Origin: Candidatus Saccharimonadota bacterium
Lineage (GTDB): Bacteria > Patescibacteriota > Saccharimonadia > Saccharimonadales > Saccharimonadaceae
Length of the DNA: 64,000 bases
Direction: 5' to 3'
Assembly (NCBI GenBank): GCA_027450165.1
Contig: DAIDKE010000003.1
Coordinates: forward strand, 62,001-126,000
Below, one piece after another: positions 1 through 64,000 of this stretch (its first letter is position 1; each line of letters opens with the position of its first letter). The position numbers were made by a program, and so were the translations under genes. The notes under the pieces are model-generated. The model saw only the letters and a program-made list of their open reading frames with translations. It had not been told where the DNA came from and searched no databases.

Positions 1-300
1 GTCATCCTCAAACTCCAACACGCCAATAACTTTAGCTTCCATAAAAATACCAGTGGTTAGCGGCTGGTCAGTAATAGCCAGAACATCCAGTTCGTCGCCA
101 TCCTCGTCGAGAGTTTGCGGAATAAAGCCATAATTAGTTGGCTTAGCAAAAATTACTGGTTCAACACGGTCGAGCATAAAAGCCGCTAGCTCGCGCTTCC
201 ATTCAATCTTATGATTGCTGCCTGCCGGAATTTCGATTACGACATTCACTAGTCCGGCGTCAACATCACCAGGAGTTAAAATTTGATTAAAGTCAGCCAT
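1..300 (-). CDS. ppa: Inorganic pyrophosphatase, 3' truncated by window edge
   Basis: Soluble family I pyrophosphatase, which hydrolyses the pyrophosphate released by biosynthesis and so pulls tRNA charging and nucleic acid synthesis forward in the cytoplasm. The first 100 codons are present, from ATG at 300; the C-terminal part lies outside the window. Seen: an N-terminal strand with EIPAGSNHKIEW, then NYGFIPQT followed by DEDGDELDVL, the conserved acidic metal-binding stretch of the family. A clear AAAGGAAAT ribosome binding site precedes the ATG by a few bases. It is divergent from the phospholipase-D-like gene at 395. Family identity is secure from these motifs. Confidence 0.93.
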   Translation of the reverse strand, partial: MADFNQILTPGDVDAGLVNVVIEIPAGSNHKIEWKRELAAFMLDRVEPVIFAKPTNYGFIPQTLDEDGDELDVLAITDQPLTTGIFMEAKVIGVLEFEDD

Positions 301-394
301 TTATTTCCTTTCGTTAGCTTGCTGTCTGAATTTGAATCTATTTTATCAGTTTTGGCCGGCTAACGGTAGCTCATTGTGTTATATTTAAGGTACA

Positions 395-1387
395 ATGACC
401 GCTCGACCTACATTGTTGACGCCGCCTGAATACATTCACGACGCCTCTGTTGAAATTGCTTGCGCCCAAAATCGCGTCGTATATTTGTCGATGGTCGCAA
501 TTGATGTCGAGCCAGCCTCTGAACTATTTGATGCTATGATTGACGTGGCCAATCGCGGCGTTAAAGTTGATTTTTTGGCTGATATTTTTTCATACACCGA
601 AGCTGCTGAAACATCTTTTCCAATTCAATATTTTGGCAGCAAAACTCGTCGCGCCACCAGCATCCGCAACCGCTTGGTTAAAAGTGGGGTTAAATTTCGC
701 TGGCTAGGTGTGGGGCGTAGCTTTTTGTTTAGCGGACGAACGCACAGCAAGTGGTGCGTCGTCGATGACATTGTCTATTCGTTTGGCGGTGTTAACCTGG
801 ACAACGGCATCACCTCACGCACCGACTACATGATAAAAATCAAAGACAAGGCCATCGCCGATGCGCTGGTTAGCGAGCATGAAAGAATCACTAAGTCCGA
901 CGAGAAAAATGCCGCCTATCGCAGCCACAGCCTAGAATCCAATCTAGGCACAATTCTATTTGACGGTGGCCTGTTTGGCAGCTCGATTATATATAAGCGC
1001 GCCGTGGCATTAGCTACTCAGGCCAATAAAATCACCTTGGTGTCACAATATTGCCCTAGCGGTAAACTGTCGCGGACTCTTCATAAAAAAGGCAAAAAGG
1101 TCAAACTATACTTTAACCATCCGAAAAACGCCACCTTTTTAAACGGCCTTTTGATTCAATGGAATATTTTAACAACCGGCAATAAGACGCTATATAAAAA
1201 GCGGAACTACCTGCACGCCAAATTTATGATTTTTGAGATGCCCGATGGCAGTAAAACAGCCATCACCGGCTCGTATAATTTTAGCTTTAGCAGCGTCTTT
1301 TTCGGCACACGCGAGGTCGCGCTCGAGACCAAAGACCCGACAATCATCGCCGAACTCGAAGAGTTTTTGAACAACCGAGTCAAATAA
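395..1387 (+). CDS. Phospholipase D-like protein with two HKD motifs
   Basis: 330-residue protein of the phospholipase D superfamily (cardiolipin synthases, phosphatidyltransferases, some nucleases). Two catalytic motifs are visible: HSKWCVVDD near residue 127 with GGVNL after it, and HAKFMIFE near residue 273 followed by TGSYNFS. There is no N-terminal membrane anchor, unlike classical ClsA, so it may be a cytoplasmic or peripheral transferase. A -10 like TATATT lies at 380-385, preceded by TG, with the ATG nine bases further on; an AAGG also lies in between. It stands alone on the plus strand and converges on trxB. The substrate cannot be read from sequence. Confidence 0.85.
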   Translation: MTARPTLLTPPEYIHDASVEIACAQNRVVYLSMVAIDVEPASELFDAMIDVANRGVKVDFLADIFSYTEAAETSFPIQYFGSKTRRATSIRNRLVKSGVKFRWLGVGRSFLFSGRTHSKWCVVDDIVYSFGGVNLDNGITSRTDYMIKIKDKAIADALVSEHERITKSDEKNAAYRSHSLESNLGTILFDGGLFGSSIIYKRAVALATQANKITLVSQYCPSGKLSRTLHKKGKKVKLYFNHPKNATFLNGLLIQWNILTTGNKTLYKKRNYLHAKFMIFEMPDGSKTAITGSYNFSFSSVFFGTREVALETKDPTIIAELEEFLNNRVK

Positions 1388-1417
1388 TAGTTGCCATTGG
1401 GCACCCGCTGGCGAGCC

Positions 1418-2356
1418 TTATTTGCGTTTTAGTTCGTCGAGATATTCGCGAATTGCGAGCGCTGCTGTCGCGCCTTCGCCAACCGCACTAGCAATTTGCA
1501 TCGTAGCATTATGACGAACATCGCCAGCCGCAAACACTCCCGGAAGATTTGTCTCAAGATGTTCATTGGTAATAATCAAACCGCGCTCATCAAGTTCAAC
1601 GCCGCTTCCGTCTAGGAATTGAGTGTTAGGAATCAAGCCTATAAAGACAAAAATGCCATCGGCCTCAAACTCAACCGGTTTGCCGCCTTGGGTACCTTTG
1701 ACCAGCATGGCCTTGTCGGCCGTAGCCGTAATTTCATCGGTCACTACACCCAGGTGAACCGTAACCTTGCCACTATCGACGTATTGCTTCAGATCGTGTT
1801 CTAGCACTTCACTGGCTTTGATTGTACTGCGCACCAACAGGTCGATGTGCGACGCAAAGCGTGTCAAAAAAATCGTTTCCTGCAATGCCGAATTACCACC
1901 ACCCACTACCACCAAGCGCTTGTCGCGATAAAAGGCACCGTCACAAGTGGCGCAATAATGCACACCGCGTCCGTAATATTCGGCTTCACCCGGAATACCA
2001 AGTTTTTTATAGTCGCTACCGGTTGCAATTAGCACCGTTCGGGCGCGAACCTCGGCACCGTCAACAGTCAAAACTTTGACATCGCCATCGGCCTTTAAAG
2101 CCGTGACATCGCCAAATTCAATTTTCGCACCAAAGCGCTCAGCTTGTTTTTGGAGCTGATCGGCCAGTGTCAGGCCCTCAATTCCATCTGGAAAACCTGG
2201 ATAATTATCGACTTTGTCGGTAATCGCCGCTAGGCCGCCGATTGTTAATTTTTCATAAAGTGTCGTATCAATATCTTCACGCGTCGTATAGACTGCCGCC
2301 GTCAAAGCCGCCGGTCCAGCGCCAATCATGACTGTATCTTTAATTTCGCTGTTCAT
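1418..2356 (-). CDS. trxB: Thioredoxin reductase
   Basis: 312-residue FAD/NADPH flavoenzyme that reduces thioredoxin, the normal length for the family. The FAD-binding GAGPAALTAA motif is at the N-terminus, the redox-active CATCDGAFYRDK disulfide near residue 135, the NADPH-binding GGGNSALQE after it, and the C-terminal FAD motif GVFAAGDVRH near residue 275. A Shine-Dalgarno AAGGGG lies just before the ATG. It is the last gene of the minus-strand run cyoABCDE-ndh-FKBP-trxB, although a -10 like TATACT/TATAGT region directly upstream suggests it can also be transcribed alone. It supplies reducing power for thiol turnover in an oxygen-using cell. Confidence 0.96.
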   Translation of the reverse strand: MNSEIKDTVMIGAGPAALTAAVYTTREDIDTTLYEKLTIGGLAAITDKVDNYPGFPDGIEGLTLADQLQKQAERFGAKIEFGDVTALKADGDVKVLTVDGAEVRARTVLIATGSDYKKLGIPGEAEYYGRGVHYCATCDGAFYRDKRLVVVGGGNSALQETIFLTRFASHIDLLVRSTIKASEVLEHDLKQYVDSGKVTVHLGVVTDEITATADKAMLVKGTQGGKPVEFEADGIFVFIGLIPNTQFLDGSGVELDERGLIITNEHLETNLPGVFAAGDVRHNATMQIASAVGEGATAALAIREYLDELKRK

Positions 2357-2394
2357 GTTTATCCCCTTAGTTTACTATACCGAGTATAGCATAT

Positions 2395-3027
2395 TTATTG
2401 ATATTGGCTTTGATAATATTGCAATAATTCCTGAGGCATGGTGATGGTTGGCGGCGTTGGAATCACCATAATTATAAACTTTAAAGGCGTGTTAGGTGGA
2501 ATATCCGAGCCCGATCCGGTTGAGCCATAGGCCTTGTCGGCCGGAATCGTTAGTTCGCGTACACCGTTAATCTTCATGCCGACAACACCTTCGGTCCAGC
2601 CGGTAATGACACCGCCGGGAGCGGCGTTAAACGGTGCTTTCAGAGCGCCATTACTAATTGAGCTATCAAAAACTTTACCCGACGGATTCCAGCCGATGTA
2701 ATACGCCGTGAAGCTTGACGTCGAAGTCAGCGGATCACCGGTGTCGCCTAGTTTCAGGTCTTTGGTTGTTAGACTAGTGACGCTTGAGGCGTCAAAAGAA
2801 CTCACCTGACTTTGGTAGCCTGAAAATTCGGCGTAATATTTGTCTGACAACTCTTTAGTTTGAGCGTCAACCTTAGCCTGGTAGTCACTTTGCAGTTTGG
2901 CGATGTGAGCTTGCTCGGTTTTATTGTTTTCGTTGCTAATAATGATCACGGCAAATGAACCAATCGTACCGACGGTCATAACGATTGCAATGATCCAAAT
3001 GAAGATACGCTGCTTGGCGCTAGTCAT
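2395..3027 (-). CDS. Membrane-anchored FKBP-type peptidyl-prolyl isomerase
   Basis: 210-residue protein with an N-terminal transmembrane anchor (residues about 8-30), a helical linker rich in K, Q and E (35-70), and a C-terminal FKBP domain. The FKBP fold is recognised by YIGWNPSGKVFDSS, then GGVITGWTEGVVGMKINGVR and the C-terminal IPPNTPLKFIIMVI. It probably assists folding of proteins outside the membrane by cis-trans isomerisation of proline bonds. A good AGGGAGA ribosome binding site sits before the ATG at 3027. It lies between ndh and trxB in the same orientation. A direct link to oxidase assembly is only a suggestion from position. Confidence 0.88.
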   Translation of the reverse strand: MTSAKQRIFIWIIAIVMTVGTIGSFAVIIISNENNKTEQAHIAKLQSDYQAKVDAQTKELSDKYYAEFSGYQSQVSSFDASSVTSLTTKDLKLGDTGDPLTSTSSFTAYYIGWNPSGKVFDSSISNGALKAPFNAAPGGVITGWTEGVVGMKINGVRELTIPADKAYGSTGSGSDIPPNTPLKFIIMVIPTPPTITMPQELLQYYQSQYQ

Positions 3028-3087
3028 ACTGTCTCCCTGTCTTATTCTCTTCCTATTGTACCATGCCGCGCGGCAGACAAGTCTGGT

Positions 3088-4278
3088 TTAGAGTTCGCCC
3101 GGTTTGGCGGCCTCAAAATAATCGTCTTCAACAATGCGATCAGCGCGCCAAATACCTAAGGCCTGACCGAACGGCAAAATATCGTGGTAACCTGTCCAGT
3201 CGGCTAAGCTACGAACTAATGCGCCCAGCCGTCCACCGAATTTAATGCCATGCCATTCAAACACCGCCCAATCGCGGCCAACCGGTACAACTACAGCCGG
3301 CTGAACTGGCTTATAGACCTTTGTCTTTCGTCCGTGTTCGCGTCGCTTGATATCATCGGCAACATAGCGAGCATCGTGCAGAGCGGTCTGCGCCAATCCA
3401 CCATATTTTGTCACGGCGTTATCACCAATTACATACAAATCACGATTAACACGCATATGCTTATCAACAAGCACCCGTCCGTTCGGCGCTAACTTAAAGT
3501 GCTGCGCATTATCTTTAAAGAACGGATTATTAGCTACGCCCGACGTCCAAATAACGGTTTGCGTGTGAATCGGCTGGCCATCAACCAAGAGCGCCGATTT
3601 ATCTTCACGCTCAACACGGCGTCCAGTCTGCACATCAACACCTAGAGCCTTCAGCCGCGTCAGAACCCGTCGGCTGCTTGACTCACTCATACGCGGCAAA
3701 ACGCGCGGCGCGGCCTCGATCAGGTCAATTTTGATGCTATGTTTTTTAAGGCCATAATGCTGACGCAAATGCTCCAAATAAGTGCCGAGAGCCGCCGCTA
3801 GCTCGGTACCAGTTGGGCCGGCCCCAATTACGACGTAATGTTTATCCATCTCGTGATCGCGCGCCACCTCGGTGTATAGATGCCTTTTTAAGCGCTTAAT
3901 CTCGTCGGCCGACTTAATGCCATAGGCAAAAGTATCGAGGCCCTTGATGCCAAAGAACGTCGTCACACTGCCAAGCGCCAGAACACACTTGTCGTAACCG
4001 TATTTCTCGCCAGACATTCCCTGAACTTCGTGGAGTTCTGGGTTGATTTTGGTAATCGTATCCAGCCGCACTTCGACATTTTCAACTTCGCCAAAAATTT
4101 GGTCCAGCGGCACCCACGACTGTAAGTGGCTGTGACCTGTAGCGGTGCTAAACAACGCTGGGTAGTACTGAAAATCAGGCTTATCACTTATTAATAAAAC
4201 TCTATTTTTTGCGTCTTTCGCCAACTCCAATGCCGCCTTTACGCCGCCAAAACCGCCGCCAACAATTACTATATTCAT
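3088..4278 (-). CDS. ndh: Type II NADH dehydrogenase (NDH-2)
   Basis: 396-residue single-subunit flavoprotein that passes electrons from NADH to membrane quinone without pumping protons. Seen: N-terminal FAD Rossmann motif IVGGGFGGVKAALELA, a second dinucleotide-binding motif VIGAGPTGTELAAALG near residue 150, and the FAD-contacting LYVIGDNAV near residue 280. The C-terminal part has the amphipathic and basic character expected for membrane association. It starts 41 bases after the end of cyoE in the same orientation, so NADH oxidation and quinol oxidation are encoded together. A GGGATGAG precedes the ATG. An alternative would be a sulfide:quinone reductase-like enzyme, but the expected cysteines are not evident. 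Confidence 0.9.
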   Translation of the reverse strand: MNIVIVGGGFGGVKAALELAKDAKNRVLLISDKPDFQYYPALFSTATGHSHLQSWVPLDQIFGEVENVEVRLDTITKINPELHEVQGMSGEKYGYDKCVLALGSVTTFFGIKGLDTFAYGIKSADEIKRLKRHLYTEVARDHEMDKHYVVIGAGPTGTELAAALGTYLEHLRQHYGLKKHSIKIDLIEAAPRVLPRMSESSSRRVLTRLKALGVDVQTGRRVEREDKSALLVDGQPIHTQTVIWTSGVANNPFFKDNAQHFKLAPNGRVLVDKHMRVNRDLYVIGDNAVTKYGGLAQTALHDARYVADDIKRREHGRKTKVYKPVQPAVVVPVGRDWAVFEWHGIKFGGRLGALVRSLADWTGYHDILPFGQALGIWRADRIVEDDYFEAAKPGEL

Positions 4279-4319
4279 AACAATCTCATCCCGTTTATGT
4301 TAATTACCGATTTATAACC

Positions 4320-5195
4320 TTAAGGCAGAAATCCACCCGCCGCAATCATGCTACACATTACCAACAGAGTTACTAGTGAAAAACCAAACAGGCGGCGGGC
4401 ATTAGATACTTCACGGGCTTCGCCGCGGGTCAGCAGCAGCCTTATGGCCAAACCCAGCCAAATTGCACCAATGGCCGCCATGACCACCAAAAAAGTCAGG
4501 CCAACATAGCCGGCTACCGTTAGTTCAAAAATAGCCACTAAATACGCCGCGACGTAAATAACAATTTGCTCTTTGGCCGGCTGGACGCCACGCGTAACAG
4601 TTAAGATAGGCACGCCAGCCGATCGGTATTCGGCGCGCCTAAAGATTGCGATTGAGTAAAAATGAGCCATTTGCCAGGCCGCCCAAACCACAAACAACAG
4701 CAAGGCGGCGACATCAAGTCGGTTGGTGATTGCCGTATAGCCGGCAACCGGTGGCAATGCGCCAGCAATACTGCCGACTAGCGTACCGTGCTCTGAGGCA
4801 CGCTTCGACAAACCATACAGAAGCGTATAAACAACATAGGCCAGCAGGCCAAGCGTCAGGGTCAATAAATTGGTAAAAATAATTAACAGACCAAAGCCAA
4901 GTACGCCCAAAACTACTCCATAAGTTAAGGCTGCCGCTCCCGACACGCGGCCGTTCACCAGCGGACGGTGCTTGGTGCGCGCCATCTTGGCATCGATACC
5001 CCGGTCGGTGTAATTATTGATGACACAAGCCGACGCTATAATTAGCGCCGTTCCTAAAACGACACCCAAAAAAGCCGAAAAAGACATCCAATGCGTCACG
5101 CTGCCAGCCAGAAAAGCACCTGCCACCACTGCTAGAGTATTGCTAAAAACAATGCCTGGTTTTGTTAATTCATAGTAAATTTTGAGACGTTCCAA
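4320..5195 (-). CDS. cyoE: Protoheme IX farnesyltransferase (heme O synthase)
   Basis: 291-residue integral membrane prenyltransferase of the UbiA superfamily that converts heme B to the heme O used by the bo3 oxidase. The family motifs NNYTDRGID and RTKHRPLVNG are visible near residues 60-80, and hydrophobic segments fill the rest. The start codon is TTG at 5195, two bases after the cyoD stop, with an AAGGAA ribosome binding site overlapping the end of cyoD; this spacing and the N-terminal MERLKIYYELTKPG decide the start. It is the fifth gene of a canonical cyoABCDE operon. Confidence 0.95.
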   Translation of the reverse strand: MERLKIYYELTKPGIVFSNTLAVVAGAFLAGSVTHWMSFSAFLGVVLGTALIIASACVINNYTDRGIDAKMARTKHRPLVNGRVSGAAALTYGVVLGVLGFGLLIIFTNLLTLTLGLLAYVVYTLLYGLSKRASEHGTLVGSIAGALPPVAGYTAITNRLDVAALLLFVVWAAWQMAHFYSIAIFRRAEYRSAGVPILTVTRGVQPAKEQIVIYVAAYLVAIFELTVAGYVGLTFLVVMAAIGAIWLGLAIRLLLTRGEAREVSNARRLFGFSLVTLLVMCSMIAAGGFLP

Positions 5196-5197
5196 TA

Positions 5198-5545
5198 CTA
5201 AATTCCTTCATTGTTATGCATATAAATCTTTTGCTGATCGGGCGACATGTTCATCATATTGTAGTCCAGATTATGCATAATCCAGAGCGAGCCAACGACC
5301 ACAATCAAAATAACCAAAACGGCAAAAATAAAGGTTACCAGCTTCCAGTGCGTCCCCTTTTCTTGGCCAATGTGCAAAAAGAAAATCAGTTGGACAATAA
5401 GCTGCAGCACCGCCAAACCGGCAACCGTATAAGTTAAAGCACCGACGCCAAAAGCCCTGTCCACCACCACGTAATACGCCACAAGAGTTAAGCCAACCGA
5501 ACTAACGAAACCAGTCACATATGATATTAGCTTGCGATTGCTCAT
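5198..5545 (-). CDS. cyoD: Cytochrome bo3 quinol oxidase subunit IV
   Basis: 115-residue protein with three predicted transmembrane helices, close to the length of E. coli CyoD. It is an accessory subunit that stabilises the CuB centre during assembly. The ATG at 5545 overlaps the cyoC stop in an ATGA (5542-5545), which fixes the start; the reading frame is open further upstream but only through cyoC in another frame. The FFLHIGQEKGTHWK stretch between helices 2 and 3 is typical of the family. Translationally coupled to cyoC and followed closely by cyoE. Confidence 0.93.
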   Translation of the reverse strand: MSNRKLISYVTGFVSSVGLTLVAYYVVVDRAFGVGALTYTVAGLAVLQLIVQLIFFLHIGQEKGTHWKLVTFIFAVLVILIVVVGSLWIMHNLDYNMMNMSPDQQKIYMHNNEGI

Positions 5546-6141
5546 GACAGACTCCCCATAAGGTAAACGATCGTGAAAATGAATATCCAAATCACGTCCA
5601 AAAAGTGCCAGAACAAAGCCAAAAGTGACAGTCGGTGCAAATCTTGTTTCTTGAGCCCATGTTTGTAAAACCGCCACAGCATGACTAAAATCCATAGCAG
5701 TCCAACTGTAATATGTAACCCGTGCGTTCCGACAAGCGTAAAGAATGACGACAAAAAGGCGCTGCGGCTAGGACCGTTACCGTCGATTATCAGACTGCCA
5801 AACTCTGATATTTCCATCATTAAAAAGCTAAAGCCCAAGATGAATGTCGCTGCTAGCCAAGTGTAAGCTTGGTGACGATTGCCCTTGGCCGCCATAATCG
5901 TGGCCAGGCCCATAGTAAAACTGCTGGTCAGCAAGATTAGGGTTTCGGCTAATACAAACGGCAGGTTAAAGATATCTTTTCCAGCTGGTCCGCCAAAAAC
6001 ATTGCCGTGCAGCACGGCGTAAGTCGCAAACAACGTCGCAAACAAAACGCAGTCGGTCATGATATATATCCAAAAACCAAGTGCTTTGCGCTCGTTTCTG
6101 GTAGCCTGTTCGGCATCAACCACGCGTATCAAATCACTCAT
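5542..6141 (-). CDS. cyoC: Cytochrome bo3 quinol oxidase subunit III
   Basis: 199-residue membrane protein with five predicted helices, the size of E. coli CyoC. Recognisable features are the helix GFWIYIMTDCVLFATLFATY at the N-terminus, the LVGTHGLHITVGLLWI stretch and the HFLDVIWIFIFTIVYLMG C-terminal helix, all characteristic of heme-copper oxidase subunit III. Its ATG overlaps the cyoB stop by four bases (ATGA at 6138-6141) and its own stop overlaps cyoD in the same way, so the three subunits are translationally coupled. Confidence 0.95.
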   Translation of the reverse strand: MSDLIRVVDAEQATRNERKALGFWIYIMTDCVLFATLFATYAVLHGNVFGGPAGKDIFNLPFVLAETLILLTSSFTMGLATIMAAKGNRHQAYTWLAATFILGFSFLMMEISEFGSLIIDGNGPSRSAFLSSFFTLVGTHGLHITVGLLWILVMLWRFYKHGLKKQDLHRLSLLALFWHFLDVIWIFIFTIVYLMGSLS

Positions 6142-8117
6142 GCCGCCGCTCCTTCCCGAGCCGCTTCTATCTGTTTGATTTCATCGGTCGTAATTACCGT
6201 GTACATCTCATCGCGAGTCAGACTAATAATAAGTGCCAGAATGACGCCAACAAGCGTTACAATCACCAGCCACCAAATATGCCAGACAATCGCTAGTCCA
6301 AAAACCAGCGCCAAACTGCCAACGACAGCCCCTAGCCCGCTGTTTTCGGGTACCACAATCGGCTCGTAATCGGTAGACGGCTGAGCATTGTTATGTTTTG
6401 CCACCCAAAAAGCATCGCGTTCAGTCACGGTTGGGATAACCGCGAAATTATATTCCGCCGGCGGATTTGGCAGCGACCACTCCAAGGTACGCCCATCCCA
6501 TGGGTCACCACTGGTATCAAGACTTTGTTTGCGCTGCCAAATACTAACTCCCACCTGCAACAGCTGCAGCCCAATGCCAACCAAAATCAAACCAACGCCG
6601 ACCGCCGCCACAATAAACAATCCTTGCCAGCCCAAACTTGCGTCGTAATGATCGAGTCGCCTGGTGGCGCCCATAAAACCTAAGATATAAAGCGGCGTAA
6701 AGGCCAGCAAAAAGCCGAGCACCCACATAAAGACCGACCAGCGGCCAATCCGTTCATTGAGTTTGAAACCAAAGAACTTCGGGAACCAGTAATTAAACCC
6801 AGCAAAAGCGCCAAAGACGACACCGCCAATAATCATCGTATGGAAGTGCGCCACCAAAAACAGACTGTTGTGGAATTGGAAGTCAGCCGGCGGTACCGAC
6901 ATCATTACTCCGGCCACACCGCCCAGCGTAAATGACACCACAAAAGCAATAAACCACCACATTGCCGTCGTAAACTGCACGCGGCCGCGCCACATCGTAA
7001 AGATCCAGTTAAACACTTTGACACCGGTCGGAATAGCAATGATCATCGTCATAATTCCAAAGAAAGTATTAACGTCTGCTCCGGCGCCCATTGTAAAGAA
7101 GTGGTGCAGCCAAACCGTAAACGAAAGCAGCGTAATAATCGCGATCGCCCAAACCATCGAGGTGTAGCCGAACAATTTCTTTTTCGAAAATACCGGCACG
7201 ACTTCTGAAAAAATGCCAAAAGCCGGCAACACCAGAATGTAAACCTCTGGATGGCCCCAGGCCCAAATTAAGTTGACGTACATCATAGCATCGCCGCCAC
7301 CGCCAGCCGTAAAGAAATGCATACCAAGCAAACGACCGAGTGATAGCATGCCAAGCGTAGCCGTCAAAATTGGAAAGGCGAACATTACCAGCACCATACT
7401 GCCCAACACCGACCAAACAAAAATCGGCATTTTCATAAGTGTCATGCCTGGTGCGCGCATTTTGAAAATCGTTACGACAAAGTTAATGCTGCTAATCAAA
7501 CTGCCGATACCGGCAATCTGCAGACTCCAAATCCAATAATCGACGCCAACCCCCGGGCTATATTGCAATTCGGACAGCGGCGGATAAGCCAACCAGCCGG
7601 CCGTCGAAAATTCACCGGCAATGAGCGGCGCGTTAATGATAATCATGCCGGCCGCAAACAACCAAAAACTAATCGAGTTAAGTTTTGGGAACGCCACGTC
7701 CCTGGCACCAATTTGCAGCGGTACAATCAAGTTAATCACCCCGAAGACAATACCCATGGCAACAAAGAAAATCATAATACTGCCGTGAGCCGTAAAGACT
7801 TGCTGGAAGTGATCGGCCGACAAATAGCCGTTCGCGCCCGACGCCAAAGCCTGTTGACCACGCATCATCAAAGCATCAGCCAAACCACGTAGCAACATAA
7901 TGAAGGCGACAATAAGATACATCGCACCAATTTTCTTGGGATCAAGCGAAGTGAACCAATTGCGCCACAGCCAGCCCCATTTATGTTTGTAGGTTACATA
8001 GCCCATGATAGCTAACAGCGCAACAACCATAAATACACCGGCGCCGCCCATAATCGGGTCGTGTTGAAAAGCTTGCCATGTCAGTCGTCCAAAGATAATT
8101 TCGCGCAGATTGTTCAT
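6138..8117 (-). CDS. cyoB: Cytochrome bo3 quinol oxidase subunit I
   Basis: 659-residue catalytic subunit, about the length of E. coli CyoB. It binds low-spin heme, heme O and CuB and reduces oxygen to water while pumping protons. Ligands and channels are visible: the low-spin heme histidine in FTAHGSIMIFF, the CuB histidine and cross-linked tyrosine in WGHPEVYI (with the D-channel glutamate), the adjacent WLHHFFTMG pair, and HFHTMIIGG. The quinol-site residues known from E. coli (R71, D75, H98, Q101) appear conserved in LRGLADALMMRGQQ and ADHFQQVF. The D-channel entrance GARDVAFP is intact. This is therefore a type A, proton-pumping quinol oxidase. TAATG overlap with cyoA. Confidence 0.98.
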   Translation of the reverse strand: MNNLREIIFGRLTWQAFQHDPIMGGAGVFMVVALLAIMGYVTYKHKWGWLWRNWFTSLDPKKIGAMYLIVAFIMLLRGLADALMMRGQQALASGANGYLSADHFQQVFTAHGSIMIFFVAMGIVFGVINLIVPLQIGARDVAFPKLNSISFWLFAAGMIIINAPLIAGEFSTAGWLAYPPLSELQYSPGVGVDYWIWSLQIAGIGSLISSINFVVTIFKMRAPGMTLMKMPIFVWSVLGSMVLVMFAFPILTATLGMLSLGRLLGMHFFTAGGGGDAMMYVNLIWAWGHPEVYILVLPAFGIFSEVVPVFSKKKLFGYTSMVWAIAIITLLSFTVWLHHFFTMGAGADVNTFFGIMTMIIAIPTGVKVFNWIFTMWRGRVQFTTAMWWFIAFVVSFTLGGVAGVMMSVPPADFQFHNSLFLVAHFHTMIIGGVVFGAFAGFNYWFPKFFGFKLNERIGRWSVFMWVLGFLLAFTPLYILGFMGATRRLDHYDASLGWQGLFIVAAVGVGLILVGIGLQLLQVGVSIWQRKQSLDTSGDPWDGRTLEWSLPNPPAEYNFAVIPTVTERDAFWVAKHNNAQPSTDYEPIVVPENSGLGAVVGSLALVFGLAIVWHIWWLVIVTLVGVILALIISLTRDEMYTVITTDEIKQIEAAREGAAA

Positions 8118-9040
8118 TAGTTCCCCATTTCCATAGAGCCATTTTGGTTGGGCGAGGCCGACGTATAGCTGTTAATTATGTCGTTAAATAAATTGTCATC
8201 CATCAGCATATAGATCCTGGGAGTGCTGTCATTGCTAGGCTTGGCAATATCCTCATAATCACTATAAGTTAGCATACTCATCGAATGCGCGCCCTGCTGC
8301 ACCCAGCTCTTGTAGTCGGCGCTGTTTACGACGTGGACTTTAAAGCTCATGGCCGCAAAGCCTGAGCCACTGATATTCGACGACACGCCATTATAAGTAC
8401 CGACGCTGTCGGCCGATAAATTCAACTTGGTCGACATGCCGGACATGGCGTAAACTTGGCCAGCCAGAGCCGGAATCCAAAAGGAGTTCATTGGCGCATC
8501 AGCCGTAATGCTGAGCTCGATTGGCGTATTCACCGGGATGGTTAAATCGTTCATCGACGCCGTCTGTGTGCCAGGGTAAATAAACAACCAGCGCCACTGC
8601 AGTGCCACAACCTGCACTTTCACCGGTGTCTGGCCTTTTGCTAGCGGCAACTGCTTGTATGGATCAAGGTTGTGGGTCGATACGTAAGTAATAATTCCAA
8701 GCACCAAAATAATCAAGCAAGGAATCCCCCACCACAAAAGCTCTAGCCCGCGATGGCCGGACATGTTCGGTTGATACTTGGCCCGGCTGTTGCCCGCCCG
8801 GTAGCGCCAGGCAAAAATCGCCAACATCGCAAACACCGGCACTACCACAATAGCCGCCAACAGTGCCGTAATAATTATGATCGTCCGTTCTTGGTCGGCA
8901 ATAGTACCGTGCGTTTCAAGTACTGGAATTGGTTTGCCAGCCAGCAAAAACACAAAAAGCGCCACAATCGCTACAGTAACTAGCGCCAGAAAAATGGCGA
9001 TAGCAATATTGCGACTGCGATTTACCCTAACTCGTGTCAT
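8117..9040 (-). CDS. cyoA: Cytochrome bo3 quinol oxidase subunit II
   Basis: 307-residue subunit with an N-terminal signal/anchor helix, a second transmembrane helix (around residues 100-120) and an outer cupredoxin domain. NSFWIPALAGQVYAMSGM and the later SSNISGSGFAAMSFKV match the quinol-oxidase subgroup. The CuA cysteines of cytochrome c oxidases are absent, so electrons come from quinol and not from cytochrome c. Unlike E. coli CyoA there is no lipobox cysteine after the first helix. It is the first gene of cyoABCDE; a -10 like TATAGT lies about 15 bases before the ATG and no Shine-Dalgarno is obvious. Confidence 0.95.
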   Translation of the reverse strand: MTRVRVNRSRNIAIAIFLALVTVAIVALFVFLLAGKPIPVLETHGTIADQERTIIIITALLAAIVVVPVFAMLAIFAWRYRAGNSRAKYQPNMSGHRGLELLWWGIPCLIILVLGIITYVSTHNLDPYKQLPLAKGQTPVKVQVVALQWRWLFIYPGTQTASMNDLTIPVNTPIELSITADAPMNSFWIPALAGQVYAMSGMSTKLNLSADSVGTYNGVSSNISGSGFAAMSFKVHVVNSADYKSWVQQGAHSMSMLTYSDYEDIAKPSNDSTPRIYMLMDDNLFNDIINSYTSASPNQNGSMEMGN

Positions 9041-9086
9041 AATGCTTCTGCTTCAACTATACACGAGTTGGGCAAGTTTTTGTAAA

Positions 9087-11564
9087 CTAAATCACTTTCG
9101 CGTCAAGCGTCGCCACGACATAATCGGCAACTCGCTTGATAACCGCATTGACAGCTTCACTGGTAAGTGTTGTCTTGTGTGAAGTTAGGCCTATGCGCAG
9201 CGTGATATTTTTGAAATCGCCAGCGTCTGGTCGATAGATATCAAGCGGCGCCAAGCTAGTGTCGAGATTAACTTTATCAAGAGCCGCCTGAGTGGCATCA
9301 ACCACCTGCTGGTAAGTAACGTCGTCCTTCACCTGGAAACAAATGTCGCGCTCGGTGCCAGGATAACGGCTGATTGGCGTGTAATCAAATTTAGCAGCCT
9401 GGCTCAAATTCAACAGACCAATTGTGTCAATTTCAAAACCGGCAGCATACTGCGGCAACTTAAAGGCCATTTGCACAGACCGCTTAAATTCACCCACCAC
9501 ACCCAACTTTTCACCGTCAAGCGTTTTGATAATCGCCGAACGACGTGGTTCGTAAGGCGCGCTGATGGCATCATTTTCGGTTAATGGTTCGTAAATTACT
9601 TCGATATTTAGTTTATCGAACAGCAAATCGGCATAGCGTTTGGCGGCGTAGTACGGCGCGCCATTTAGAGATTTGCGACGAGCAACCACTAAGGCTAGGC
9701 TCGATCGCTCAATCGGGACATTTTCATCATTCAGACCATCGCTCTTTAAATGAATTTTGTTAATTTCATAAAGCGCAAAATCGTCAAAGCCCTGTTTGAT
9801 ATTCATGTGAACCAGCCCAAGCAGACTCGGTGTCAGACTTTGGCGATAATACTGCAAATCTGGACTAATTGAGTTGGTAACGCGATAGGCGTTCGACGGA
9901 TCCTGCAGCGCCTTTTTCATCTCGTCGCCGTGCACAAAACTGTAGGTCAGTGTTTCATTGGCGCCGCCAAGTAGCAAAATCTGACGCAATCGAGCCCGCA
10001 GGTTGTCGAAATCAGTTTCGCGCACCGCTTCGAAATCGCGTTCTGGCAAGCTTGGGGTTATATTATCAAACCCGTTCAGGCGGCCAACTTCCTCGATCAC
10101 ATCTTCGACAATATGAATGTCGGCTCGCCAATACGGCGCCGTAACCCGCATCTTTTGCTCACTGGTTTCGACTTTAAATTCAACGTTGGTCAATGTTTGG
10201 CGCACGTCGTCGAGAGTAAATTTTGTGCCTAAAACGTCGTTGACTTGACCTAGCGATAACTCGATGGTTGATGGTTCGTGCTTGCCAGGATAATCCTCGG
10301 CCACAGCACTAACAGCCCAAGCACCAGCATACTTGCCCATCAAGCGAACCGCCTCGGCCAGCACCGGCGCCGTTAAGGCTGCTGGTTGACCTTTGGTAAA
10401 GCGCGTAATGGCCTCGCTAAAAATGCCGTGACGCATTTGCGTCGCGCGCAGTTTATACAAATTAAAGGTGGCGCTCTCGATAATAATATTCTTGGTATTG
10501 GCGTCGATCTCGGTCGAAGCCCCGCCCATCGCGCCAGCCAGGCCAACCGGCGTGTCACCGGCGGCAATCACAATATCTTCGGTACTAAGTTCAATCGTCC
10601 GACCGTCGAGCAGCTCAAGCTTCTCGCCCTTACGACCAGCCCGAACGTGAATTTCAGCCTTACCGCCGGCCACTTGTACCAACTTGTCGTAGTCAAAGGC
10701 GTGTAGCGGCTGGCCAGTTTCGAGCATCAAATAATTCGTCACATCGACAACGGCACTAATTGGGCGCAGACCAACACGAGCCAAATAGGTTTGAACGTCA
10801 ATCGGTGACTGAGCACCTTCCTGGGCGCCCGCTAAAATAATTGCCTGGTAGCGATCGGCAAGCGTTGGGTCATCAATCTTAACCACCGGCGCCTCAACAC
10901 TGCCGTCGCTGTCAAACTGCGGCGTCAAATCCTGCAGGTAATCCGGCGTACGAAAAGCTTTGCCCTGAATGCCTGCGACTTCGCGCGCAAAACCAACCAC
11001 CCCAAAAGCGTCTGGCCTATGGGTCAGCGACTTATTTTCAATATCAAGCAAATAATCATTTAATTCCAGCGCTTCAGCAAATGAACTACCAGCCGCCAGT
11101 GAATCATCGAGCACCACAATGCCAGTGTGATCTTCGTAAAGGTCGAGTTCACGGGCGCTAGCAATCATACCATTACTCATGACGCCTAACATTTTACGGG
11201 CGCCTAAGATAAATTGCTCAGAACTATTAAATGTTTCGGGAACAACCGTTTTAGGCGGCAGCCAGGCCACAGTTTGACCGGCAGCAACGTTTGGCGCGCC
11301 ACAAACAACCTGCACCAAACCATTGGCATCGCGTTCGACGTCGGCCACCTTGCCACCGTCATCAACTTTAGTAACATGCAGGTGGTCGCTGCCCTCAAGA
11401 TTCTCACATTCAACTACTTTAGCCACAACTACATCGCGATATTTAGCAGCTAAATCAGTCACGCTTTCGATTTCAACCAAACGCGCACCGATCAAAGTCG
11501 CCAGCTCGTCAACCGAGCCGTTGATATCAACAAACTTCTTCAACCAGTTGACCGATACAATCAT
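9087..11564 (-). CDS. pheT: Phenylalanine--tRNA ligase beta subunit
   Basis: 825-residue beta subunit of the heterotetrameric PheRS. Domains in order: tRNA-binding EMAP-like domain (about 40-150, with ENLEGSDHLHVTKVDDGG), B3/B4 editing domain (about 210-390), B5 domain (about 410-480), catalytic-like core, and the C-terminal FDX-ACB anticodon-binding domain (about 730-825, beginning near YTPISRYPGTERDICF). Length is normal. The ATG at 11564 overlaps the stop of the preceding flavin-fold gene (ATGA), with AAGGAG just upstream. Coupled to pheS only through that inserted gene. Confidence 0.97.
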   Translation of the reverse strand: MIVSVNWLKKFVDINGSVDELATLIGARLVEIESVTDLAAKYRDVVVAKVVECENLEGSDHLHVTKVDDGGKVADVERDANGLVQVVCGAPNVAAGQTVAWLPPKTVVPETFNSSEQFILGARKMLGVMSNGMIASARELDLYEDHTGIVVLDDSLAAGSSFAEALELNDYLLDIENKSLTHRPDAFGVVGFAREVAGIQGKAFRTPDYLQDLTPQFDSDGSVEAPVVKIDDPTLADRYQAIILAGAQEGAQSPIDVQTYLARVGLRPISAVVDVTNYLMLETGQPLHAFDYDKLVQVAGGKAEIHVRAGRKGEKLELLDGRTIELSTEDIVIAAGDTPVGLAGAMGGASTEIDANTKNIIIESATFNLYKLRATQMRHGIFSEAITRFTKGQPAALTAPVLAEAVRLMGKYAGAWAVSAVAEDYPGKHEPSTIELSLGQVNDVLGTKFTLDDVRQTLTNVEFKVETSEQKMRVTAPYWRADIHIVEDVIEEVGRLNGFDNITPSLPERDFEAVRETDFDNLRARLRQILLLGGANETLTYSFVHGDEMKKALQDPSNAYRVTNSISPDLQYYRQSLTPSLLGLVHMNIKQGFDDFALYEINKIHLKSDGLNDENVPIERSSLALVVARRKSLNGAPYYAAKRYADLLFDKLNIEVIYEPLTENDAISAPYEPRRSAIIKTLDGEKLGVVGEFKRSVQMAFKLPQYAAGFEIDTIGLLNLSQAAKFDYTPISRYPGTERDICFQVKDDVTYQQVVDATQAALDKVNLDTSLAPLDIYRPDAGDFKNITLRIGLTSHKTTLTSEAVNAVIKRVADYVVATLDAKVI

Positions 11565-11944
11565 GCAATTGCTCCTTCAGTGAATTTGAAGTAGTAGCGA
11601 TTTGGTTCGGACTTCGCCTCGTCGAGCTGACCAATTGGCGCCTTATAGGCAGCCATCGTCTTTTGATATTGCTCGTTGAAAGTTGTTTCGCTGGATATTT
11701 TAACCAACGACGACACAAAAACCGCCTTCGATGGACCATCATTAGCTTCAACAACTGTAATCGAGACACGGTTGTCGCGTTCCAAGTTTTGACTGTGCTT
11801 GGCGTCGACACCCGAATACCAAACCAGCGAATCGCCATCAAAAGATAGCTGAACCGGTGTTGACCAAGGTGAGCCATCTTCGTTAACAGTGGCCAGGGTA
11901 CCCAGTTTAGCGTTTGCTAGAACTTTTAATGCGTCGTCTTTCAT
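11561..11944 (-). CDS. Pyridoxamine 5'-phosphate oxidase-like (FMN split barrel) protein, between pheS and pheT
   Basis: 127-residue protein of the pyridoxamine-phosphate-oxidase/general-stress-26 superfamily. The opening LANAKLGTLATVNEDGSPWS, the following TPVQLSFDGDSLVWYSG and the NLERDNRVSITV segment are the usual split-barrel signatures. Members bind FMN or F420 and reduce diverse small molecules; the substrate here is unknown and it lacks residues that would justify calling it PdxH. It overlaps pheS (ATGA at 11941-11944) and pheT (ATGA at 11561-11564), so all three are translated in one coupled string. That position is unusual. Confidence 0.85.
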   Translation of the reverse strand: MKDDALKVLANAKLGTLATVNEDGSPWSTPVQLSFDGDSLVWYSGVDAKHSQNLERDNRVSITVVEANDGPSKAVFVSSLVKISSETTFNEQYQKTMAAYKAPIGQLDEAKSEPNRYYFKFTEGAIA

Positions 11945-12951
11945 GCGAATTTCCTCAAAAACTGTAGTTTACCGGACTCAAAATGTCGTAAATCTTCAAT
12001 ACCATATTTCAGCATCACTAGCCGCTCCACGCCACCGCCCCAGGCAAAGCCGCGATAAACGGTTGGGTCGATTCCGGCCTCTTTTAAGACGTTCGGGTGA
12101 ATCATGCCGCAACCAAGCATCTCTAGCCATTCGCCCGGTTTGCCGCCAATCGATGCCGGTTTTTCAATCGCAAACTCCAGTCCAGGCTCCACAAATGGAA
12201 AGTAGCCCGGCTGAGTTTTAATACTCAATTTTTGACCATAATAAACTTCGAAAAAGCTGCGCAGTGTGCCAAGCATTTGTCCAAGCGTAGCATCGCGGCT
12301 GACAAATACGCCCTCGCACTGATAAAAAGTATGCTCGTGCGTGGCATCAACATCTTCGTTACGAAAAACGCGCCCATAACTAATAGCCGCAATCTTGCCA
12401 CCGGCCTCAAGCTTAGACAGACCGTCTTTTAAAATTCGGTGCTGCATGGTGCTGGTGTGAGCTGGCGGAATAAAACCTTCTTCGGTGCGGAAAGTGTCGT
12501 AACCGTCGCGCGCCGGGTGGTTTTCCGGAAAGTTCAAAGCGCCAAACATATGAAAATCATCGTCAATTTGCCGCGACTCAATTGCTTCAAAGCCCATACG
12601 CGTAAAGATATTAACAACTTCTTCAAGCTCTTTGGTTAATGGGTGCTGACTAGCGGTTTCGCTGGGCATTAAATCAGGCATAGTGCTGTTAGCGTCCCAC
12701 GGTGCCGTAATATCAATCGGCTCAACTGCCGCATCGGCTAGCTCTGCCTCGCGGGCCACCACTGCCGCCTCAAGTGCCAATTTGACCTCATTAACAGCCT
12801 TGCCATAAGCCGCCCGTTCACTTGGCTCGAGCGTGCCAATAACCGAATACATATCTTTAAGCGCCGCCGATTTTAAAATCTCACGGGGCGATGAACTGTT
12901 AGCAATAGCCGAGAGCAAGCCTTGGCGAATTTCATCTATGTCGTGCTGCAT
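11941..12951 (-). CDS. pheS: Phenylalanine--tRNA ligase alpha subunit
   Basis: 336-residue class II synthetase alpha subunit of normal length, with an N-terminal coiled-coil arm (about 1-90). Motif 2 is seen as GRVFRNEDVDATHEHTFYQ, preceded by the substrate loop TSTMQHR, and motif 3 as GFAWGGGVERLVMLKYG near the C-terminus. The TATAAT of a promoter lies ten bases before the ATG at 12951 and there is no Shine-Dalgarno, so the leader is at most a few bases. Stop overlaps the downstream flavin-fold gene. Confidence 0.97.
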   Translation of the reverse strand: MQHDIDEIRQGLLSAIANSSSPREILKSAALKDMYSVIGTLEPSERAAYGKAVNEVKLALEAAVVAREAELADAAVEPIDITAPWDANSTMPDLMPSETASQHPLTKELEEVVNIFTRMGFEAIESRQIDDDFHMFGALNFPENHPARDGYDTFRTEEGFIPPAHTSTMQHRILKDGLSKLEAGGKIAAISYGRVFRNEDVDATHEHTFYQCEGVFVSRDATLGQMLGTLRSFFEVYYGQKLSIKTQPGYFPFVEPGLEFAIEKPASIGGKPGEWLEMLGCGMIHPNVLKEAGIDPTVYRGFAWGGGVERLVMLKYGIEDLRHFESGKLQFLRKFA

Positions 12952-12989
12952 ACTATCTGTTATTATACGTTATTTTAATCAGAGGTGAA

Positions 12990-13388
12990 TTATTTTATCA
13001 GCAAAACAGCTGCAATCGCACCGGCAACCAGTACGACAACCACGCCCAGCATGATCCACATCCACATTGGCGCACCCTTTTTAACAGGCTTAGGCTGAAC
13101 TTCTGGCGGCATCGGAACTGGCTGTTGCTCAATTGCCGTAACATCAAGGCTTGGAGCTGGCGCCGCAACTGGCGGTGCTAACGGTGCTTCAGGCGCATTA
13201 AATGTATTGGTTGGCACCGGCGCAACCTGTGGCTGAGCTGGTTCAGCCGCTGGCGCCGACTGAAATGATGGCTCGGGCTGAGCTGCTTCAAACGGCTGCG
13301 GCGCCGAAGCTGGAACTACCGGTTCCATGGTTGGCTGCGGTTCTGGCTGTGTTTGTGGCTCTGGCTGAAAGTTATTATCGTTGTTCAT
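12990..13388 (-). CDS. Proline/glutamine-rich protein with C-terminal membrane anchor
   Basis: 132 residues. Residues 1-105 are low-complexity, dominated by P, Q, A and E; a basic patch (KPVKKGAP) leads into one hydrophobic segment near residues 109-131 that ends in LLIK. The topology is that of a tail-anchored protein with a disordered cytoplasmic region, or the reverse. No enzymatic domain is visible. AGGGGG lies eight bases before the ATG. Similar P/Q-rich tails with membrane segments occur in the proteins at 36965, 56472 and 58546, which suggests a lineage-specific habit. Function not recognised. Confidence 0.6.
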   Translation of the reverse strand: MNNDNNFQPEPQTQPEPQPTMEPVVPASAPQPFEAAQPEPSFQSAPAAEPAQPQVAPVPTNTFNAPEAPLAPPVAAPAPSLDVTAIEQQPVPMPPEVQPKPVKKGAPMWMWIMLGVVVVLVAGAIAAVLLIK

Positions 13389-13409
13389 TTTGGCCCCCTA
13401 TTAACTAAA

Positions 13410-13655
13410 CTAATTCTGAACCTTAAGAATAATAAATACGATTAGCAAAATTATCGCAATAACGGCAATGCTAATCCAAACACCCATCAAACTAGTAGTT
13501 TTTTTAGTGCCTATTAGAAACGCTGAATCATCGACACCATCTGGCATATCAGTAAAATCGGTTTTCTTTTTGGCGCGATCGGTCAGATCAGCGGCAACGC
13601 GTTTCTGCAACTCGGTGCGCACATCTTTTTGATCAAATACATATCCCATAACCAA
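13410..13655 (-). CDS. Small membrane protein, unknown function
   Basis: Up to 81 residues: a charged N-terminal half (DQKDVRTELQKRVAADL) and one C-terminal transmembrane segment (about 58-78). The start is either TTG at 13655, eight bases after GGAGGT, or the in-frame ATG at 13649. The Shine-Dalgarno spacing favours TTG, whereas a TATAAT inside the same stretch lies seven bases before the ATG and would suit a leaderless message; the sequence alone does not decide. Located between the proline-rich anchor protein and the divergent aquaporin gene. Confidence 0.55.
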   Translation of the reverse strand: MVMGYVFDQKDVRTELQKRVAADLTDRAKKKTDFTDMPDGVDDSAFLIGTKKTTSLMGVWISIAVIAIILLIVFIILKVQN

Positions 13656-13699
13656 TATTATATACCTCCGGCGGCGAAACGCTTGTATTTATAATTTTG

Positions 13700-13733
13700 T
13701 GTTATACTATAGCCATTGTTGTATAAAGGAGGG
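13700..13733 (+). promoter_or_regulatory. Extended -10 promoter and strong RBS of the aquaporin gene
   Basis: TGT followed by TATACT at 13703-13708 forms an extended -10. No good -35 is present at the right distance. AAAGGAGGG at 13725-13733 is a strong Shine-Dalgarno ten bases before the ATG at 13744, which sets the start. Confidence 0.6.
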
Positions 13734-13743
13734 ACACACTATT

Positions 13744-14565
13744 ATGGCTACCAAAGCCACAACAACCAAGAAAAAGACTACTGCCTCGAAGCCTAAAGCT
13801 GTCGTCAGTACCAAAACAAGTACAGTTTCAGCGGCAGCAGTTGTCGCCAACGCTGATAGCAAATCTTTTGTTACAGCTGTCAACGACCTAAGCTTGTGGC
13901 GCGCACTCGGTTTTGAGTTGCTCGGTACATTCCTGTTGGCCGGTACGGTTATCATCACCCAAGAAACCCCACTATACGTCATGTTTGCCGTAGTTGGCAT
14001 CGTACTACTTGGTGGTGCAATTTCTGGCGCCCACATTAACCCAATCGTTACTATTAGCGCCTGGGTTACCCGCCGCATTGGCTGGGTTCGCCTAGTCGGT
14101 TACCTATTGGCTCAAGTTGTTGGTGCTTTACTAGCCCTAGTGGTTTTGAACGCCTTCATCAGCCATGTACCAGCTGCTACAAGCAGTGCTACATCACTTG
14201 GCGCAACTGCTCCAACCTTGTTCAAGGCTGCTGCTTTGCCTAAGGGACACGAATGGGCCGTCTTCTTCTCAGAAGTTCTCGGTGCTACCATCTTGGCATT
14301 CGCTGCCGCTCACGGTTTGCGTCAAAAACTTGGCAAGTTCGGTCAGGCCTTCACCTACGGTGGTGGTATGCTACTAGCCTTGTTGTTCGCTTACACAACC
14401 GCTTCTTACTTCTCAGCTACCGCTATCTTGAACCCAGCCGTCGCTATGTCGGTACAGGCTCTTAGCTGGAACTGGTCAGTTCTAGGCGTTTACGTGCTTG
14501 GTCCAATCGTTGGTGGTTTGGTCGGTTTCTACCTACACCAACTACTTTGCGCCGACAAGAAATAG
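13744..14565 (+). CDS. Aquaporin / MIP-family channel
   Basis: 273-residue channel with six predicted transmembrane helices and the two half-helix motifs of the MIP family. The first is NPI (in SGAHINPIVTISAW) instead of the usual NPA, the second is a canonical NPA (in AILNPAVAMS). The first 48 residues are a K/T/A/V-rich extension (KATTTKKKTTASKPKAV) not found in typical aquaporins. It should pass water or small neutral solutes such as glycerol; the selectivity filter cannot be assigned with certainty. ATG at 13744 is chosen because of the strong AAAGGAGGG; the frame is open 15 codons further upstream without support. Followed by a strong hairpin terminator. Confidence 0.9.
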   Translation: MATKATTTKKKTTASKPKAVVSTKTSTVSAAAVVANADSKSFVTAVNDLSLWRALGFELLGTFLLAGTVIITQETPLYVMFAVVGIVLLGGAISGAHINPIVTISAWVTRRIGWVRLVGYLLAQVVGALLALVVLNAFISHVPAATSSATSLGATAPTLFKAAALPKGHEWAVFFSEVLGATILAFAAAHGLRQKLGKFGQAFTYGGGMLLALLFAYTTASYFSATAILNPAVAMSVQALSWNWSVLGVYVLGPIVGGLVGFYLHQLLCADKK

Positions 14566-14582
14566 TCGTTCGCCAAGTTAAC

Positions 14583-14615
14583 AAAATACCTCGTCAAATT
14601 GGCGAGGTATTTTTA
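14583..14615 (+). terminator. Rho-independent terminator after aquaporin gene
   Basis: Eleven-base stem AAAATACCTCG / CGAGGTATTTT (14583-14593 with 14603-14613), nine-base loop, followed by T residues. Its A-rich left flank means it could also stop rmuC transcription from the other strand. Confidence 0.85.
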
Positions 14616-14628
14616 TTGGCTAAATAAT

Positions 14629-15699
14629 TTAATCTTCTTGGCGCGGTTTATCAATTAGCAGCGGCTCAATCGAATCATTGCCATCGGTAATTTTATTAGC
14701 GTCGTTTTGAACTTTGCCAAGCTCTTTATGCGCGTTATTGTAATGATTAACGGTTGTCGATAACGAGTTACCAAGTCGCTGCATGTAATCATCAAAGGCC
14801 ACAATGTGACGCGACAATTTACCAACTTGAATCTGAATATCCTTGGCTTGTTCTTCAATTTGCAAGCTGCGCAAGCCCTGCAAAACCGTTTGCAAATAAG
14901 CCATAAAGCTAGTTGGGCTGACAATGATCACCTTTTTATCGCGAAAGGCGTACTCAATCAAATCGCGGGCGCTCGAGCCGGTGCCGACATCACCAATTAG
15001 CAAGTCGTAATAAAGTGACTCACTTGGAATAAACATGAAGGCAAATTCCATAGTGTGCTCGGCTGGACGGATATATTTGCTGGTTTCGTCAATGCGACCC
15101 TTTAGGTCTTGGCGCACTTGTTTAAGCAGCGCTTCGCGTTCCGGTTTGGTGGCGGCGCCAACCATGCGATTGTAATTCTCTAGACTAAACTTACTGTCAA
15201 CCGGCAAAATCTGGCCCTTGTCCAAAAAAATCACCGCATCAACAATCACGCCATCTTTAAACTTGTACTGCATCTGGTAGTTTTTGCTTGGCAGCATGTT
15301 GCCCAGCACCGATTCCAAATAATACTCACCAAACACACCGCGCTGCTTGGGGTTTTGCAGCACATTTTGCAAAGTCTTGAGTTCATCGGCGACGTCTACC
15401 ACCCGGCGATTAGTTTCGTCGAGTTTCGCCAACCGTCCAGTTACATCGGCAATCAACTTGGCGCTTTCGGACAGCTGTTTTTGCATCGACGTTTGCATGG
15501 TCGTATTGCTGCGCTCTAACTTGTCGCCCAGCGCCGTCTGCAAACCGGTAATTGATCGGTTCAACTCGGTTACATCAGCCTTTAACAACTCGACTGAAGT
15601 GCCGCCCTTTAATTCTTTCAAACGTCCATTCAGCAAATATAAACCGACGCCCGCGCCCAAAACCACGATCACCAACAACACAAAAAGAAGTATTTCCAT
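14629..15699 (-). CDS. rmuC: RmuC-family protein
   Basis: 356 residues: N-terminal transmembrane helix (1-22), coiled coil (about 30-110) and the RmuC nuclease-like domain, recognised by NPKQRGVFGEYYLESVL, PVDSKFSLENYNRM and VIIVSPTSFMAYL. RmuC proteins limit inversion and recombination events in E. coli; the domain belongs to the restriction-endonuclease-like fold. TGT-TATACT ends exactly six bases before the ATG and no Shine-Dalgarno is seen, a leaderless arrangement. Tail-to-tail with the aquaporin gene. Confidence 0.92.
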   Translation of the reverse strand: MEILLFVLLVIVVLGAGVGLYLLNGRLKELKGGTSVELLKADVTELNRSITGLQTALGDKLERSNTTMQTSMQKQLSESAKLIADVTGRLAKLDETNRRVVDVADELKTLQNVLQNPKQRGVFGEYYLESVLGNMLPSKNYQMQYKFKDGVIVDAVIFLDKGQILPVDSKFSLENYNRMVGAATKPEREALLKQVRQDLKGRIDETSKYIRPAEHTMEFAFMFIPSESLYYDLLIGDVGTGSSARDLIEYAFRDKKVIIVSPTSFMAYLQTVLQGLRSLQIEEQAKDIQIQVGKLSRHIVAFDDYMQRLGNSLSTTVNHYNNAHKELGKVQNDANKITDGNDSIEPLLIDKPRQED

Positions 15700-15729
15700 A
15701 AAACCAGTATAACATTCAAACGGTTAAGC

Positions 15730-16206
15730 TTAAGCTACAAGAGTAAAGATTACACGGGCCACAACCACAACCGCCGCTGCCGCAATCAACACCCAAACCG
15801 TACGCGTAAAGTTCGTAATCCACGAAAACAGCAGGTAGGCAATGCCATAAAGCAGCGCCGCCCAGCCCAGTTGCTCAAACCAACTGAGGCCATTAACCCA
15901 GCCGCCAAGTCCCCACAACACCAGCGCCACCGCCAGCACAACAATCAGCGGCCGAAACATCTGGATTCGAATCGCCGCAAACAAACCACCAACCGCCACT
16001 AAAATCGTGGCAATATTACCGGCCGCCGCCGTAGCTGTTGAACAAGCCACCGTCACCGAATCACAAACAAACTGGCGCATGACATAGCGATCAAGTAGCG
16101 CCATAAGCACCCAAAAAACAATTCCCAGCCCCACACCAAGCAGCGCCGCCTGCCACCAGACATAAAACGGCATTTCATCTGCCGGTTGTACTACTGCTTT
16201 TGCCAT
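15730..16206 (-). CDS. Membrane protein of unknown function
   Basis: 158 residues with about five hydrophobic segments and almost no soluble regions apart from a short N-terminal cap. No conserved catalytic motif is recognised; a pair of cysteines (CDSVTVAC) lies in the loop after the first two helices. AGGAGGG precedes the ATG at 16206 by a normal distance. It follows the PAP2 gene by nine bases in the same direction, so they are probably cotranscribed. It could be an accessory membrane factor; nothing more can be said. Confidence 0.6.
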   Translation of the reverse strand: MAKAVVQPADEMPFYVWWQAALLGVGLGIVFWVLMALLDRYVMRQFVCDSVTVACSTATAAAGNIATILVAVGGLFAAIRIQMFRPLIVVLAVALVLWGLGGWVNGLSWFEQLGWAALLYGIAYLLFSWITNFTRTVWVLIAAAAVVVVARVIFTLVA

Positions 16207-16215
16207 GGAACCCTC

Positions 16216-16701
16216 CTATTCTGCGCGACGCTTACGGCCAGACGCATTTAGATACCAAAGTGCTCCCACCAGCGCGAAAATAATTCCAAACACCACATCG
16301 GCCACTGTATGCACTAAGGCTAACACACGCCCAACCGCAATCGCAACCGTAAGCGCCATCAAAGTCCAAGTTGCCCACTTTTGACGCGTTTCAAACCAAA
16401 CTGCCGCCGCAATCGCCGTCGCAAATAAAGTGTGGTCAGACGGAAAACCAGGATTATTCAAATACAAAGCCCCGGCCGCCGCCCCCTGCTCTATAAAAGG
16501 CCGAGCCTCTTCGGGCGAGTAAACTGAAGCCAAACTGGCAATTAAATAAGCCGTCAGGCCAGCCATTAAAATTCGACAATAAGCTTCATAACGAGCGGCA
16601 CCCCCTGGCACCTTAAAGATCAATTCATAAAGACCAATCAAAACCACCGGAATCATCAGCCCATCGGCGACAACATGGATTATTACCTGATACGCGCTCA
16701 T
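16216..16701 (-). CDS. PAP2-family membrane phosphatase
   Basis: 161-residue membrane protein of the PAP2/undecaprenyl-pyrophosphate phosphatase type. Motif 2 is visible as FPSDHTLFATA and motif 3 as GRVLALVHTVADV (Rx5Hx3D). Motif 1 is weaker, around YSPEEARPF. It may recycle undecaprenyl pyrophosphate or dephosphorylate lipid phosphates at the outer membrane leaflet. TATTAT ends six bases before the ATG with no Shine-Dalgarno, again leaderless-looking. A second PAP2 protein lies at 56016. Confidence 0.8.
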   Translation of the reverse strand: MSAYQVIIHVVADGLMIPVVLIGLYELIFKVPGGAARYEAYCRILMAGLTAYLIASLASVYSPEEARPFIEQGAAAGALYLNNPGFPSDHTLFATAIAAAVWFETRQKWATWTLMALTVAIAVGRVLALVHTVADVVFGIIFALVGALWYLNASGRKRRAE

Positions 16702-16781
16702 GCATTAATAATACCGCAAATCGGCGATTTATGCAGCCGCAACCAGCCCGGAGTCACTATTCAAAAACAGAGACAGTGTGC

Positions 16782-16787
16782 TATAAT
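16782..16787 (+). promoter_or_regulatory. -10 element of tRNA-Gln promoter
   Basis: TGC-TATAAT (extended -10) ends 12 bases before the mature 5' end of tRNA-Gln. A poor -35 candidate TTCAAA at 16760-16765 has 16-base spacing. Confidence 0.6.
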
Positions 16788-16799
16788 TACCCGTGCTAT

Positions 16800-16874
16800 T
16801 GGGATGTCGCCAAGTGGTAAGGCACATGGTTTTGGTCCATGCATTCGGGGGTTCGAATCCCTCCATCCCAGCCA
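16800..16874 (+). tRNA. tRNA-Gln (anticodon TTG)
   Basis: 75 nt including encoded CCA. Acceptor TGGGATG pairs with CATCCCA, D-arm with a normal GG pair, anticodon loop TTTTGGT giving TTG, and a canonical TTCGAAT T-loop. The downstream open reading frame begins only 22 bases after the CCA. Confidence 0.95.
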
Positions 16875-16876
16875 AG
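16867..16876 (+). repeat. Left copy of a 10-bp direct repeat overlapping the tRNA-Gln 3' end
   Basis: CCCAGCCAAG at the end of tRNA-Gln recurs at 17634-17643, just after the stop of the following candidate nuclease gene. It resembles the footprint left when a small element enters at a tRNA 3' end, but ten bases are few. Confidence 0.35.
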
Positions 16877-16895
16877 ATGTGCACCAAAGGTGACC

Positions 16896-17624
16896 ATGCC
16901 ACTTTGGTATACATCGAGTTATAAGATGCAGCTTGAAGATATCCACTATTTCTCGGTTAAAAAGATTCAGCAACCATCTGTATTTGCGCTTGCTAAAAAG
17001 GTATACGAAGCATGCGAGAATAACACCGACAATAATGCTGAAATGCAGCGTCGGTTATATTTGTTATCGCGGAGCAGTGACGGGGAGCATGCACGAAAAA
17101 GTGGTGATTTTATGGCTGAACTCGCGGCCTTTAACGAACTATTAGATCAAGGGCTTTCACCAAAATGGCTCCCAGAAAGTACGACTCCTGGGGTAAAGAC
17201 TCCAGATATAGAAATTATTATTGGCCAAACACCTATACCTGTTGAGGTGAAGCATTTAAATGACCCACGTGATGAACATGAAGCAACGTATGCGGGGCAA
17301 TCTATTGGTGGAATGGTGGATTTTAATTATAAGCGATTCCTAGTGAAAAAAGTGCAAGATCTTGCCTGTGATGCGAAAGAAAAGTTTACCCAATATCATA
17401 AGGATAAAAATGATGGCGGTAGCGTGTCGAGTAGGCTGTATCTGTTCTTTACAAAATCAATTGAAGCAGATCTCGCGGATATCGCCCATACTGCACTGGC
17501 GCAGTATGGGGGTGAAAAGCCTAAGGATATGCAGGAGCACATAAAAGCTATGGCACAGCCCATTTTAGATGGTGCCGATATAGAACTTATCGTGCGTGAA
17601 TTATCAGCAGAATTTACGGTCTAG
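16896..17624 (+). CDS. Candidate PD-(D/E)xK nuclease, unknown function
   Basis: 242 residues from the ATG at 16896, which follows AAAGGTGA by two bases; a second in-frame ATG at 16926 would give 232. The core resembles the PD-(D/E)xK fold: a helix with FMAELAAFNELL, then TPDIEIIIG, then PIPVEVKH giving E-x-K. No other domain is recognised. Base use is more AT-rich than in neighbouring core genes, and the gene directly follows tRNA-Gln and is flanked by a 10-bp direct repeat, so recent acquisition is plausible. A 7-bp inverted repeat (16883-16889 with 16902-16908) puts the ATG in a hairpin loop. It may be an orphan restriction-type or repair nuclease; this is inference. Confidence 0.6.
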   Translation: MPLWYTSSYKMQLEDIHYFSVKKIQQPSVFALAKKVYEACENNTDNNAEMQRRLYLLSRSSDGEHARKSGDFMAELAAFNELLDQGLSPKWLPESTTPGVKTPDIEIIIGQTPIPVEVKHLNDPRDEHEATYAGQSIGGMVDFNYKRFLVKKVQDLACDAKEKFTQYHKDKNDGGSVSSRLYLFFTKSIEADLADIAHTALAQYGGEKPKDMQEHIKAMAQPILDGADIELIVRELSAEFTV

Positions 17625-17633
17625 ACAGTAATC

Positions 17634-17643
17634 CCCAGCCAAG
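17634..17643 (+). repeat. Right copy of the 10-bp tRNA-Gln-end direct repeat
   Basis: CCCAGCCAAG, identical to 16867-16876, lying ten bases after the stop codon of the candidate nuclease gene. The rest of 17644-17735 is AT-rich with no further feature seen. Confidence 0.35.
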
Positions 17644-17735
17644 TATGAATTCGAACGCTATTCGAAAATGTAGTTATGTTTTTTATTTTTTTGATTTTTA
17701 AAGGTTGGTCCATAAATATTATTACTGGCACTTGT

Positions 17736-18335
17736 TTACCGTGACGTTCGTGTAATTTCCTCTGGAAATGTGTTGATCAGACGGTTGCCGTAGGCTGGCA
17801 ACCCCAGTGTCGCTCTGGCTAACATTTCGGGCGCGCGCTGCAGGCGTACACCTGGGTGATCATTGGTACCGCGACGAGGCACTAATAGACTTTTCGCTCC
17901 AGCGCGATTGGCCGATAAGACATCTTTAAATAACTGATCGCCGACCATAAGAGTTTGTTCCGGATTGATTCCCGACATTTTAGATGCGTACAGCAGCATG
18001 GCCGGGTTTGGCTTGCGGTACGAAGATAGGTTTTCCCCCTCTGGAGCCACTAGTTCGGGCGTTATTATATTTGCTTCGGGCACGACCTCGCCGTAAATTT
18101 CGGCCAGCTGCTCGACTCGGTGGCCATACGCATTACTAATTATAAAAAGCGTCAAGCCGGCATGCCCGAGTTCGCTAAGCGTATCTGATACACTCGGCTC
18201 CACCTCTGCAGAGTGGTAGTCGGATAGCGTGCCGTCAACATCAAGCGCTATCGACCTGATGTCACACTCAACAACCGATATCGGCGTCAGCGCCTCAACA
18301 CCTCGAGCAACAAAAGTTGGGCGTAAACTATTCAT
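17736..18335 (-). CDS. HAD-superfamily phosphatase (YqeG-like)
   Basis: 199 residues from the ATG at 18335. HAD motif I is ALDVDGTLSDY, motif II lies in LFIISNAYGH, the lysine of motif III is in YRKPNPAMLL, and motif IV is LMVGDQLFKDV. This set fits the HAD-IIIA/YqeG group, some of which dephosphorylate phosphatidylglycerophosphate or sugar phosphates. The start at 18335 is preferred over the upstream ATG at 18356 because TGC-TATAGT ends exactly six bases before it, a leaderless configuration repeated by neighbouring genes. Divergent from the coiled-coil gene at 18395. Confidence 0.85.
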   Translation of the reverse strand: MNSLRPTFVARGVEALTPISVVECDIRSIALDVDGTLSDYHSAEVEPSVSDTLSELGHAGLTLFIISNAYGHRVEQLAEIYGEVVPEANIITPELVAPEGENLSSYRKPNPAMLLYASKMSGINPEQTLMVGDQLFKDVLSANRAGAKSLLVPRRGTNDHPGVRLQRAPEMLARATLGLPAYGNRLINTFPEEITRTSR

Positions 18336-18394
18336 GCAGCTACTATAGCATGACAAATTGTCCGTGCAGCTTTATTTGCTATAATATCCACATA

Positions 18395-18868
18395 ATGATA
18401 GAAAAAGCACCTGAGGACCTAATTTTACGTATGCAGCAGGCTCAAGAAGCACTTACGCCCTTAGATGAGGAAATTGCACGCATCAAAGCTGAGCGACAAG
18501 AGATCGAAAATCGTGCAGTCACGGAGCTTGCGGCCATGGCATTAGGAAGAACAATAACCGCAACAAACATTTCTCAACTCCCCAACCATGAAGTGTTGCA
18601 ACCTTTTATGGTCCATAACAGCACACAGCCGAGGGCACTCGCCCCTGTGTTACGAACCTATGATGGCTCTTTAGAGGATTTTTATGCCGCCGACCCATTG
18701 AAAAACCCAGGTAAAGTGACCGGCAAAGTTGTTGCAATTGATGTTCCAAGAACCTCTTTAGTCTTGAAGCCTAGCGTTTTGCGTCGCGTTTCCGCCTCGC
18801 GGTACTGGGTCAATCTAGTAGATAGAACAGGTGCGCCTTTAGTGGATATTGACTTCGCGGAAGATTAG
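18395..18868 (+). CDS. Coiled-coil protein of unknown function
   Basis: 157 residues. The first 45 residues are helical and charged (LDEEIARIKAERQEIENRAV) and likely form a coiled coil; the C-terminal 80 residues look beta-rich (GKVTGKVVAIDVPRTSLVL) and end in DIDFAED. No family recognised. The ATG at 18395 is preceded at nine bases by TTTGC-TATAAT, giving at most a three-base leader; there is no Shine-Dalgarno. Sits in an accessory block of small enzyme genes. Confidence 0.55.
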   Translation: MIEKAPEDLILRMQQAQEALTPLDEEIARIKAERQEIENRAVTELAAMALGRTITATNISQLPNHEVLQPFMVHNSTQPRALAPVLRTYDGSLEDFYAADPLKNPGKVTGKVVAIDVPRTSLVLKPSVLRRVSASRYWVNLVDRTGAPLVDIDFAED

Positions 18869-18931
18869 TAGCCCAGCATGACACTAAATCGGCAAAACGA
18901 GACCTCGTCTCTCATTTGCTATAGTAGACTC

Positions 18932-19462
18932 ATGAAATACATCGCATTCTTAAGAGGAATCGGGCCTGGGGACCCGCGCATGGCAAATGATAAATTGAAG
19001 CTGGTGTTTGAGTCGCTCGGCTTCACCGATGTGCAGCCTTTTATTTCAAGCGGGAATGTTATATTTTCTTCTGCAACTAAACCTGTAGAATCACACATCG
19101 AGCAAGCAATCGAACAACAATTAGGTTTCTTTCGGCCTATTTGCATACGGAGCCAGCCAGAAATCGGCGCGATTATTAAGCTAGCGCCGTTTGATCAAAC
19201 GGGGCACTCGCAGAGATATTACACGCTCGTGACATTCCTGAAGACCCCTCCGTCATCCTTGCCGTTTTCAGTTCCTTTGCACAACGCCGATAACTTTTTT
19301 GAAATCGTTCATTATGATAAATCCACCCAAACACTCTTTACCGTCACCGACCATACGGCCGTTAAAACCCCCAAGGTAATGGCGTGGCTAGAAAAACAGC
19401 TCGGTAATGATATTACATCCCGGACATGGAATACGGTTGAGCGTATATATAGTAAGTTATGA
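18932..19462 (+). CDS. DUF1697 family protein
   Basis: 176 residues. The opening MKYIAFLRGIGPGDPRMAND and LKLVFESLGFTDVQPFISSG followed by NVIFSS are the hallmark of DUF1697, a widespread family of unknown biochemical role. The C-terminal PKVMAWLEKQLG is also typical. The ATG at 18932 is chosen because it starts the conserved domain and because TTTGC-TATAGT ends six bases before it, a leaderless arrangement. The in-frame ATG at 18878 is unsupported. Confidence 0.85.
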   Translation: MKYIAFLRGIGPGDPRMANDKLKLVFESLGFTDVQPFISSGNVIFSSATKPVESHIEQAIEQQLGFFRPICIRSQPEIGAIIKLAPFDQTGHSQRYYTLVTFLKTPPSSLPFSVPLHNADNFFEIVHYDKSTQTLFTVTDHTAVKTPKVMAWLEKQLGNDITSRTWNTVERIYSKL

Positions 19463-19485
19463 TTGGTCTATGAAAGTATTCGCAA

Positions 19486-20127
19486 ATGGCATATAAAACT
19501 ATCTTTATCGACTGGGATGGAACGCTTTCCCGCTCGCGTTTCTGGGATAGGTGGAGTCGCGACGCCGACACTTACCCGCGCTACCAACTCATTCAAGAGG
19601 CATTATTCCATAGCGACGAAGGCCGACTGCTTATCAAAGATTGGATGCGCGGACTCCGCTCGGCAAGTAATATTCTTAAGTATCTCAACGAAATGACTGG
19701 CATCAACTACGACGAGCTAGAGAGCGAGTTACGTTATAGCTGCGAGCACATGACGCTCATAGACGAGTCGGTTATTGATAAGATTCGACAGCTTCGTGCC
19801 CGTGGTATTAAAGCCGTAATCGCTACTGACAATATGGACGTATTTAGACTTATTACCGTTCCGGCGCTAAAGCTAGACCAATTATTTGACGAAATTATCA
19901 CTTCAGATACTAAGGGTGCGTTTAAAAAAGAAATGAATGACGACGGCACGAGTCCATTCTTCGATCGCTACCTACGTCAAAATAACCTAAAGCCCCATGA
20001 ATCTGCGATAATCGACGATAGTCTAGATACAAATGTTGTCGAAAATTGGGGAATCGACTTTTTGCACGTTAATCAAGACAGCAGTTTAGCACAATATTTA
20101 GACGATTTTCTGAGTTTGCGCGACTAA
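19486..20127 (+). CDS. HAD-superfamily hydrolase
   Basis: 213 residues. Motif I is IFIDWDGTLSRSRFWDRW, motif II is in VIATDNMDVF, a lysine follows in GAFKKEM, and motif IV is SAIIDDSLDTN. The helical region between motifs I and II is a C1-type cap. Likely a small-molecule phosphatase or phosphoglycolate phosphatase-like enzyme; substrate unknown. It begins 23 bases after the DUF1697 stop in the same direction and probably shares its transcript. No strong Shine-Dalgarno is present. Confidence 0.78.
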   Translation: MAYKTIFIDWDGTLSRSRFWDRWSRDADTYPRYQLIQEALFHSDEGRLLIKDWMRGLRSASNILKYLNEMTGINYDELESELRYSCEHMTLIDESVIDKIRQLRARGIKAVIATDNMDVFRLITVPALKLDQLFDEIITSDTKGAFKKEMNDDGTSPFFDRYLRQNNLKPHESAIIDDSLDTNVVENWGIDFLHVNQDSSLAQYLDDFLSLRD

Positions 20128-20183
20128 TCCTACCTAGCACACTTAATGCATGCTTTATCAGCGATTCGGCTATAATCTAGTTT

Positions 20184-20909
20184 ATGGATGCTACAGATCT
20201 AAATAGACTCACGACTACTCAAGTTAATCGTCTAAAAGACGACCGTAATACCATTGGCATACTTTTATTCGGCTCGGCTGCTAACGGTGGTTTTGACGAA
20301 TTGTCGGATATTGATATTTATTGCGTCACAAAAGAAAGCGCCGGCTTAGCGCGCGAAACTTTACGGGACGCCGAGTCGAACCTGACCGTTGAGGTGCTAT
20401 ATGGGGTTATCGATGATCTTAGTAGGCAAATTAAACAAGAGCAAAACTCAGTCTACCGCACCGTTTCATCTATATTGGCTAGTGGTAAAGTTCTGTACGC
20501 CGCCGATGATAGTGTCGATAAGCTGATTGAACAAGCCGTTACAACCTTACGATCACCCGCATCATTAACGCCAACGCAGTCAATCATGATTCGCTATTCA
20601 CTTGATGATTTTTATACCGACGCCATTCGAGAGCACAAGCTGGGCCATCGCGCCGAGTTCTCGATGTATGCCGACAAGCTAATTCAAAACGCCATTGAAG
20701 CTTCTTTTAGAGTGAATGGCGGATACTTTGAGCCACCCAAAAAATTACTGGCCAACCTAAAGAAGACCGATGAAAAACTACATGAATTACTCAATCAATA
20801 TTACGCATCGGACTTCAAAGATCAGCTCGATGAATTAAAAACTATTAGAGACTACGTCCTATCATTATTGGGCGGCCCCGTTCCGCAAGACTGGAACGTC
20901 CCAGCTTAG
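20184..20909 (+). CDS. Nucleotidyltransferase-domain protein
   Basis: 241 residues. The nucleotidyltransferase signature LLFGSAANGGFDELSDIDIY (GS with paired aspartates) is near residue 27, followed by a partner strand VEVLYG. The C-terminal half is all-helical and may be a HEPN-like substrate domain, giving an arrangement seen in antibiotic nucleotidyltransferases and MNT/HEPN toxin-antitoxin pairs, here fused in one chain. TATAAT at 20171-20176 ends seven bases before the ATG with no Shine-Dalgarno. Substrate cannot be read; drug or protein adenylylation are both possible. Confidence 0.75.
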   Translation: MDATDLNRLTTTQVNRLKDDRNTIGILLFGSAANGGFDELSDIDIYCVTKESAGLARETLRDAESNLTVEVLYGVIDDLSRQIKQEQNSVYRTVSSILASGKVLYAADDSVDKLIEQAVTTLRSPASLTPTQSIMIRYSLDDFYTDAIREHKLGHRAEFSMYADKLIQNAIEASFRVNGGYFEPPKKLLANLKKTDEKLHELLNQYYASDFKDQLDELKTIRDYVLSLLGGPVPQDWNVPA

Positions 20910-20912
20910 TGA

Positions 20913-21119
20913 CTAATTGGTCTTCATCAATCGGGTAGTCACCGCGACAACTACCTTGTATAGTGCGGCCAAGCCAACGACGTCGTAAATAACGCGCGCG
21001 GCAACCGATCCGGTACCAAAAATGCTGTCGACCAGGTTGTAGTCGAAGAAGCCGACCAAGCCCCAGTTTAGCCCACCGATTAAGATTAATATGACGGCGA
21101 TTACGTTGAGTGTTCTCAT
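20913..21119 (-). CDS. DUF378 (YuzA-like) small membrane protein
   Basis: 68 residues with two transmembrane segments. The NVIAVILILIGGLNWGLVG and FGTGSVAARVIYDVVGLAAL stretches are diagnostic for DUF378, a family of unknown role. The ATG at 21119 is chosen because GGAGGT precedes it by the normal distance; the open frame extends a further 20 codons upstream without support. Converges on the nucleotidyltransferase gene with three bases between them. Confidence 0.85.
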   Translation of the reverse strand: MRTLNVIAVILILIGGLNWGLVGFFDYNLVDSIFGTGSVAARVIYDVVGLAALYKVVVAVTTRLMKTN

Positions 21120-21188
21120 TGCACACCTCCAATTATTAAATTGTAACTTCACTATACACTCATTAGTGATCTCGCTCAAGCTTGCGGT

Positions 21189-22361
21189 TTATTGCTCTTT
21201 TGCCGCCTCTTGCTGAGCAGTTAATACATACTTAACCGCATTGTTGAGCGTCGTTTGCGAGATTTGACCGTCATTTACAGCCGCAACAACGCCGTTCAAA
21301 AGTGCAGCCGGATCAACCTGAGTATTCGCGCCATGATCAGTCACGTAAAGTACCAAATCAGCCCCGGCGTTAATAGCCGCAATGGCGTTTTTGACTGGAT
21401 CGCTATAGGCCGGATCGCCACTGTGTAACAGCATGATCATATCATCGGTCACGGTTAAGCCTTTAAAGTGCAGGTCGTTGCGCAGGATTCCATACCACTT
21501 CGCCGACAACGACGCCGGCACGCTATCGACAGAACTATAAATAAGGTGGCCAGACATCACGGCCTCGGCGCCAGCCTGAATACCGCTGGCAAATGGTATT
21601 TCGTCTTGCTGTTGCCAGTGACTAAAACTAACATCGGTGGTCGGGATAGTTTCATGTGAATTCAGATTAGTCTCGCCATGCCCCGGAAAATGCTTTAGAG
21701 TCGATAAAACCTGACCATTCTCACCTTTTACGGCTTGCTCAACTCGATCGGCGGCCGCACTTGGCGTAGTCGCTAACGTGCGCGGAAATATAAACGAGGT
21801 CGGATCACTAGTCACATCTGCCACGATACCAAAATTCAGATTAATTCCTAGTGAGTGCAGTAATTTGCCGCGCTGATTGAAGGCAGTAAATGAAGCGCTG
21901 GGCGGTTTTTGGTCAAGGTTTTCGGCGCTATCATAAGTGTCGCTTGTCAGGCGCGTCACGGTGCCGCCCTCTTCGTCAGTCGCCACCAATCGCGGAAAGG
22001 CCTTATCATCACCATAAATCGCCTGACTTACGGCCAAAGTATCCGACTCGTTAGCCGGAATGTTGTCGTCCATCAAAATCATACCGCCAGGGTGATATCG
22101 ATCAACAAAAGCCTTTAATGTAGCCGGGTCGGTGCCAGGCGTATGGAGCATAAATAATAAAGCAACTTTGTCGTTGGTACTCAAACTGGCGATTTTTTTA
22201 TCAATCGCCGACTGAACCGGCGGCTTTGTGGTGCTGGTCGATTGTGGTGCCGACACTGGTAAACCATTAAATTTTACTAAAACCACGATCGTAGCTAGGG
22301 CGACAATTATCGCGCCCGCTATAATCATTAGATGATGCCTTGGCTTTAGTCTCATGTCCAT
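21189..22361 (-). CDS. nagZ: Glycoside hydrolase family 3, NagZ-like, membrane anchored
   Basis: 390 residues with an N-terminal transmembrane anchor (about 9-31). The GH3 signature is clear: VATDEEGGTVTRL, the KHFPGHGETNLNSHETIP stretch carrying the catalytic His/Asp dyad of NagZ, and the nucleophile aspartate in LTVTDDMIML. Family members remove N-acetylglucosamine from muropeptides, so the enzyme probably works on peptidoglycan outside the membrane, either in self-turnover or on other cells. The ATG at 22361 is taken because TGT-TATTAT ends six bases before it; the longer frame would overlap the divergent ABC gene. Confidence 0.88.
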   Translation of the reverse strand: MDMRLKPRHHLMIIAGAIIVALATIVVLVKFNGLPVSAPQSTSTTKPPVQSAIDKKIASLSTNDKVALLFMLHTPGTDPATLKAFVDRYHPGGMILMDDNIPANESDTLAVSQAIYGDDKAFPRLVATDEEGGTVTRLTSDTYDSAENLDQKPPSASFTAFNQRGKLLHSLGINLNFGIVADVTSDPTSFIFPRTLATTPSAAADRVEQAVKGENGQVLSTLKHFPGHGETNLNSHETIPTTDVSFSHWQQQDEIPFASGIQAGAEAVMSGHLIYSSVDSVPASLSAKWYGILRNDLHFKGLTVTDDMIMLLHSGDPAYSDPVKNAIAAINAGADLVLYVTDHGANTQVDPAALLNGVVAAVNDGQISQTTLNNAVKYVLTAQQEAAKEQ

Positions 22362-22405
22362 CTTTCTATAATAACATTGGGCCAATATTCTGCTAAAATA
22401 GTTAG

Positions 22406-24184
22406 TTGATGCGTAAATTAGCTCGATTCTTTGTGCCGTATTTGGCATACTTCGTCATTTTGCTAGCTTTGGTCTATGGACAGACCTGGGCCACTTTAGC
22501 GCTACCTGGTTATATGTCCGATATCGTCAACAATGGCATTGTCGCCGAGAACACCAGCGTTATTTTTCAAACCGGCCTGAAGATGCTTGGCGTCACACTT
22601 TTGGGCGGCGTGTTTATGATTGGTGTCAGTTATGTTGCCACGCGGATTGCGGCCGGCTATGCCAGGCGCCTGCGCGAAGCGGTGTTTACCAGAGTCGAAA
22701 TGTTTTCGCTGGTTGAATTTAATAGTTTTTCGAGCGCCTCGTTAATCACCCGCTCCACTAATGACGTTCAGCAAATCCAGCAGGTGCTCGGTATGATGCT
22801 GCGCATCGCCCTGCTGGGGCCGTTTATGGGTGTTGGAGCGATTATTAAGGCCTGGAATCTGGCGCCATCGATGACCTGGATTATGGCTGTGGCGATTGTT
22901 ATTTTGACGTCTATTATTGCCGTGCTATTTACGATTGCCTTGCCACGATTTAAACAGGTCCAGCAGCTAGTCGACCGCTTAAACTTGGTCACCCGCGAAT
23001 TCTTGACCGGTCTGCGTGTGATTCGCGCTTTCAATCGCGAAGATCACGAAGAGCACAAGTTCGACATTGCCAACATGGATCTGCGCAAGGTCAACACCTT
23101 CGTCAACCGCCTACTGGCGACTATGCAGCCAACCCTAATGTTAATCATGAACGTCGTTAGCGTGGCCATTGTTTGGGTCGGCGCCTACGAAGTCAGTACC
23201 AATGCCATGCAAGTTGGTAACGTGCTGGCCTTTGTTCAATATGCCATGCAGGCAATTGCCGCCTTTTTGATGATTTCGATTATCTTCGTTTTGGCACCGC
23301 GAGCCATGGTTTCGGCGCAGCGTATTGGTGAAGTTTTAAACACTGAGCCTAACATTGTTGACCCCGAAGAACCGAAAAAGCCAAACCCAGAGCTGGCCGG
23401 AACGATTAGCTTTCAGGATGTTAGCTTCGCTTATGCCGGCGCCGACAAACCGGTGTTAGAGCATATTTCATTTACCGCCAAACCTGGTGAGACCACCGCT
23501 TTTGTGGGTAGTACCGGTAGTGGCAAATCGACGCTGGTGAGCTTGATCCCGCGCTTTTATGACGTCACCTACGGCCAGGTTTTGGTCGACGGCGTTGATG
23601 TACGCGACCTAAAGCTCAAAGATTTGCACCATCGAATCGGCTACGTACCACAGCACGCCACATTATTTACCGGCACCATCGAAAGCAATATCAAATACGG
23701 CCGGCCAAAAGCCGAACCTGGCGACGTGCGTCACGCCGCCGAAATCGCCCAAGCCTCTGATTTTATATCGAAACTCGACGATAAATATGACAGTATGATC
23801 GCCCAGGGCGGCACTAACGTATCTGGCGGCCAACGACAGCGCCTCAGTATTGCACGCGCCCTGGCCTATAAACCAGAAATTTACATCTTCGACGATAGCT
23901 TTTCAGCGCTCGACTTCACTACTGACGCCAAGCTGCGCCAAGCTCTAAAAGCAGAAACCGCCGGCAAAACCGTATTGATTGTTGCTCAGCGAATTAGCAC
24001 CATTATGCAAGCCGATAACATCGTCGTGCTCGAAGAAGGCAAAGTTGTCGGCCAGGGCAAGCACGATGAGCTGCTTGAAACTTGTGACGTTTATCGAGAA
24101 ATCGCCCAATCACAATTGTCGGCCCAAGAATTGCAAAACGCTGCTACAAGTGGTGAATTAATCACACCGGAGATAGCGCTATGA
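22406..24184 (+). CDS. ABC exporter half-transporter, degenerate-site subunit
   Basis: 592 residues: six-helix exporter domain (about 1-320) and NBD (about 345-575). Walker A is GSTGSGKSTL, the signature SGGQRQRLSIARA is canonical, but Walker B reads IYIFDDSFSALD with aspartate in place of the catalytic glutamate. This matches the non-catalytic subunit of heterodimeric exporters such as TM287/288 and BmrCD. The start is TTG at 22406 or ATG at 22409; TGC-TAAAAT ends six bases before the TTG, the same spacing as in other leaderless genes here. Overlaps the partner by ATGA. Substrate unknown (drug or lipid). Confidence 0.92.
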   Translation: MMRKLARFFVPYLAYFVILLALVYGQTWATLALPGYMSDIVNNGIVAENTSVIFQTGLKMLGVTLLGGVFMIGVSYVATRIAAGYARRLREAVFTRVEMFSLVEFNSFSSASLITRSTNDVQQIQQVLGMMLRIALLGPFMGVGAIIKAWNLAPSMTWIMAVAIVILTSIIAVLFTIALPRFKQVQQLVDRLNLVTREFLTGLRVIRAFNREDHEEHKFDIANMDLRKVNTFVNRLLATMQPTLMLIMNVVSVAIVWVGAYEVSTNAMQVGNVLAFVQYAMQAIAAFLMISIIFVLAPRAMVSAQRIGEVLNTEPNIVDPEEPKKPNPELAGTISFQDVSFAYAGADKPVLEHISFTAKPGETTAFVGSTGSGKSTLVSLIPRFYDVTYGQVLVDGVDVRDLKLKDLHHRIGYVPQHATLFTGTIESNIKYGRPKAEPGDVRHAAEIAQASDFISKLDDKYDSMIAQGGTNVSGGQRQRLSIARALAYKPEIYIFDDSFSALDFTTDAKLRQALKAETAGKTVLIVAQRISTIMQADNIVVLEEGKVVGQGKHDELLETCDVYREIAQSQLSAQELQNAATSGELITPEIAL

Positions 24185-26211
24185 CCGACGCCAAATCAAA
24201 CAATTCACCGCGGCAACCAGCTCGCGCCGGCATGATGCGGCCAATGGGCGGCGGCCCGATCGCTATGGGCACCGACCGCGCCAAACATTTTGGCAAAACC
24301 ATGAAACAGTTGTTTCGCTATTTGCGACCGTTCTGGCTAAGGCTAGGTATTGTCGTAGTTTTCGCGATCGGCAGCACCGTCTTTACAATTATCGGCCCGC
24401 GCCTGCTTGGTGATATGACCAATAAGGTTGTCGACGGCTACATTGCCACTCAGGCCTACGATAAAATTACCGCTCAGCTGCCTAAAGGTATCAAACTACC
24501 GGCTGGCACAACCGGCGCCAAACTAATGCAAAACTTGCCGGCGGCCGAACTTAAAAAGATTCCATCTGACCAGCGCAGCGCCATATCTAAGATCGACTTT
24601 TCGAGCGGCCGACCAACGTACGACTTTGCTGGTATCGCTGGGCTTGCCGGCTGGCTGCTAGCGATGTTTATCGTCAGCGCCGTTTTTGGCTACGCCCAAA
24701 GTTGGTTAATGGCCGACATGGTCCAGCAAATCACCTACCGTTTGCGCCGCGACATTTCAAAAAAGATCGACAAACTGCCACTTAGCTATTTTGACAATCA
24801 GCCGTACGGCGAGGTGCTGAGCCGTGTCACTAACGACGTCGACACCGTTGGCCAAAACCTAAACCAAAGTGTTACGCAAATTATCACTTCGGTGATTATG
24901 ATTATCGGTGTCGCCGCCATGATGCTATCAATTAGTTGGCAATTAACACTAATCGCTGTGGTGGTGATTCCGCTGAGCCTAATTTCGAGTCTGTTTGTCG
25001 TCAAGCATTCGCAGCGTTACTTTATGAACCAGCAGAACACTCTAGCCGAACTAAACGGTCACATCGAAGAGATGTTTTCTGGTCACACCGTTATGCGCGC
25101 TTTTAACGGCCAGGGCCGTTCGATTAGCCGGTTTAAGCGCCTCAATCACTCGCTGTACAACAACGCCTGGCGCGCCACTTTCCTATCTGGCCTGCTGATG
25201 CCAATTACCCAGTTTATTGGTAACTTGGGCTTTGTTGGTGTGGCCGTAGCCGGTGGCTGGCTGGCGATTCATGGCTCGGTTAATCTTGGTGATATTTTGG
25301 CATTTGTGCAGTATGTCAGCCTGCTTAACCAGCCAATAACCCAGGCCGCCAACGTCGCCAACGTTCTGCAGCTCGCCGCAGCGGCCGCTGAACGCGTCTT
25401 TGAATTTATCGAAGAACCCGAAGAATCGCCCGACCCAGCCGACAGTAAAAGCATCGAAGCCATCAAAGGCGAAGTCGATTTTAATCACGTTGTCTTCGGT
25501 TACACGCCCCACAAGAACATCATCAAAGATTTTACGGCCAACGTTAAACCTGGCATGCGCATAGCAATCGTTGGACCAACCGGTGCCGGCAAAACAACTT
25601 TGGTTAATCTGCTGATGCGTTTTTACGACGTCAAGTCTGGCTCCATCACCATCGACGGCGTCGATACGCGCGATATGCGCCGAGCTGATGTTCGTAAATT
25701 ATTCGGCATGGTTCTGCAGGACACTTGGCTATTCAGTGGTACTATCAAAGACAACATCGCCTACGGCAAAGAAGACGCCGCCATGGAAGAAATCGTTGAG
25801 GCCGCAAAGGCCGCCCACGCCGACGGTTTTATTCGTGGACTGCCTGGCGGTTACGACATGGTGCTCGATGAAAGCGCCGACAACGTTGCTCAAGGCGAAA
25901 AACAACTGTTGACTATCGCCCGGGCCATGTTAGCCGATCCGCCAATGCTGATCCTCGACGAAGCCACCAGCTCGGTCGACACCCGCACCGAAGTTTTGAT
26001 TCAAGCCGCCATGGACAAATTGATGCACGGCCGCACCAGCTTTGTGATTGCTCACCGCTTGAGTACAATTCGCGGCGCCGACCTAATTTTGGTTATGGAA
26101 AACGGTAATATTGTTGAATCTGGTACGCACGAAAGCTTGCTAAAGTCCAAAGGTTTTTATGCCGACCTGTATAACAGCCAGTTCGCCGGCGCTATGACCG
26201 ACGAAGTATAG
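24181..26211 (+). CDS. ABC exporter half-transporter, catalytic-site subunit
   Basis: 676 residues: an N-terminal soluble segment, an exporter domain with a large extracytoplasmic insert between helices 1 and 2 (about 95-150), and an NBD (about 425-660). Walker A is GPTGAGKTTL and Walker B is MLILDEATSSVD with the catalytic glutamate. The signature is degenerate, VAQGEKQLLTIARA in place of SGGQ. In the dimer this defective signature would face the defective Walker B of the partner, leaving one consensus site formed by this Walker B and the partner signature. Translationally coupled to the upstream subunit by ATGA. Confidence 0.93.
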   Translation: MTDAKSNNSPRQPARAGMMRPMGGGPIAMGTDRAKHFGKTMKQLFRYLRPFWLRLGIVVVFAIGSTVFTIIGPRLLGDMTNKVVDGYIATQAYDKITAQLPKGIKLPAGTTGAKLMQNLPAAELKKIPSDQRSAISKIDFSSGRPTYDFAGIAGLAGWLLAMFIVSAVFGYAQSWLMADMVQQITYRLRRDISKKIDKLPLSYFDNQPYGEVLSRVTNDVDTVGQNLNQSVTQIITSVIMIIGVAAMMLSISWQLTLIAVVVIPLSLISSLFVVKHSQRYFMNQQNTLAELNGHIEEMFSGHTVMRAFNGQGRSISRFKRLNHSLYNNAWRATFLSGLLMPITQFIGNLGFVGVAVAGGWLAIHGSVNLGDILAFVQYVSLLNQPITQAANVANVLQLAAAAAERVFEFIEEPEESPDPADSKSIEAIKGEVDFNHVVFGYTPHKNIIKDFTANVKPGMRIAIVGPTGAGKTTLVNLLMRFYDVKSGSITIDGVDTRDMRRADVRKLFGMVLQDTWLFSGTIKDNIAYGKEDAAMEEIVEAAKAAHADGFIRGLPGGYDMVLDESADNVAQGEKQLLTIARAMLADPPMLILDEATSSVDTRTEVLIQAAMDKLMHGRTSFVIAHRLSTIRGADLILVMENGNIVESGTHESLLKSKGFYADLYNSQFAGAMTDEV

Positions 26212-26225
26212 ACCAACATTCAAAA

Positions 26226-28739
26226 TTAGCGCTTGTGTAGCAACCGTCGGCCGATCAGTTTATGGATTTCGCTAACCACCACCGGCACGATAAAGGCGAT
26301 TAAGCCAGTTGTTAGCAGATCAAGGTAATTGACGCTGCTAACGTGCATCACTTCTTGTAAAGGACCGAACATCGCCAGCACCTGCACGGCCACCGCAATA
26401 CTCAGTCCGACAATAAAGGCGCCGCTCCACACCCGAATCCGCTTAAAGATCGACTCATAGGTACTGCGGACACATAGTGCGCTTGACCACTGTATAACCA
26501 CCAACGATGAAAAAGCGATCGTATTGGCATAGGCCGCACCGTATCGTTTGTCAAAGATAACGTACATTACCAGAACCGTTGCCGCCATGGCGATGGCCAT
26601 CACCACCAAGCGCGAGACAATAAATTTACTTAAAACCGGTGCCTTGGGCGATCGCGGCGGTCGCAGCATGTTGGTTTTTTCACCAGGTTCCAGCCCAAGC
26701 GGAATCACTAGTGCCGAGTCAGTCACCAAGTTGACCCACAAAATTTGAATTGGCAAAAGCGGCGCCGGCAATCCCATCACCAAAGCACCAATGGCTGTCA
26801 AAACTTCACCGATGTTCGTCGAAAACAAGTAAACGATCATTCGCCGAATGTTCGCAAATATCGTTCGACCTTCATTAATGGCCTCGACGATGTGGCGGAA
26901 ATTATCGTCAAGCAACACAATGTCGCCAGCGTCTTTAGCCATCTGCGAGCCGCTGCCCATTGCAAACCCAACGTGGGCGCTTGATAGCGCCGGAACATCA
27001 TTGACACCATCGCCAGTCATGGCAACTACACCATCCTGCTTCATAATCATCAAAATTCGATATTTATCTTCGGGAATAACCCTTGAAAAAACGCGTGTCC
27101 TAGCCACAATCGACTTTAGTTCTTCATCACTCATGGTCGCCATTTTGCGGGCATCAAATACTTGGTCACGAGTCTCGACTATGCCAAGTTCCTGACCGAT
27201 ATGAAAGGCTGTTTCAAAGTGATCGCCGGTAATCATCTTCACCGCCACGCCAGCCCTTTCGGCGGCTTGAATAGCTCGTTTTGCTTCAGGCCGCAGCTCA
27301 TCGGCAATCGCCAAAAAACCAGCAAAATCAAATTGTATCGACTTCGGCAGTTCCTCTAGGCTATCGACTTTACGCGCCGGGTGTGCCTGTGCTAAAGCAA
27401 TCACGCGGTAACCCTGCTTGGTAAAGTAATCAAGGGCGTTTTCGGCCGCCTCGCGTTCGCGCGTCGTCAAATCGCTCTTCTTCAATATCTTTTCGGGGGC
27501 ACCCTTTACCACAAGCAGCAGCTTGCCGTCTTCGCGCCATAAATTACCGCTCGACGAAGTCGCCTGATTAAATGGAAAGCTGGCCACCAAATCATCAACA
27601 CCGATGTGGACGCGGCCAACGTAATCCTCTATCGCCACATCCAAAGGATCGTGCATTTTACTCGTGCCATTGTTGATCGACCTAGCCGCCAATCGCACCA
27701 GGTTGTGAACGGCGCCTACCGGCCGCCAGATCTCTTGAACCGACAGCTTGTTGCGCGTTAAAGTACCGGTTTTATCGGTGGCAATGGCAGTTACAACGCC
27801 TACCGTTTCGATCGCGCTGGCATTGCGCACCAAGGCCTTTTTGCGAGCCATTCGGCGCATGCCAAGCACCAAAATGACCGATATAGCCACTGGCAGATCT
27901 TCGGGCACCGCCGAAACTCCGATCGCTAGCACAAAACGCAAACTTTCACTCAGCGCCATACCCTCGCGCAGGGCCAGCACAAACGCTACCAATATGATCG
28001 CCGCAATTACACCAACCGAACGGTTAACTAAGGTGTCAATTTTCTTTTGAATTGGGCTGACCGGCTCTTGCTTCTTTGATAAAACTGCAAGCTTACCAAA
28101 CTCGGTCTCGTTACCGATGGTTGTTACGACCGCCAAGACCTCACCAGAGACCACAAATGAGCCCTGAAAGATCATTGGGCTCTGTTCGTAGACTTCTTTG
28201 CGTCCATTGACCTCGGCAATCTGCTTGCCAATCGGCACCGATTCACCGGTGAGCAGCGACTCATCAACTCGAATGTTGCTACCGCCGATAATACGGGCAT
28301 CGGCCGGAACTCGTTCACCTTCGCTCAGACTTATAATATCGCCAGGTACCAGGTCCATGGCATCAACACTCAGAACTGCGCTATCTCGCCGCACGTCAAC
28401 CATCTGAACGGTATGCTTTTGCAGTGACCTCAGAACGCGTTCTGTCGAAATACGCTGCACGTAATAGATTGTCGCGTTGACGCTAATGATAACCAGGATC
28501 AAAATCCCGTCCAGCTGCTCGTTGTGCCAAAAACTAATGGCGGCCGCCACAAACAGTACGGCCATAAAAATGCTCTTAAATGGCTCAACTGCCCTGCTCC
28601 ACCAAGATTCACCCTGAACACGCACCGTATTGGCGCCATAAAGCCGGCGGCGCTCTTCAACCTCGGTCGGTGGCAAACCGGCCTCGGTAGTATTCAACTC
28701 TTTTAGAACAGATTGGGGTGTTTGATTATAATAAAGCAC
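26226..28739 (-). CDS. P-type cation-transporting ATPase
   Basis: 837-residue P2-type pump. Seen in order: N-terminal cation-ATPase domain, actuator TGESVPIGK (near residue 175), M4 motif VPEDLPVAISV (calcium pumps usually have PEGLP), phosphorylation site ATDKTGTLTRN, hinge TGDGVNDVPAL, and a C-terminal helix bundle. It likely exports calcium or another cation; the Glu-Asp variant in M4 makes the ion uncertain. The start is GTG at 28739: TGT-TACAAT ends seven bases upstream and no Shine-Dalgarno exists, so this may be a leaderless GTG message. Tail-to-tail with the ABC exporter genes. Confidence 0.93.
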   Translation of the reverse strand: MLYYNQTPQSVLKELNTTEAGLPPTEVEERRRLYGANTVRVQGESWWSRAVEPFKSIFMAVLFVAAAISFWHNEQLDGILILVIISVNATIYYVQRISTERVLRSLQKHTVQMVDVRRDSAVLSVDAMDLVPGDIISLSEGERVPADARIIGGSNIRVDESLLTGESVPIGKQIAEVNGRKEVYEQSPMIFQGSFVVSGEVLAVVTTIGNETEFGKLAVLSKKQEPVSPIQKKIDTLVNRSVGVIAAIILVAFVLALREGMALSESLRFVLAIGVSAVPEDLPVAISVILVLGMRRMARKKALVRNASAIETVGVVTAIATDKTGTLTRNKLSVQEIWRPVGAVHNLVRLAARSINNGTSKMHDPLDVAIEDYVGRVHIGVDDLVASFPFNQATSSSGNLWREDGKLLLVVKGAPEKILKKSDLTTREREAAENALDYFTKQGYRVIALAQAHPARKVDSLEELPKSIQFDFAGFLAIADELRPEAKRAIQAAERAGVAVKMITGDHFETAFHIGQELGIVETRDQVFDARKMATMSDEELKSIVARTRVFSRVIPEDKYRILMIMKQDGVVAMTGDGVNDVPALSSAHVGFAMGSGSQMAKDAGDIVLLDDNFRHIVEAINEGRTIFANIRRMIVYLFSTNIGEVLTAIGALVMGLPAPLLPIQILWVNLVTDSALVIPLGLEPGEKTNMLRPPRSPKAPVLSKFIVSRLVVMAIAMAATVLVMYVIFDKRYGAAYANTIAFSSLVVIQWSSALCVRSTYESIFKRIRVWSGAFIVGLSIAVAVQVLAMFGPLQEVMHVSSVNYLDLLTTGLIAFIVPVVVSEIHKLIGRRLLHKR

Positions 28740-28763
28740 TAGCTTTATTGTAACAAAAGCCGA

Positions 28764-29297
28764 CTAGTTTTCGTGACTTGTTTCGCGGTGGGCGTGGTGT
28801 GTGATTTTTGACGGATGGTTAAAGTAGCCGCGAATTTCATACAACAGATAAGCTTCGATTGCCAAGAAAATTACACCAACAATTAGGCCGCTAAACAAAG
28901 GGTAAAGGCCACCCGAAGTCACCGCCGCTACCGCCGTTGACACGGCATTTACTAACAGCAAAATAAATAACAGTACCCAGCCTTTTTTAGCCATTCGCCT
29001 GAGCGGCGTTACCGCGTTCAAAAGCAAGGCGGCACTTACAATCACAAACGCCAGCGATAACAGGGTTGTGATTAGCCACCACGCTCCGTGCGCGCCAAAG
29101 AAAATACCAAACGACAGGAACGGCAGCGCCACGATGATACTTATGAGGCCAAAGAAAGCCACAATAGCGGTAATAACCCCGCCAACTAACGCAATCCACC
29201 AGATATTACTTGCCAGCCAAGTCTGAGCACTGGTCGGCAAATGTGGCACCGACTTTAGCCAGTCAGCCACCTTAAGTTCTAATTCCCTGAGTGTCAT
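28764..29297 (-). CDS. Multi-span membrane protein, unknown
   Basis: 177 residues, a short amphipathic N-terminal region and about four or five transmembrane helices, ending in a His-rich tail (THHAHRETSHEN). No family is recognised with confidence. The ATG at 29297 is selected because GAGGAGGTT lies five bases before it. It ends 24 bases before the P-type ATPase start codon in the same orientation, so it may be cotranscribed, but the ATPase has its own -10 element. The His-rich tail might bind metal; this is speculation. Confidence 0.6.
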   Translation of the reverse strand: MTLRELELKVADWLKSVPHLPTSAQTWLASNIWWIALVGGVITAIVAFFGLISIIVALPFLSFGIFFGAHGAWWLITTLLSLAFVIVSAALLLNAVTPLRRMAKKGWVLLFILLLVNAVSTAVAAVTSGGLYPLFSGLIVGVIFLAIEAYLLYEIRGYFNHPSKITHHAHRETSHEN

Positions 29298-29351
29298 AGG
29301 AACCTCCTCGTTACTTACATCTATCATATCTAAGACTATGACTTAGGGCAA

Positions 29352-29852
29352 CTATTTTTTATGCGCCGACACACCAGATTTAGCGTGTCTAAATGGCCAA
29401 AGCCCCCAAGACGCCCAGGCAGCCACAACCGCTAAGGCCAGCACCAAAAACAACAAGCCCAGACTTGGCGCCACTGTTAGCTTTGCGCCTAAAATACCAC
29501 TATTAGATATGCGCTCTGACGACGCTAGAATCGAACCTAAAACAAACAGCCAAATTGCCGGCGCCAACCAACCCAGAAACATGCTAAAAGCCCGAAAAGC
29601 GACACTTAAACGCACGCCCAGCAGGAACGGCACCGCAAAAACCTCGGCCATCGCCACAATACCCGCTAGAGCGACCGCAAAGACATGACCGCCAGGCAAG
29701 CTAAAGCCGTAAAAGATATTCACAAAATCCGGGAAATTAAACAGCTGCAACAGCACCATAACAATCAAAATCCCAGCATAAACTTTAGCCACCATAGAGG
29801 CATCTTTGGTTTTTGGAGCCGGAGCAACGGTTGTTTGGGCTAATCTGATCAT
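29352..29852 (-). CDS. Four-helix membrane protein, unknown
   Basis: 166 residues with an N-terminal cytoplasmic stretch and four hydrophobic segments (about 25-40, 55-80, 90-112, 130-152). It ends in a short basic tail. No catalytic motif is seen. TATACT ends exactly six bases before the ATG at 29852, with no Shine-Dalgarno, a leaderless arrangement. Lies just upstream of another membrane protein gene and may form a two-gene unit with it. Confidence 0.55.
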   Translation of the reverse strand: MIRLAQTTVAPAPKTKDASMVAKVYAGILIVMVLLQLFNFPDFVNIFYGFSLPGGHVFAVALAGIVAMAEVFAVPFLLGVRLSVAFRAFSMFLGWLAPAIWLFVLGSILASSERISNSGILGAKLTVAPSLGLLFLVLALAVVAAWASWGLWPFRHAKSGVSAHKK

Positions 29853-29977
29853 GCTTAAAGTATAGCCAGCCGCCAGCGCTTATGCAAGTTGATGTCATTT
29901 TTACGATTATGCTTGCGCTTTTAAAAGAATTCGTTTAAAGTACATACAAGCGAAAGTTACAAAAACAAACACATCCC

Positions 29978-30025
29978 TAAAAAAATATGTTGTGACTCAT
30001 CGCTCTACGACATCCACCACAACAT
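29978..30025 (-). terminator. Second terminator downstream of trmD
   Basis: On the minus strand ATGTTGTG (30025-30018) pairs with CACAACAT (29994-29987) around a 23-base loop, followed by a run of T. It stands behind a first terminator at 30027-30059, forming a tandem stop. The remaining bases up to 29852 hold no other feature seen. Confidence 0.6.
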
Positions 30026-30026
30026 G

Positions 30027-30059
30027 AAAACGCCCGCGGCTGCGACCATGGGCGTTTTT
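30027..30059 (-). terminator. First terminator downstream of trmD
   Basis: Stem AAAACGCCC / GGGCGTTTT (30027-30035 with 30050-30058) located directly after the trmD stop; on the minus strand the right-hand stem ends in TTTT. Confidence 0.75.
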
Positions 30060-30072
30060 AATTTATGTCTAA

Positions 30073-30726
30073 TTATTCAGCTTTGAGCGAATTATCTTGG
30101 CGCCACTTGGCGATGGCGGCGTGGTTGCCACTCAGCAAAACCTCGGGCACCTTCATGCCCCGAAACTCCTCTGGCCGGGTATATTGTGGGAATTCTAACG
30201 TCTCACCATCGGCAAAACTTTCAATCTCGGCACTCATTTCACCGCCTAAAACACCAGGCAGCAAACGAACAATGCTGTCGATAATAGTCAAAGCCGGCAA
30301 TTCGCCACCAGTCAGCACATAGTCGCCGATACTCACCTGTTCATCAACCAGACTCACTACACGCTCGTCATAGCCCTCGTAGCGGCCGCAGACGAAGATA
30401 TAACCATGGTCGGCTTCGGACCAAGCTTTGGCCGTTGCCTGCACCCAGCGCTGGCCACGCGGCGTCATAAGGACTACTTTGGCCGTTGGGTCATACGCCT
30501 TGGCCTGCTCAATTGCCGCGAACAGCGGCTCGGGCTTGAGCAACATACCGTCGCCACCACCGTAAGGTGTGTCATCGACTTGTTTGCGCGGCCCCAGCCC
30601 AAAATCACGCAGCTGAATAATCTTGAATTCAACCGCTTGTTCCTGCTGCGCCTTCCACATCATCGAGCTATTAAGCGCCCCGGTCAGGATTTCCGGAAAT
30701 AAAGTTATAATTTGAATTTTCTTCAT
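30073..30726 (-). CDS. trmD: tRNA (guanine-N1)-methyltransferase
   Basis: 217-residue SPOUT methyltransferase that makes m1G37 next to the anticodon and prevents +1 frameshifting. Characteristic stretches are IITLFPEIL at the N-terminus, DTPYGGGDGMLLKPEPLF, FVCGRYEGYDERV and the trefoil-knot SIGDYVLTGGELPAL. It is slightly shorter than E. coli TrmD, lacking part of the C-terminal domain. The usual rpsP-rimM-trmD order is kept except that rimM is missing and a KH gene lies upstream. Separated from the KH gene by a terminator, so it may have its own promoter. Confidence 0.96.
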   Translation of the reverse strand: MKKIQIITLFPEILTGALNSSMMWKAQQEQAVEFKIIQLRDFGLGPRKQVDDTPYGGGDGMLLKPEPLFAAIEQAKAYDPTAKVVLMTPRGQRWVQATAKAWSEADHGYIFVCGRYEGYDERVVSLVDEQVSIGDYVLTGGELPALTIIDSIVRLLPGVLGGEMSAEIESFADGETLEFPQYTRPEEFRGMKVPEVLLSGNHAAIAKWRQDNSLKAE

Positions 30727-30742
30727 CTATAACAGTTTAGCA

Positions 30743-30775
30743 CAAAACAAAACGCCCCAAAGACTTGGGGGCGTT
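30743..30775 (-). terminator. Terminator after the KH-domain gene
   Basis: AACGCCCC at 30751-30758 pairs with GGGGCGTT at 30768-30775; on the minus strand the stem is followed by TTTTGTTTTG. It separates the KH gene from trmD. A further 8-bp inverted repeat around 30838-30862 lacks a T-run. Confidence 0.75.
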
Positions 30776-30868
30776 CGGTATCACATAAGCTCTCAACAAA
30801 TGTGGTGATTCGTTGCTCGCAGTAGAGCTGTTTCCTCGCAGTTCAAGTGATTTTTTGAACTGTTTGTA

Positions 30869-31261
30869 TTATATATCTAAGTCGTCGAGCTCTGCAAGCT
30901 CCTCGCGGGTCTTTTTTGAATAATCACTAGCATTATCCACAGGCTCCTCGACAGAGTTATTCACAGGCTGGTCGTCGGCATCATCTGATGATGTAATATA
31001 ACTAGATGCTTGATCGTCGTTGTTAACAATCTTCAGGTTATAGCGCGCATCATTCTTAGTGCCGAGTGCGCGCAGCAAAGTACGCAAGCTTTGAGCGGTT
31101 ACGCCACGCTTGCCGATGACGCGTCCTAAATCTTCTGGATTCACAGTTAGTGTTAGTAGTACGCCTTTTTCATCGATTGTCCGTTCGACAACGACATCGT
31201 CCGGGTGTCCCACCACTGATTTGACGATATATTCTACGAATTGCTGGTCAATTGTTGACAT
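30869..31261 (-). CDS. khpA: KH-domain RNA-binding protein (KhpA-like)
   Basis: 130 residues. The KH domain (about 1-75) has the family core NPEDLGRVIGKRGVTAQSL with the GxxG loop. The C-terminal 55 residues are acidic and low-complexity (DDADDQPVNNSVEEPV), a likely disordered tail absent from typical KhpA. The family binds structured RNA and works with KhpB/Jag in controlling cell division and translation. The ATG at 31261 follows GGAGGG at a normal distance; the GTG four codons earlier is unlikely. Its position between rpsP and trmD is conserved in many bacteria. Confidence 0.88.
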   Translation of the reverse strand: MSTIDQQFVEYIVKSVVGHPDDVVVERTIDEKGVLLTLTVNPEDLGRVIGKRGVTAQSLRTLLRALGTKNDARYNLKIVNNDDQASSYITSSDDADDQPVNNSVEEPVDNASDYSKKTREELAELDDLDI

Positions 31262-31304
31262 GTTACCCTCCACGTCACGGTCATTAGTTCGTACTTCAAT
31301 TGTA

Positions 31305-31337
31305 ACAGAAAAACGCCTGGCATTGCCAAGCGTTTTT
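31305..31337 (-). terminator. Terminator or attenuator between rpsP and KH gene
   Basis: AAAAACGCCTGGC (31309-31321) and GCCAAGCGTTTTT (31325-31337) form a strong hairpin with a three-base loop; on the minus strand it ends in TTTTT. It would split an otherwise cotranscribed ribosomal operon. Confidence 0.8.
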
Positions 31338-31354
31338 ATAAAATAGCTTAATCG

Positions 31355-31768
31355 TTATTCGGCTGATTCTTCAGCTGGTGCAGCTTCGGCTTCAGTCTTA
31401 GCCTCGGTAACTTCTTCGGCGGCCACTGGCTCTTCGGCTACAGGCTCTTCCTTAGGCTGGTTTTTGCGCAGCTTTTCAGGGTTACGGATAGCTTTAGCTT
31501 TGTCGGCCGAAGCTTCTTTGACCCATTTTGGCAACTTAACGCCAGCGTCTTTTAGAAGTTTGACGACGCGAGGAGTTGGCTGGGCGCCGTTGTCGAGATA
31601 TTTCTGAGCTAGTTCAACTTGAATCTTAGCTTCTTTGGTGTGTGGGTTGTAGCTGCCGACATAAGCGACAACACGACCGCTTGATGGATGGCGCTGAGCC
31701 TCTTGAACAGCCACACGGTAAGTTGGGTAACCGCTACGGCCAAGGCGTTGCAAACGAATTGCGAGCAT
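31355..31768 (-). CDS. rpsP: 30S ribosomal protein S16
   Basis: 137 residues. The S16 core occupies about residues 1-80 (MLAIRLQRLGRSGYPTYRV, then HPSSGRVVAYVGSYNPHTKE). A long acidic alanine/glutamate-rich tail (about 100-137) roughly extends the usual 80-90 residue protein and is low in complexity. It binds 16S rRNA during small-subunit assembly. Ribosome binding site AAGGAA lies somewhat far (about 12 bases) from the ATG. Confidence 0.95.
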   Translation of the reverse strand: MLAIRLQRLGRSGYPTYRVAVQEAQRHPSSGRVVAYVGSYNPHTKEAKIQVELAQKYLDNGAQPTPRVVKLLKDAGVKLPKWVKEASADKAKAIRNPEKLRKNQPKEEPVAEEPVAAEEVTEAKTEAEAAPAEESAE

Positions 31769-31846
31769 GCTTTTTCTTTATTCCTTACTTAAAACGATTA
31801 AACTATTTTTACTCTCAGACGATTCTACAGTATTTTACCTCTTAAG

Positions 31847-32563
31847 TCAACTCTGGGACTGCTTTTCATAAGCGTCGAGAGCTTGCTTGGCGGCTTCTTG
31901 CTGGGCGGCTTGTTTACTAGGCCCTACGCCCTTGCCCATTAGCTTATCGGCGGCATAAACGCCAAGTGTAAAGACCTTGTCGTGGTCCGGGCCAACAGCG
32001 CTTAAGACCACGTAGCGTGGCGTCACACCATCAACCTTTTGCATAACTTCTTGCAGGTGCGATTTCGGATCGCGCCAGCTACCCTCGGCCAATATGTCAT
32101 CGAGTTTGGTAATGATGTGCTTGTGAATAAACACCGAAGCGTCGTTATAGCCGCGCTCCAAGTAAATCGAGCCGATAACGGCTTCGAACGCATTGGCCAA
32201 GATCTGTAAACGGGCTCGATCACTACCCTGTTTTTCACCACGACTCATGCGTACCAGCGGCTCATAACCTAATTGCTGACCGGCGGCGCCAATACTTTCG
32301 GTGCGCACCAGCGCTGCCCGCCAACTCGTCAAAATACCCTCTGGTTCGTCGTAATGCTTAAACAAATAATCGGTTACGACTAGCTCAAGTACGGCGTCAC
32401 CCAGAAACTCCAGCCGCTCATTGTGTTCGTGGACGCTCTTTTTGTGCTCGTTAACGTAGCTGCGGTGCGTCAGGGCGGTTATTAACAGATTGATGTCTTT
32501 GTATTCAAAACCAAGCTTGGAGCGCGCAAAATCTTGATATGGCGCCACCTGTATACCATTCAT
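31847..32563 (-). CDS. rnc: Ribonuclease III
   Basis: 238 residues: N-terminal RNase III domain with the signature ERLEFLGDAVLELVV near residue 48 (metal-binding glutamate and aspartate present) and a second acidic site near NAFEAVIGSIYLE, then a C-terminal dsRNA-binding domain (about 155-230, ending QAAQQEAAKQALDAYEK). It processes rRNA precursors and double-stranded RNA. AGGAGA precedes the ATG. Directly adjacent (0 bases) to the Nudix gene upstream, forming a nusB-Nudix-rnc unit. Confidence 0.97.
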   Translation of the reverse strand: MNGIQVAPYQDFARSKLGFEYKDINLLITALTHRSYVNEHKKSVHEHNERLEFLGDAVLELVVTDYLFKHYDEPEGILTSWRAALVRTESIGAAGQQLGYEPLVRMSRGEKQGSDRARLQILANAFEAVIGSIYLERGYNDASVFIHKHIITKLDDILAEGSWRDPKSHLQEVMQKVDGVTPRYVVLSAVGPDHDKVFTLGVYAADKLMGKGVGPSKQAAQQEAAKQALDAYEKQSQS

Positions 32564-33061
32564 TTATAGTTTCTCCTGTCTGATTCTTTTCATCGCAAGG
32601 AGCATCAGTTTACCGATGTCTTCATACTCGATCGCCTCGAGCGCATCGTGAAACGGAAACCACTTGACGTCAAGAATCCAATCTTCTTTACGAAGCTTAT
32701 TGCTATCGCTCAAAACCCGCACCAGATAAATCTGGGTGGTCATGAGGACCAATTTATCAATCCGGCGATAGCGAAAATGTATCTTACCCAGCCAGCCCAA
32801 AACTTCGACGTTATTCAAGCCAACCTCTTCGCCAATCTCGCGCTTGGCGGTTTGCTGCGCGGTCTCGCCGGGCTCAATGTGACCCTTTGGAATTGTCCAG
32901 CGACCCCTGGAGTCCTGAAGCAGCAGAATCTCAATCCCTGCACCATCTTTAGCATGGCGAAAGATAATACCACCGGCGGTTGGTTCGCGAACTATCTCCT
33001 GAATCGACGGTTTCTTGCGATTAAAATACTTCTTAAACTTATCAAACTGTGGCGCCTGCAT
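32564..33061 (-). CDS. Nudix hydrolase
   Basis: 165 residues. The Nudix box is GHIEPGETAQQTAKREIGEE followed by VGL, complete with the REUxEE core. The domain starts near residue 35 with EPTAGGIIFRHAKDG, reminiscent of diadenosine tetraphosphate hydrolases and MutT-type enzymes. Substrate unknown, likely a nucleoside diphosphate derivative. The start at 33061 (MQAPQFDKFKKYF) overlaps the nusB 3' end by 20 bases; a longer frame upstream lies wholly inside nusB and is not credible. Confidence 0.88.
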   Translation of the reverse strand: MQAPQFDKFKKYFNRKKPSIQEIVREPTAGGIIFRHAKDGAGIEILLLQDSRGRWTIPKGHIEPGETAQQTAKREIGEEVGLNNVEVLGWLGKIHFRYRRIDKLVLMTTQIYLVRVLSDSNKLRKEDWILDVKWFPFHDALEAIEYEDIGKLMLLAMKRIRQEKL

Positions 33062-33509
33062 TTTTGGCTTCGTCCGATCCCTCAATAAGTGTGCGGAAAG
33101 CCGTTCCCAGCACTCCGTTAACAAACTTACTTGAGTTGTCAGAGCCAAACGCCTTGGCTAATTCTACTGCTTCGTTAATCGCCACTTTTGGTGGAACGAT
33201 TTTTGATTGATACAGTAGCTCGTAGACACCAATTCTAAGGATATTACGATCAATCCGAGCAATCTGCTCGATTGGCCAATCAGGTGCAATCGGCTGAATC
33301 GTCTTGTCTAGCTCGGCTTGCGCCTTTAAAACACCTTGGGTAAGGTCTTTTACGAATTGGGTGTCGTCAATGGCGGCCTCGTATCTTTCTAGATTACGGG
33401 CAATTATTTCGTCAATGTCGGCCGTTTCGTCGCCGGACTGGGTGCGAAATTCGTATTCATACAAACTCTGCAACGCAACGATGCGACCGAGGTGCCTGTT
33501 AGATGCCAT
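33042..33509 (-). CDS. nusB: Transcription antitermination factor NusB
   Basis: 155 residues, all-helical. The N-terminal SNRHLGRIVALQSLYEYEF and the C-terminal VPPKVAINEAVELAKAFG followed by SSKFVNGVLG are typical NusB motifs. It binds boxA RNA together with NusE to allow rRNA transcription through terminators. It lies between rpmF and a Nudix gene. Ribosome binding site is weak (AAAGAG 15 bases upstream). Confidence 0.95.
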   Translation of the reverse strand: MASNRHLGRIVALQSLYEYEFRTQSGDETADIDEIIARNLERYEAAIDDTQFVKDLTQGVLKAQAELDKTIQPIAPDWPIEQIARIDRNILRIGVYELLYQSKIVPPKVAINEAVELAKAFGSDNSSKFVNGVLGTAFRTLIEGSDEAKNAGATV

Positions 33510-33545
33510 GGGCGTTTGTTCTCTTTAAAATTTAAATTACAAAAA

Positions 33546-33695
33546 CTATTTACTAGCCTTTTTGCCACTTTCGCGGCGGGTCGTAAAGGCCTTGACCGGC
33601 GAAGTCGCATTGACGCGACGCGCTAGACTCAGGCGCAAATGGCTACGACGAAGACCCGTTTTTCGTGGGCTACTCTGTTTCTTTGGTTCTGCCAT
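33546..33695 (-). CDS. rpmF: 50S ribosomal protein L32, short zinc-free form
   Basis: 49 residues, beginning MAEPKKQSSPRKTGLRRSHL, the L32 N-terminal pattern (typically PKRKTSKSRRDKRRAH). The C-terminal part lacks the CxxC...C zinc-ribbon of common L32 proteins and is only basic (FTTRRESGKKASK). A strong AAGGAG-like site (GAGGAGTTCC region) precedes the ATG at 33695. The gene is too short to stand out by length, but position upstream of nusB and composition support it. Confidence 0.8.
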   Translation of the reverse strand: MAEPKKQSSPRKTGLRRSHLRLSLARRVNATSPVKAFTTRRESGKKASK

Positions 33696-33811
33696 GTAAG
33701 GAACTCCTCTTATAGGTTATTAGTGATTAGCCTTATCATACTACTTTTAACCGATATTCTCAAGCGCTATCGCTGTTGACTTTGTAAGCATAAGTGTCAC
33801 AATAAAGACAT

Positions 33812-34408
33812 ATGACAGAAAAACAAACACCAGGCAAAGCTAACTCTGATCCATTTCTAGACGAGGCGCGCCGACGCGCCAAAGCCCGATTAGAAGCACC
33901 TGGCCAGCAGCGTCCAAGACACATTGGCAGAAAAGTGTTAATTGGCGCTACGCTGGCAGCTTCAGCTGGACTCGGTATCGCCGGTCTCGTCGATAGCTCT
34001 AATCACCCAGAAGATGGACACAACAACGAATCGATCGCCGAAGCTTTCCAGAGTGACACCTCGGTTACCGAGCTCGACGTCTCCGGTGACGCCCGGTTTC
34101 GTAGCGCACCAAACACCGACCCTTCAAACATCCTACTCCAATACAATGGAGCGGATGTCGCCATTAATACGCCGGGTGGCGTTTATGAAAGTCACGATGA
34201 AAATGGCACCTGGTATGGCGTCAATCGTAGTCAGCTACCTGAGAGCATCCAAACTGGCGGAATTAATAATCGCATCTCAAAAGACGGCGACGGCATAATC
34301 TGGATCAATGAGCAAACTGCAGCACCAGTTAAAACTGTGATCGGCGATGTCGACACGTCGACCGATAATCCATCGGATCCAACTAACTTAGCTGGTCTAA
34401 ATAACTAA
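33812..34408 (+). CDS. Single-span protein of unknown function
   Basis: 198 residues: basic N-terminal cytoplasmic region (about 1-45, DEARRRAKARLEAPGQQRP), one hydrophobic segment (about 46-66, VLIGATLAASAGLGIAGLV), then a hydrophilic outer domain with GVYESHDENGTWYGVNRSQL. The outer domain hints at an SH3-like or small beta fold but no family is recognised. The ATG follows CACAAT by eight bases with no Shine-Dalgarno. Its 3' end overlaps the convergent leuS stop by four bases. Confidence 0.6.
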   Translation: MTEKQTPGKANSDPFLDEARRRAKARLEAPGQQRPRHIGRKVLIGATLAASAGLGIAGLVDSSNHPEDGHNNESIAEAFQSDTSVTELDVSGDARFRSAPNTDPSNILLQYNGADVAINTPGGVYESHDENGTWYGVNRSQLPESIQTGGINNRISKDGDGIIWINEQTAAPVKTVIGDVDTSTDNPSDPTNLAGLNN

Positions 34409-36930
34409 ACAACGACGCTAACCAGCCGACCGGTCACATAAATGACCTTTTTCGGCTCGGCGTCAGCTATAAATTTGGCAACATTTTCTTGAGCCAAGGC
34501 AGCCTGCTTGATTTCGTCTTCGCTGGCATCGGCGCTAACTTCAATTTCAGCGCGCACCTTACCGTTCACCTGGACGGCAATCTTCATGGTCGATTCAACA
34601 ATCAGGGCGTCATCCCAGGTTGGCCAAGTGGCGTGCTGAATTAAATCTTCGTGGCCTAATTCCTGCCAAAGTTCGGCGCTCATGTGCGGCGCGAACGGCT
34701 CGGTCATCTGAACCAAAGCTTCAATTGCCTGGCGCCAAGTTTCGTGCGAAAAGCCGTCGACCTTGTATTTATAAAGATCGTTAACGTATTCCATTAAAGC
34801 CGCGATAGCCGTATTAAAACTGAGACGCCGCAAATCATCGGTAACTTTGCGCACCGCTTTATGCTGCGAGCGGCGCACGGCATCGTCATTTTTCGTCACA
34901 TCGTCTTTATAGTCCAAGAATTGCTGTGTTAACACCCAAACACGGTTCAGGAATCGATAGACGCCGGCGATGCTGCGCGAGTTCCAGCTAGCATCGAGTT
35001 CATATGGCCCCATGAATAACAGATACGTCCGCAGCGCATCGGCGCCGTAGCCCTGATCGATGACATCCAATGGGTCAACAACATTACCCTTACTCTTGCT
35101 CATCTTGGTGCCGTCTTCGGCGTTGATATAACCGTGGTAAACCAGTTTGTGAATCGGTTCTTTGAAGTTGACTAAGCCCATGTTGTAAAAAACGTGCGTC
35201 CAAAAACGAACGTACAATAAGTGCGCTACTGCGTGGTCACCACCGACATAAAAGTCTAACGGGTTCCAGTAATTGACAGTTTCAGGGTCCCAGGCACGTT
35301 CGGCGTTGCGTGGATCGGCGTAGCGCAGCAAATACCAGCTGGAACAGGCATAGCCGTCCATGGTGTCGGTCTCACGCCTGGCGGGCTTGCCACAAGTCGG
35401 ACAAGTCGTATTTACCCAATCTTCGGCGCGAGCCAAGGCCGACTTACCGTCACCCTTTGGCGCATAGTCCTCAATTTCGGGCAAAATAACCGGTAATTGG
35501 TCTTCTGGCACAGCTACAGCACCATGCTCGTCACAATGAATAATCGGAATCGGTGCACCCCAATAACGCTGACGACTAATCAGCCAGTCGCGCATTTTGT
35601 AGGTAGTCTTACCTTGGCCTAGATTGTTTTCTTCTAGCCAAGCCACGATCTTTTCGCGCGCCTCGGCACTAGACATACCATCGTAATTGCCAGAGTTAAT
35701 CAAAGTTCCTTCGTCGTGGTAAACTTTTTCATCACTTTGGCCGTCGATAACCTTTATGATAGGCAGTTCGTATTTTTCGGCAAAGGCAAAGTCACGTTCA
35801 TCATGCGCTGGTACACCCATCACAGCGCCGGTGCCATAGCCACCCAAGACATAATCAGCCACCCAAACGGGGACTTTTTCGCCGGAGACCGGGTTAACGG
35901 CGTAGCTACCGGTAAAGACACCGGTTTTTTCTTTGGTGTCGTTGGTACGATCAATTTCCGACTTCTTAACGGCTTCGGCAATGTAATTCTCGGTCGCCTC
36001 TTTAAAGTCGCCAACGGCAAGTTCGCGCGCCAAAGCGTGCTCCGGTGCTAAAACAACAAAGCTTGCGCCAAAAATCGTATCCGGCCGCGTTGAAAAAACA
36101 GTTATTGTTGCGGGTTCGGCTGAGCTACTTGAGGAAACATCTGCAGCCCGGTCCTCGACGGGCGCCGGGGCCCCGTTCGAGGTACGGCGCGAAGCCGTTT
36201 CCGATGGTAGGTCAGATGAACCTGCAACAACAAACTTTATCTCGGCACCTTCACTGCGTCCAATCCAGTTCGTCTGCGCCGTTTTAATCTTAGCTGGCCA
36301 GTCTAAATCTTCTAGGTCTTCCAGCAGCGAATCGGCGTATTCGGTAATCTTAAAGAACCATTGCTTCATCGACTTCTTTTCGACAATCGAACCGCAGCGC
36401 CAACAGTGACCGCCTTCAACTTGCTCATTGGCAAGCACCGTTTTATCAACTGGGCACCACCATTGCAGGCTCTCTTTTTGATAAGCCAGGCCGCGCTCAA
36501 ATAATTTCGTGAAAATCCACTGCGTCCAGCGGTAATATTCTGGGCTAGAAGTGTTGATCTCGCGTTCCCAATCAATACTAACGCCCATGCGCTTGAACTG
36601 ACGCTTAAAGTTAGCGATATTTTCGGCCGTAACTTTGGCCGGAGCGGTGCCGGTTTTAATAGCATAGTTCTCAGCCGGCAAGCCAAAGGTATCCCAGCCC
36701 ATTGGATTTAAAACATTATAACCGTGCTGACGGTGAAAACGCGCGATAGCGTCGACAATTGAGTAGCTAAAGGCGTGTCCGGTGTGCATACCGGCACCCG
36801 ACGGATACGGAAACATGCCCGAGACATAGAGTTTGTCTTTGTCTGGGGTGATTTCGACGTGATTAGCCTTTTGTTCTTCCCAAATTTGCTGCCATTTGGG
36901 TTCAATTTCCGACGGATTGTAGCGCTTCAT
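34405..36930 (-). CDS. leuS: Leucine--tRNA ligase with in-frame palindromic insertion
   Basis: 841-residue class I synthetase. HIGH motif HTGH in FPYPSGAGMHTGHAFSY, zinc-knuckle cysteines WWCPVDKTVL and CWRCG, CP1 editing domain with TVFSTRPDTIFGASF, a second CPTCGKP pair and KMSKS in GTKMSKSKGNVVDP. Within CP1, about residues 234-275 form a Ser/Pro/Ala-rich stretch (SSDLPSETASRRTSNGAPAP and following) encoded by a 126-nt imperfect palindrome; it interrupts the domain between KFVVAG and ITVFSTRPD and is not part of the usual LeuRS core. TGT-TAGAAT ends eight bases before the ATG, no Shine-Dalgarno. Confidence 0.96.
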   Translation of the reverse strand: MKRYNPSEIEPKWQQIWEEQKANHVEITPDKDKLYVSGMFPYPSGAGMHTGHAFSYSIVDAIARFHRQHGYNVLNPMGWDTFGLPAENYAIKTGTAPAKVTAENIANFKRQFKRMGVSIDWEREINTSSPEYYRWTQWIFTKLFERGLAYQKESLQWWCPVDKTVLANEQVEGGHCWRCGSIVEKKSMKQWFFKITEYADSLLEDLEDLDWPAKIKTAQTNWIGRSEGAEIKFVVAGSSDLPSETASRRTSNGAPAPVEDRAADVSSSSSAEPATITVFSTRPDTIFGASFVVLAPEHALARELAVGDFKEATENYIAEAVKKSEIDRTNDTKEKTGVFTGSYAVNPVSGEKVPVWVADYVLGGYGTGAVMGVPAHDERDFAFAEKYELPIIKVIDGQSDEKVYHDEGTLINSGNYDGMSSAEAREKIVAWLEENNLGQGKTTYKMRDWLISRQRYWGAPIPIIHCDEHGAVAVPEDQLPVILPEIEDYAPKGDGKSALARAEDWVNTTCPTCGKPARRETDTMDGYACSSWYLLRYADPRNAERAWDPETVNYWNPLDFYVGGDHAVAHLLYVRFWTHVFYNMGLVNFKEPIHKLVYHGYINAEDGTKMSKSKGNVVDPLDVIDQGYGADALRTYLLFMGPYELDASWNSRSIAGVYRFLNRVWVLTQQFLDYKDDVTKNDDAVRRSQHKAVRKVTDDLRRLSFNTAIAALMEYVNDLYKYKVDGFSHETWRQAIEALVQMTEPFAPHMSAELWQELGHEDLIQHATWPTWDDALIVESTMKIAVQVNGKVRAEIEVSADASEDEIKQAALAQENVAKFIADAEPKKVIYVTGRLVSVVV
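36105..36230. repeat. 126-nt imperfect palindrome inserted in frame in leuS
   Basis: The two 63-nt halves, compared ungapped as left half versus reverse complement of the right half, agree at about 43 of 63 positions, with the best match at the outer ends (TTGTTGCGGGTTC against TTGTTGCAGGTTC). Length is exactly 42 codons and it carries no stop in the leuS frame. It is GC-rich in the centre. This resembles the protein-coding palindromic elements described in Rickettsia (RPE), although relation to them is not shown. Confidence 0.75.
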
Positions 36931-36964
36931 ACCGAACTATTCTAACAGATTAGCCGGCCGATAT

Positions 36965-38311
36965 CTAGGCACCAAAGCTTACAGTGCCAATGTCTACCGT
37001 GCTGCCCGTGTAGTAGTAATTCATGTAGAGCGACTCGATATCACTGGTCAAGTTTTGGAAAGACGTGTCAGCTTTAGGCTCGCTAATTTTGACGTTGGAG
37101 TTCGGTTTGACGTTAGTTACGAGCGACAATTTTTTGTCGTCTTTGCTGTATGTGCCCGAAAATTGCATCAGTTGGTGACCAAAGCGGCTGGCATAAATTT
37201 CGTATTCCTGCGTACCATCACTAGCTGTCGACGATGATCTATTAAAGGCGTCGAATACGGTATTGTCACAATTGAGCATCGCCTTGCCAGCGGTCGTTTG
37301 CTTGAGCGCGTCGCCAAAAGCATAAAACTTGTTAGTGTCTAGATGAATCTGGTAGCCCAAGCTGCCAACGCCATTAATAGTTTTGGCGGCTAGTTTTTTA
37401 TCAATAATCAAGAACATGTTGTTTTTGTAGGCGTTGATGATCTCGTTTTGCTGCGACGTGTCTTTGCCTAATTTGTCATAGACATTCGCAAAGCACTGCT
37501 GGGTGGCGTCAGGGCTGGTGCTATCACTCTGGGTACTAAACGAGATCCATTTATTATCAATCTTCGCAGCCACCGATTTGACCAATGTTTCGTCAGACGG
37601 CGCAAGCAGTTTCAAAAAGTCACTGCTATTTGCAACCTTGAGTAGCACGTCGCCCTTTTTGCTAATGAAGCCGTTAAAATTGGTGCTAACATTTACCGGT
37701 GTTGCCGTGCCTACGCTGCTAATTGCCAGGTTGCCGTCTGCCTGAATGGCGGTTTGGTCATAAACAACATTAGCGTTTAGCTTGACGTTGACCGATTTAT
37801 CGGAATAAGTCATCTGGGTACTGGTGTCGATAGTCTTCAAATTGCCGACGTTAATAAAAGCATCGGTCACCACCTTGTCTGGATTTTGATAATACAAATT
37901 GTAGGCAGCTGCCGCGCCGCCGCCAAGAATAACTACCGCTACCGCAATGATTGTCGCCAAAAGCAGTTTCCTACGAGGCTTACGTGGCGAACCGGCGCCC
38001 GGGTTAATGCTACTTGGCTCGGAGTTGACGATCGGCATCGGCGTTGGCGCAGGGTTTACCACTGGCGTCGGCTGGCTCAATGGACTTGGCGTCGGATTAA
38101 CAACCTGTGTTGGTTCAGGCTGTGCGGTGGGCTGAAATGGCTGAAAAGGACTAGGCGGCACCACTGGCTGATCTTCTAGCGCAGGTTGCGGCGCCGGAGC
38201 CGGTTCTGGAGCCGGCGCTAGATCTGGCGCCACCGGTGGTGTTAAGTCTGGAGCCTGGTCTTGGTTTGGATCGCTTGTTGGCACAGGGTTAAAGTTGTCG
38301 TCTGGAGACAT
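36965..38311 (-). CDS. Proline-rich single-span surface protein
   Basis: 448 residues: a P/Q/A/V-rich cytoplasmic region (about 1-105, repeated PTP and APEPAPAPQPA-like runs), a basic patch (SPRKPRRK), one transmembrane segment (about 115-140) and a large extracellular domain (about 145-448) with many beta-prone repeats such as NLKTIDTSTQMTYSDKSV and NLAISSVGTATPVNVS. Two cysteines occur in the outer domain (QQCFANVY and LNCDNTVF) and could form a disulfide. The outer domain is reminiscent of LolA/LprG-like or DUF-type sensor folds but no family is certain. No Shine-Dalgarno; TATAAG lies 13 bases upstream. Confidence 0.6.
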   Translation of the reverse strand: MSPDDNFNPVPTSDPNQDQAPDLTPPVAPDLAPAPEPAPAPQPALEDQPVVPPSPFQPFQPTAQPEPTQVVNPTPSPLSQPTPVVNPAPTPMPIVNSEPSSINPGAGSPRKPRRKLLLATIIAVAVVILGGGAAAAYNLYYQNPDKVVTDAFINVGNLKTIDTSTQMTYSDKSVNVKLNANVVYDQTAIQADGNLAISSVGTATPVNVSTNFNGFISKKGDVLLKVANSSDFLKLLAPSDETLVKSVAAKIDNKWISFSTQSDSTSPDATQQCFANVYDKLGKDTSQQNEIINAYKNNMFLIIDKKLAAKTINGVGSLGYQIHLDTNKFYAFGDALKQTTAGKAMLNCDNTVFDAFNRSSSTASDGTQEYEIYASRFGHQLMQFSGTYSKDDKKLSLVTNVKPNSNVKISEPKADTSFQNLTSDIESLYMNYYYTGSTVDIGTVSFGA

Positions 38312-38372
38312 TTAATTTATTCCGCTTATACTATTTGCTACGAGTTTATCACAGCTTAAGCGAAAGCTAAAC

Positions 38373-39653
38373 CTAAAGCTGCGACCAATAAGCTTGTTTA
38401 TCGGCCAGCCATTTAGGCGATTGGCGCACCAGCTTCGACTCTTCTTCAGTAGAATGCAGCACAACCTTAACGCCTTCTTCTAGAAAAATGCCGCCCTGCG
38501 AACCTTTAAATAGCAACACCGCACCCTGTTCAAGGACCTTGTGCGCAAAACCGCCGGCTTCAATAGCCGTCTTAAACGACTTAACCTGGCAGCCACGCGC
38601 TTTAGCAGCCGGCGCCAAATATTTGTTGGCCTCTTCACCAACCGTTATCACCCAGGCCAACTGGCTTGGGTCACACAACTTACCAATTCGTTCGTGCTCC
38701 TCAGCCGAGGTCGCCCCTAATTCATTCATACTGCCCAGAACGGCAATTTTTTGCGGGGCCGTCAAATTGTAAAGCGTCTTTAAAGCCGATTCAGCCGCCA
38801 GCGGACTAGAATTGTAGGTATCGTCTAGAATAATCGTGTCATTCACGCCGCGCAGCGGATTCATTCGCCCGGCAACTGGACGAATTTTCTCTAAACCTTT
38901 GGCAACTTCACTAGCACTCATGCCAAGCTTAACGCCAACCGCACCAGCCGCCACGGCCGGTCGCAGAGTATGTTCGCCAACAACGTGAACTTTTACCTCG
39001 ACTGGCTCATCCCATTCCGGGGCCACAAAACCGCCGCGGTGGCCATCGACAACTGTAAAATCGCCATCCAAAAAATGATATTCTGCCGCCGCACTAGTGC
39101 CGTAAGTATCGATATTCGGATTGCTTAAATCGGCCGCATATTTACCGTCGATGTCATCGCGATTAATCAGCGCTAATTTGCTAAAATTGGCCGCCGACAA
39201 TTCTTCGGCCGCCACATTATCAAGACTGATAAAGTATTCCATGTGCTCCGGCGAAACAGCCGTAACCACCGCAATATCTGGCGTCGCTAGCTTGCCAAAA
39301 CGCGGCACCTGGCCAATTCGATCGCTGCCAACCTCTTGCACAATGACATCCACATCTGACGGTTGTTTGATCCGCTGTCGAGCAGCCTTAAAAATACCCA
39401 ACCACGTTCCAACGCTACGCAAGTTTTCCGGGTACTCGATACCCAAAATTGCTAGCGGCGCCGAAAGTTCGGCATTATGATTGCCCTCATGCAAACGCAC
39501 ACGAAAACGCTCGGCAAGCACCGTGCCAATCGCCACTTTTGTGCTCGTTTTACCAACACTACCGGTTACAATTACCAATTTTATATCAGGATGTTTGCGT
39601 AAGTATTTTTTGACATAGCCCTCAAGCTTGATTTGAATAGATTTCTTAAACAT
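38373..39653 (-). CDS. murF: MurF-like Mur ligase lacking the N-terminal UDP-binding domain
   Basis: 426 residues. The ATP-binding P-loop VTGSVGKTSTKVAIG begins near residue 29, followed by EGNHNAELSAPLAILG, the middle-domain EVGSDRIGQ and EHMEYF, and the C-terminal ligase domain with ILDDTYNSSPLAAESAL. These are MurF signatures (adding D-Ala-D-Ala to UDP-MurNAc-tripeptide). In standard MurF about 80-100 residues precede the P-loop and bind UDP; here only about 28 do. A different substrate or a separately encoded domain is possible. TATAGT lies ten bases before the ATG. Confidence 0.82.
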   Translation of the reverse strand: MFKKSIQIKLEGYVKKYLRKHPDIKLVIVTGSVGKTSTKVAIGTVLAERFRVRLHEGNHNAELSAPLAILGIEYPENLRSVGTWLGIFKAARQRIKQPSDVDVIVQEVGSDRIGQVPRFGKLATPDIAVVTAVSPEHMEYFISLDNVAAEELSAANFSKLALINRDDIDGKYAADLSNPNIDTYGTSAAAEYHFLDGDFTVVDGHRGGFVAPEWDEPVEVKVHVVGEHTLRPAVAAGAVGVKLGMSASEVAKGLEKIRPVAGRMNPLRGVNDTIILDDTYNSSPLAAESALKTLYNLTAPQKIAVLGSMNELGATSAEEHERIGKLCDPSQLAWVITVGEEANKYLAPAAKARGCQVKSFKTAIEAGGFAHKVLEQGAVLLFKGSQGGIFLEEGVKVVLHSTEEESKLVRQSPKWLADKQAYWSQL

Positions 39654-39700
39654 AACTAAATTAACTATATACGATTATCGGCCACACGTCTAACCACGAG

Positions 39701-39731
39701 CTCAAAATAAAACACGCCCTGTTGGCGTGTT
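39701..39731 (-). terminator. Terminator downstream of the two tRNA-Ala genes
   Basis: AACACGCC (39711-39718) pairs with GGCGTGTT (39724-39731) around a five-base loop; on the minus strand it is followed by TTATTTTG. Confidence 0.75.
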
Positions 39732-39745
39732 CATTAGCTCGATTT

Positions 39746-39821
39746 TGGTGGAGACGAGGCGACTTGAACGCCCTACCTCAGCAATGCGAATGCTGCGCTC
39801 TACCGGGTGAGCTACGTCCCC
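39746..39821 (-). tRNA. tRNA-Ala (anticodon CGC)
   Basis: 76 nt with encoded CCA. Acceptor GGGGACG/CGTCTCC includes the G3-U70 alanine identity pair, anticodon loop TTCGCAT gives CGC, D-loop has GG and T-loop is TTCAAGT. Nine bases separate it from the next tRNA-Ala. Confidence 0.93.
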
Positions 39822-39830
39822 AAATAATTT

Positions 39831-39907
39831 TGGTGGAGCATATCGGATTCGAACCGATGACCTCTTCCATGCCATGGAAGCGCGCTAGCCAACTGCGCCA
39901 ATGCCCC
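39831..39907 (-). tRNA. tRNA-Ala (anticodon GGC)
   Basis: 77 nt with encoded CCA. Acceptor GGGGCAT/ATGCTCC again shows G3-U70, anticodon loop ATGGCAT gives GGC, D-loop GG and T-loop TTCGAAT are canonical. Upstream in the same tandem pair as the CGC isoacceptor. Confidence 0.95.
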
Positions 39908-39930
39908 ATACGTCGTACGACTGCGCGCAC

Positions 39931-39968
39931 CGCGCTAGACGAATAACTAGACGCCAATGCCCCGTACG
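39931..39968 (-). repeat. Decayed copy of the tRNA-Ala(GGC) 5' end
   Basis: On the plus strand CGCGCTAG (39931-39938) and CGCCAATGCCCCGTACG (39952-39968) repeat, at 16 of 17 positions for the latter, the CGCGCTAG...CGCCAATGCCCCATACG found at the 5' end of tRNA-Ala(GGC) and its flank (39881-39912). This looks like a partial duplication or an attachment-site remnant just upstream of the intact gene. Confidence 0.5.
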
Positions 39969-39987
39969 AAGAACCATATTAACAGAA

Positions 39988-40020
39988 AACCGCCCCAATT
40001 TCTAGAGGCGGTTCGTTTTT
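39988..40020 (+). terminator. Hairpin with T-run in the tRNA-Ala/RRM spacer
   Basis: AACCGCC (39988-39994) pairs with GGCGGTT (40007-40013), followed by CGTTTTTT on the plus strand. Nothing coding precedes it on this strand, so it may insulate the RRM gene or act on a minus-strand transcript. Confidence 0.5.
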
Positions 40021-40320
40021 TGCTGTTGCGCGCCCACCCGGGGCACGATGTTTTGAATGTGTTTGTTTTTAATCGCCGCAAGGATACCCCTTTGGCGCAC
40101 CAGCTTACCCTTTATTATGAACTATTAAAACAAAAACACAAGCATATTCATAATTTACCACTAGTAATTATGTTTCAGCTGTGTTTAAATAAGGGCGTTC
40201 AGAAGCACACGCATATTACGGCAAAAGCAGAACTTATCTTCACCAAGGTAACTCTTCTTCGCACGAAGATTGCAGCAAGGTCGATCTGAAATCAATCAAT
40301 TGAAGAAAGAGTTACAGAAA
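40021..40320 (+). promoter_or_regulatory. Upstream region and probable long leader of the RRM gene
   Basis: Non-coding 300 bases. A weak promoter candidate is TTGGCG (40092-40097) with TATTAT at 40113-40118 (spacer only 15). From there about 200 bases of A-rich leader run to the ATG at 40321, including a small hairpin TCTTC-GCAC-GAAGA near 40256-40269. Long leaders are common for cold-induced RNA-binding protein genes; regulation is inferred only. Confidence 0.35.
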
Positions 40321-40644
40321 ATGGCACAACCACAGAATCTATTCATCGGCAGCCTAGCCTACTCTACCACCGAAGACAGCTTGAAGGCATTCTTTGAGCA
40401 AATCGGTGAAGTTGACAGCGCTCGCGTTGTTACTGACCGCGAAAGCGGCCGTAGCAAAGGCTTCGGCTTTGTAACGTTTGTTGACGAAGCTAATAACCAA
40501 AAAGCTATCGACCAACTAAACGGCAAAGAGCTCGATGGTCGCCCAATCACCGTTAGCTTGGCACGTCCTAAAGAGGACAAGCCACGCGATTTCAACGGTG
40601 GTAACCGCGGCAACGGCGGTTCATTCCGTCAGCGCAGCTGGTAA
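40321..40644 (+). CDS. RRM-type RNA-binding protein
   Basis: 107 residues with one RNA recognition motif (about 4-80): RNP2 is LFIGSLAY and RNP1 is KGFGFVTF. The tail is glycine/arginine/asparagine-rich (GGNRGNGGSFRQRSW), as in cyanobacterial Rbp and other cold-associated RRM proteins. It probably acts as an RNA chaperone. ATG at 40321 starts the conserved domain; the in-frame start 17 codons earlier is unlikely. It is preceded by a long leader and followed by a strong terminator. Confidence 0.93.
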   Translation: MAQPQNLFIGSLAYSTTEDSLKAFFEQIGEVDSARVVTDRESGRSKGFGFVTFVDEANNQKAIDQLNGKELDGRPITVSLARPKEDKPRDFNGGNRGNGGSFRQRSW

Positions 40645-40661
40645 TTAACCAGTTAGCTAGT

Positions 40662-40696
40662 AAAATAACCCTCCTTGCGGGGGTTATTTTATTTTG
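40662..40696 (+). terminator. Terminator of the RRM gene
   Basis: AAAATAACCC (40662-40671) pairs with GGGTTATTTT (40681-40690), followed by ATTTTG. The AT-rich symmetric stem could also stop the convergent ABC exporter transcript. Confidence 0.85.
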
Positions 40697-40698
40697 TC

Positions 40699-42525
40699 TT
40701 AAAGCTGCGATTTGAACATGCGGTAATACTCGCCGCGTTTTTCGACTAACTCATCGTGCGTGCCACGTTCAACAATTTCACCGTCCTTGAGCATTAATAT
40801 AATATCGGCTTTTTTAACCGTTGTCATACGGTGACTAATCACAACGATTGTTTTATCGTTTTCGGCAAACAAGTGCTCAAAAATTCGTGACTCGGCCAGA
40901 GCATCGATCGCCGAAGTTGGCTCGTCTAAGATAATTATCGGACTATCACGATAAAAATCACGCGCTAAAGCAAGGCGCTGCCACTGCCCACCGGATATAT
41001 CAATGCCCTTATTGCCGTCTTTGTCTTCCATCCAGTTGATGACATAGTTATCAAAACCCTTCGGCAGTTTTTCTAAGAAGTTCCGGGCCTCGGCAAAGTC
41101 GACCGCCTGATTAAAACGCGCTTCATCGTAAGGCTGACTAACATCGCCGAAATAAACGTTCTCGCGAGCGGTCGCAAAACCGTAGGCTAGATACTGCTGT
41201 TGCAAAATACCCATTTGCTTGTGCCACGACGCAACCGAAAACTCGCCAAGCGGCGTGCCATCCAGCAGCACAGATCCGCTCGACGGTTGATATAGACCAG
41301 TTAATACTTTAATCAGGGTTGATTTTCCAGCCCCATTTTCACCTACAATCGCAATGTGCTGACCCTTTTCAATCTTAAACGTAATGTTTTTGAGAACATC
41401 AACCTCACTTTGCGGATAGCGGAACGTTACGTTATCGAGCTCAATCGCATCTGGCACACCATGCAGTGTTTTTGTACCACCAACAGCCTCTGGCGCTTCC
41501 ATAAAAGCCTGATAATCAAATAGATTAGCTAGGTCTTCGTCGATTTGGCTGATCGTCGACACCAATCCGCTGGCACCGCTCAACGTTCGCGAAACAATCT
41601 GCTGAACATAGATAAAGTTACCGATTGGCAGCTGGCGGTTAATAATCCTAATGACGGTCCACACCAGAGCGACGATCTCCGCAACCGACTCAATCGCATC
41701 GGCCACAAAACGTAAACCAATATATTTACGTTCATATTCAATCTGATCCTTTTCGTCAAGATCGCGCAGGCGGCGGCGGGTGTCTAACAAATAGCGAACC
41801 ATGCCATAAATACGCAGCTCGGCCATGTACTGCGGCTGAAGAATATTCCATTCAATCATTACCTTGCGCCGTCTGGTTTCCACATTCTCGTTCCAGTGCA
41901 TCATTTGATCGCGCGACAGTCTAAACTGAATAAATATGCCAGGTATTACTGCTACCAGCAGGATAAACCCTAGCCACCAACTGACCAAGGCCATCGCAAT
42001 AATGCCAGCAACCATATTAATTAGCTGCGATACAATATCGGCCAAACGAGTAAAGACATACGGAAAGAAACGGGCAAATTGTGATGCTCGATCAAAGGTG
42101 TCGATTGTCGTTTTATCGTCGTAGCGCCAAAAATCAAGCTTCAAAAAGTGCTCATACATTTGGTCACTGACGGCCGCTTCAACCCGATAACTCATCAAGC
42201 GGGTAATGTACTGTTGCAGACTAGACCAGCCGGCTTGTAGTACGCCAAGGGCTGCGGTAATGATGACATAAATAATCACCAGCCTCTCGGCACCCGGCTT
42301 GCCCGCAATAGCCGAAACTAATTCAGTGGTAGTTAAGGCCGCAAAGTAAGTCATCGTGATCGGCAGCACAGCGTTAATAATCGACCCGATAATTTGAACC
42401 ACAACAGCTGTCGGCGCCGCTTTATAGGACACTATCGCCACTTGTGCGATAGCACGTAGACGCTCCCTCAGTGATAGTTTGCGTTGACCGTTTTTAGTGC
42501 TAGTCGATTTTTTCCGCTTGGTCAT
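40699..42525 (-). CDS. ABC exporter (fused TMD-NBD)
   Basis: 608 residues: six-helix exporter domain (about 30-330) and NBD (about 360-600). Walker A is VGENGAGKSTLIKV, signature ISGGQWQRLALAR, Walker B PIIILDEPTSAID with catalytic glutamate and the H-loop VVISHRMTT. It most likely works as a homodimer. The ATG at 42525 lies one base after the ligA stop; an in-frame GTG at 42534 inside ligA is an alternative. Positively charged N-terminus (MTKRKKSTSTKNGQRK). Substrate unknown; peptide, lipid or drug export are typical. Confidence 0.93.
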   Translation of the reverse strand: MTKRKKSTSTKNGQRKLSLRERLRAIAQVAIVSYKAAPTAVVVQIIGSIINAVLPITMTYFAALTTTELVSAIAGKPGAERLVIIYVIITAALGVLQAGWSSLQQYITRLMSYRVEAAVSDQMYEHFLKLDFWRYDDKTTIDTFDRASQFARFFPYVFTRLADIVSQLINMVAGIIAMALVSWWLGFILLVAVIPGIFIQFRLSRDQMMHWNENVETRRRKVMIEWNILQPQYMAELRIYGMVRYLLDTRRRLRDLDEKDQIEYERKYIGLRFVADAIESVAEIVALVWTVIRIINRQLPIGNFIYVQQIVSRTLSGASGLVSTISQIDEDLANLFDYQAFMEAPEAVGGTKTLHGVPDAIELDNVTFRYPQSEVDVLKNITFKIEKGQHIAIVGENGAGKSTLIKVLTGLYQPSSGSVLLDGTPLGEFSVASWHKQMGILQQQYLAYGFATARENVYFGDVSQPYDEARFNQAVDFAEARNFLEKLPKGFDNYVINWMEDKDGNKGIDISGGQWQRLALARDFYRDSPIIILDEPTSAIDALAESRIFEHLFAENDKTIVVISHRMTTVKKADIILMLKDGEIVERGTHDELVEKRGEYYRMFKSQL

Positions 42526-42526
42526 T

Positions 42527-45563
<3,037 letters not shown>

Positions 45564-45567
45564 AATT

Positions 45568-46449
45568 TTAAAACTTGTTAGCGTTATTCCTTAGTCGATT
45601 AATACGATCATCGAGCGGCGGGTGTGTGCTAAATAAGCGCGCCATCAGGCCTGGTTTGAGCGGATCGTTCAAAAATAGATGGGCTGTGGCGGTTGACTGA
45701 CGCTTCATCGGCCGACCATAAGTCTTTAATTTTTCTAGAGCATCGGCTAGACCCTCGGGGTCGTGAATCGTCAGGGCACCAGTGGCATCGGCTAGATATT
45801 CGCGCTGACGGCTAATTGCCAACTGAATAATTGCCGCCAAAATCGGCGCCAAAATAATCACCACAATACCAATGATCATAAAAATCGGGTTGTTGTTTTC
45901 GTTGTTGCGCCGGTCACCGCCAAAAAACAGCATCCGCGACACAATGTCGGTCAAAATACTGATCGCACTAACTAGCCCAAAGGCAATCATGCTGACGCGA
46001 ATATCGTAATTCTTGACGTGACCCATTTCGTGCGCCATAACCGCCGTTAGTTCGCGGTCGTCCATGAGGTCCAAGATGCCCGATGTCGCCGCCACCACCG
46101 CGTGCCGAGGATCGCGGCCGGTCGCCATAGCATTTGGCGCTGCGTCATCAATAATAAACACTCGCGGCGTATCCATGCCGTAAGTAATTGCCAAATTCTC
46201 GACAATTCGATACAACCGTGGGTTATCACGCTTCTCGATTTCGTGCGCACCGGTCATGGTCAGGGCCAACTTATCGGCAATAAAATATTGCAGCAGCGCG
46301 TAGGCTAAAGCAACGCCAATCACCCAGTAAGTAATGTTGGTGTTGCCGTAAAAATAGCTAACTGCCCAACCGACCGCACCAATAATGCCCACAAAAAGGG
46401 CCATAATCAGTAGTGTGTTGCGTTTGTTCGCGGATATAGCGTTGTACAT
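45568..46449 (-). CDS. htpX: HtpX-family membrane zinc metalloprotease
   Basis: 293 residues, four transmembrane segments. The catalytic HEMGH zinc motif lies in LTAVMAHEMGHVKNYDIRV near residue 140 and the third ligand in REYLADATGAL. The MERLFSTHPPLDDRI-type C-terminal segment (here LMARLFSTHPPLDDRINRL) is typical of HtpX. It degrades damaged membrane proteins in the cytoplasmic membrane. TATAAT ends ten bases before the ATG and there is no clear Shine-Dalgarno. Proximity to LemA is recurrent in bacteria and suggests a membrane quality-control set. Confidence 0.95.
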   Translation of the reverse strand: MYNAISANKRNTLLIMALFVGIIGAVGWAVSYFYGNTNITYWVIGVALAYALLQYFIADKLALTMTGAHEIEKRDNPRLYRIVENLAITYGMDTPRVFIIDDAAPNAMATGRDPRHAVVAATSGILDLMDDRELTAVMAHEMGHVKNYDIRVSMIAFGLVSAISILTDIVSRMLFFGGDRRNNENNNPIFMIIGIVVIILAPILAAIIQLAISRQREYLADATGALTIHDPEGLADALEKLKTYGRPMKRQSTATAHLFLNDPLKPGLMARLFSTHPPLDDRINRLRNNANKF

Positions 46450-46485
46450 AATTGATATTATTATAGCGTTTTTGGGCGCTAAAGC

Positions 46486-47718
46486 CTACATTCGCATCTC
46501 TTTAAAGGCGTCTTTCAGAATGTCCAGCATTGCCTGGTAATCGCTGACGCCCAATTTACTGTCGGTCGAGTACAAATAAACGACATTGTCGGCCACTTCG
46601 ATGCTCATATGAAACGGCAAGGCCTCGAGTTTCTCCATGAACGACGGGTTCAGTAGCTCAAAACTAGTCACCCGCTCCATATCAGTGGCAAAAACATCGT
46701 ACTTTTTGTTAAAGTCACCCCACTCTAGCGAAACCTTGGTCATACCCTTTGGCGGCACATCGATCAACTTATTAGGTCGGACGAAGATATTGCCGTAATC
46801 TTTTGGTACAGCCGTCTGGGCCACAAGATATTTTTCACTGGTAGAATACGGCGTGTAAGTATATAGCTGAAAAATTGTCTGCCCGATAACACCAATGACG
46901 TGGTTATTGATGTCCGAAGCGCCAAACTTGCCACCCTTAAACAGCTGTCCGGACTTTGGCAAAAGCAGCCAACCCCAGTCCAACGAGTAAAAGTAGCCAT
47001 TGCTATCAGCTAGCTGCTGCATATCGCCAACCATTTGCGATGGGTCTTGGGTTATATTATCAACACCGTCCAACAGCCAGCGGCCGTCAATCTTTTTAAA
47101 TTTATAGTACTGAGTAGTACGCACGAACTGCTTAAACAGCTGCGTATTGGTGCGTGTATCGTTAGTGATATCGGTGGCGCTAATCCATAAAGCCGCCGTA
47201 AAAGCATCACCAGCCGGGGATTGATTCATCAGCGTAACAGTATAGACTTTTATGTTATCAACCTGATTTTGCCGAGCGGCCAGTTTTAACGCGCCCATCA
47301 TCAAAAGGTTATGCTGATAATAATGGTCCGTCATATAGCCCTTCATCGAATCAAGATCAAAGGCCGACCAATCTTTTTGAAATTTTACAAAAGTGTCTTT
47401 GGCAAACTTTTGGTTTTCATCTAATTTAGAGTCGTCGAGCTGACGCATTCCCAAAACAACACCTAAGCCGCCTTGTTTTTTGGCTGCGGCTCGAAGCAAT
47501 AGCCAAAAAATAAACATAACACCCAAAAATACGAACAGCAAAACCCAGCCAGAACCACCAGTAGAGGCACTGGACGATCCGCTGCTGTAGCCGCCATACG
47601 AACTGCCGCCCGAAAAGCCGCCACCGCCTCCACCAGCGCCGGAACCGCCGCCGCCAGCTAAGGCAAATGACTTAAAGATAGCCAAACTGAACGTACCGAG
47701 CAGCACAAATGGTGACAT
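46486..47718 (-). CDS. Tim44-like domain membrane protein with Gly-rich linker
   Basis: 410 residues. An N-terminal hydrophobic signal (1-20), a Gly/Ser-rich linker (about 21-55, GGGGSGAGGGGGGFSGG), a transmembrane helix (about 57-78), then a Tim44/NTF2-like domain (about 100-230, FVKFQKDWSAFDLDSMKGYM) and a second alpha/beta region. Such proteins often occur next to LemA and TPM-domain genes. The role is unknown; a scaffold or membrane-associated binding function is likely. It begins 15 bases after the lemA stop in the same direction. Confidence 0.75.
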   Translation of the reverse strand: MSPFVLLGTFSLAIFKSFALAGGGGSGAGGGGGGFSGGSSYGGYSSGSSSASTGGSGWVLLFVFLGVMFIFWLLLRAAAKKQGGLGVVLGMRQLDDSKLDENQKFAKDTFVKFQKDWSAFDLDSMKGYMTDHYYQHNLLMMGALKLAARQNQVDNIKVYTVTLMNQSPAGDAFTAALWISATDITNDTRTNTQLFKQFVRTTQYYKFKKIDGRWLLDGVDNITQDPSQMVGDMQQLADSNGYFYSLDWGWLLLPKSGQLFKGGKFGASDINNHVIGVIGQTIFQLYTYTPYSTSEKYLVAQTAVPKDYGNIFVRPNKLIDVPPKGMTKVSLEWGDFNKKYDVFATDMERVTSFELLNPSFMEKLEALPFHMSIEVADNVVYLYSTDSKLGVSDYQAMLDILKDAFKEMRM

Positions 47719-47732
47719 GCTGTCTGTCTCGG

Positions 47733-48296
47733 TTAGAACTTAACTTCTACTGGTTTTTCGGCGGCTGCTTGTTCAGCATCACCTAGCTCAAAGAATTCGC
47801 GCACCTTAAAGCCGAACATACCGGCAATAACATTGCTCGGGAAAGTCTGGATCTTGGTGTTTAAATCGCGTACACCACCGTTGTAGAAGCGACGTGAAGC
47901 TTGAATTTTGTCTTCGGTGTCAACAAGTTCGTCTTGTAGCTGAATGAAGTTTTGGTTAGCCTTTAGATCTGGGTAGGCTTCGGCTACAGCGAAGAGGTTC
48001 TTTAGAGCACCCTCGAACTGATTGTCGGCCGCAGCCGTATCTTTAACACCCTTGGCGCCTAAAACAGCCGCTCGGGCGTTGGTGACTTCTTCGAAAACAG
48101 TCTTTTCATGTGCCGCATAACCCTTGACCGACTCAACCAGATTAGGGATTAAGTCAACACGACGTTTCAACTGAACGGTAATGTCGCTCCAGGCCTCGTC
48201 AACCCGAACGCGCAGGCGTACTAAACCGTTATAAATACCGACTACAATTAGTAACAATACAACGACAACTGCGAGAATAATCCATAAAGCAGCCAT
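47733..48296 (-). CDS. lemA: LemA family protein
   Basis: 187 residues: N-terminal transmembrane helix (about 3-25, extracellular N-terminus in the family), then a helical bundle. NGLVRLRVRVDEAWSDITV and LKRRVDLIPNLVESVKGY are the LemA signature, and the C-terminal FPSNVIAGMFGFKVREFFEL is likewise characteristic. The function is not settled. AAGGGG precedes the ATG. First gene of a unit with the Tim44-like protein and HtpX. Confidence 0.95.
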   Translation of the reverse strand: MAALWIILAVVVVLLLIVVGIYNGLVRLRVRVDEAWSDITVQLKRRVDLIPNLVESVKGYAAHEKTVFEEVTNARAAVLGAKGVKDTAAADNQFEGALKNLFAVAEAYPDLKANQNFIQLQDELVDTEDKIQASRRFYNGGVRDLNTKIQTFPSNVIAGMFGFKVREFFELGDAEQAAAEKPVEVKF

Positions 48297-48349
48297 TTTT
48301 ACCCCTTTTAATCCTTATTTTTAATAATCTTATTGTAACATTAAGCGGT

Positions 48350-48592
48350 TTAAATGTCGCGCACGACCACAATCGTACACTCGGTTGCCAGAGCAGCAAT
48401 CGTACCAACAGCCGCAAAAAACGGCGCCAAAACGACGCCAACTACGCCAATCGTAACCGGCATTTCAACCAAAGTTTTGCCGTCTTTGTTCTTAATGATG
48501 ATTCGGCGCACATTTCCCTCGCGAACAAGTTGCTTGACTTTGTTCATTAGGTCTTCGCCGTTGACTTTGAATTCTTCGCGTTGTTCACTCAT
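48350..48592 (-). CDS. DUF4342 family protein
   Basis: 80 residues. The conserved stretch VREGNVRRIIIKNKDGKTLV with EMPVTIGVVG identifies DUF4342, a small family of unknown role with a hydrophobic C-terminal half (about 48-78) and an N-terminal helix. TATAAT ends exactly six bases before the ATG at 48592 with no Shine-Dalgarno, a leaderless arrangement. Lies upstream of lemA in the same direction. Confidence 0.85.
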   Translation of the reverse strand: MSEQREEFKVNGEDLMNKVKQLVREGNVRRIIIKNKDGKTLVEMPVTIGVVGVVLAPFFAAVGTIAALATECTIVVVRDI

Positions 48593-48621
48593 ATCTTTAT
48601 TATACGCTTAATTTAAACCGA

Positions 48622-48661
48622 AAATGAGAAAGCCCCGCCCGCAACTAGTGCGAACGGGGCC
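48622..48661 (-). terminator. Terminator of the GC-rich helix-hairpin-helix gene
   Basis: GCCCCG (48632-48637) pairs with CGGGGC (48655-48660) with an inner CGCA/TGCG pairing; on the minus strand the stem is followed by TTTCTCATTTTC. Confidence 0.75.
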
Positions 48662-48667
48662 TGTACC

Positions 48668-49309
48668 TCAGATGCGGTAGCGCGTGAGCGCATCGATGAT
48701 CAACCGGATCGACCACTCGTCGAACAGTTCCAGCTGCTGCTCGTTCGACATGGCCCGGAACTCGCCGACCGTCGGGAACTCGTGCCCTAGGGCGATCCGC
48801 GCATTGGCGAGCTTGTTCACCCGAACATTGGTGGCGTTGGCGTACAAGACGCCCCAACCGCCACCAAACGGCAGCACGAAACTGACATGCTGGTCGGGCG
48901 TCTGGTGGACGGCTAGCTGCAGGCCGTACTTGGCCAGCACGCTCTCGACGCGCCTCAGGGTAGCCGGTCCGAAATTGCGGATGTCTAGCAGCTCGTCGCT
49001 GCACAGCCGCGCCAGCTCGTCGAGGTACTTGAGGCCCATTCGTTCGCCGAGGTGCACGATAATCCGCTCGTCAACCTTGCCGTTTGGGAAGGCCTCCTCG
49101 AGGGTTACGCGCGCCGCGGCGCCGATGGTCGTGATCGGCGCCGCGATGACGTCGGCCGGTTCCGGGTCGGGCAGCGAGGCAATCCACTCCTTCAGCAGGT
49201 GCGGGTTGGCGAGGAGCATGAGCAGGTGCTCGGCAGACAAACCCGCCGCCGCAGCCATGCGCAGGAACCTTTCAACCAAGTCATGCGGTGCTTCAAAGAG
49301 CGTGGTCAT
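48668..49309 (-). CDS. GC-rich protein with RNA polymerase alpha-CTD-like helix-hairpin-helix
   Basis: 213 residues. The central part (about 92-130) reads LDELARLCSDELLDIRNFGP then ATLRRVESVL, which resembles the helix-hairpin-helix of the RNA polymerase alpha subunit C-terminal domain (the E-LL-IRNFG-K-L pattern). The N-terminal and C-terminal thirds match nothing recognised; the C-terminal half includes VSFVLPFGGGWGVLYANAT. Codon third positions are far more G/C than in flanking genes, so it may be acquired. GAGAGG lies before the ATG, with TATAAT about 70 bases upstream. A DNA- or promoter-binding role is only a guess. Confidence 0.65.
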   Translation of the reverse strand: MTTLFEAPHDLVERFLRMAAAAGLSAEHLLMLLANPHLLKEWIASLPDPEPADVIAAPITTIGAAARVTLEEAFPNGKVDERIIVHLGERMGLKYLDELARLCSDELLDIRNFGPATLRRVESVLAKYGLQLAVHQTPDQHVSFVLPFGGGWGVLYANATNVRVNKLANARIALGHEFPTVGEFRAMSNEQQLELFDEWSIRLIIDALTRYRI

Positions 49310-49408
49310 AGCGGCCGGCCTCTCTGTGTTGTCAGTGACTGGCCCGCTTTGGGCTGGTCGATACTAAGGTACTTGTCGATTATTATAACATAAATATTTA
49401 AATAATAC

Positions 49409-49430
49409 AAAAACCGGCCTCAAGGACCGG
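49409..49430 (-). terminator. Terminator of the NHL-prepilin gene
   Basis: Short GC-rich stem CCGG...CCGG with an inner CC/GG pairing (49414-49430), followed on the minus strand by TTTTTGTATT. Located just after the NHL-prepilin stop. Confidence 0.6.
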
Positions 49431-49450
49431 AGTTGCAAATATAAGCATAT

Positions 49451-50887
49451 TTAAGATTGCGGCGTTAGTTTGCGAACGGTGTTGTTGCCGCTGTCGACCA
49501 CAAACATATTGCCCGAGGCATCAAAAACTTTGCCCGACGGTGAATGGAAGAGCGCCGCCGTGCCGACACCATCTGCGGAACCCGCGGTGCCGCAAGTGCC
49601 CGCAATCGTCGTTACTACGGCGGTTGATGTAATTTTACGAATACAATTATTGGTGGTATCGGAAAGGTAAATATTCCCAGACGAGTCGGTTATAACATCA
49701 CCGGGATTATTAAACTGTGCGGCCGCTCCGTTGCCGTCGGCGGTACCGGTGGTCGTGCCGCAAGTGCCGGCAAAAGTTGTCACCACCGCCGCTGGCGTAA
49801 TCATCCTAATACAGTTGTTGCTGGAATCGCCAACAAAGATATTGCCAGATGGCGCCACGATATCACCATGCAGCTTACCAAAGCGAGCCGCCAAGCCAGT
49901 GCCATCGGACGTACCAGAAGTGCCGCAAGTGCCGGCAAAAGTTGTCACCACCGCCGCTGGCGTGACTTTGCGTACGCAATAGCCGCTAGCCTCAGCGACG
50001 TACAGGTTACCAGACGCATCGACCGTTAAGCCGGATGGATGATTAAAGCGAGCCGCCGAGCCAGTACCATCAGTAGACGTTGCATTATTTACGATACATG
50101 TCCCGGCAAAAGTCGTGACTACTTGGTTGGAATCAATCGCCCTTATGCAACCATTGGAAAAATCGTCGACATACAAGATGCCGCCATAGTAAGCAATGCC
50201 TTCCGGGTTATTGAACGATGCTGCGGCACCGGTGCCGTTCGCCGTTCCATAAGCGCTGCCGCAAGTACCGGCAAACTGGGTCGTCACGCCAGCAGGTGTA
50301 ACTTTGCGCACACAGTTGTTGCCATATTCTGTTATGTACATATTGCCGGATGGATCAATGGTTATACTGCCTGGTTGATTTAGGCGCACAGCCGTACCGG
50401 TACCTTCGGTGGTGCCGGAAGTGCCAGCCGTACCAATAAAAGTAGCGACGCCGTAAGTAACGGACGACAAACTGCCACTGCCAGGTACACCGATAGTCCC
50501 GGAGCAAGCACCGGTATTGGCGGTGGTGTTATTACTGGTAACGAAATAGTTCAAGCCCCAGCCGCTAGCCTGTAGACAATAAACACTACCATCACCGGCC
50601 ACGTTATAGGAATAACTAACGTCAGTTGTTGAACGTAAACCGACCGTCGTGGCATCAGCCGGAAAAGTACCGGCATCCACCTGCGCCAGAGCAAGCTGCT
50701 TACTTGATTGATTAAGGTCGGCCACCAGTGCCGAAGCGTGAGCCCGTGCTGATACTCCGTTATAGGCCACGATTGTTAGCGTGGCTAGGATCGCAATCAC
50801 CACAATGACAATAATAAGTTCGACAAGTGTAAAACCCTGCCGTTTGGTTTGAGATAACGTGTGTTTAGTCACCCGCTGCATTGCCAT
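49451..50887 (-). CDS. Type IV prepilin-like protein fused to an NHL beta-propeller
   Basis: 478 residues. The N-terminus is a class III signal: QTKRQGFTLVELIIVIVVIA with cleavage expected after G18, F as first mature residue and E at +5, then the pilin helix and a pilin-like region to about 130. From about 145 to the end are six NHL repeats; a strand from SVTYGVATFIGTAG before repeat 1 could close the propeller with repeat 6. Repeats 1-5 each have two cysteines (NNC...GTC, about 17 apart), absent in repeat 6. It would be exported and built into, or anchored like, a pilus, presenting the propeller. The start may be 50881, eight bases after CACAAT. Confidence 0.88.
   Translation of the reverse strand: MAMQRVTKHTLSQTKRQGFTLVELIIVIVVIAILATLTIVAYNGVSARAHASALVADLNQSSKQLALAQVDAGTFPADATTVGLRSTTDVSYSYNVAGDGSVYCLQASGWGLNYFVTSNNTTANTGACSGTIGVPGSGSLSSVTYGVATFIGTAGTSGTTEGTGTAVRLNQPGSITIDPSGNMYITEYGNNCVRKVTPAGVTTQFAGTCGSAYGTANGTGAAASFNNPEGIAYYGGILYVDDFSNGCIRAIDSNQVVTTFAGTCIVNNATSTDGTGSAARFNHPSGLTVDASGNLYVAEASGYCVRKVTPAAVVTTFAGTCGTSGTSDGTGLAARFGKLHGDIVAPSGNIFVGDSSNNCIRMITPAAVVTTFAGTCGTTTGTADGNGAAAQFNNPGDVITDSSGNIYLSDTTNNCIRKITSTAVVTTIAGTCGTAGSADGVGTAALFHSPSGKVFDASGNMFVVDSGNNTVRKLTPQS
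49755..49798. repeat. 44-bp exact repeat inside NHL propeller, copy 1
   Basis: Identical to 49920-49963; encodes the AAVVTTFAGTCGT part of neighbouring NHL repeats. The exact nucleotide identity suggests recent duplication or gene conversion between blades. Confidence 0.85.
49920..49963. repeat. 44-bp exact repeat inside NHL propeller, copy 2
   Basis: Second copy of the 44-bp repeat at 49755-49798, 165 bases (55 codons) away, which equals one propeller blade plus linker. Confidence 0.85.
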
Positions 50888-50973
50888 TTATTGTGAAGCA
50901 TAAGCGGGACAAAGTAAAGCTCAGGTCTGGCAATCTACATGAGCGAGAATACGCTACTGAAATCCATAAATTC

Positions 50974-51059
50974 TGGTGCGCAGAGCGGGAATCGAACCCG
51001 CACGGCTTTTGGCCACGACATTTTAAGTGTCGCATGTCTACCTATTCCATCATCCGCGC
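50974..51059 (-). tRNA. tRNA-Leu (anticodon TAA)
   Basis: 86 nt with encoded CCA and a long variable arm (TGGCCAAAAGCCGT). Acceptor GCGCGGA/TCTGCGC, anticodon loop CTTAAAA giving TAA, T-loop TTCGATT. No intron in the anticodon loop. Its first ten bases overlap the 3' end of the HNH gene. Confidence 0.93.
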
Positions 51060-51535
51060 AAATATACTTTCTTGTTCTTACCACGATGCGTTGGCTGCAA
51101 ACTATGACAATTTGGACACAAAATCCGTAAATTCTCTAGTCTGTTGTCATTATGGTTACCATTAATGTGATCAAGCTCAACCGGTATGCGCCCGTCAGAA
51201 GACCTTTCACACCAGCCGCAAATTTCACACTTTGGTTGTTTAATACCAGTCTCGTATAGTCTTTTCTTCAATTTATAACTCTGAACTTGGCTGCCAAGCA
51301 TAAGTAGCCTGTCCAATTCCGGCCTAGTATGCGTATGGTATGTAAGACCACGATTCCATCTCTGGCCGGTAAAATGACCCGTGTTCAACGCTAATTCAAG
51401 AATCCTCCTTTGGACCTGAGCGTAGTTGCCCCCAGCAGGTACAAGACCAAGCTGCTTAATAACAGCCCGAATACTATAGGAAACTTTCACGGCCTCCTTT
51501 AAACTTTCGTCAGTCCACGAGCGTTTTAATGGCAT
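51050..51535 (-). CDS. HNH endonuclease ending inside tRNA-Leu
   Basis: 161 residues. The C-terminal half is an HNH nuclease: CEICGWC, then VELDHINGNHNDNRLENLRI and LCPNCHS give the zinc cysteines and the catalytic His-Asn-His set. The N-terminal half has a helix-turn-helix-like stretch (YSIRAVIKQLGLVPAGGNYA) as in phage and freestanding homing-type HNH enzymes. The stop codon lies inside tRNA-Leu, so its message must be processed at the tRNA 5' end or overlap it. TACAAT ends eight bases before the ATG with no Shine-Dalgarno. Likely a mobile-type gene. Confidence 0.88.
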   Translation of the reverse strand: MPLKRSWTDESLKEAVKVSYSIRAVIKQLGLVPAGGNYAQVQRRILELALNTGHFTGQRWNRGLTYHTHTRPELDRLLMLGSQVQSYKLKKRLYETGIKQPKCEICGWCERSSDGRIPVELDHINGNHNDNRLENLRILCPNCHSLQPTHRGKNKKVYLRG

Positions 51536-51587
51536 ACGAAACTATTGTACAACAAGAACGTTTACCAAACATCGTTTTGTTAAGGTG

Positions 51588-51661
51588 TGGAGGCACGTAT
51601 GGGAGTTGCACCCATCTACGCGGTTTTGCAGACCGCTGCGTAACTGCTCCGCCAACGCGCC
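51588..51661 (-). tRNA. tRNA-Cys (anticodon GCA), unusual D/T loops
   Basis: 74 nt with encoded CCA and the U73 discriminator of tRNA-Cys. Acceptor GGCGCGT/ACGTGCC, anticodon loop CTGCAAA. The D-loop reads AGCAGTTA, placing A at position 18 and G at 19, and the T-loop reads TGCAACT, with G in place of T55 but C56 kept. The standard G18-Psi55 pair is thus changed on both sides. Confidence 0.88.
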
Positions 51662-51704
51662 ATCTGGTGAAGATTATATCAGATATTCTATTTCAACGTC
51701 ACTC

Positions 51705-51733
51705 TTGAAAAAACGCGCGCCTTTCTCTATAAT
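51705..51733 (+). promoter_or_regulatory. Promoter of tRNA-Gly(GCC)
   Basis: TTGAAA (51705-51710), 17-base spacer, TATAAT (51728-51733), 11 bases before the tRNA. The best -35/-10 pair in the window. Confidence 0.8.
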
Positions 51734-51744
51734 CTTTGAAGTAC

Positions 51745-51820
51745 GCGGGTGTAGCTCAGCTGTTAGAGCGCTTCCTTGCCATGGAAGAGGTCCAGGGTTA
51801 GAGTCCCTGTACCCGCACCA
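51745..51820 (+). tRNA. tRNA-Gly (anticodon GCC) with U19-A56
   Basis: 76 nt with encoded CCA. Acceptor GCGGGTG/TACCCGC region, anticodon loop TTGCCAT. The D-loop is AGCTGTTA, so position 19 is T, and the T-loop is TTAGAGT, so position 56 is A. The invariant G19-C56 pair is replaced by U19-A56. The same change is in tRNA-Gly(CCC) at 55912. Confidence 0.92.
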
Positions 51821-51835
51821 ATATGTTTGAATTAT

Positions 51836-51857
51836 GAGCCGTGAGGCTCTTTTTCTT
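51836..51857 (+). terminator. Terminator of tRNA-Gly(GCC)
   Basis: GAGCC-GTGA-GGCTC hairpin followed by TTTTTCTTT. Confidence 0.85.
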
Positions 51858-51873
51858 TGCTTCAACGATAGAC

Positions 51874-52100
51874 TTAAAGGGGTCGTTTAGCATGTAAGAC
51901 AACTTTTTTGTCCTTTAGCTCAATGTTTGAAAGTACATATTCTAGCAACTTCTGTCGTAGGTCATCATCGCGCTCCTTAAACAGCATTTCTGCTCGTTGT
52001 GCCAAATCTAACAGATACGATGCGATTACTTAAAAGTCCTCGTTATCACTTGTTAAGCAACTTTAGGCGGTCATTCAATTCTTGCTGCCACTTTTTCTAG
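51874..52100 (-). pseudogene. Decayed C-terminal end of a serine site-specific recombinase
   Basis: On the minus strand an open stretch reads IASYLLDLAQRAEMLFKERD then LRQKLLEYVLSNIELKDKKV and ends at TAA (51874-51876). This is the typical C-terminus of resolvase-type recombinases common in CPR genomes (LLDLAQRA...LL-FVLSN--L). Upstream, WQQELNDRLKLLN appears in the expected coiled-coil position but is separated by in-frame stops. No N-terminal catalytic domain is found upstream. It is a remnant of an element that entered next to the tRNA cluster. The rest of 52101-52227 holds no gene seen. Confidence 0.65.
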
Positions 52101-52227
52101 GTTAGCTGCAGTTTTATACCGTAGGACCTGTATAGTCTTCCGCCAAATTAGAACCTTTATCAAATGTGAAAACAAAGATGCGCAAACACGTGATATGATA
52201 ACTATGTGTATAAGAAAGGGGGACCAT

Positions 52228-52506
52228 ATGTTGTACGTCTTGGGATGGTTACTAACTTTTGCGGGTATGGTCTTCACCTACTTTGGCTCTACTCTATCGA
52301 TATTATCTATATTATTGATCCCCGGTATCTGTCTGATAGTTCTGGCGTTTATCGGAGACAATAACAAGCAGAAAAACGAACGGGCGCGGTTCCTAATGAT
52401 GTCACAAGACGAAGCGCAAAGATATTTAAACGATGTTCAAGATCCGCAATTACGGATAAAATTAATAAAGGATTGGCGACAGAATCACATTTCAAAGAAT
52501 TTATAA
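52228..52506 (+). CDS. Small membrane protein, unknown
   Basis: 92 residues: two close hydrophobic segments (about 3-20 and 25-48) followed by a charged cytoplasmic tail (DDVQDPQLRIKLIKDWRQ-like helix). The ATG at 52228 is selected because AAAGGGGG precedes it at normal distance; a longer frame from 52195 is unsupported. No family recognised. Confidence 0.55.
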   Translation: MLYVLGWLLTFAGMVFTYFGSTLSILSILLIPGICLIVLAFIGDNNKQKNERARFLMMSQDEAQRYLNDVQDPQLRIKLIKDWRQNHISKNL

Positions 52507-52517
52507 AGCTATATTCT

Positions 52518-52673
52518 TCAATGCCAAAATGTAACAATAATAATTCTAATCAGTAGCAATACTGCCCTTAGTTGCGAAACGTGCGGTGGCAATAAATCAA
52601 GTGCGGCGAGCAAAACATCGAGCATTTTTAAAATAGTTTTCTTTGTAACCATGTTTTTATGTGTTCTAGTCAT
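52518..52673 (-). CDS. Possible small ORF, 51 residues
   Basis: An open frame from ATG 52673 to TGA 52518-52520 encodes a basic N-terminus (MTRTHKNMVTKKTILKML) and a hydrophobic C-terminal half (AVLLLIRIIIVTFW). No ribosome binding site or homology is recognised, so it may be chance. The remaining spacer 52507-52902 shows no other gene; a TACAAT at 52875-52880 probably serves the SHOCT gene. Confidence 0.2.
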   Translation of the reverse strand: MTRTHKNMVTKKTILKMLDVLLAALDLLPPHVSQLRAVLLLIRIIIVTFWH

Positions 52674-52902
52674 ATGATCGAGCTTCGCAGACAAAAGATC
52701 TTAGTTCAACCTTAGCGGTATTGTATTGTTCGGCCACAGCTGGCAGAAACAAAAAACAACAAAACACAACCCCATTCACTCCGACAACAGTGCAGTCTAC
52801 GCCATAAGACTGGTTATGCGTTTTCATGTCACACAAACGCAGACTTCATTCAGCCCGCCCCACTTTTTTGAGAGTACAATAAATATAGGAGGATTTAGAA
52901 TT

Positions 52903-53148
52903 ATGTACGACTACAGAATGATGAACGGTTACGGTTATGACCCGGCTTTTGGGTGGGTTATGATGTTGTTTTGGGGAGTATTATTTATCATCGCAATTTT
53001 AGTTACGGTGCGACTTGTGCGGGGCTACGACCACCACTATGGACGATCGCATAGGCACGCCGCCCTCGATATCGCCAAGGAGCGCTACGCCAAGGGTGAG
53101 ATCGACAAAGAGCAATTTGAACAGCTCAAAAAAGATTTAGAAAAATAA
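52903..53148 (+). CDS. SHOCT-domain membrane protein
   Basis: 81 residues: tyrosine/methionine-rich start (MYDYRMMNGYGYDP), one transmembrane helix (about 17-40), a histidine-rich juxtamembrane stretch (GYDHHYGRSHRHAA) and a C-terminal SHOCT motif (DIAKERYAKGEIDKEQFEQL). Proteins of this plan are common and of unknown function. ATAGGAGGA precedes the ATG at 52903; the longer upstream frame is unsupported. The Nudix gene starts two bases after its stop. Confidence 0.82.
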   Translation: MYDYRMMNGYGYDPAFGWVMMLFWGVLFIIAILVTVRLVRGYDHHYGRSHRHAALDIAKERYAKGEIDKEQFEQLKKDLEK

Positions 53149-53150
53149 CT

Positions 53151-53699
53151 ATGAGCGAAAAACGCGGTCAATGGGAAAAACTTTCATCTAAAGTTCTTCA
53201 TAAAAATCCCTTTTATTCCCTCGTAGAAGATAAGGTTATTAAACCTGATGGTTCAAGCGGTATCTACAACGTTATTGAAGGTATCAACGCTGTTTATATT
53301 GTCGCTCTAGATGAGGCTGACAATGTTTATTTAATCGGTCAGCATCGCTACACCAACAATAACTATTCCATCGAGGTACCGTGCGGACACATCGACAAGG
53401 GCGAGACGCCGCTTCAAGCCGCTAAACGCGAATTAACCGAAGAAACGGGTCTGGTTGCAACAAGCTGGAAATCACTTGGCGTAATCTACCCGTCTAATGG
53501 CATCGTCTGCGGACAGCATCACGTCTTCATCGCCAGGGGGCTAGCCGAGACCGACGACAACGACCAGGCGGAAGAAGGAATTACTAAGACGTACAAGGTT
53601 AAATTTACCGAAGCCATGGCTATGGTGAAAAACCGCAAAATCAGCGGTTCTGACGTTATTGCCTCTCTTACGCTTGCGGCCTTAGAACTTGGACTTTAG
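53151..53699 (+). CDS. Nudix hydrolase (ADP-ribose pyrophosphatase-like)
   Basis: 182 residues. The Nudix box is complete: GHIDKGETPLQAAKRELTEE followed by TGL. The preceding NVYLIGQHRYTNNNYSIEVP stretch and the downstream YPSNGIVCGQHHVFIA resemble ADP-ribose/NDP-sugar pyrophosphatases of the NudF group. It probably clears toxic nucleotide sugars. The start lies two bases after the SHOCT gene stop, so translation is likely coupled; no separate promoter is seen. Confidence 0.9.
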   Translation: MSEKRGQWEKLSSKVLHKNPFYSLVEDKVIKPDGSSGIYNVIEGINAVYIVALDEADNVYLIGQHRYTNNNYSIEVPCGHIDKGETPLQAAKRELTEETGLVATSWKSLGVIYPSNGIVCGQHHVFIARGLAETDDNDQAEEGITKTYKVKFTEAMAMVKNRKISGSDVIASLTLAALELGL

Positions 53700-53782
53700 A
53701 TTTCGTCGTTTTTCAGCTAATTTTAGACAAAACATGTTATTACTTGTAAGTAAGCATAAAAACAATTTAAGCGAGGGTATTT

Positions 53783-55048
53783 ATGTCTGACGACACCACT
53801 AATAAAGACGCTAAACCACAAGACGATAGCCAAACAATTGATATTCCTGAAAAACAATCTCCTAAAACTCCAGATGCACCGGCCGACGTCGCCACTAAGC
53901 CTAAGCACACCCACTCAGCCCGCAAGCCAAAGAATTTATACGTTGGTATTCTGTCGGCTGTCGGAACTGTAGTGGTTTTGGCAATTGGCGCAGCTGGCGG
54001 CATCGCCCTCGACCAAGCTTTTTCGAATAATTCTAATTCGGCCAATATATCGACTGTCGACGGCAATGGTACGGTCGTAAACCAAACCGGCTCAATTGCC
54101 GCCATCGCTGCCAAAGTTAGCCCAAGCGTAGTGTCGGTCTTAACGCAGACCCAGGCTTCGCCGAGCGCTTACGGCGCCGGAACTCAAGAAGGCGCTGGTA
54201 CCGGCATCATCGTCAGCAAAGATGGCTATATTATGACCAACAACCACGTTATCGACGGTGCTACATCGGTAACCGTTGTTGACAGCACCGGTCAGCAATA
54301 TAACAACGTTACCGTGATCGGCCGTGACCCGCTCAATGACATCGCCTTTTTAAAGGTCAATGGCAGCAGCAATAACTTCACTCCAGCCACTCTGGGCAAT
54401 AGCGCCACCATCCGTGTCGGCGAGCAAGTTATCGCCATTGGTAACGCCCTGGGTCAGTACAGCAACACCGTCACCAGCGGTATCGTTTCGGGTACCGGGC
54501 GACCAGTTACGGCCGGCGATTCAAACGGCCAGTCAACCGAATCACTAACCGACTTGATCCAAACCGATGCCTCGATTAACGCTGGTAACTCTGGTGGCCC
54601 ATTGGTTAACATGGCCGGCCAAGTTATTGGTATCGATACCGCCACCGTTACTGGAGCCAACGGCATTGGCTTCGCCATTCCAGTTAACTCCACCAAAGGT
54701 GTCCTCGAGGGTGTCTTACAAACTGGCAAAATCAGCCGCGCCTACCTGGGCCTAAGCTACCTCAGCATCACACCAGACGTAGTTCGCCAATTTAACCTCA
54801 ACACCAAGAGTGGCGCCTATGTCTACGCCAGCAGCGGTAACGCCATCGCTTCGGGCAGCCCAGCCGACAAAGCCGGTCTCAAATCTGGTGACATAATCAC
54901 TAAAGTCGACAACTATACTGTCGGTGTTGATGGTGGGCTAAGCAGCATCACCGGACTCTACCGCCCAGGCCAAACCGTCACTATCACCTATTTGCGCGGC
55001 AGTTCAACGCACACCGTTCAAGTTACCTTCAGCGCCTACGGTAGCTAG
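53783..55048 (+). CDS. HtrA/DegP-type serine protease with PDZ domain
   Basis: 421 residues: acidic/proline-containing cytoplasmic N-terminus (1-50), transmembrane anchor (about 52-75), trypsin-like domain (about 105-310) and one PDZ domain (about 320-418). The catalytic triad is visible: His in YIMTNNHVIDGA, Asp in DPLNDIAFLKV, Ser in INAGNSGGPLVN. It likely degrades or refolds misfolded proteins outside the membrane. GAGGG precedes the ATG at 53783. Single-gene unit, followed by a gene with its own leaderless promoter. Confidence 0.96.
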   Translation: MSDDTTNKDAKPQDDSQTIDIPEKQSPKTPDAPADVATKPKHTHSARKPKNLYVGILSAVGTVVVLAIGAAGGIALDQAFSNNSNSANISTVDGNGTVVNQTGSIAAIAAKVSPSVVSVLTQTQASPSAYGAGTQEGAGTGIIVSKDGYIMTNNHVIDGATSVTVVDSTGQQYNNVTVIGRDPLNDIAFLKVNGSSNNFTPATLGNSATIRVGEQVIAIGNALGQYSNTVTSGIVSGTGRPVTAGDSNGQSTESLTDLIQTDASINAGNSGGPLVNMAGQVIGIDTATVTGANGIGFAIPVNSTKGVLEGVLQTGKISRAYLGLSYLSITPDVVRQFNLNTKSGAYVYASSGNAIASGSPADKAGLKSGDIITKVDNYTVGVDGGLSSITGLYRPGQTVTITYLRGSSTHTVQVTFSAYGS

Positions 55049-55097
55049 TGATTCTGCTTAAGATTTACATCTGCGACTACTCTGTTATATTAATCGC

Positions 55098-55781
55098 ATG
55101 ACAGTGAAGGTCGACGTCGAAAAACTAACACACGGACTCGAAGACGGTATTGGACGCAACGAATCTTCAGATATCTTTATGTTGGACGTCTTTAGTCGGT
55201 TTCCAGTCGAACAAAGATTGCGGCTTACACCTTGCGGCTTAGTAGCAGCGGCTGTTGATGTCTATGCTCGCCGCGAAGGTTTTGAATCCCGACTTTTAAT
55301 ATCGTCACCAAACCTAAAACACAACCCAGAAGCACAGCATGTTATGGCAGCTATCGAGGACGATATCAATAACCCTACCGTAATTGACGCCTCGATTAGC
55401 CGCTTACTAGAGGATACAGGGTTGTCCGTGGCCTACGAGCAAGCAGCCCATCAAGAACTATTTCCTAAAGAGAAAATTATAGTTTTTGATTTATATAGTC
55501 CTCATACCGCAGTGAACTGGCTGGTATCGGCCGTAGAAAAATTTCGTAAAACGAGACATGCCCTGGCTTACAGCTCCTACTATACCTACATTGGCCCCGA
55601 CGGTGTCCCTTATTACGTTGGCGGCTCACTGTTTGACGAGTCTTCCGAAGAACTAAGGCAGATCTACGGCGCGTTCTATAATCCCGACAACCTTCAGACA
55701 TGGACACCACCTAAACACGTCATAGATGGCGCCGAGGCGGTAGCCGAAGCTATTCCACCCGGTGCTATCCAAATTGACTAG
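55098..55781 (+). CDS. Unknown protein, 227 residues
   Basis: Soluble alpha/beta-type protein with no recognised family. It has KEKIIVFDLYSPHTAVNWLV in the middle and YIGPDGVPYYVGGSLFDESS near the C-terminus. Only one cysteine (LTPCGLVAA) and no signal peptide. TGT-TATATT ends exactly six bases before the ATG at 55098 with no Shine-Dalgarno, a leaderless arrangement. It lies between htrA and a tRNA-Val/tRNA-Gly pair. Confidence 0.6.
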   Translation: MTVKVDVEKLTHGLEDGIGRNESSDIFMLDVFSRFPVEQRLRLTPCGLVAAAVDVYARREGFESRLLISSPNLKHNPEAQHVMAAIEDDINNPTVIDASISRLLEDTGLSVAYEQAAHQELFPKEKIIVFDLYSPHTAVNWLVSAVEKFRKTRHALAYSSYYTYIGPDGVPYYVGGSLFDESSEELRQIYGAFYNPDNLQTWTPPKHVIDGAEAVAEAIPPGAIQID

Positions 55782-55802
55782 TGATAATCATCTGTTTTAA
55801 GG

Positions 55803-55808
55803 TATAAT
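55803..55808 (+). promoter_or_regulatory. -10 element of the tRNA-Val/tRNA-Gly unit
   Basis: TATAAT ending 13 bases before the tRNA-Val 5' end. No -35 at normal spacing. Confidence 0.55.
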
Positions 55809-55821
55809 AGAAAATTGTTAC

Positions 55822-55898
55822 GGGCAATTAGCTCAGTTGGCTAGAGCGCACGATTCACATTCGTGAGGTCACAGGTTCAAGCCCTGTATTGCCCACCA
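55822..55898 (+). tRNA. tRNA-Val (anticodon CAC)
   Basis: 77 nt with encoded CCA. Acceptor GGGCAAT/ATTGCCC, anticodon loop TTCACAT, D-loop with GG and T-loop TTCAAGC, all canonical. Thirteen bases upstream of tRNA-Gly(CCC), likely cotranscribed. Confidence 0.95.
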
Positions 55899-55911
55899 TA
55901 ATATTATTTAC

Positions 55912-55987
55912 GCGGGTGTAGCTCAGCTGTTAGAGCGCTTCCTTCCCAAGGAAGAAGTCCAGGGTTAGAGTCCCTGTACCCGCACCA
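55912..55987 (+). tRNA. tRNA-Gly (anticodon CCC) with U19-A56
   Basis: 76 nt with encoded CCA, nearly identical to tRNA-Gly(GCC) at 51745 apart from the anticodon loop (TTCCCAA) and a few neighbours. It shares the D-loop AGCTGTTA (T19) and T-loop TTAGAGT (A56). Followed by a tandem AAAAGTTAGG repeat before the PAP2 gene. Confidence 0.92.
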
Positions 55988-56015
55988 AAAAGTTAGGATG
56001 AAAAGTTAGGGTGAT

Positions 56016-56519
56016 ATGAATTCAGTTATTGTTTTTTGTGCAATTTATCTTATTTTTGTAGTTGGACTAGTGGCGGCTGGTTATTGGCTAACCTTGCCAA
56101 AGAAGCAAAAAATATCCGTCGCGGTGTTCGGTATCATAACCCTGCTGGTGTCGTTTATTTTAGCTAAAATCGGCGGTGCTTTGTTTTACGATGCCCGACC
56201 GTTCGTGTCCGACCATGTTATGGCCCTATTTAAATACACCGCCGACAACGGTTTTCCGTCCGACCACACCTGGGTAACGGCAAGCGTTGCGCTGGCAATT
56301 CTTACAGTTTCCAAAAAATGGGGTATCGGCCTATTGGCTGGCTCGATTATTATTGGTGTGTCTAGGGTTTTGGCGAATGTCCACCACCCAATCGACATCA
56401 TCGCTAGCCTGGTGTTCGCAGCAATAGGCGGTGCTATCGCCTATTACGCGACACCTAAGATTTTGAACCGTCTAAGCAACAAGCGTTTCTTTGACACGTC
56501 GCGAAGTAAAGAAGTATAG
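56016..56519 (+). CDS. PAP2-family membrane phosphatase
   Basis: 167 residues, about five transmembrane helices. All three PAP2 motifs are visible: ALFYDARPFV (motif 1), NGFPSDHTWVTASVA (motif 2) and GVSRVLANVHHPIDI (motif 3, SRx5Hx3D). It may act as an undecaprenyl-pyrophosphate phosphatase (BcrC-like), recycling the cell-wall lipid carrier. GGTGAT precedes the ATG. It is immediately downstream of tRNA-Gly and its end overlaps the convergent gene by 48 bases. Confidence 0.88.
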   Translation: MNSVIVFCAIYLIFVVGLVAAGYWLTLPKKQKISVAVFGIITLLVSFILAKIGGALFYDARPFVSDHVMALFKYTADNGFPSDHTWVTASVALAILTVSKKWGIGLLAGSIIIGVSRVLANVHHPIDIIASLVFAAIGGAIAYYATPKILNRLSNKRFFDTSRSKEV

Positions 56520-57029
56520 CGCATATAGGCCATAGATCACTAGGGTAAAAACGATACTAGCAATAAGGCTGACGGCTGAATCATTTTTGTTTGAAGCGAA
56601 GTTAACAATGTTCTCTAGTATGGTGTAAAAAGCACCCAAGGCGAGAGTGCCGATGGCCAACCATTTGCCAAGCTTCTTTTGCATAGCTACAAACACGACA
56701 GTCGTAAAGAAGGCGGCGGCAAGGATCGGCGCAAAGATCGCGCTAATAATAGAGTCGGCACTGGCGCTGACCGAAATTGAAGTAAAGAATACGCCTAGGT
56801 AGCCAAGACCGGCCAAAGCAAAGCCGATCGTAAATACTAGCAACCAACCCTTAATGCCCTTAAGCGATTCGGCGTGAACAACGTACTGCACCGGTGCGGC
56901 TTGCGGCTGACCGAAATATTGCTGATTAACCGGCTGCTGTTGGTAGGGTGTACTCGGCGCAACCGGAGCCGGTCCGTACGTCTGCTGCGGCTGAGTTTGG
57001 TTTTCTGGCTGAGACTTGTCTTCTGGCAT
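56472..57029 (-). CDS. Proline/glutamine-rich four-helix membrane protein (DUF2569-like)
   Basis: 185 residues: P/Q-rich N-terminal cytoplasmic stretch (about 1-50, TPYQQQPVNQQYFGQPQ), then LKGIKGWLLVFTIGFALAG, which resembles the DUF2569 opening, and four transmembrane helices. Function unknown. GAGGG precedes the ATG at 57029. The last 16 codons overlap the convergent PAP2 gene. Confidence 0.65.
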   Translation of the reverse strand: MPEDKSQPENQTQPQQTYGPAPVAPSTPYQQQPVNQQYFGQPQAAPVQYVVHAESLKGIKGWLLVFTIGFALAGLGYLGVFFTSISVSASADSIISAIFAPILAAAFFTTVVFVAMQKKLGKWLAIGTLALGAFYTILENIVNFASNKNDSAVSLIASIVFTLVIYGLYALYFFTSRRVKETLVA

Positions 57030-57163
57030 AATACCCTCGTATTTGATTATTTTGTCCTAATAATTTTCAGTATAACACAAGCAAGTTCGGCGTCCATTAG
57101 TATTATTGCGGCCGCCCGGGTTGTCCTGTATTATCTAGTAATAACCATAAGCAAAATAACAAA

Positions 57164-58549
57164 ATGACAAAACTGCTCGGCTTCGCCAGATTCCGTAAAA
57201 CCTTTGACCGCGACGTGCGCAAGACTGAGCGCCAGGCTGTTAGCATTACCAAAAGTATTATTAATCGGCGGCGCTATAACCGTTTTATACGCATTTTGGG
57301 GCCTGGCATTATCACTGGTGCCGCCGACGATGATCCGTCGGGAATCGCTACCTATTCACAAGCTGGCGCCGGGCATGGACTGGGTCTTTTGTGGGCTTTT
57401 CCGCTCATGTTGCCACTGCTCATGGCCGTTCAGGAAAGCTGCGCCCGCATCGGCGCGATTACCGGCAAGGGTTTAGCAGCGGTCATTAAAGAAAACTATA
57501 GTCGCAAATTGCTTTATATGTCGGTGGCGCTGGTAGTTGTCGCCAACACCATAAACATTGGCGCCGACCTGGGTGCTATGGCCGCCACAACCCAATTGTT
57601 TGTGAATATTCCGTTTGTTGTGCTATCGATTTTTTATGCGGTTGTCATTATTTTGCTGGTGATTTTTGTTAATTATCGAACCTATGCCAAAATTCTTAAA
57701 TGGCTGGCTATTACGCTGCTGGCCTACCCTTTGACGGCCTTTTTAACAAATCAAGATTGGGGCCAAGTTTTCGCTCACACCTTTACAACTGTGCCGTCGA
57801 TGGACTTTAACACGATATATCTGTTTGTCGGTATTTTAGGAACCACAATTTCGCCTTACCTGTTTTTCTGGGACACCTCGGAACAAGTTGAGGAAGAAAT
57901 TTCGAAGCACAATATGAAGCAAATTCGCTCGGTACCAGAGGCGACTCGGCGCTATTTGCATAAACTGCGCATCGATAATTTCGTTGGCATGGGCCTAGCG
58001 AACGTCACAGCCTGGTTCATTGTTATCGCCTGTGCGGCAACCTTGAACCACAGTGGCATCACCCAAATCAACACTGCCGCCGACGCTGCCCGCGCTCTAG
58101 AGCCGTTAGTGAATGGCTTTCCGAACGCCGGTTTGATAGCCAAGCTGATCTTTTCGGTTGGTATTATCGGGCTTGGACTGCTGGCGGTGCCGGTTTTGGC
58201 TGGATCTTCGTCGTACGCCATTACCGAGGCCATCGGTTGGAGAGAAGGCCTGTACCGCAAATTTAAACGAGCCGCTGGTTTTTACGGTGTTATCATCGCC
58301 GCCACTGCCGTTGGACTATTGATTAATTTCTTAAATATCGATCCGATTGCCGCCTTAATTTTTACGGCCGTATTTAACGGTATCGCGTCGGTACCACTGT
58401 TATTTATGCTGATTAAGATCGGTAACAATCGTGCAATTATGGGCGATTATCGCAACGGACGTTGGTCAAAGATTGGCATTTGGTTAGCGCTAATAGTTAT
58501 GACCGCCTCGGTCTTGGCGCTATTCTACTCGTTGGTTACACCACACTAA
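57164..58549 (+). CDS. NRAMP-related metal ion transporter with divergent metal site
   Basis: 461 residues, about 11 transmembrane helices. The N-terminal ILGPGIITGAADDDPSGIA matches the first unwound helix of NRAMP proteins, but DPGN is replaced by DPSG. The sixth-helix motif, normally with a metal-binding MPH, reads GTTISPYLFFWDTSEQ here, without methionine or histidine. Loss of the methionine is a feature of NRAMP-related magnesium transporters (NRMT), so the substrate may be a harder ion than Mn or Fe. It probably uses an ion gradient. The stop overlaps the convergent LCP gene by four bases. Confidence 0.82.
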   Translation: MTKLLGFARFRKTFDRDVRKTERQAVSITKSIINRRRYNRFIRILGPGIITGAADDDPSGIATYSQAGAGHGLGLLWAFPLMLPLLMAVQESCARIGAITGKGLAAVIKENYSRKLLYMSVALVVVANTINIGADLGAMAATTQLFVNIPFVVLSIFYAVVIILLVIFVNYRTYAKILKWLAITLLAYPLTAFLTNQDWGQVFAHTFTTVPSMDFNTIYLFVGILGTTISPYLFFWDTSEQVEEEISKHNMKQIRSVPEATRRYLHKLRIDNFVGMGLANVTAWFIVIACAATLNHSGITQINTAADAARALEPLVNGFPNAGLIAKLIFSVGIIGLGLLAVPVLAGSSSYAITEAIGWREGLYRKFKRAAGFYGVIIAATAVGLLINFLNIDPIAALIFTAVFNGIASVPLLFMLIKIGNNRAIMGDYRNGRWSKIGIWLALIVMTASVLALFYSLVTPH

Positions 58550-60366
58550 TTATTAGTTGACGTACTATTGATGATGATCACGAAGTCGCTGTCCGATGTC
58601 ACACCGTCTGGCAGTGGGCTGGTTGTAGCGGTTACGCCGAGTTCTTTTTGCAGGGCCGCTAGGGTCTTTGGCTTGGCGCCATTAGAGTGATCGTAAATCG
58701 TGTATTCGCCAGAACCGGCAGCGCTACTTGGGGCGTCACCGATATCGGCTACGGTGTAACCTTCTTTTTCAAATTTGGTCTGCAAATTACCGGCCGCACC
58801 CGCGACACCAGAGGCGTTATAGATTGACACGTTGGCCGCCTCACTCACGACCGGGTTGGTCGACATTTGTTTGGCGAGGTACGAAATTATGTCATTGTAG
58901 TCCTGCGTGCCAGCAAGCGGCACCACCACGCTCTGACCATCGATCATGCCGGTTGTCACGACCGAATGGCCGTCATCTACCAGACTAACTGACTTGATGT
59001 TGCTGGTCTGGATTTTGTGCGCGGCATCGAGCAGTGTTTTAATTTCGCCGCCAGACAAGCTCATTGATATGTTGTTACCAAAGGCATCGAGCAGATTGTT
59101 GAGGGCCAACGGGTTTGCCAACACGCTAGCAGTGGTGGCTTTTTTCTGCAAAGCAGTTAGAATCTTTTGCTGGTTCATCTGGCGGTCAAAATCGCCGCGT
59201 GCCAGACCAAAGTCGCGATAAGAATACAAACCAGCATCGCCCCTGGCGCGAGCCAAGAAAAGAGCCTGAGTCCCGTCTATATGATATGTACCATCTTTTG
59301 GATAATAAACGTTCTTACAGGTATAAGGACCATTCGGACAGTCCCAGTCAAAGTTGGTGTCATAAATACCGCTGGCGCCATCGCCGACAATATTAACGTC
59401 AATACCACCAACGGCGTTAACCGTATCGCGTAGCACCGTATAGTTAGCGTGCACGTAGTATTGCGGTGTAATACCGGTCACTGTCGCAACCGTTTGCATC
59501 AAGGCTTCGGCTCCGGCTTGGTCGGTCTGCTTATAGTCGCTGCCCGGGTTAGAGCCGCTGTTGATCAAGCCCGAGGCACACTCGTAAACAGCGTTTATCT
59601 TAGCGTTGTTGCCGACTTCACAGTTATCAACCGCCACCCACAAGTCACGTGGAATACTCACCATGCGGACCGTTTCGGCCTTTTGATCCAGGCTAACCAG
59701 TAAAATTGAGTCGGTTAGCCATAAACCACCACCGCCATCGGCTTGTTGGTGAGCGGCGTCATCTTGCGAAGTACCGAATACTAAAATATTAGTTCGCCCC
59801 TGATCGTCGGTTTTGAGCGGCGTACCGGGTGTAATCAAGCTAAGGATATTACCGCCGTTAAACACACCGTTCGAGACAAAGAAGGCTTTGGCTGCCAAAA
59901 AGCCGCCAACTCCAACCACAGCTAAAATAACCAGCGTAATTGGCCAAAAAATCAATTTCTTGCGCCTGCTCCAGCGCTTTTTAGGTGGTTTATCGCCACC
60001 GCGGCGACCGCCGCCAATGCCAGAACGTCGGTTTTTGTCATCTCGACGACGGCGCGAGCGGTGAAAACCGAATCTGCGCTTTTTGACGTTAGCGCCAGGG
60101 ATATCACCATCCGACAAGGCGCTCAAAGAAGCGCGCAAATCATCATCAATTTCTGGCTGCTCACCGACCCCAGAGAAATTAGCATCTACCTGCGACTGAC
60201 TTGGTCGCAGTGCCGGATAATCATTAATCATTGAACGACGCGGCGCCTCAGTTGGTGCCGAAGATAGCTGCGGACGACCCACAGATGGCCGACCGGCCGA
60301 AGGCAACTCTACACGAGGCCGTCGACGGACGAATCCGTCAATATTGGTGTACTGATTAGACTTCAT
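58546..60366 (-). CDS. LytR-CpsA-Psr (LCP) family protein with LytR_C domain
   Basis: 606 residues: long polar N-terminal region (1-130, basic, RRSRRRRDDKNRRSG), transmembrane helix (about 135-160), LCP domain (about 185-430) with TDSILLVSLDQKAETVRMVS followed by IPRDLW and the arginine-rich FLARARGDAGLYSYRDFGLA, and a C-terminal LytR_C domain (about 500-600, VSIYNASGVAGAAGNL). LCP enzymes attach undecaprenyl-linked glycopolymers to peptidoglycan or proteins outside the membrane. The family members in this lineage may decorate the thin wall used in contact with host cells. Confidence 0.92.
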   Translation of the reverse strand: MKSNQYTNIDGFVRRRPRVELPSAGRPSVGRPQLSSAPTEAPRRSMINDYPALRPSQSQVDANFSGVGEQPEIDDDLRASLSALSDGDIPGANVKKRRFGFHRSRRRRDDKNRRSGIGGGRRGGDKPPKKRWSRRKKLIFWPITLVILAVVGVGGFLAAKAFFVSNGVFNGGNILSLITPGTPLKTDDQGRTNILVFGTSQDDAAHQQADGGGGLWLTDSILLVSLDQKAETVRMVSIPRDLWVAVDNCEVGNNAKINAVYECASGLINSGSNPGSDYKQTDQAGAEALMQTVATVTGITPQYYVHANYTVLRDTVNAVGGIDVNIVGDGASGIYDTNFDWDCPNGPYTCKNVYYPKDGTYHIDGTQALFLARARGDAGLYSYRDFGLARGDFDRQMNQQKILTALQKKATTASVLANPLALNNLLDAFGNNISMSLSGGEIKTLLDAAHKIQTSNIKSVSLVDDGHSVVTTGMIDGQSVVVPLAGTQDYNDIISYLAKQMSTNPVVSEAANVSIYNASGVAGAAGNLQTKFEKEGYTVADIGDAPSSAAGSGEYTIYDHSNGAKPKTLAALQKELGVTATTSPLPDGVTSDSDFVIIINSTSTNN

Positions 60367-60404
60367 AATCGCTCATCTAAGTATGCCAGTAGCGCTTAAT
60401 TTGG

Positions 60405-61079
60405 TCAATCGTCATTGCTGACGAAACTTGCCTTTTTGCGGTTCCAGCGCTTGATCAACAGATCAATTATTAAACCGATGACTATGCCGCCAATCACGCC
60501 CATCGTAATCGCCATCACCGGATGACCTTCAAATATTCTACCAGCACCTATACCAATGATGGTCGAGAAAACTGACCAACTGATAGCGGCAAAAGCCGTC
60601 AGAGCCATAAAGCGGCGGCGTGGATAGCGCAGCGCCCCGGCGGTCATATTTACCGCCACCCGGCCAACCGGTATATATCGAGCCGCAATAATAAACGACG
60701 AACCTTGATTTTTTAGTGCCGATTCGGCCCAATCCAATACAGCCCTAGCTTGTGGTCGACGAAAAATCAGCAAATCCCTGGTCTTCACCCGACTACCTAT
60801 AAAATAGGCTATCTGGTCACCGCTAAAAGCACCCAGCGCGGCGCAGACAACAACCACCCACAAAGCCGGCGACCCCGCCGAAACCGATAAAGACGCTAGG
60901 GCGATAATAAACGATTCACTAGGAATCGGCGGGAAGAAGCCATCAATCGCCGCAAACAAAAAACCAATCAAAAATACCAGAGCGTCGTTCATCTGGCCAA
61001 AGTTAATATCGCTCAGCCCAAACAAACTGTCGCCCGCGGCAGCAAAAAAACTAAAATCGAACAAATTCAAAAGTAACAC
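60405..61079 (-). CDS. DedA-family membrane protein
   Basis: 224 residues from a GTG at 61079. FFPPIPSESFIIALASLSV and GAFSGDQIAYFIGSRV, then FIIAARYIPVGRVAVNMTAG, are diagnostic for DedA/SNARE-associated proteins, which act as lipid scramblases or undecaprenyl-phosphate flippases. The start is uncertain: GTG at 61079 lies ten bases after CATAAT, ATG at 60992 would cut the first helix, and the longest frame from 61148 runs into a terminator. Confidence 0.85.
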   Translation of the reverse strand: MLLLNLFDFSFFAAAGDSLFGLSDINFGQMNDALVFLIGFLFAAIDGFFPPIPSESFIIALASLSVSAGSPALWVVVVCAALGAFSGDQIAYFIGSRVKTRDLLIFRRPQARAVLDWAESALKNQGSSFIIAARYIPVGRVAVNMTAGALRYPRRRFMALTAFAAISWSVFSTIIGIGAGRIFEGHPVMAITMGVIGGIVIGLIIDLLIKRWNRKKASFVSNDD

Positions 61080-61135
61080 GCTACTACTTATTATGAAGTA
61101 CTTGCGGCAAACAAACAACCGCCTCGCCAATAAAT

Positions 61136-61161
61136 AAAAACCCGACAATCAACTTGTCGGG
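61136..61161 (-). terminator. Terminator downstream of the tRNA-Phe remnant
   Basis: CCCGACAA (61141-61148) and TTGTCGGG (61154-61161) with a five-base loop, followed on the minus strand by TTTTTATTTATT. It presumably belonged to the original tRNA-Phe transcript. Confidence 0.85.
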
Positions 61162-61175
61162 AATCATTAACTATT

Positions 61176-61220
61176 TGGTGGCGCCACCTGGATTTGAACC
61201 AGGGACACAAGGCTCTTCAG
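61176..61220 (-). pseudogene. 3' half of tRNA-Phe (GAA), cut at the anticodon loop
   Basis: On the minus strand CTGAAGA (anticodon loop with GAA), GCCTT, a five-base variable loop, CCTGG-TTCAAAT-CCAGG and TGGCGCC-A-CCA form the 3' half of a tRNA with A73. The matching 5' half (AAGGC before the loop and GGCGCCA acceptor) is absent: sequence beyond 61220 is GC-rich foreign DNA. It marks an element boundary or assembly join. Confidence 0.65.
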
Positions 61221-61371
61221 TTCGGCTCCCACACCTTACGGACTCCTGCCCACCCCCGATATCACACGGCTTCACACACGCACGCGCAGGCACATTCTCG
61301 GCCTCGTTGCCGTCAAATGCTGCCGTCAAGAACCCACGGAGGCAGATCGGGACACCACGCTCGTCGAACTG

Positions 61372-61485
61372 GTGATCCTGCGCCATGAACTTCGGGCCGC
61401 CCTCACCCAGAAGCTCCGGCGCCTGTCCTTCCCCCTGAACCTGCTCCCGTCAACGCCGCTGACCGAAACCAAGGAGGCCGCATGA
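61372..61485 (+). CDS. Possible small ORF coupled to the recombinase
   Basis: An open frame ending in TGA that overlaps the recombinase ATG (ATGA at 61482-61485). From the only plausible start, GTG 61372, it gives 37 residues with the helical VILRHELRAALTQKLRRL. The frame stays open further upstream without a start codon. It could be the end of a longer gene or an excisionase-type small protein; neither can be shown. The rest of 61221-61371 holds no feature seen. Confidence 0.25.
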   Translation: MILRHELRAALTQKLRRLSFPLNLLPSTPLTETKEAA

Positions 61486-63731
61486 GCGAACTACTGCCGG
61501 ACCCCGAGCTGGCGCGCTGGGAGGACCCCGTGCAACCCGACCAGCTGGCGCTCGGTGAGATCCGCGCCGAGACGTTTGACGTGTCGGCCGTGCCGCCTGG
61601 CAAGCGGGCGGTCATCTACATCCGGGTCTCCAGCGCAGGCCAGGTCAACACCGACTACGACCCTGAGGGCATCTCGCTGCCCGCCCAGCGCAAGGCCTGC
61701 CACCACAAGGCCGACCAGATGGGCATCGCCATCATCGACGAGTACGTCGAACCGGGCCGCAGCGCCACCGAGATATCCCGCCGCATCGCCTTCCGCCAGA
61801 TGCTGGCCCGCATCCGCGCCCAGCAAGACGTCGACTACGTCATCGTCTACAAGCTGTCCCGCCTGGCCCGCAACCGCTACGACGAGGCCTTGGTCGGTGT
61901 CGAGCTGGCCAAGTTGGACATCACGCTAGTGTCGGCGACCGAGCAGATCGACGGCTCCCCCGTCGGCCAGCTGATGCAGGGCATGCTGGCAGTGATCAAC
62001 GAGTACCAGTCGCGCGAATCCGGGGCCGACATCGCCTACAAGATGGGCGAGAAGGCCAAGCACGGTGGCACCCTCGGCCTGGCCCCACTCGGCTACCGCA
62101 ACGTCATCGACACCTTCGAGGGCCGGCAAATCCGCACCGTCGCCACCGATGAGGAGCGGGCACCCTTCGTCAAGCTGGCCTTCGAGCTCTTCGCCACCGG
62201 CGAGTACACGCTCGCCGCTCTCGCCGAAGAGCTCACCGACCGCGGCCTGCTGACCCGCTCTTCGGCGCGGCGCACAGCCCGTGCAGTGTCGGCCAGCCAG
62301 CTGCAGCGCCTGCTGAAGGACCGCTACTACCTGGGCATCGTCAACTACAAGGGCGAGGAGTTCGCTGGCCGACACGAGGCCCTGGTCGACGAGGAGCTCT
62401 TCGACCGCGTCCAGGAGATCGTCCGCACCCGCGGCCACTCCGGCGAACGCCGACGCCTGCACCACCACTTCCTGAAGGGCACCGTCTACTGCGGCGAGTG
62501 CAAGCGGGTCCGCGGCGTCGACCAGCGCCTGTTGCTGCAGCGAGCCATCGGTCGCCACGGCGGCGAGTACTACTACTTCTTCTGCCCGAACCGCCGCGAC
62601 GGGACGTGCCACCAGCCCTTCCACGACCTGGGCCGCGTCGAAGAGGCCGTCGAGCGGCACTACAAGCGCAAGCGCTTCTCGGCCGAGTTCATCGCCCTCG
62701 TACGCCGCATGATGGACGAGGCGGTCAGCGACCAGGACGAGGCCCAACGCCTCCTCAAGCAGCAGCTCGACGAGCAGATCGACCGGCTGGACACCCAGGA
62801 GGAGAACCTGATCGACCTGGCCGCCGACGGCGAGCTGCCGCACGACAAGATCAAGGCCCGACTGTTCAAGATCCAGCGCGAGCGCGAGCGGCTGACCGAA
62901 CAGGCGGCGGTCGTCGACACCGACCTCAAGGCCGGTCAGCGGGTCATCGACGATCAGCTGAACCTGCTGCGCGACGTCTACCGGCTGTACATGAAGGCCG
63001 GCGAAGAGAACAAGCGGCGCCTCAACCAGCTGATCTACAAGGCCATCTACGTCGAGGACTTCACCGACACCGAAGTCACCGGCAACGACATCAAGGACCC
63101 CTACGACGCCCTCTACGCCGGGCAAGCGGCGTTCGACGCCGTGGGGCGACAGAACAATGCCGAGCAGGCCACTGCCGCCTACCGGCGCGCCCACGCGGCC
63201 AACCACGCCGACAAAGACGAAGGGGCGGTCCACTTGGACCGCCCCGACACTCCCGCTGCGCGTTGGGCCTCGTGCTTCACCGCCGCGTTGTCGGGCGGGG
63301 GTTTGACTAAGCCTCAAATGGTGGACGTCCTGCGATGCTACGCAAACCCCCAGGAGTGGCAGAGCCGCAGGTCAGGGACGATTCGGGCGCTGATCGAGGC
63401 TCGGACACCTGATGAGAGTCAAACCCCGCGAACACACCCCCGCCGCTTCACTCGCCTAACGAACGAGCAGGTCACCGCCCTACTCGAGGCCTACCGGGCC
63501 GGAGAGAGCACCTACCAGCTCGCCGAACGCTTCGGAGTCCACCGTCAGACGGTGGCGGCGACGCTACGCCGGGCCGGCATTGCGACCCACGGGCTGGAGC
63601 GCGTCGAGCTGACCGACGAGCAGCGTGCCGAAGCGCAACGGCTATGGAGCGGCGGTGTCTCGTACCACCAGATCGGTATCACCCTCGGCGTCAGCGAACG
63701 GGCGGTGTCACGAACGCTGAGGCAGGGCTAG
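61482..63731 (+). CDS. Large serine recombinase / integrase
   Basis: 749 residues. Catalytic resolvase domain (about 42-190) with VIYIRVSSAGQVNTD carrying the nucleophilic serine and KLSRLARNRYDEAL; recombinase domain (about 200-310, TLGLAPLGYRN); zinc ribbon (about 340-385, VYCGECKRV and FFCPNRRDGTC); coiled coil (about 425-500); and a C-terminal region with two helix-turn-helix units (TYQLAERFGVHRQTVAATLR and YHQIGITLGVSERAVSRTLR). Third codon positions are nearly all G or C, unlike the rest of the window. AAGGAGG precedes the ATG. It would integrate and, with a helper, excise the element bounded by the tRNA-Phe remnant. The extra HTH tail is unusual. Confidence 0.93.
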   Translation: MSELLPDPELARWEDPVQPDQLALGEIRAETFDVSAVPPGKRAVIYIRVSSAGQVNTDYDPEGISLPAQRKACHHKADQMGIAIIDEYVEPGRSATEISRRIAFRQMLARIRAQQDVDYVIVYKLSRLARNRYDEALVGVELAKLDITLVSATEQIDGSPVGQLMQGMLAVINEYQSRESGADIAYKMGEKAKHGGTLGLAPLGYRNVIDTFEGRQIRTVATDEERAPFVKLAFELFATGEYTLAALAEELTDRGLLTRSSARRTARAVSASQLQRLLKDRYYLGIVNYKGEEFAGRHEALVDEELFDRVQEIVRTRGHSGERRRLHHHFLKGTVYCGECKRVRGVDQRLLLQRAIGRHGGEYYYFFCPNRRDGTCHQPFHDLGRVEEAVERHYKRKRFSAEFIALVRRMMDEAVSDQDEAQRLLKQQLDEQIDRLDTQEENLIDLAADGELPHDKIKARLFKIQRERERLTEQAAVVDTDLKAGQRVIDDQLNLLRDVYRLYMKAGEENKRRLNQLIYKAIYVEDFTDTEVTGNDIKDPYDALYAGQAAFDAVGRQNNAEQATAAYRRAHAANHADKDEGAVHLDRPDTPAARWASCFTAALSGGGLTKPQMVDVLRCYANPQEWQSRRSGTIRALIEARTPDESQTPRTHPRRFTRLTNEQVTALLEAYRAGESTYQLAERFGVHRQTVAATLRRAGIATHGLERVELTDEQRAEAQRLWSGGVSYHQIGITLGVSERAVSRTLRQG

Positions 63732-63807
63732 TGGCGGCCGCTGCTCAGGGACGAGCCCGGATGCACTATTGGCTATTCTCCCTTGGAAACATCGGACATT
63801 TCCAGTT

Positions 63808-64000
63808 CTACCTGATCTCGCGAATCCGCTGATTGGCGTAATCCCCGACATAGACGGCGCCTGACGAATCCACGGCCACGCCGTCCGGACCCTCGAACTG
63901 GGCGCTGGTGCCCGTGCCGTCTGCAAAACCGTAAACCCCCGAGCCCGCCAGAGTCGTCACGACACCAGACGAAGTAATCTTGCGGACTCGCTGATTCTTT
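63808..64000 (-). CDS. NHL-repeat protein, C-terminal part (5' end outside window)
   Basis: 64 C-terminal codons ending in TAG at 63808-63810. The sequence contains VRKITSSGVVTTLAGSGVYG, then ADGTGTSAQFEGPDGVAVDS and VYVGDYANQRIREIR, which is one full NHL repeat plus parts of its neighbours. It is GC-rich like the adjacent recombinase, with which it converges. It has no cysteines in this part, unlike the propeller at 49451. The nature of the rest of the protein is unknown. Confidence 0.8.
   Translation of the reverse strand, partial: KNQRVRKITSSGVVTTLAGSGVYGFADGTGTSAQFEGPDGVAVDSSGAVYVGDYANQRIREIR

Follow-up and report, generated by a model that had tools for sequence, protein, structure and literature searches.

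A putative modular type IV pilin with a cysteine-paired NHL propeller, and the differing passengers of its head type, in a saccharibacterial genome

Saccharibacteria live on other bacteria, and the closest described relatives in design of the gene presented here are pilins that carry a binding domain. In Streptococcus sanguinis, PilB is a modular pilin and a proven adhesin, in which the binding domain is grafted on a pilin (PMC8179133). PilB and PilC of that species both join a small pilin module through a short linker to a binding domain foreign to pili, vWA or lectin (PMC8179133, PMC9934059). A total of 264 modular pilin architectures were counted in the first of these studies (PMC8179133), and a fusion of pilin and NHL propeller may be among them; our literature search for NHL together with pilin found no report. 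In Nanosynbacter lyticus TM7x, it was demonstrated that PilX2, a pilin with an RCC1 propeller, is required for normal host binding and competition, its deletion roughly halving host binding, and PilX2 is a candidate T4P-2 adhesin (PMC12206443). In S. epibionticum, moreover, the T4P genes are for the most part essential (PMC10633639). The idea of a beta-propeller at the T4P tip is also shared with the PilY1/PilC tip adhesin, although PilY1 is not a pilin.

The gene analysed here is an intact open reading frame of 478 codons, at 49451-50887 on the minus strand of the window (the whole stretch of 64,000 nucleotides that was analysed), and encodes a putative modular pilin with an NHL propeller (pilin-NHL). 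Its plan is that of S. sanguinis PilB and PilC, which have other passengers and for which a large interchangeable set is not described. With PilX2 it shares the saccharibacterial pilin and the C-terminal beta-propeller. However, PilX2 has a seven-bladed RCC1 propeller, no predicted PilD signal and a place in a pilin locus, whereas the pilin-NHL has a six-bladed NHL propeller, a canonical leader, an orphan gene and five blade cysteine pairs.

The genome that carries this gene comprises 794,205 bases and is 99.5% complete, and it contains an exact match to the TM7-580F 16S primer site, which we take to be specific to Saccharibacteria and which fits that assignment. PilB, PilT, PilC and PilD are clustered with minor pilins at C1:331-338k, a second PilB/PilC pair lies at C1:104k, and a third ATPase (T2SSE) at C3:36k. 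PilD shows the GFGD motif (GxGD) and two CxxC motifs (CLHC, CRKC). The prepilin peptidase, PilB and PilC that the first-pass annotation had wanted to see in the genome are all encoded, as is PilT, so that extension and retraction ATPases and platform proteins are available; the whole resembles the two T4P systems of TM7x (PMC12206443).

Domain layout and predicted fold

The basic prepilin leader ends in Gly and is followed by FTLVELIIVIVVIAILATLTIVAY, so that a class III signal with G-1 and E+5 is present (RQG/FTLVE). N_methyl PF07963 matched residues 15-37 with 30.9 bits (cut-off 21.2), and TIGR02532 matched above its cut-off with 29.2 bits. As in other modular pilins, an extra C-terminal domain that is not specific to pili follows on a short linker. 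The gene stands alone behind tRNA-Leu, outside the pilus operons; the features of the locus are collected in Table 1. On the other side of the tRNA, an HNH endonuclease-like ORF (window 51050-51535) overlaps the tRNA-Leu 5′ end by 10 bases.

Table 1. Features of the pilin-NHL locus, in window positions.
Feature	Position	Strand	Basis or remark
Class III prepilin leader, residues 1-17	50837..50887	-	Sequence; PF07963 and TIGR02532 above cut-offs; cleavage expected after G-1 (QG/FTLVE)
Pilin head module, residues 18-128 (N-terminal helix, Glu5, Cys104/Cys128)	50504..50836	-	phmmer; head common to 11 intact genes
Linker, residues 129-143 (~15 aa)	50459..50503	-	Sequence; pLDDT low as far as residue 141
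Closing strand, residues 144-151, fourth strand of blade 6	50435..50458	-	DSSP of AF2 model
Six-bladed NHL propeller, residues 144-478	49454..50458	-	Pfam, AF2, Foldseek
Five Cys pairs 192/209, 247/264, 304/321, 359/376, 415/432	49592..50314	-	Sequence
Blade 3/blade 4 repeats with identical 44-nt stretch (49755-49798, 49920-49963)	49755..49963	-	Includes second Cys codon
tRNA-Leu(taa), directly upstream of the pilin-NHL gene	50974..51059	-	
Terminator hairpin	49414..49430	-	Matching hairpin in congener G041 directly after tRNA-Leu
Presence/absence segment, about 1.54 kb	49431..50973	-	G041 has ~12 nt instead

The head, taken to residue 128, matched the solved pilin chains PilA, PilE and GspG (phmmer), and a bare 122-aa pilin of the same genome (L020) ends where the passengers of other genes begin. 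In the AlphaFold2 (AF2) model the head region has pLDDT below 50; a single-sequence run gave a long helix and four strands at low confidence, and the Foldseek matches to that low-confidence model were meaningless. The pilin fold is assigned to the head on sequence grounds.

The remainder of the chain matched NHL PF01436 in five stretches over threshold (E 1e-25, residues 144-478), and the sequence period of 55-56 aa defines six NHL units. The AF2 run, which used ten sequences, gave pLDDT of about 90 or more across most of these residues and 24 propeller strands, or six blades of four, of which 23 are in register after residue 171 while the 24th, at 144-151, completes blade 6. Foldseek matched the modelled propeller to the six-bladed NHL folds of Pizza6, TRIM71 and Thin with probability 1.00 (TM by target 0.8-0.87). 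In the prediction, the domain is therefore a six-bladed NHL beta-propeller with ring closure. The first-pass annotation had placed a prepilin signal and six NHL repeats on one chain and had suggested a spare N-terminal strand able to close the ring; Pfam and the sequence period confirmed the former, and the closed 24-strand model agrees with the latter. The best matches by sequence and structure, which share this fold and repeat, are the propellers of teneurin, a bacterial teneurin-like protein, NHLRC2, SOQ1, TRIM71 and Pizza6, none of which, unlike the pilin-NHL, is a pilin. NHL propellers can also bind RNA or serve as scaffolds. The model of the cyanobacterial NHL protein ScyF scored below its cut-off (NF035926, 74.9 against 350 bits), and no Pfam match to the PilY1/PilC beta-propeller domain was obtained in the 478-aa protein.

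Cysteine pairs in the propeller

The protein has twelve cysteines, one pair in the head (104/128) and ten residues in blades 1-5, where both cysteines are present in each blade (5/5, no half pair) at a spacing of exactly 17, which upholds the constant spacing noted at first pass. When ten cysteines were placed at random, three or more pairs at spacing 17 arose in 113 of 200,000 placements, against the five pairs observed, and a chance pattern was ruled out by the constant spacing and register. According to the AF2 strand limits, the first cysteine of a blade opens its strand C and the second follows its strand D by 2-3 residues, suggesting that both face the same edge. Blade 6 has no cysteine; Thr470 occurs there and Ala154 after its partner strand 144-151. 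Since blade 6 and this partner strand carry neither cysteine, five intra-blade disulfides are favoured. Pairing within blades would use every cysteine, whereas pairing between blades (209-247 and so on) would leave Cys192 and Cys432 partnerless and is disfavoured. Blades 1-5 are thus probably stapled by intra-blade disulfides, and the formation of such bonds outside the membrane is plausible because the genome encodes a VKOR (E 4e-30) with cysteine pairs. The earlier proposal of a disulfide-stabilised ring is supported by the perfect co-occurrence of the cysteines per blade and by VKOR, the bonds themselves being what we infer. Such even stapling would naturally suit a ring that perhaps has to bear pulling force.

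The second cysteine is accompanied by a longer turn (AGTCG versus AGSG). Because blades 3 and 4 share an identical 44-base stretch that includes this cysteine codon, blade-to-blade copying probably spread the cysteines, and this identity in sequence implies that the copying between blades 3 and 4 was recent. The pair pattern was absent from all 11 other pilin-NHL proteins found and from all nine non-pilin NHL homologues, ruling out a cysteine family common to pilin-NHL proteins (0/11 others with pairs). Within this comparison, the cysteine pairs are peculiar to the 478-aa protein and not a property of pilin-NHL fusions generally, a point missed at first pass.

Shared heads and differing passengers

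Judged by sequence comparison, the pilin-NHL belongs to a large pilin set in which one head type carries exchanged passengers, which the first-pass annotation had also missed. The 0.79 Mb genome contains 26 PF07963 matches, of which 18 fall on open frames of 250 aa or longer, and the head of the pilin-NHL matched about 15 places with differing C-terminal parts. Eleven intact genes have this head type, in which the two cysteines lie about 24 residues apart, close to positions 86 and 110 of the mature protein, and ten of these genes carry a passenger: three are NHL (the present gene, C3:125.8-127.1k and C2:88.3-89.6k), two are FISUMP, L014 and L018 form a pair whose likeness was judged by eye, several are unassigned, and the eleventh gene is bare. 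A twelfth head copy (L010:7432-8424, G000:C2:38431-39423), with a LamG_3 lectin passenger, is broken by an in-frame stop that closely follows the N-terminal helix. A diversity-generating retroelement was considered behind the lectin-like passengers and rejected, the genome having no reverse transcriptase. Other head types in the genome carry FGE-sulfatase-like and fn3 passengers. Three pilins of a different head type (L014:1721-3709, L023:814-2862, L023:3114-5915) have FGE-sulfatase-like passengers, by Pfam match in two of the three and by sequence similarity in the third, and one has a glycine-rich tail.

NHL was found in 17 of 198 genomes of the family, and a search for the same fusion in other Saccharibacteria, suggested at first pass, found it in eight other genomes of this family, whose ORFs were read; among 393 genomes of the class, all matches at E 1e-20 or better lie within the family. 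In relatives, the same head type carries RCC1, LamG_3, FGE, CBM_4_9, tail collar, DUF285 and FISUMP, and an RCC1 pilin with a related head occurs in G157 (L103). One protein of G126 (L112:338-2467) has fn3 and three tail-collar domains of the phage type behind a pilin head (PF07484 E 3e-49, Gp10_C E 3e-20), placing parts of the tail-fibre kind on a pilin. Prepilin counts across the 198 genomes range from 0 to at least 39; five genomes of 0.8-1.4 Mb (G072, G075, G145, G178, G187) have at least 39 matches each (48-75 candidates).

A tree of 45 heads was built over about 116 columns, a length at which resolution is limited, although the outcome of the AU test is clear. The head of the pilin-NHL is sister (98/92) to that of L010:2004-3086, whose passenger is not NHL, and the propellers closest to that of the pilin-NHL are found in G175, G193 and L013 (46-49% identity). 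The 12 NHL heads need eight changes on the tree, a number as low in 24 of 500 shuffles; one clade of NHL heads was rejected (AU p = 2.5e-5), as was one clade of the three NHL heads of this genome (p = 0.014). Since the NHL heads do not form one clade, passengers were swapped, and the histories of head and passenger are separate.

The congener G041 (81% complete) keeps the neighbourhood of the gene: ligA, htpX, lemA, DUF4342, tRNA-Leu, HNH, tRNA-Cys, tRNA-Gly, SHOCT and htrA. There, about 12 bases separate the CCA end of tRNA-Leu from the terminator hairpin, in the place where the window has a whole gene. The pilin-NHL is thus present in one congener and absent from the other, by either a gain or a loss. 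No att-like repeat was found at the empty site and no relative in viral contigs, and an origin as phage or mobile-element cargo was rejected on both grounds. Core pilins are about 62-85% identical between the two genomes, and most passengers on this head type are without a close counterpart in the part of G041 that was read, a comparison in which single absences are weak except at the tRNA-Leu site. Elsewhere in G041, five adjacent prepilin genes lie within 5 kb (L088, C3:8500-14000), four of them with the pilin-NHL's head type and long passengers. In the interval from DUF4342 to lemA, which in the window is a gap of 53 bases, G041 encodes a secreted-looking protein of 634 aa and has a frame of 343 aa that is sortase-like by eye (L162:3714-6817, C9).

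Proposed role and rival explanations

We consider it probable that the gene encodes an orphan modular minor type IV pilin that displays a disulfide-stiffened NHL propeller as an adhesin and is drawn from a swappable repertoire. PilD would cut the leader between Gly and FTLVE, and the subunit would enter a type IV pilus by way of its N-terminal helix, with Glu5, its place there being probably the tip or close to it. The Cys104-Cys128 disulfide would lock the head. The short linker would carry the propeller, whose ring the strand at its N-terminus closes and which would gain stiffness from five intra-blade disulfides formed extracellularly. The partner bound by this ring would sit on a target cell or on a surface, host recognition being the most likely purpose. 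In the repertoire to which the gene belongs, one head type is found joined to different binding domains again and again, in genes that come and go between close relatives. Cleavage, incorporation into the filament, tip position, disulfide formation and ligand binding are all steps we infer, and a tip adhesin for host or surface recognition is by analogy the likeliest role. Of the pilus-displayed adhesin put forward at first pass, the propeller fold and the pilus machinery are supported, and the adhesin is an extrapolation for which TM7x PilX2 is the closest tested analogue (PMC12206443).

The protein could instead act as a pseudopilin in type II-like secretion, or be anchored in the membrane as a surface protein; its propeller would then sit at the cell surface or help secretion, without ever becoming part of a long filament. 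The position of the gene is outside the pilus loci, the genome has a third T2SSE ATPase, and models of the GspG type (T2SS major pseudopilin) match the head, albeit weakly (TIGR01710, 36.8 bits against a cut-off of 88.85). However, the genome also has a T4P-like locus that includes PilT, PilC and PilD, the heads match T4 pilins, and in related Saccharibacteria there are two T4P, with large minor pilins (PMC12206443), so that we regard this explanation as unlikely. Somewhat less likely still is an uptake or scavenging part that captures DNA, RNA or a nutrient, which retraction draws inward. Natural transformation has been described in Saccharibacteria (PMC10633639). RNA is a ligand of some NHL domains, TRIM71 being among the Foldseek matches, and the ComP DNA-receptor model gives weak matches, below its cut-off, to the heads of sister genes; yet no nucleic-acid site was identified, and the lectin-, FISUMP- and collar-type passengers on the same head type suggest a range of ligands. 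A decaying or neutral member of a churned family, lacking a present role, would be in keeping with the absence of the gene from the same site in G041 and with the in-frame stop of the head-family copy at G000:C2:38431. Against decay, the 478 codons are intact, the ten cysteines stand in perfect register although the blades differ, and a complete ring is predicted at high confidence, which makes this the least credible of the alternatives.

Beyond the adhesin reading of the single gene, a wider proposal can be offered tentatively, at somewhat less than even chances: a combinatorial pilus-display repertoire of this saccharibacterial family, in which one interchangeable head presents at least eight kinds of binding domain that are swapped between heads and gained or lost as single genes, and which would decide the hosts caught. 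Passengers would then be exchanged much as the tips of phage tail fibres are, and the disulfide-stapled NHL propeller would, if this is true, be one hardened member. The swappable set is of larger interest than the single gene, and a 0.79 Mb genome with 26 prepilin matches and swapped passengers makes the question of host recognition testable. As a separate observation, a 702-aa pilin (L012:3517-5625, G000:C1:75.5-77.6k) has two short, near-identical pilins as neighbours, an arrangement like that of the TM7x PilX2 locus, and the long C-terminal part of the 702-aa protein has one weak match in Pfam.
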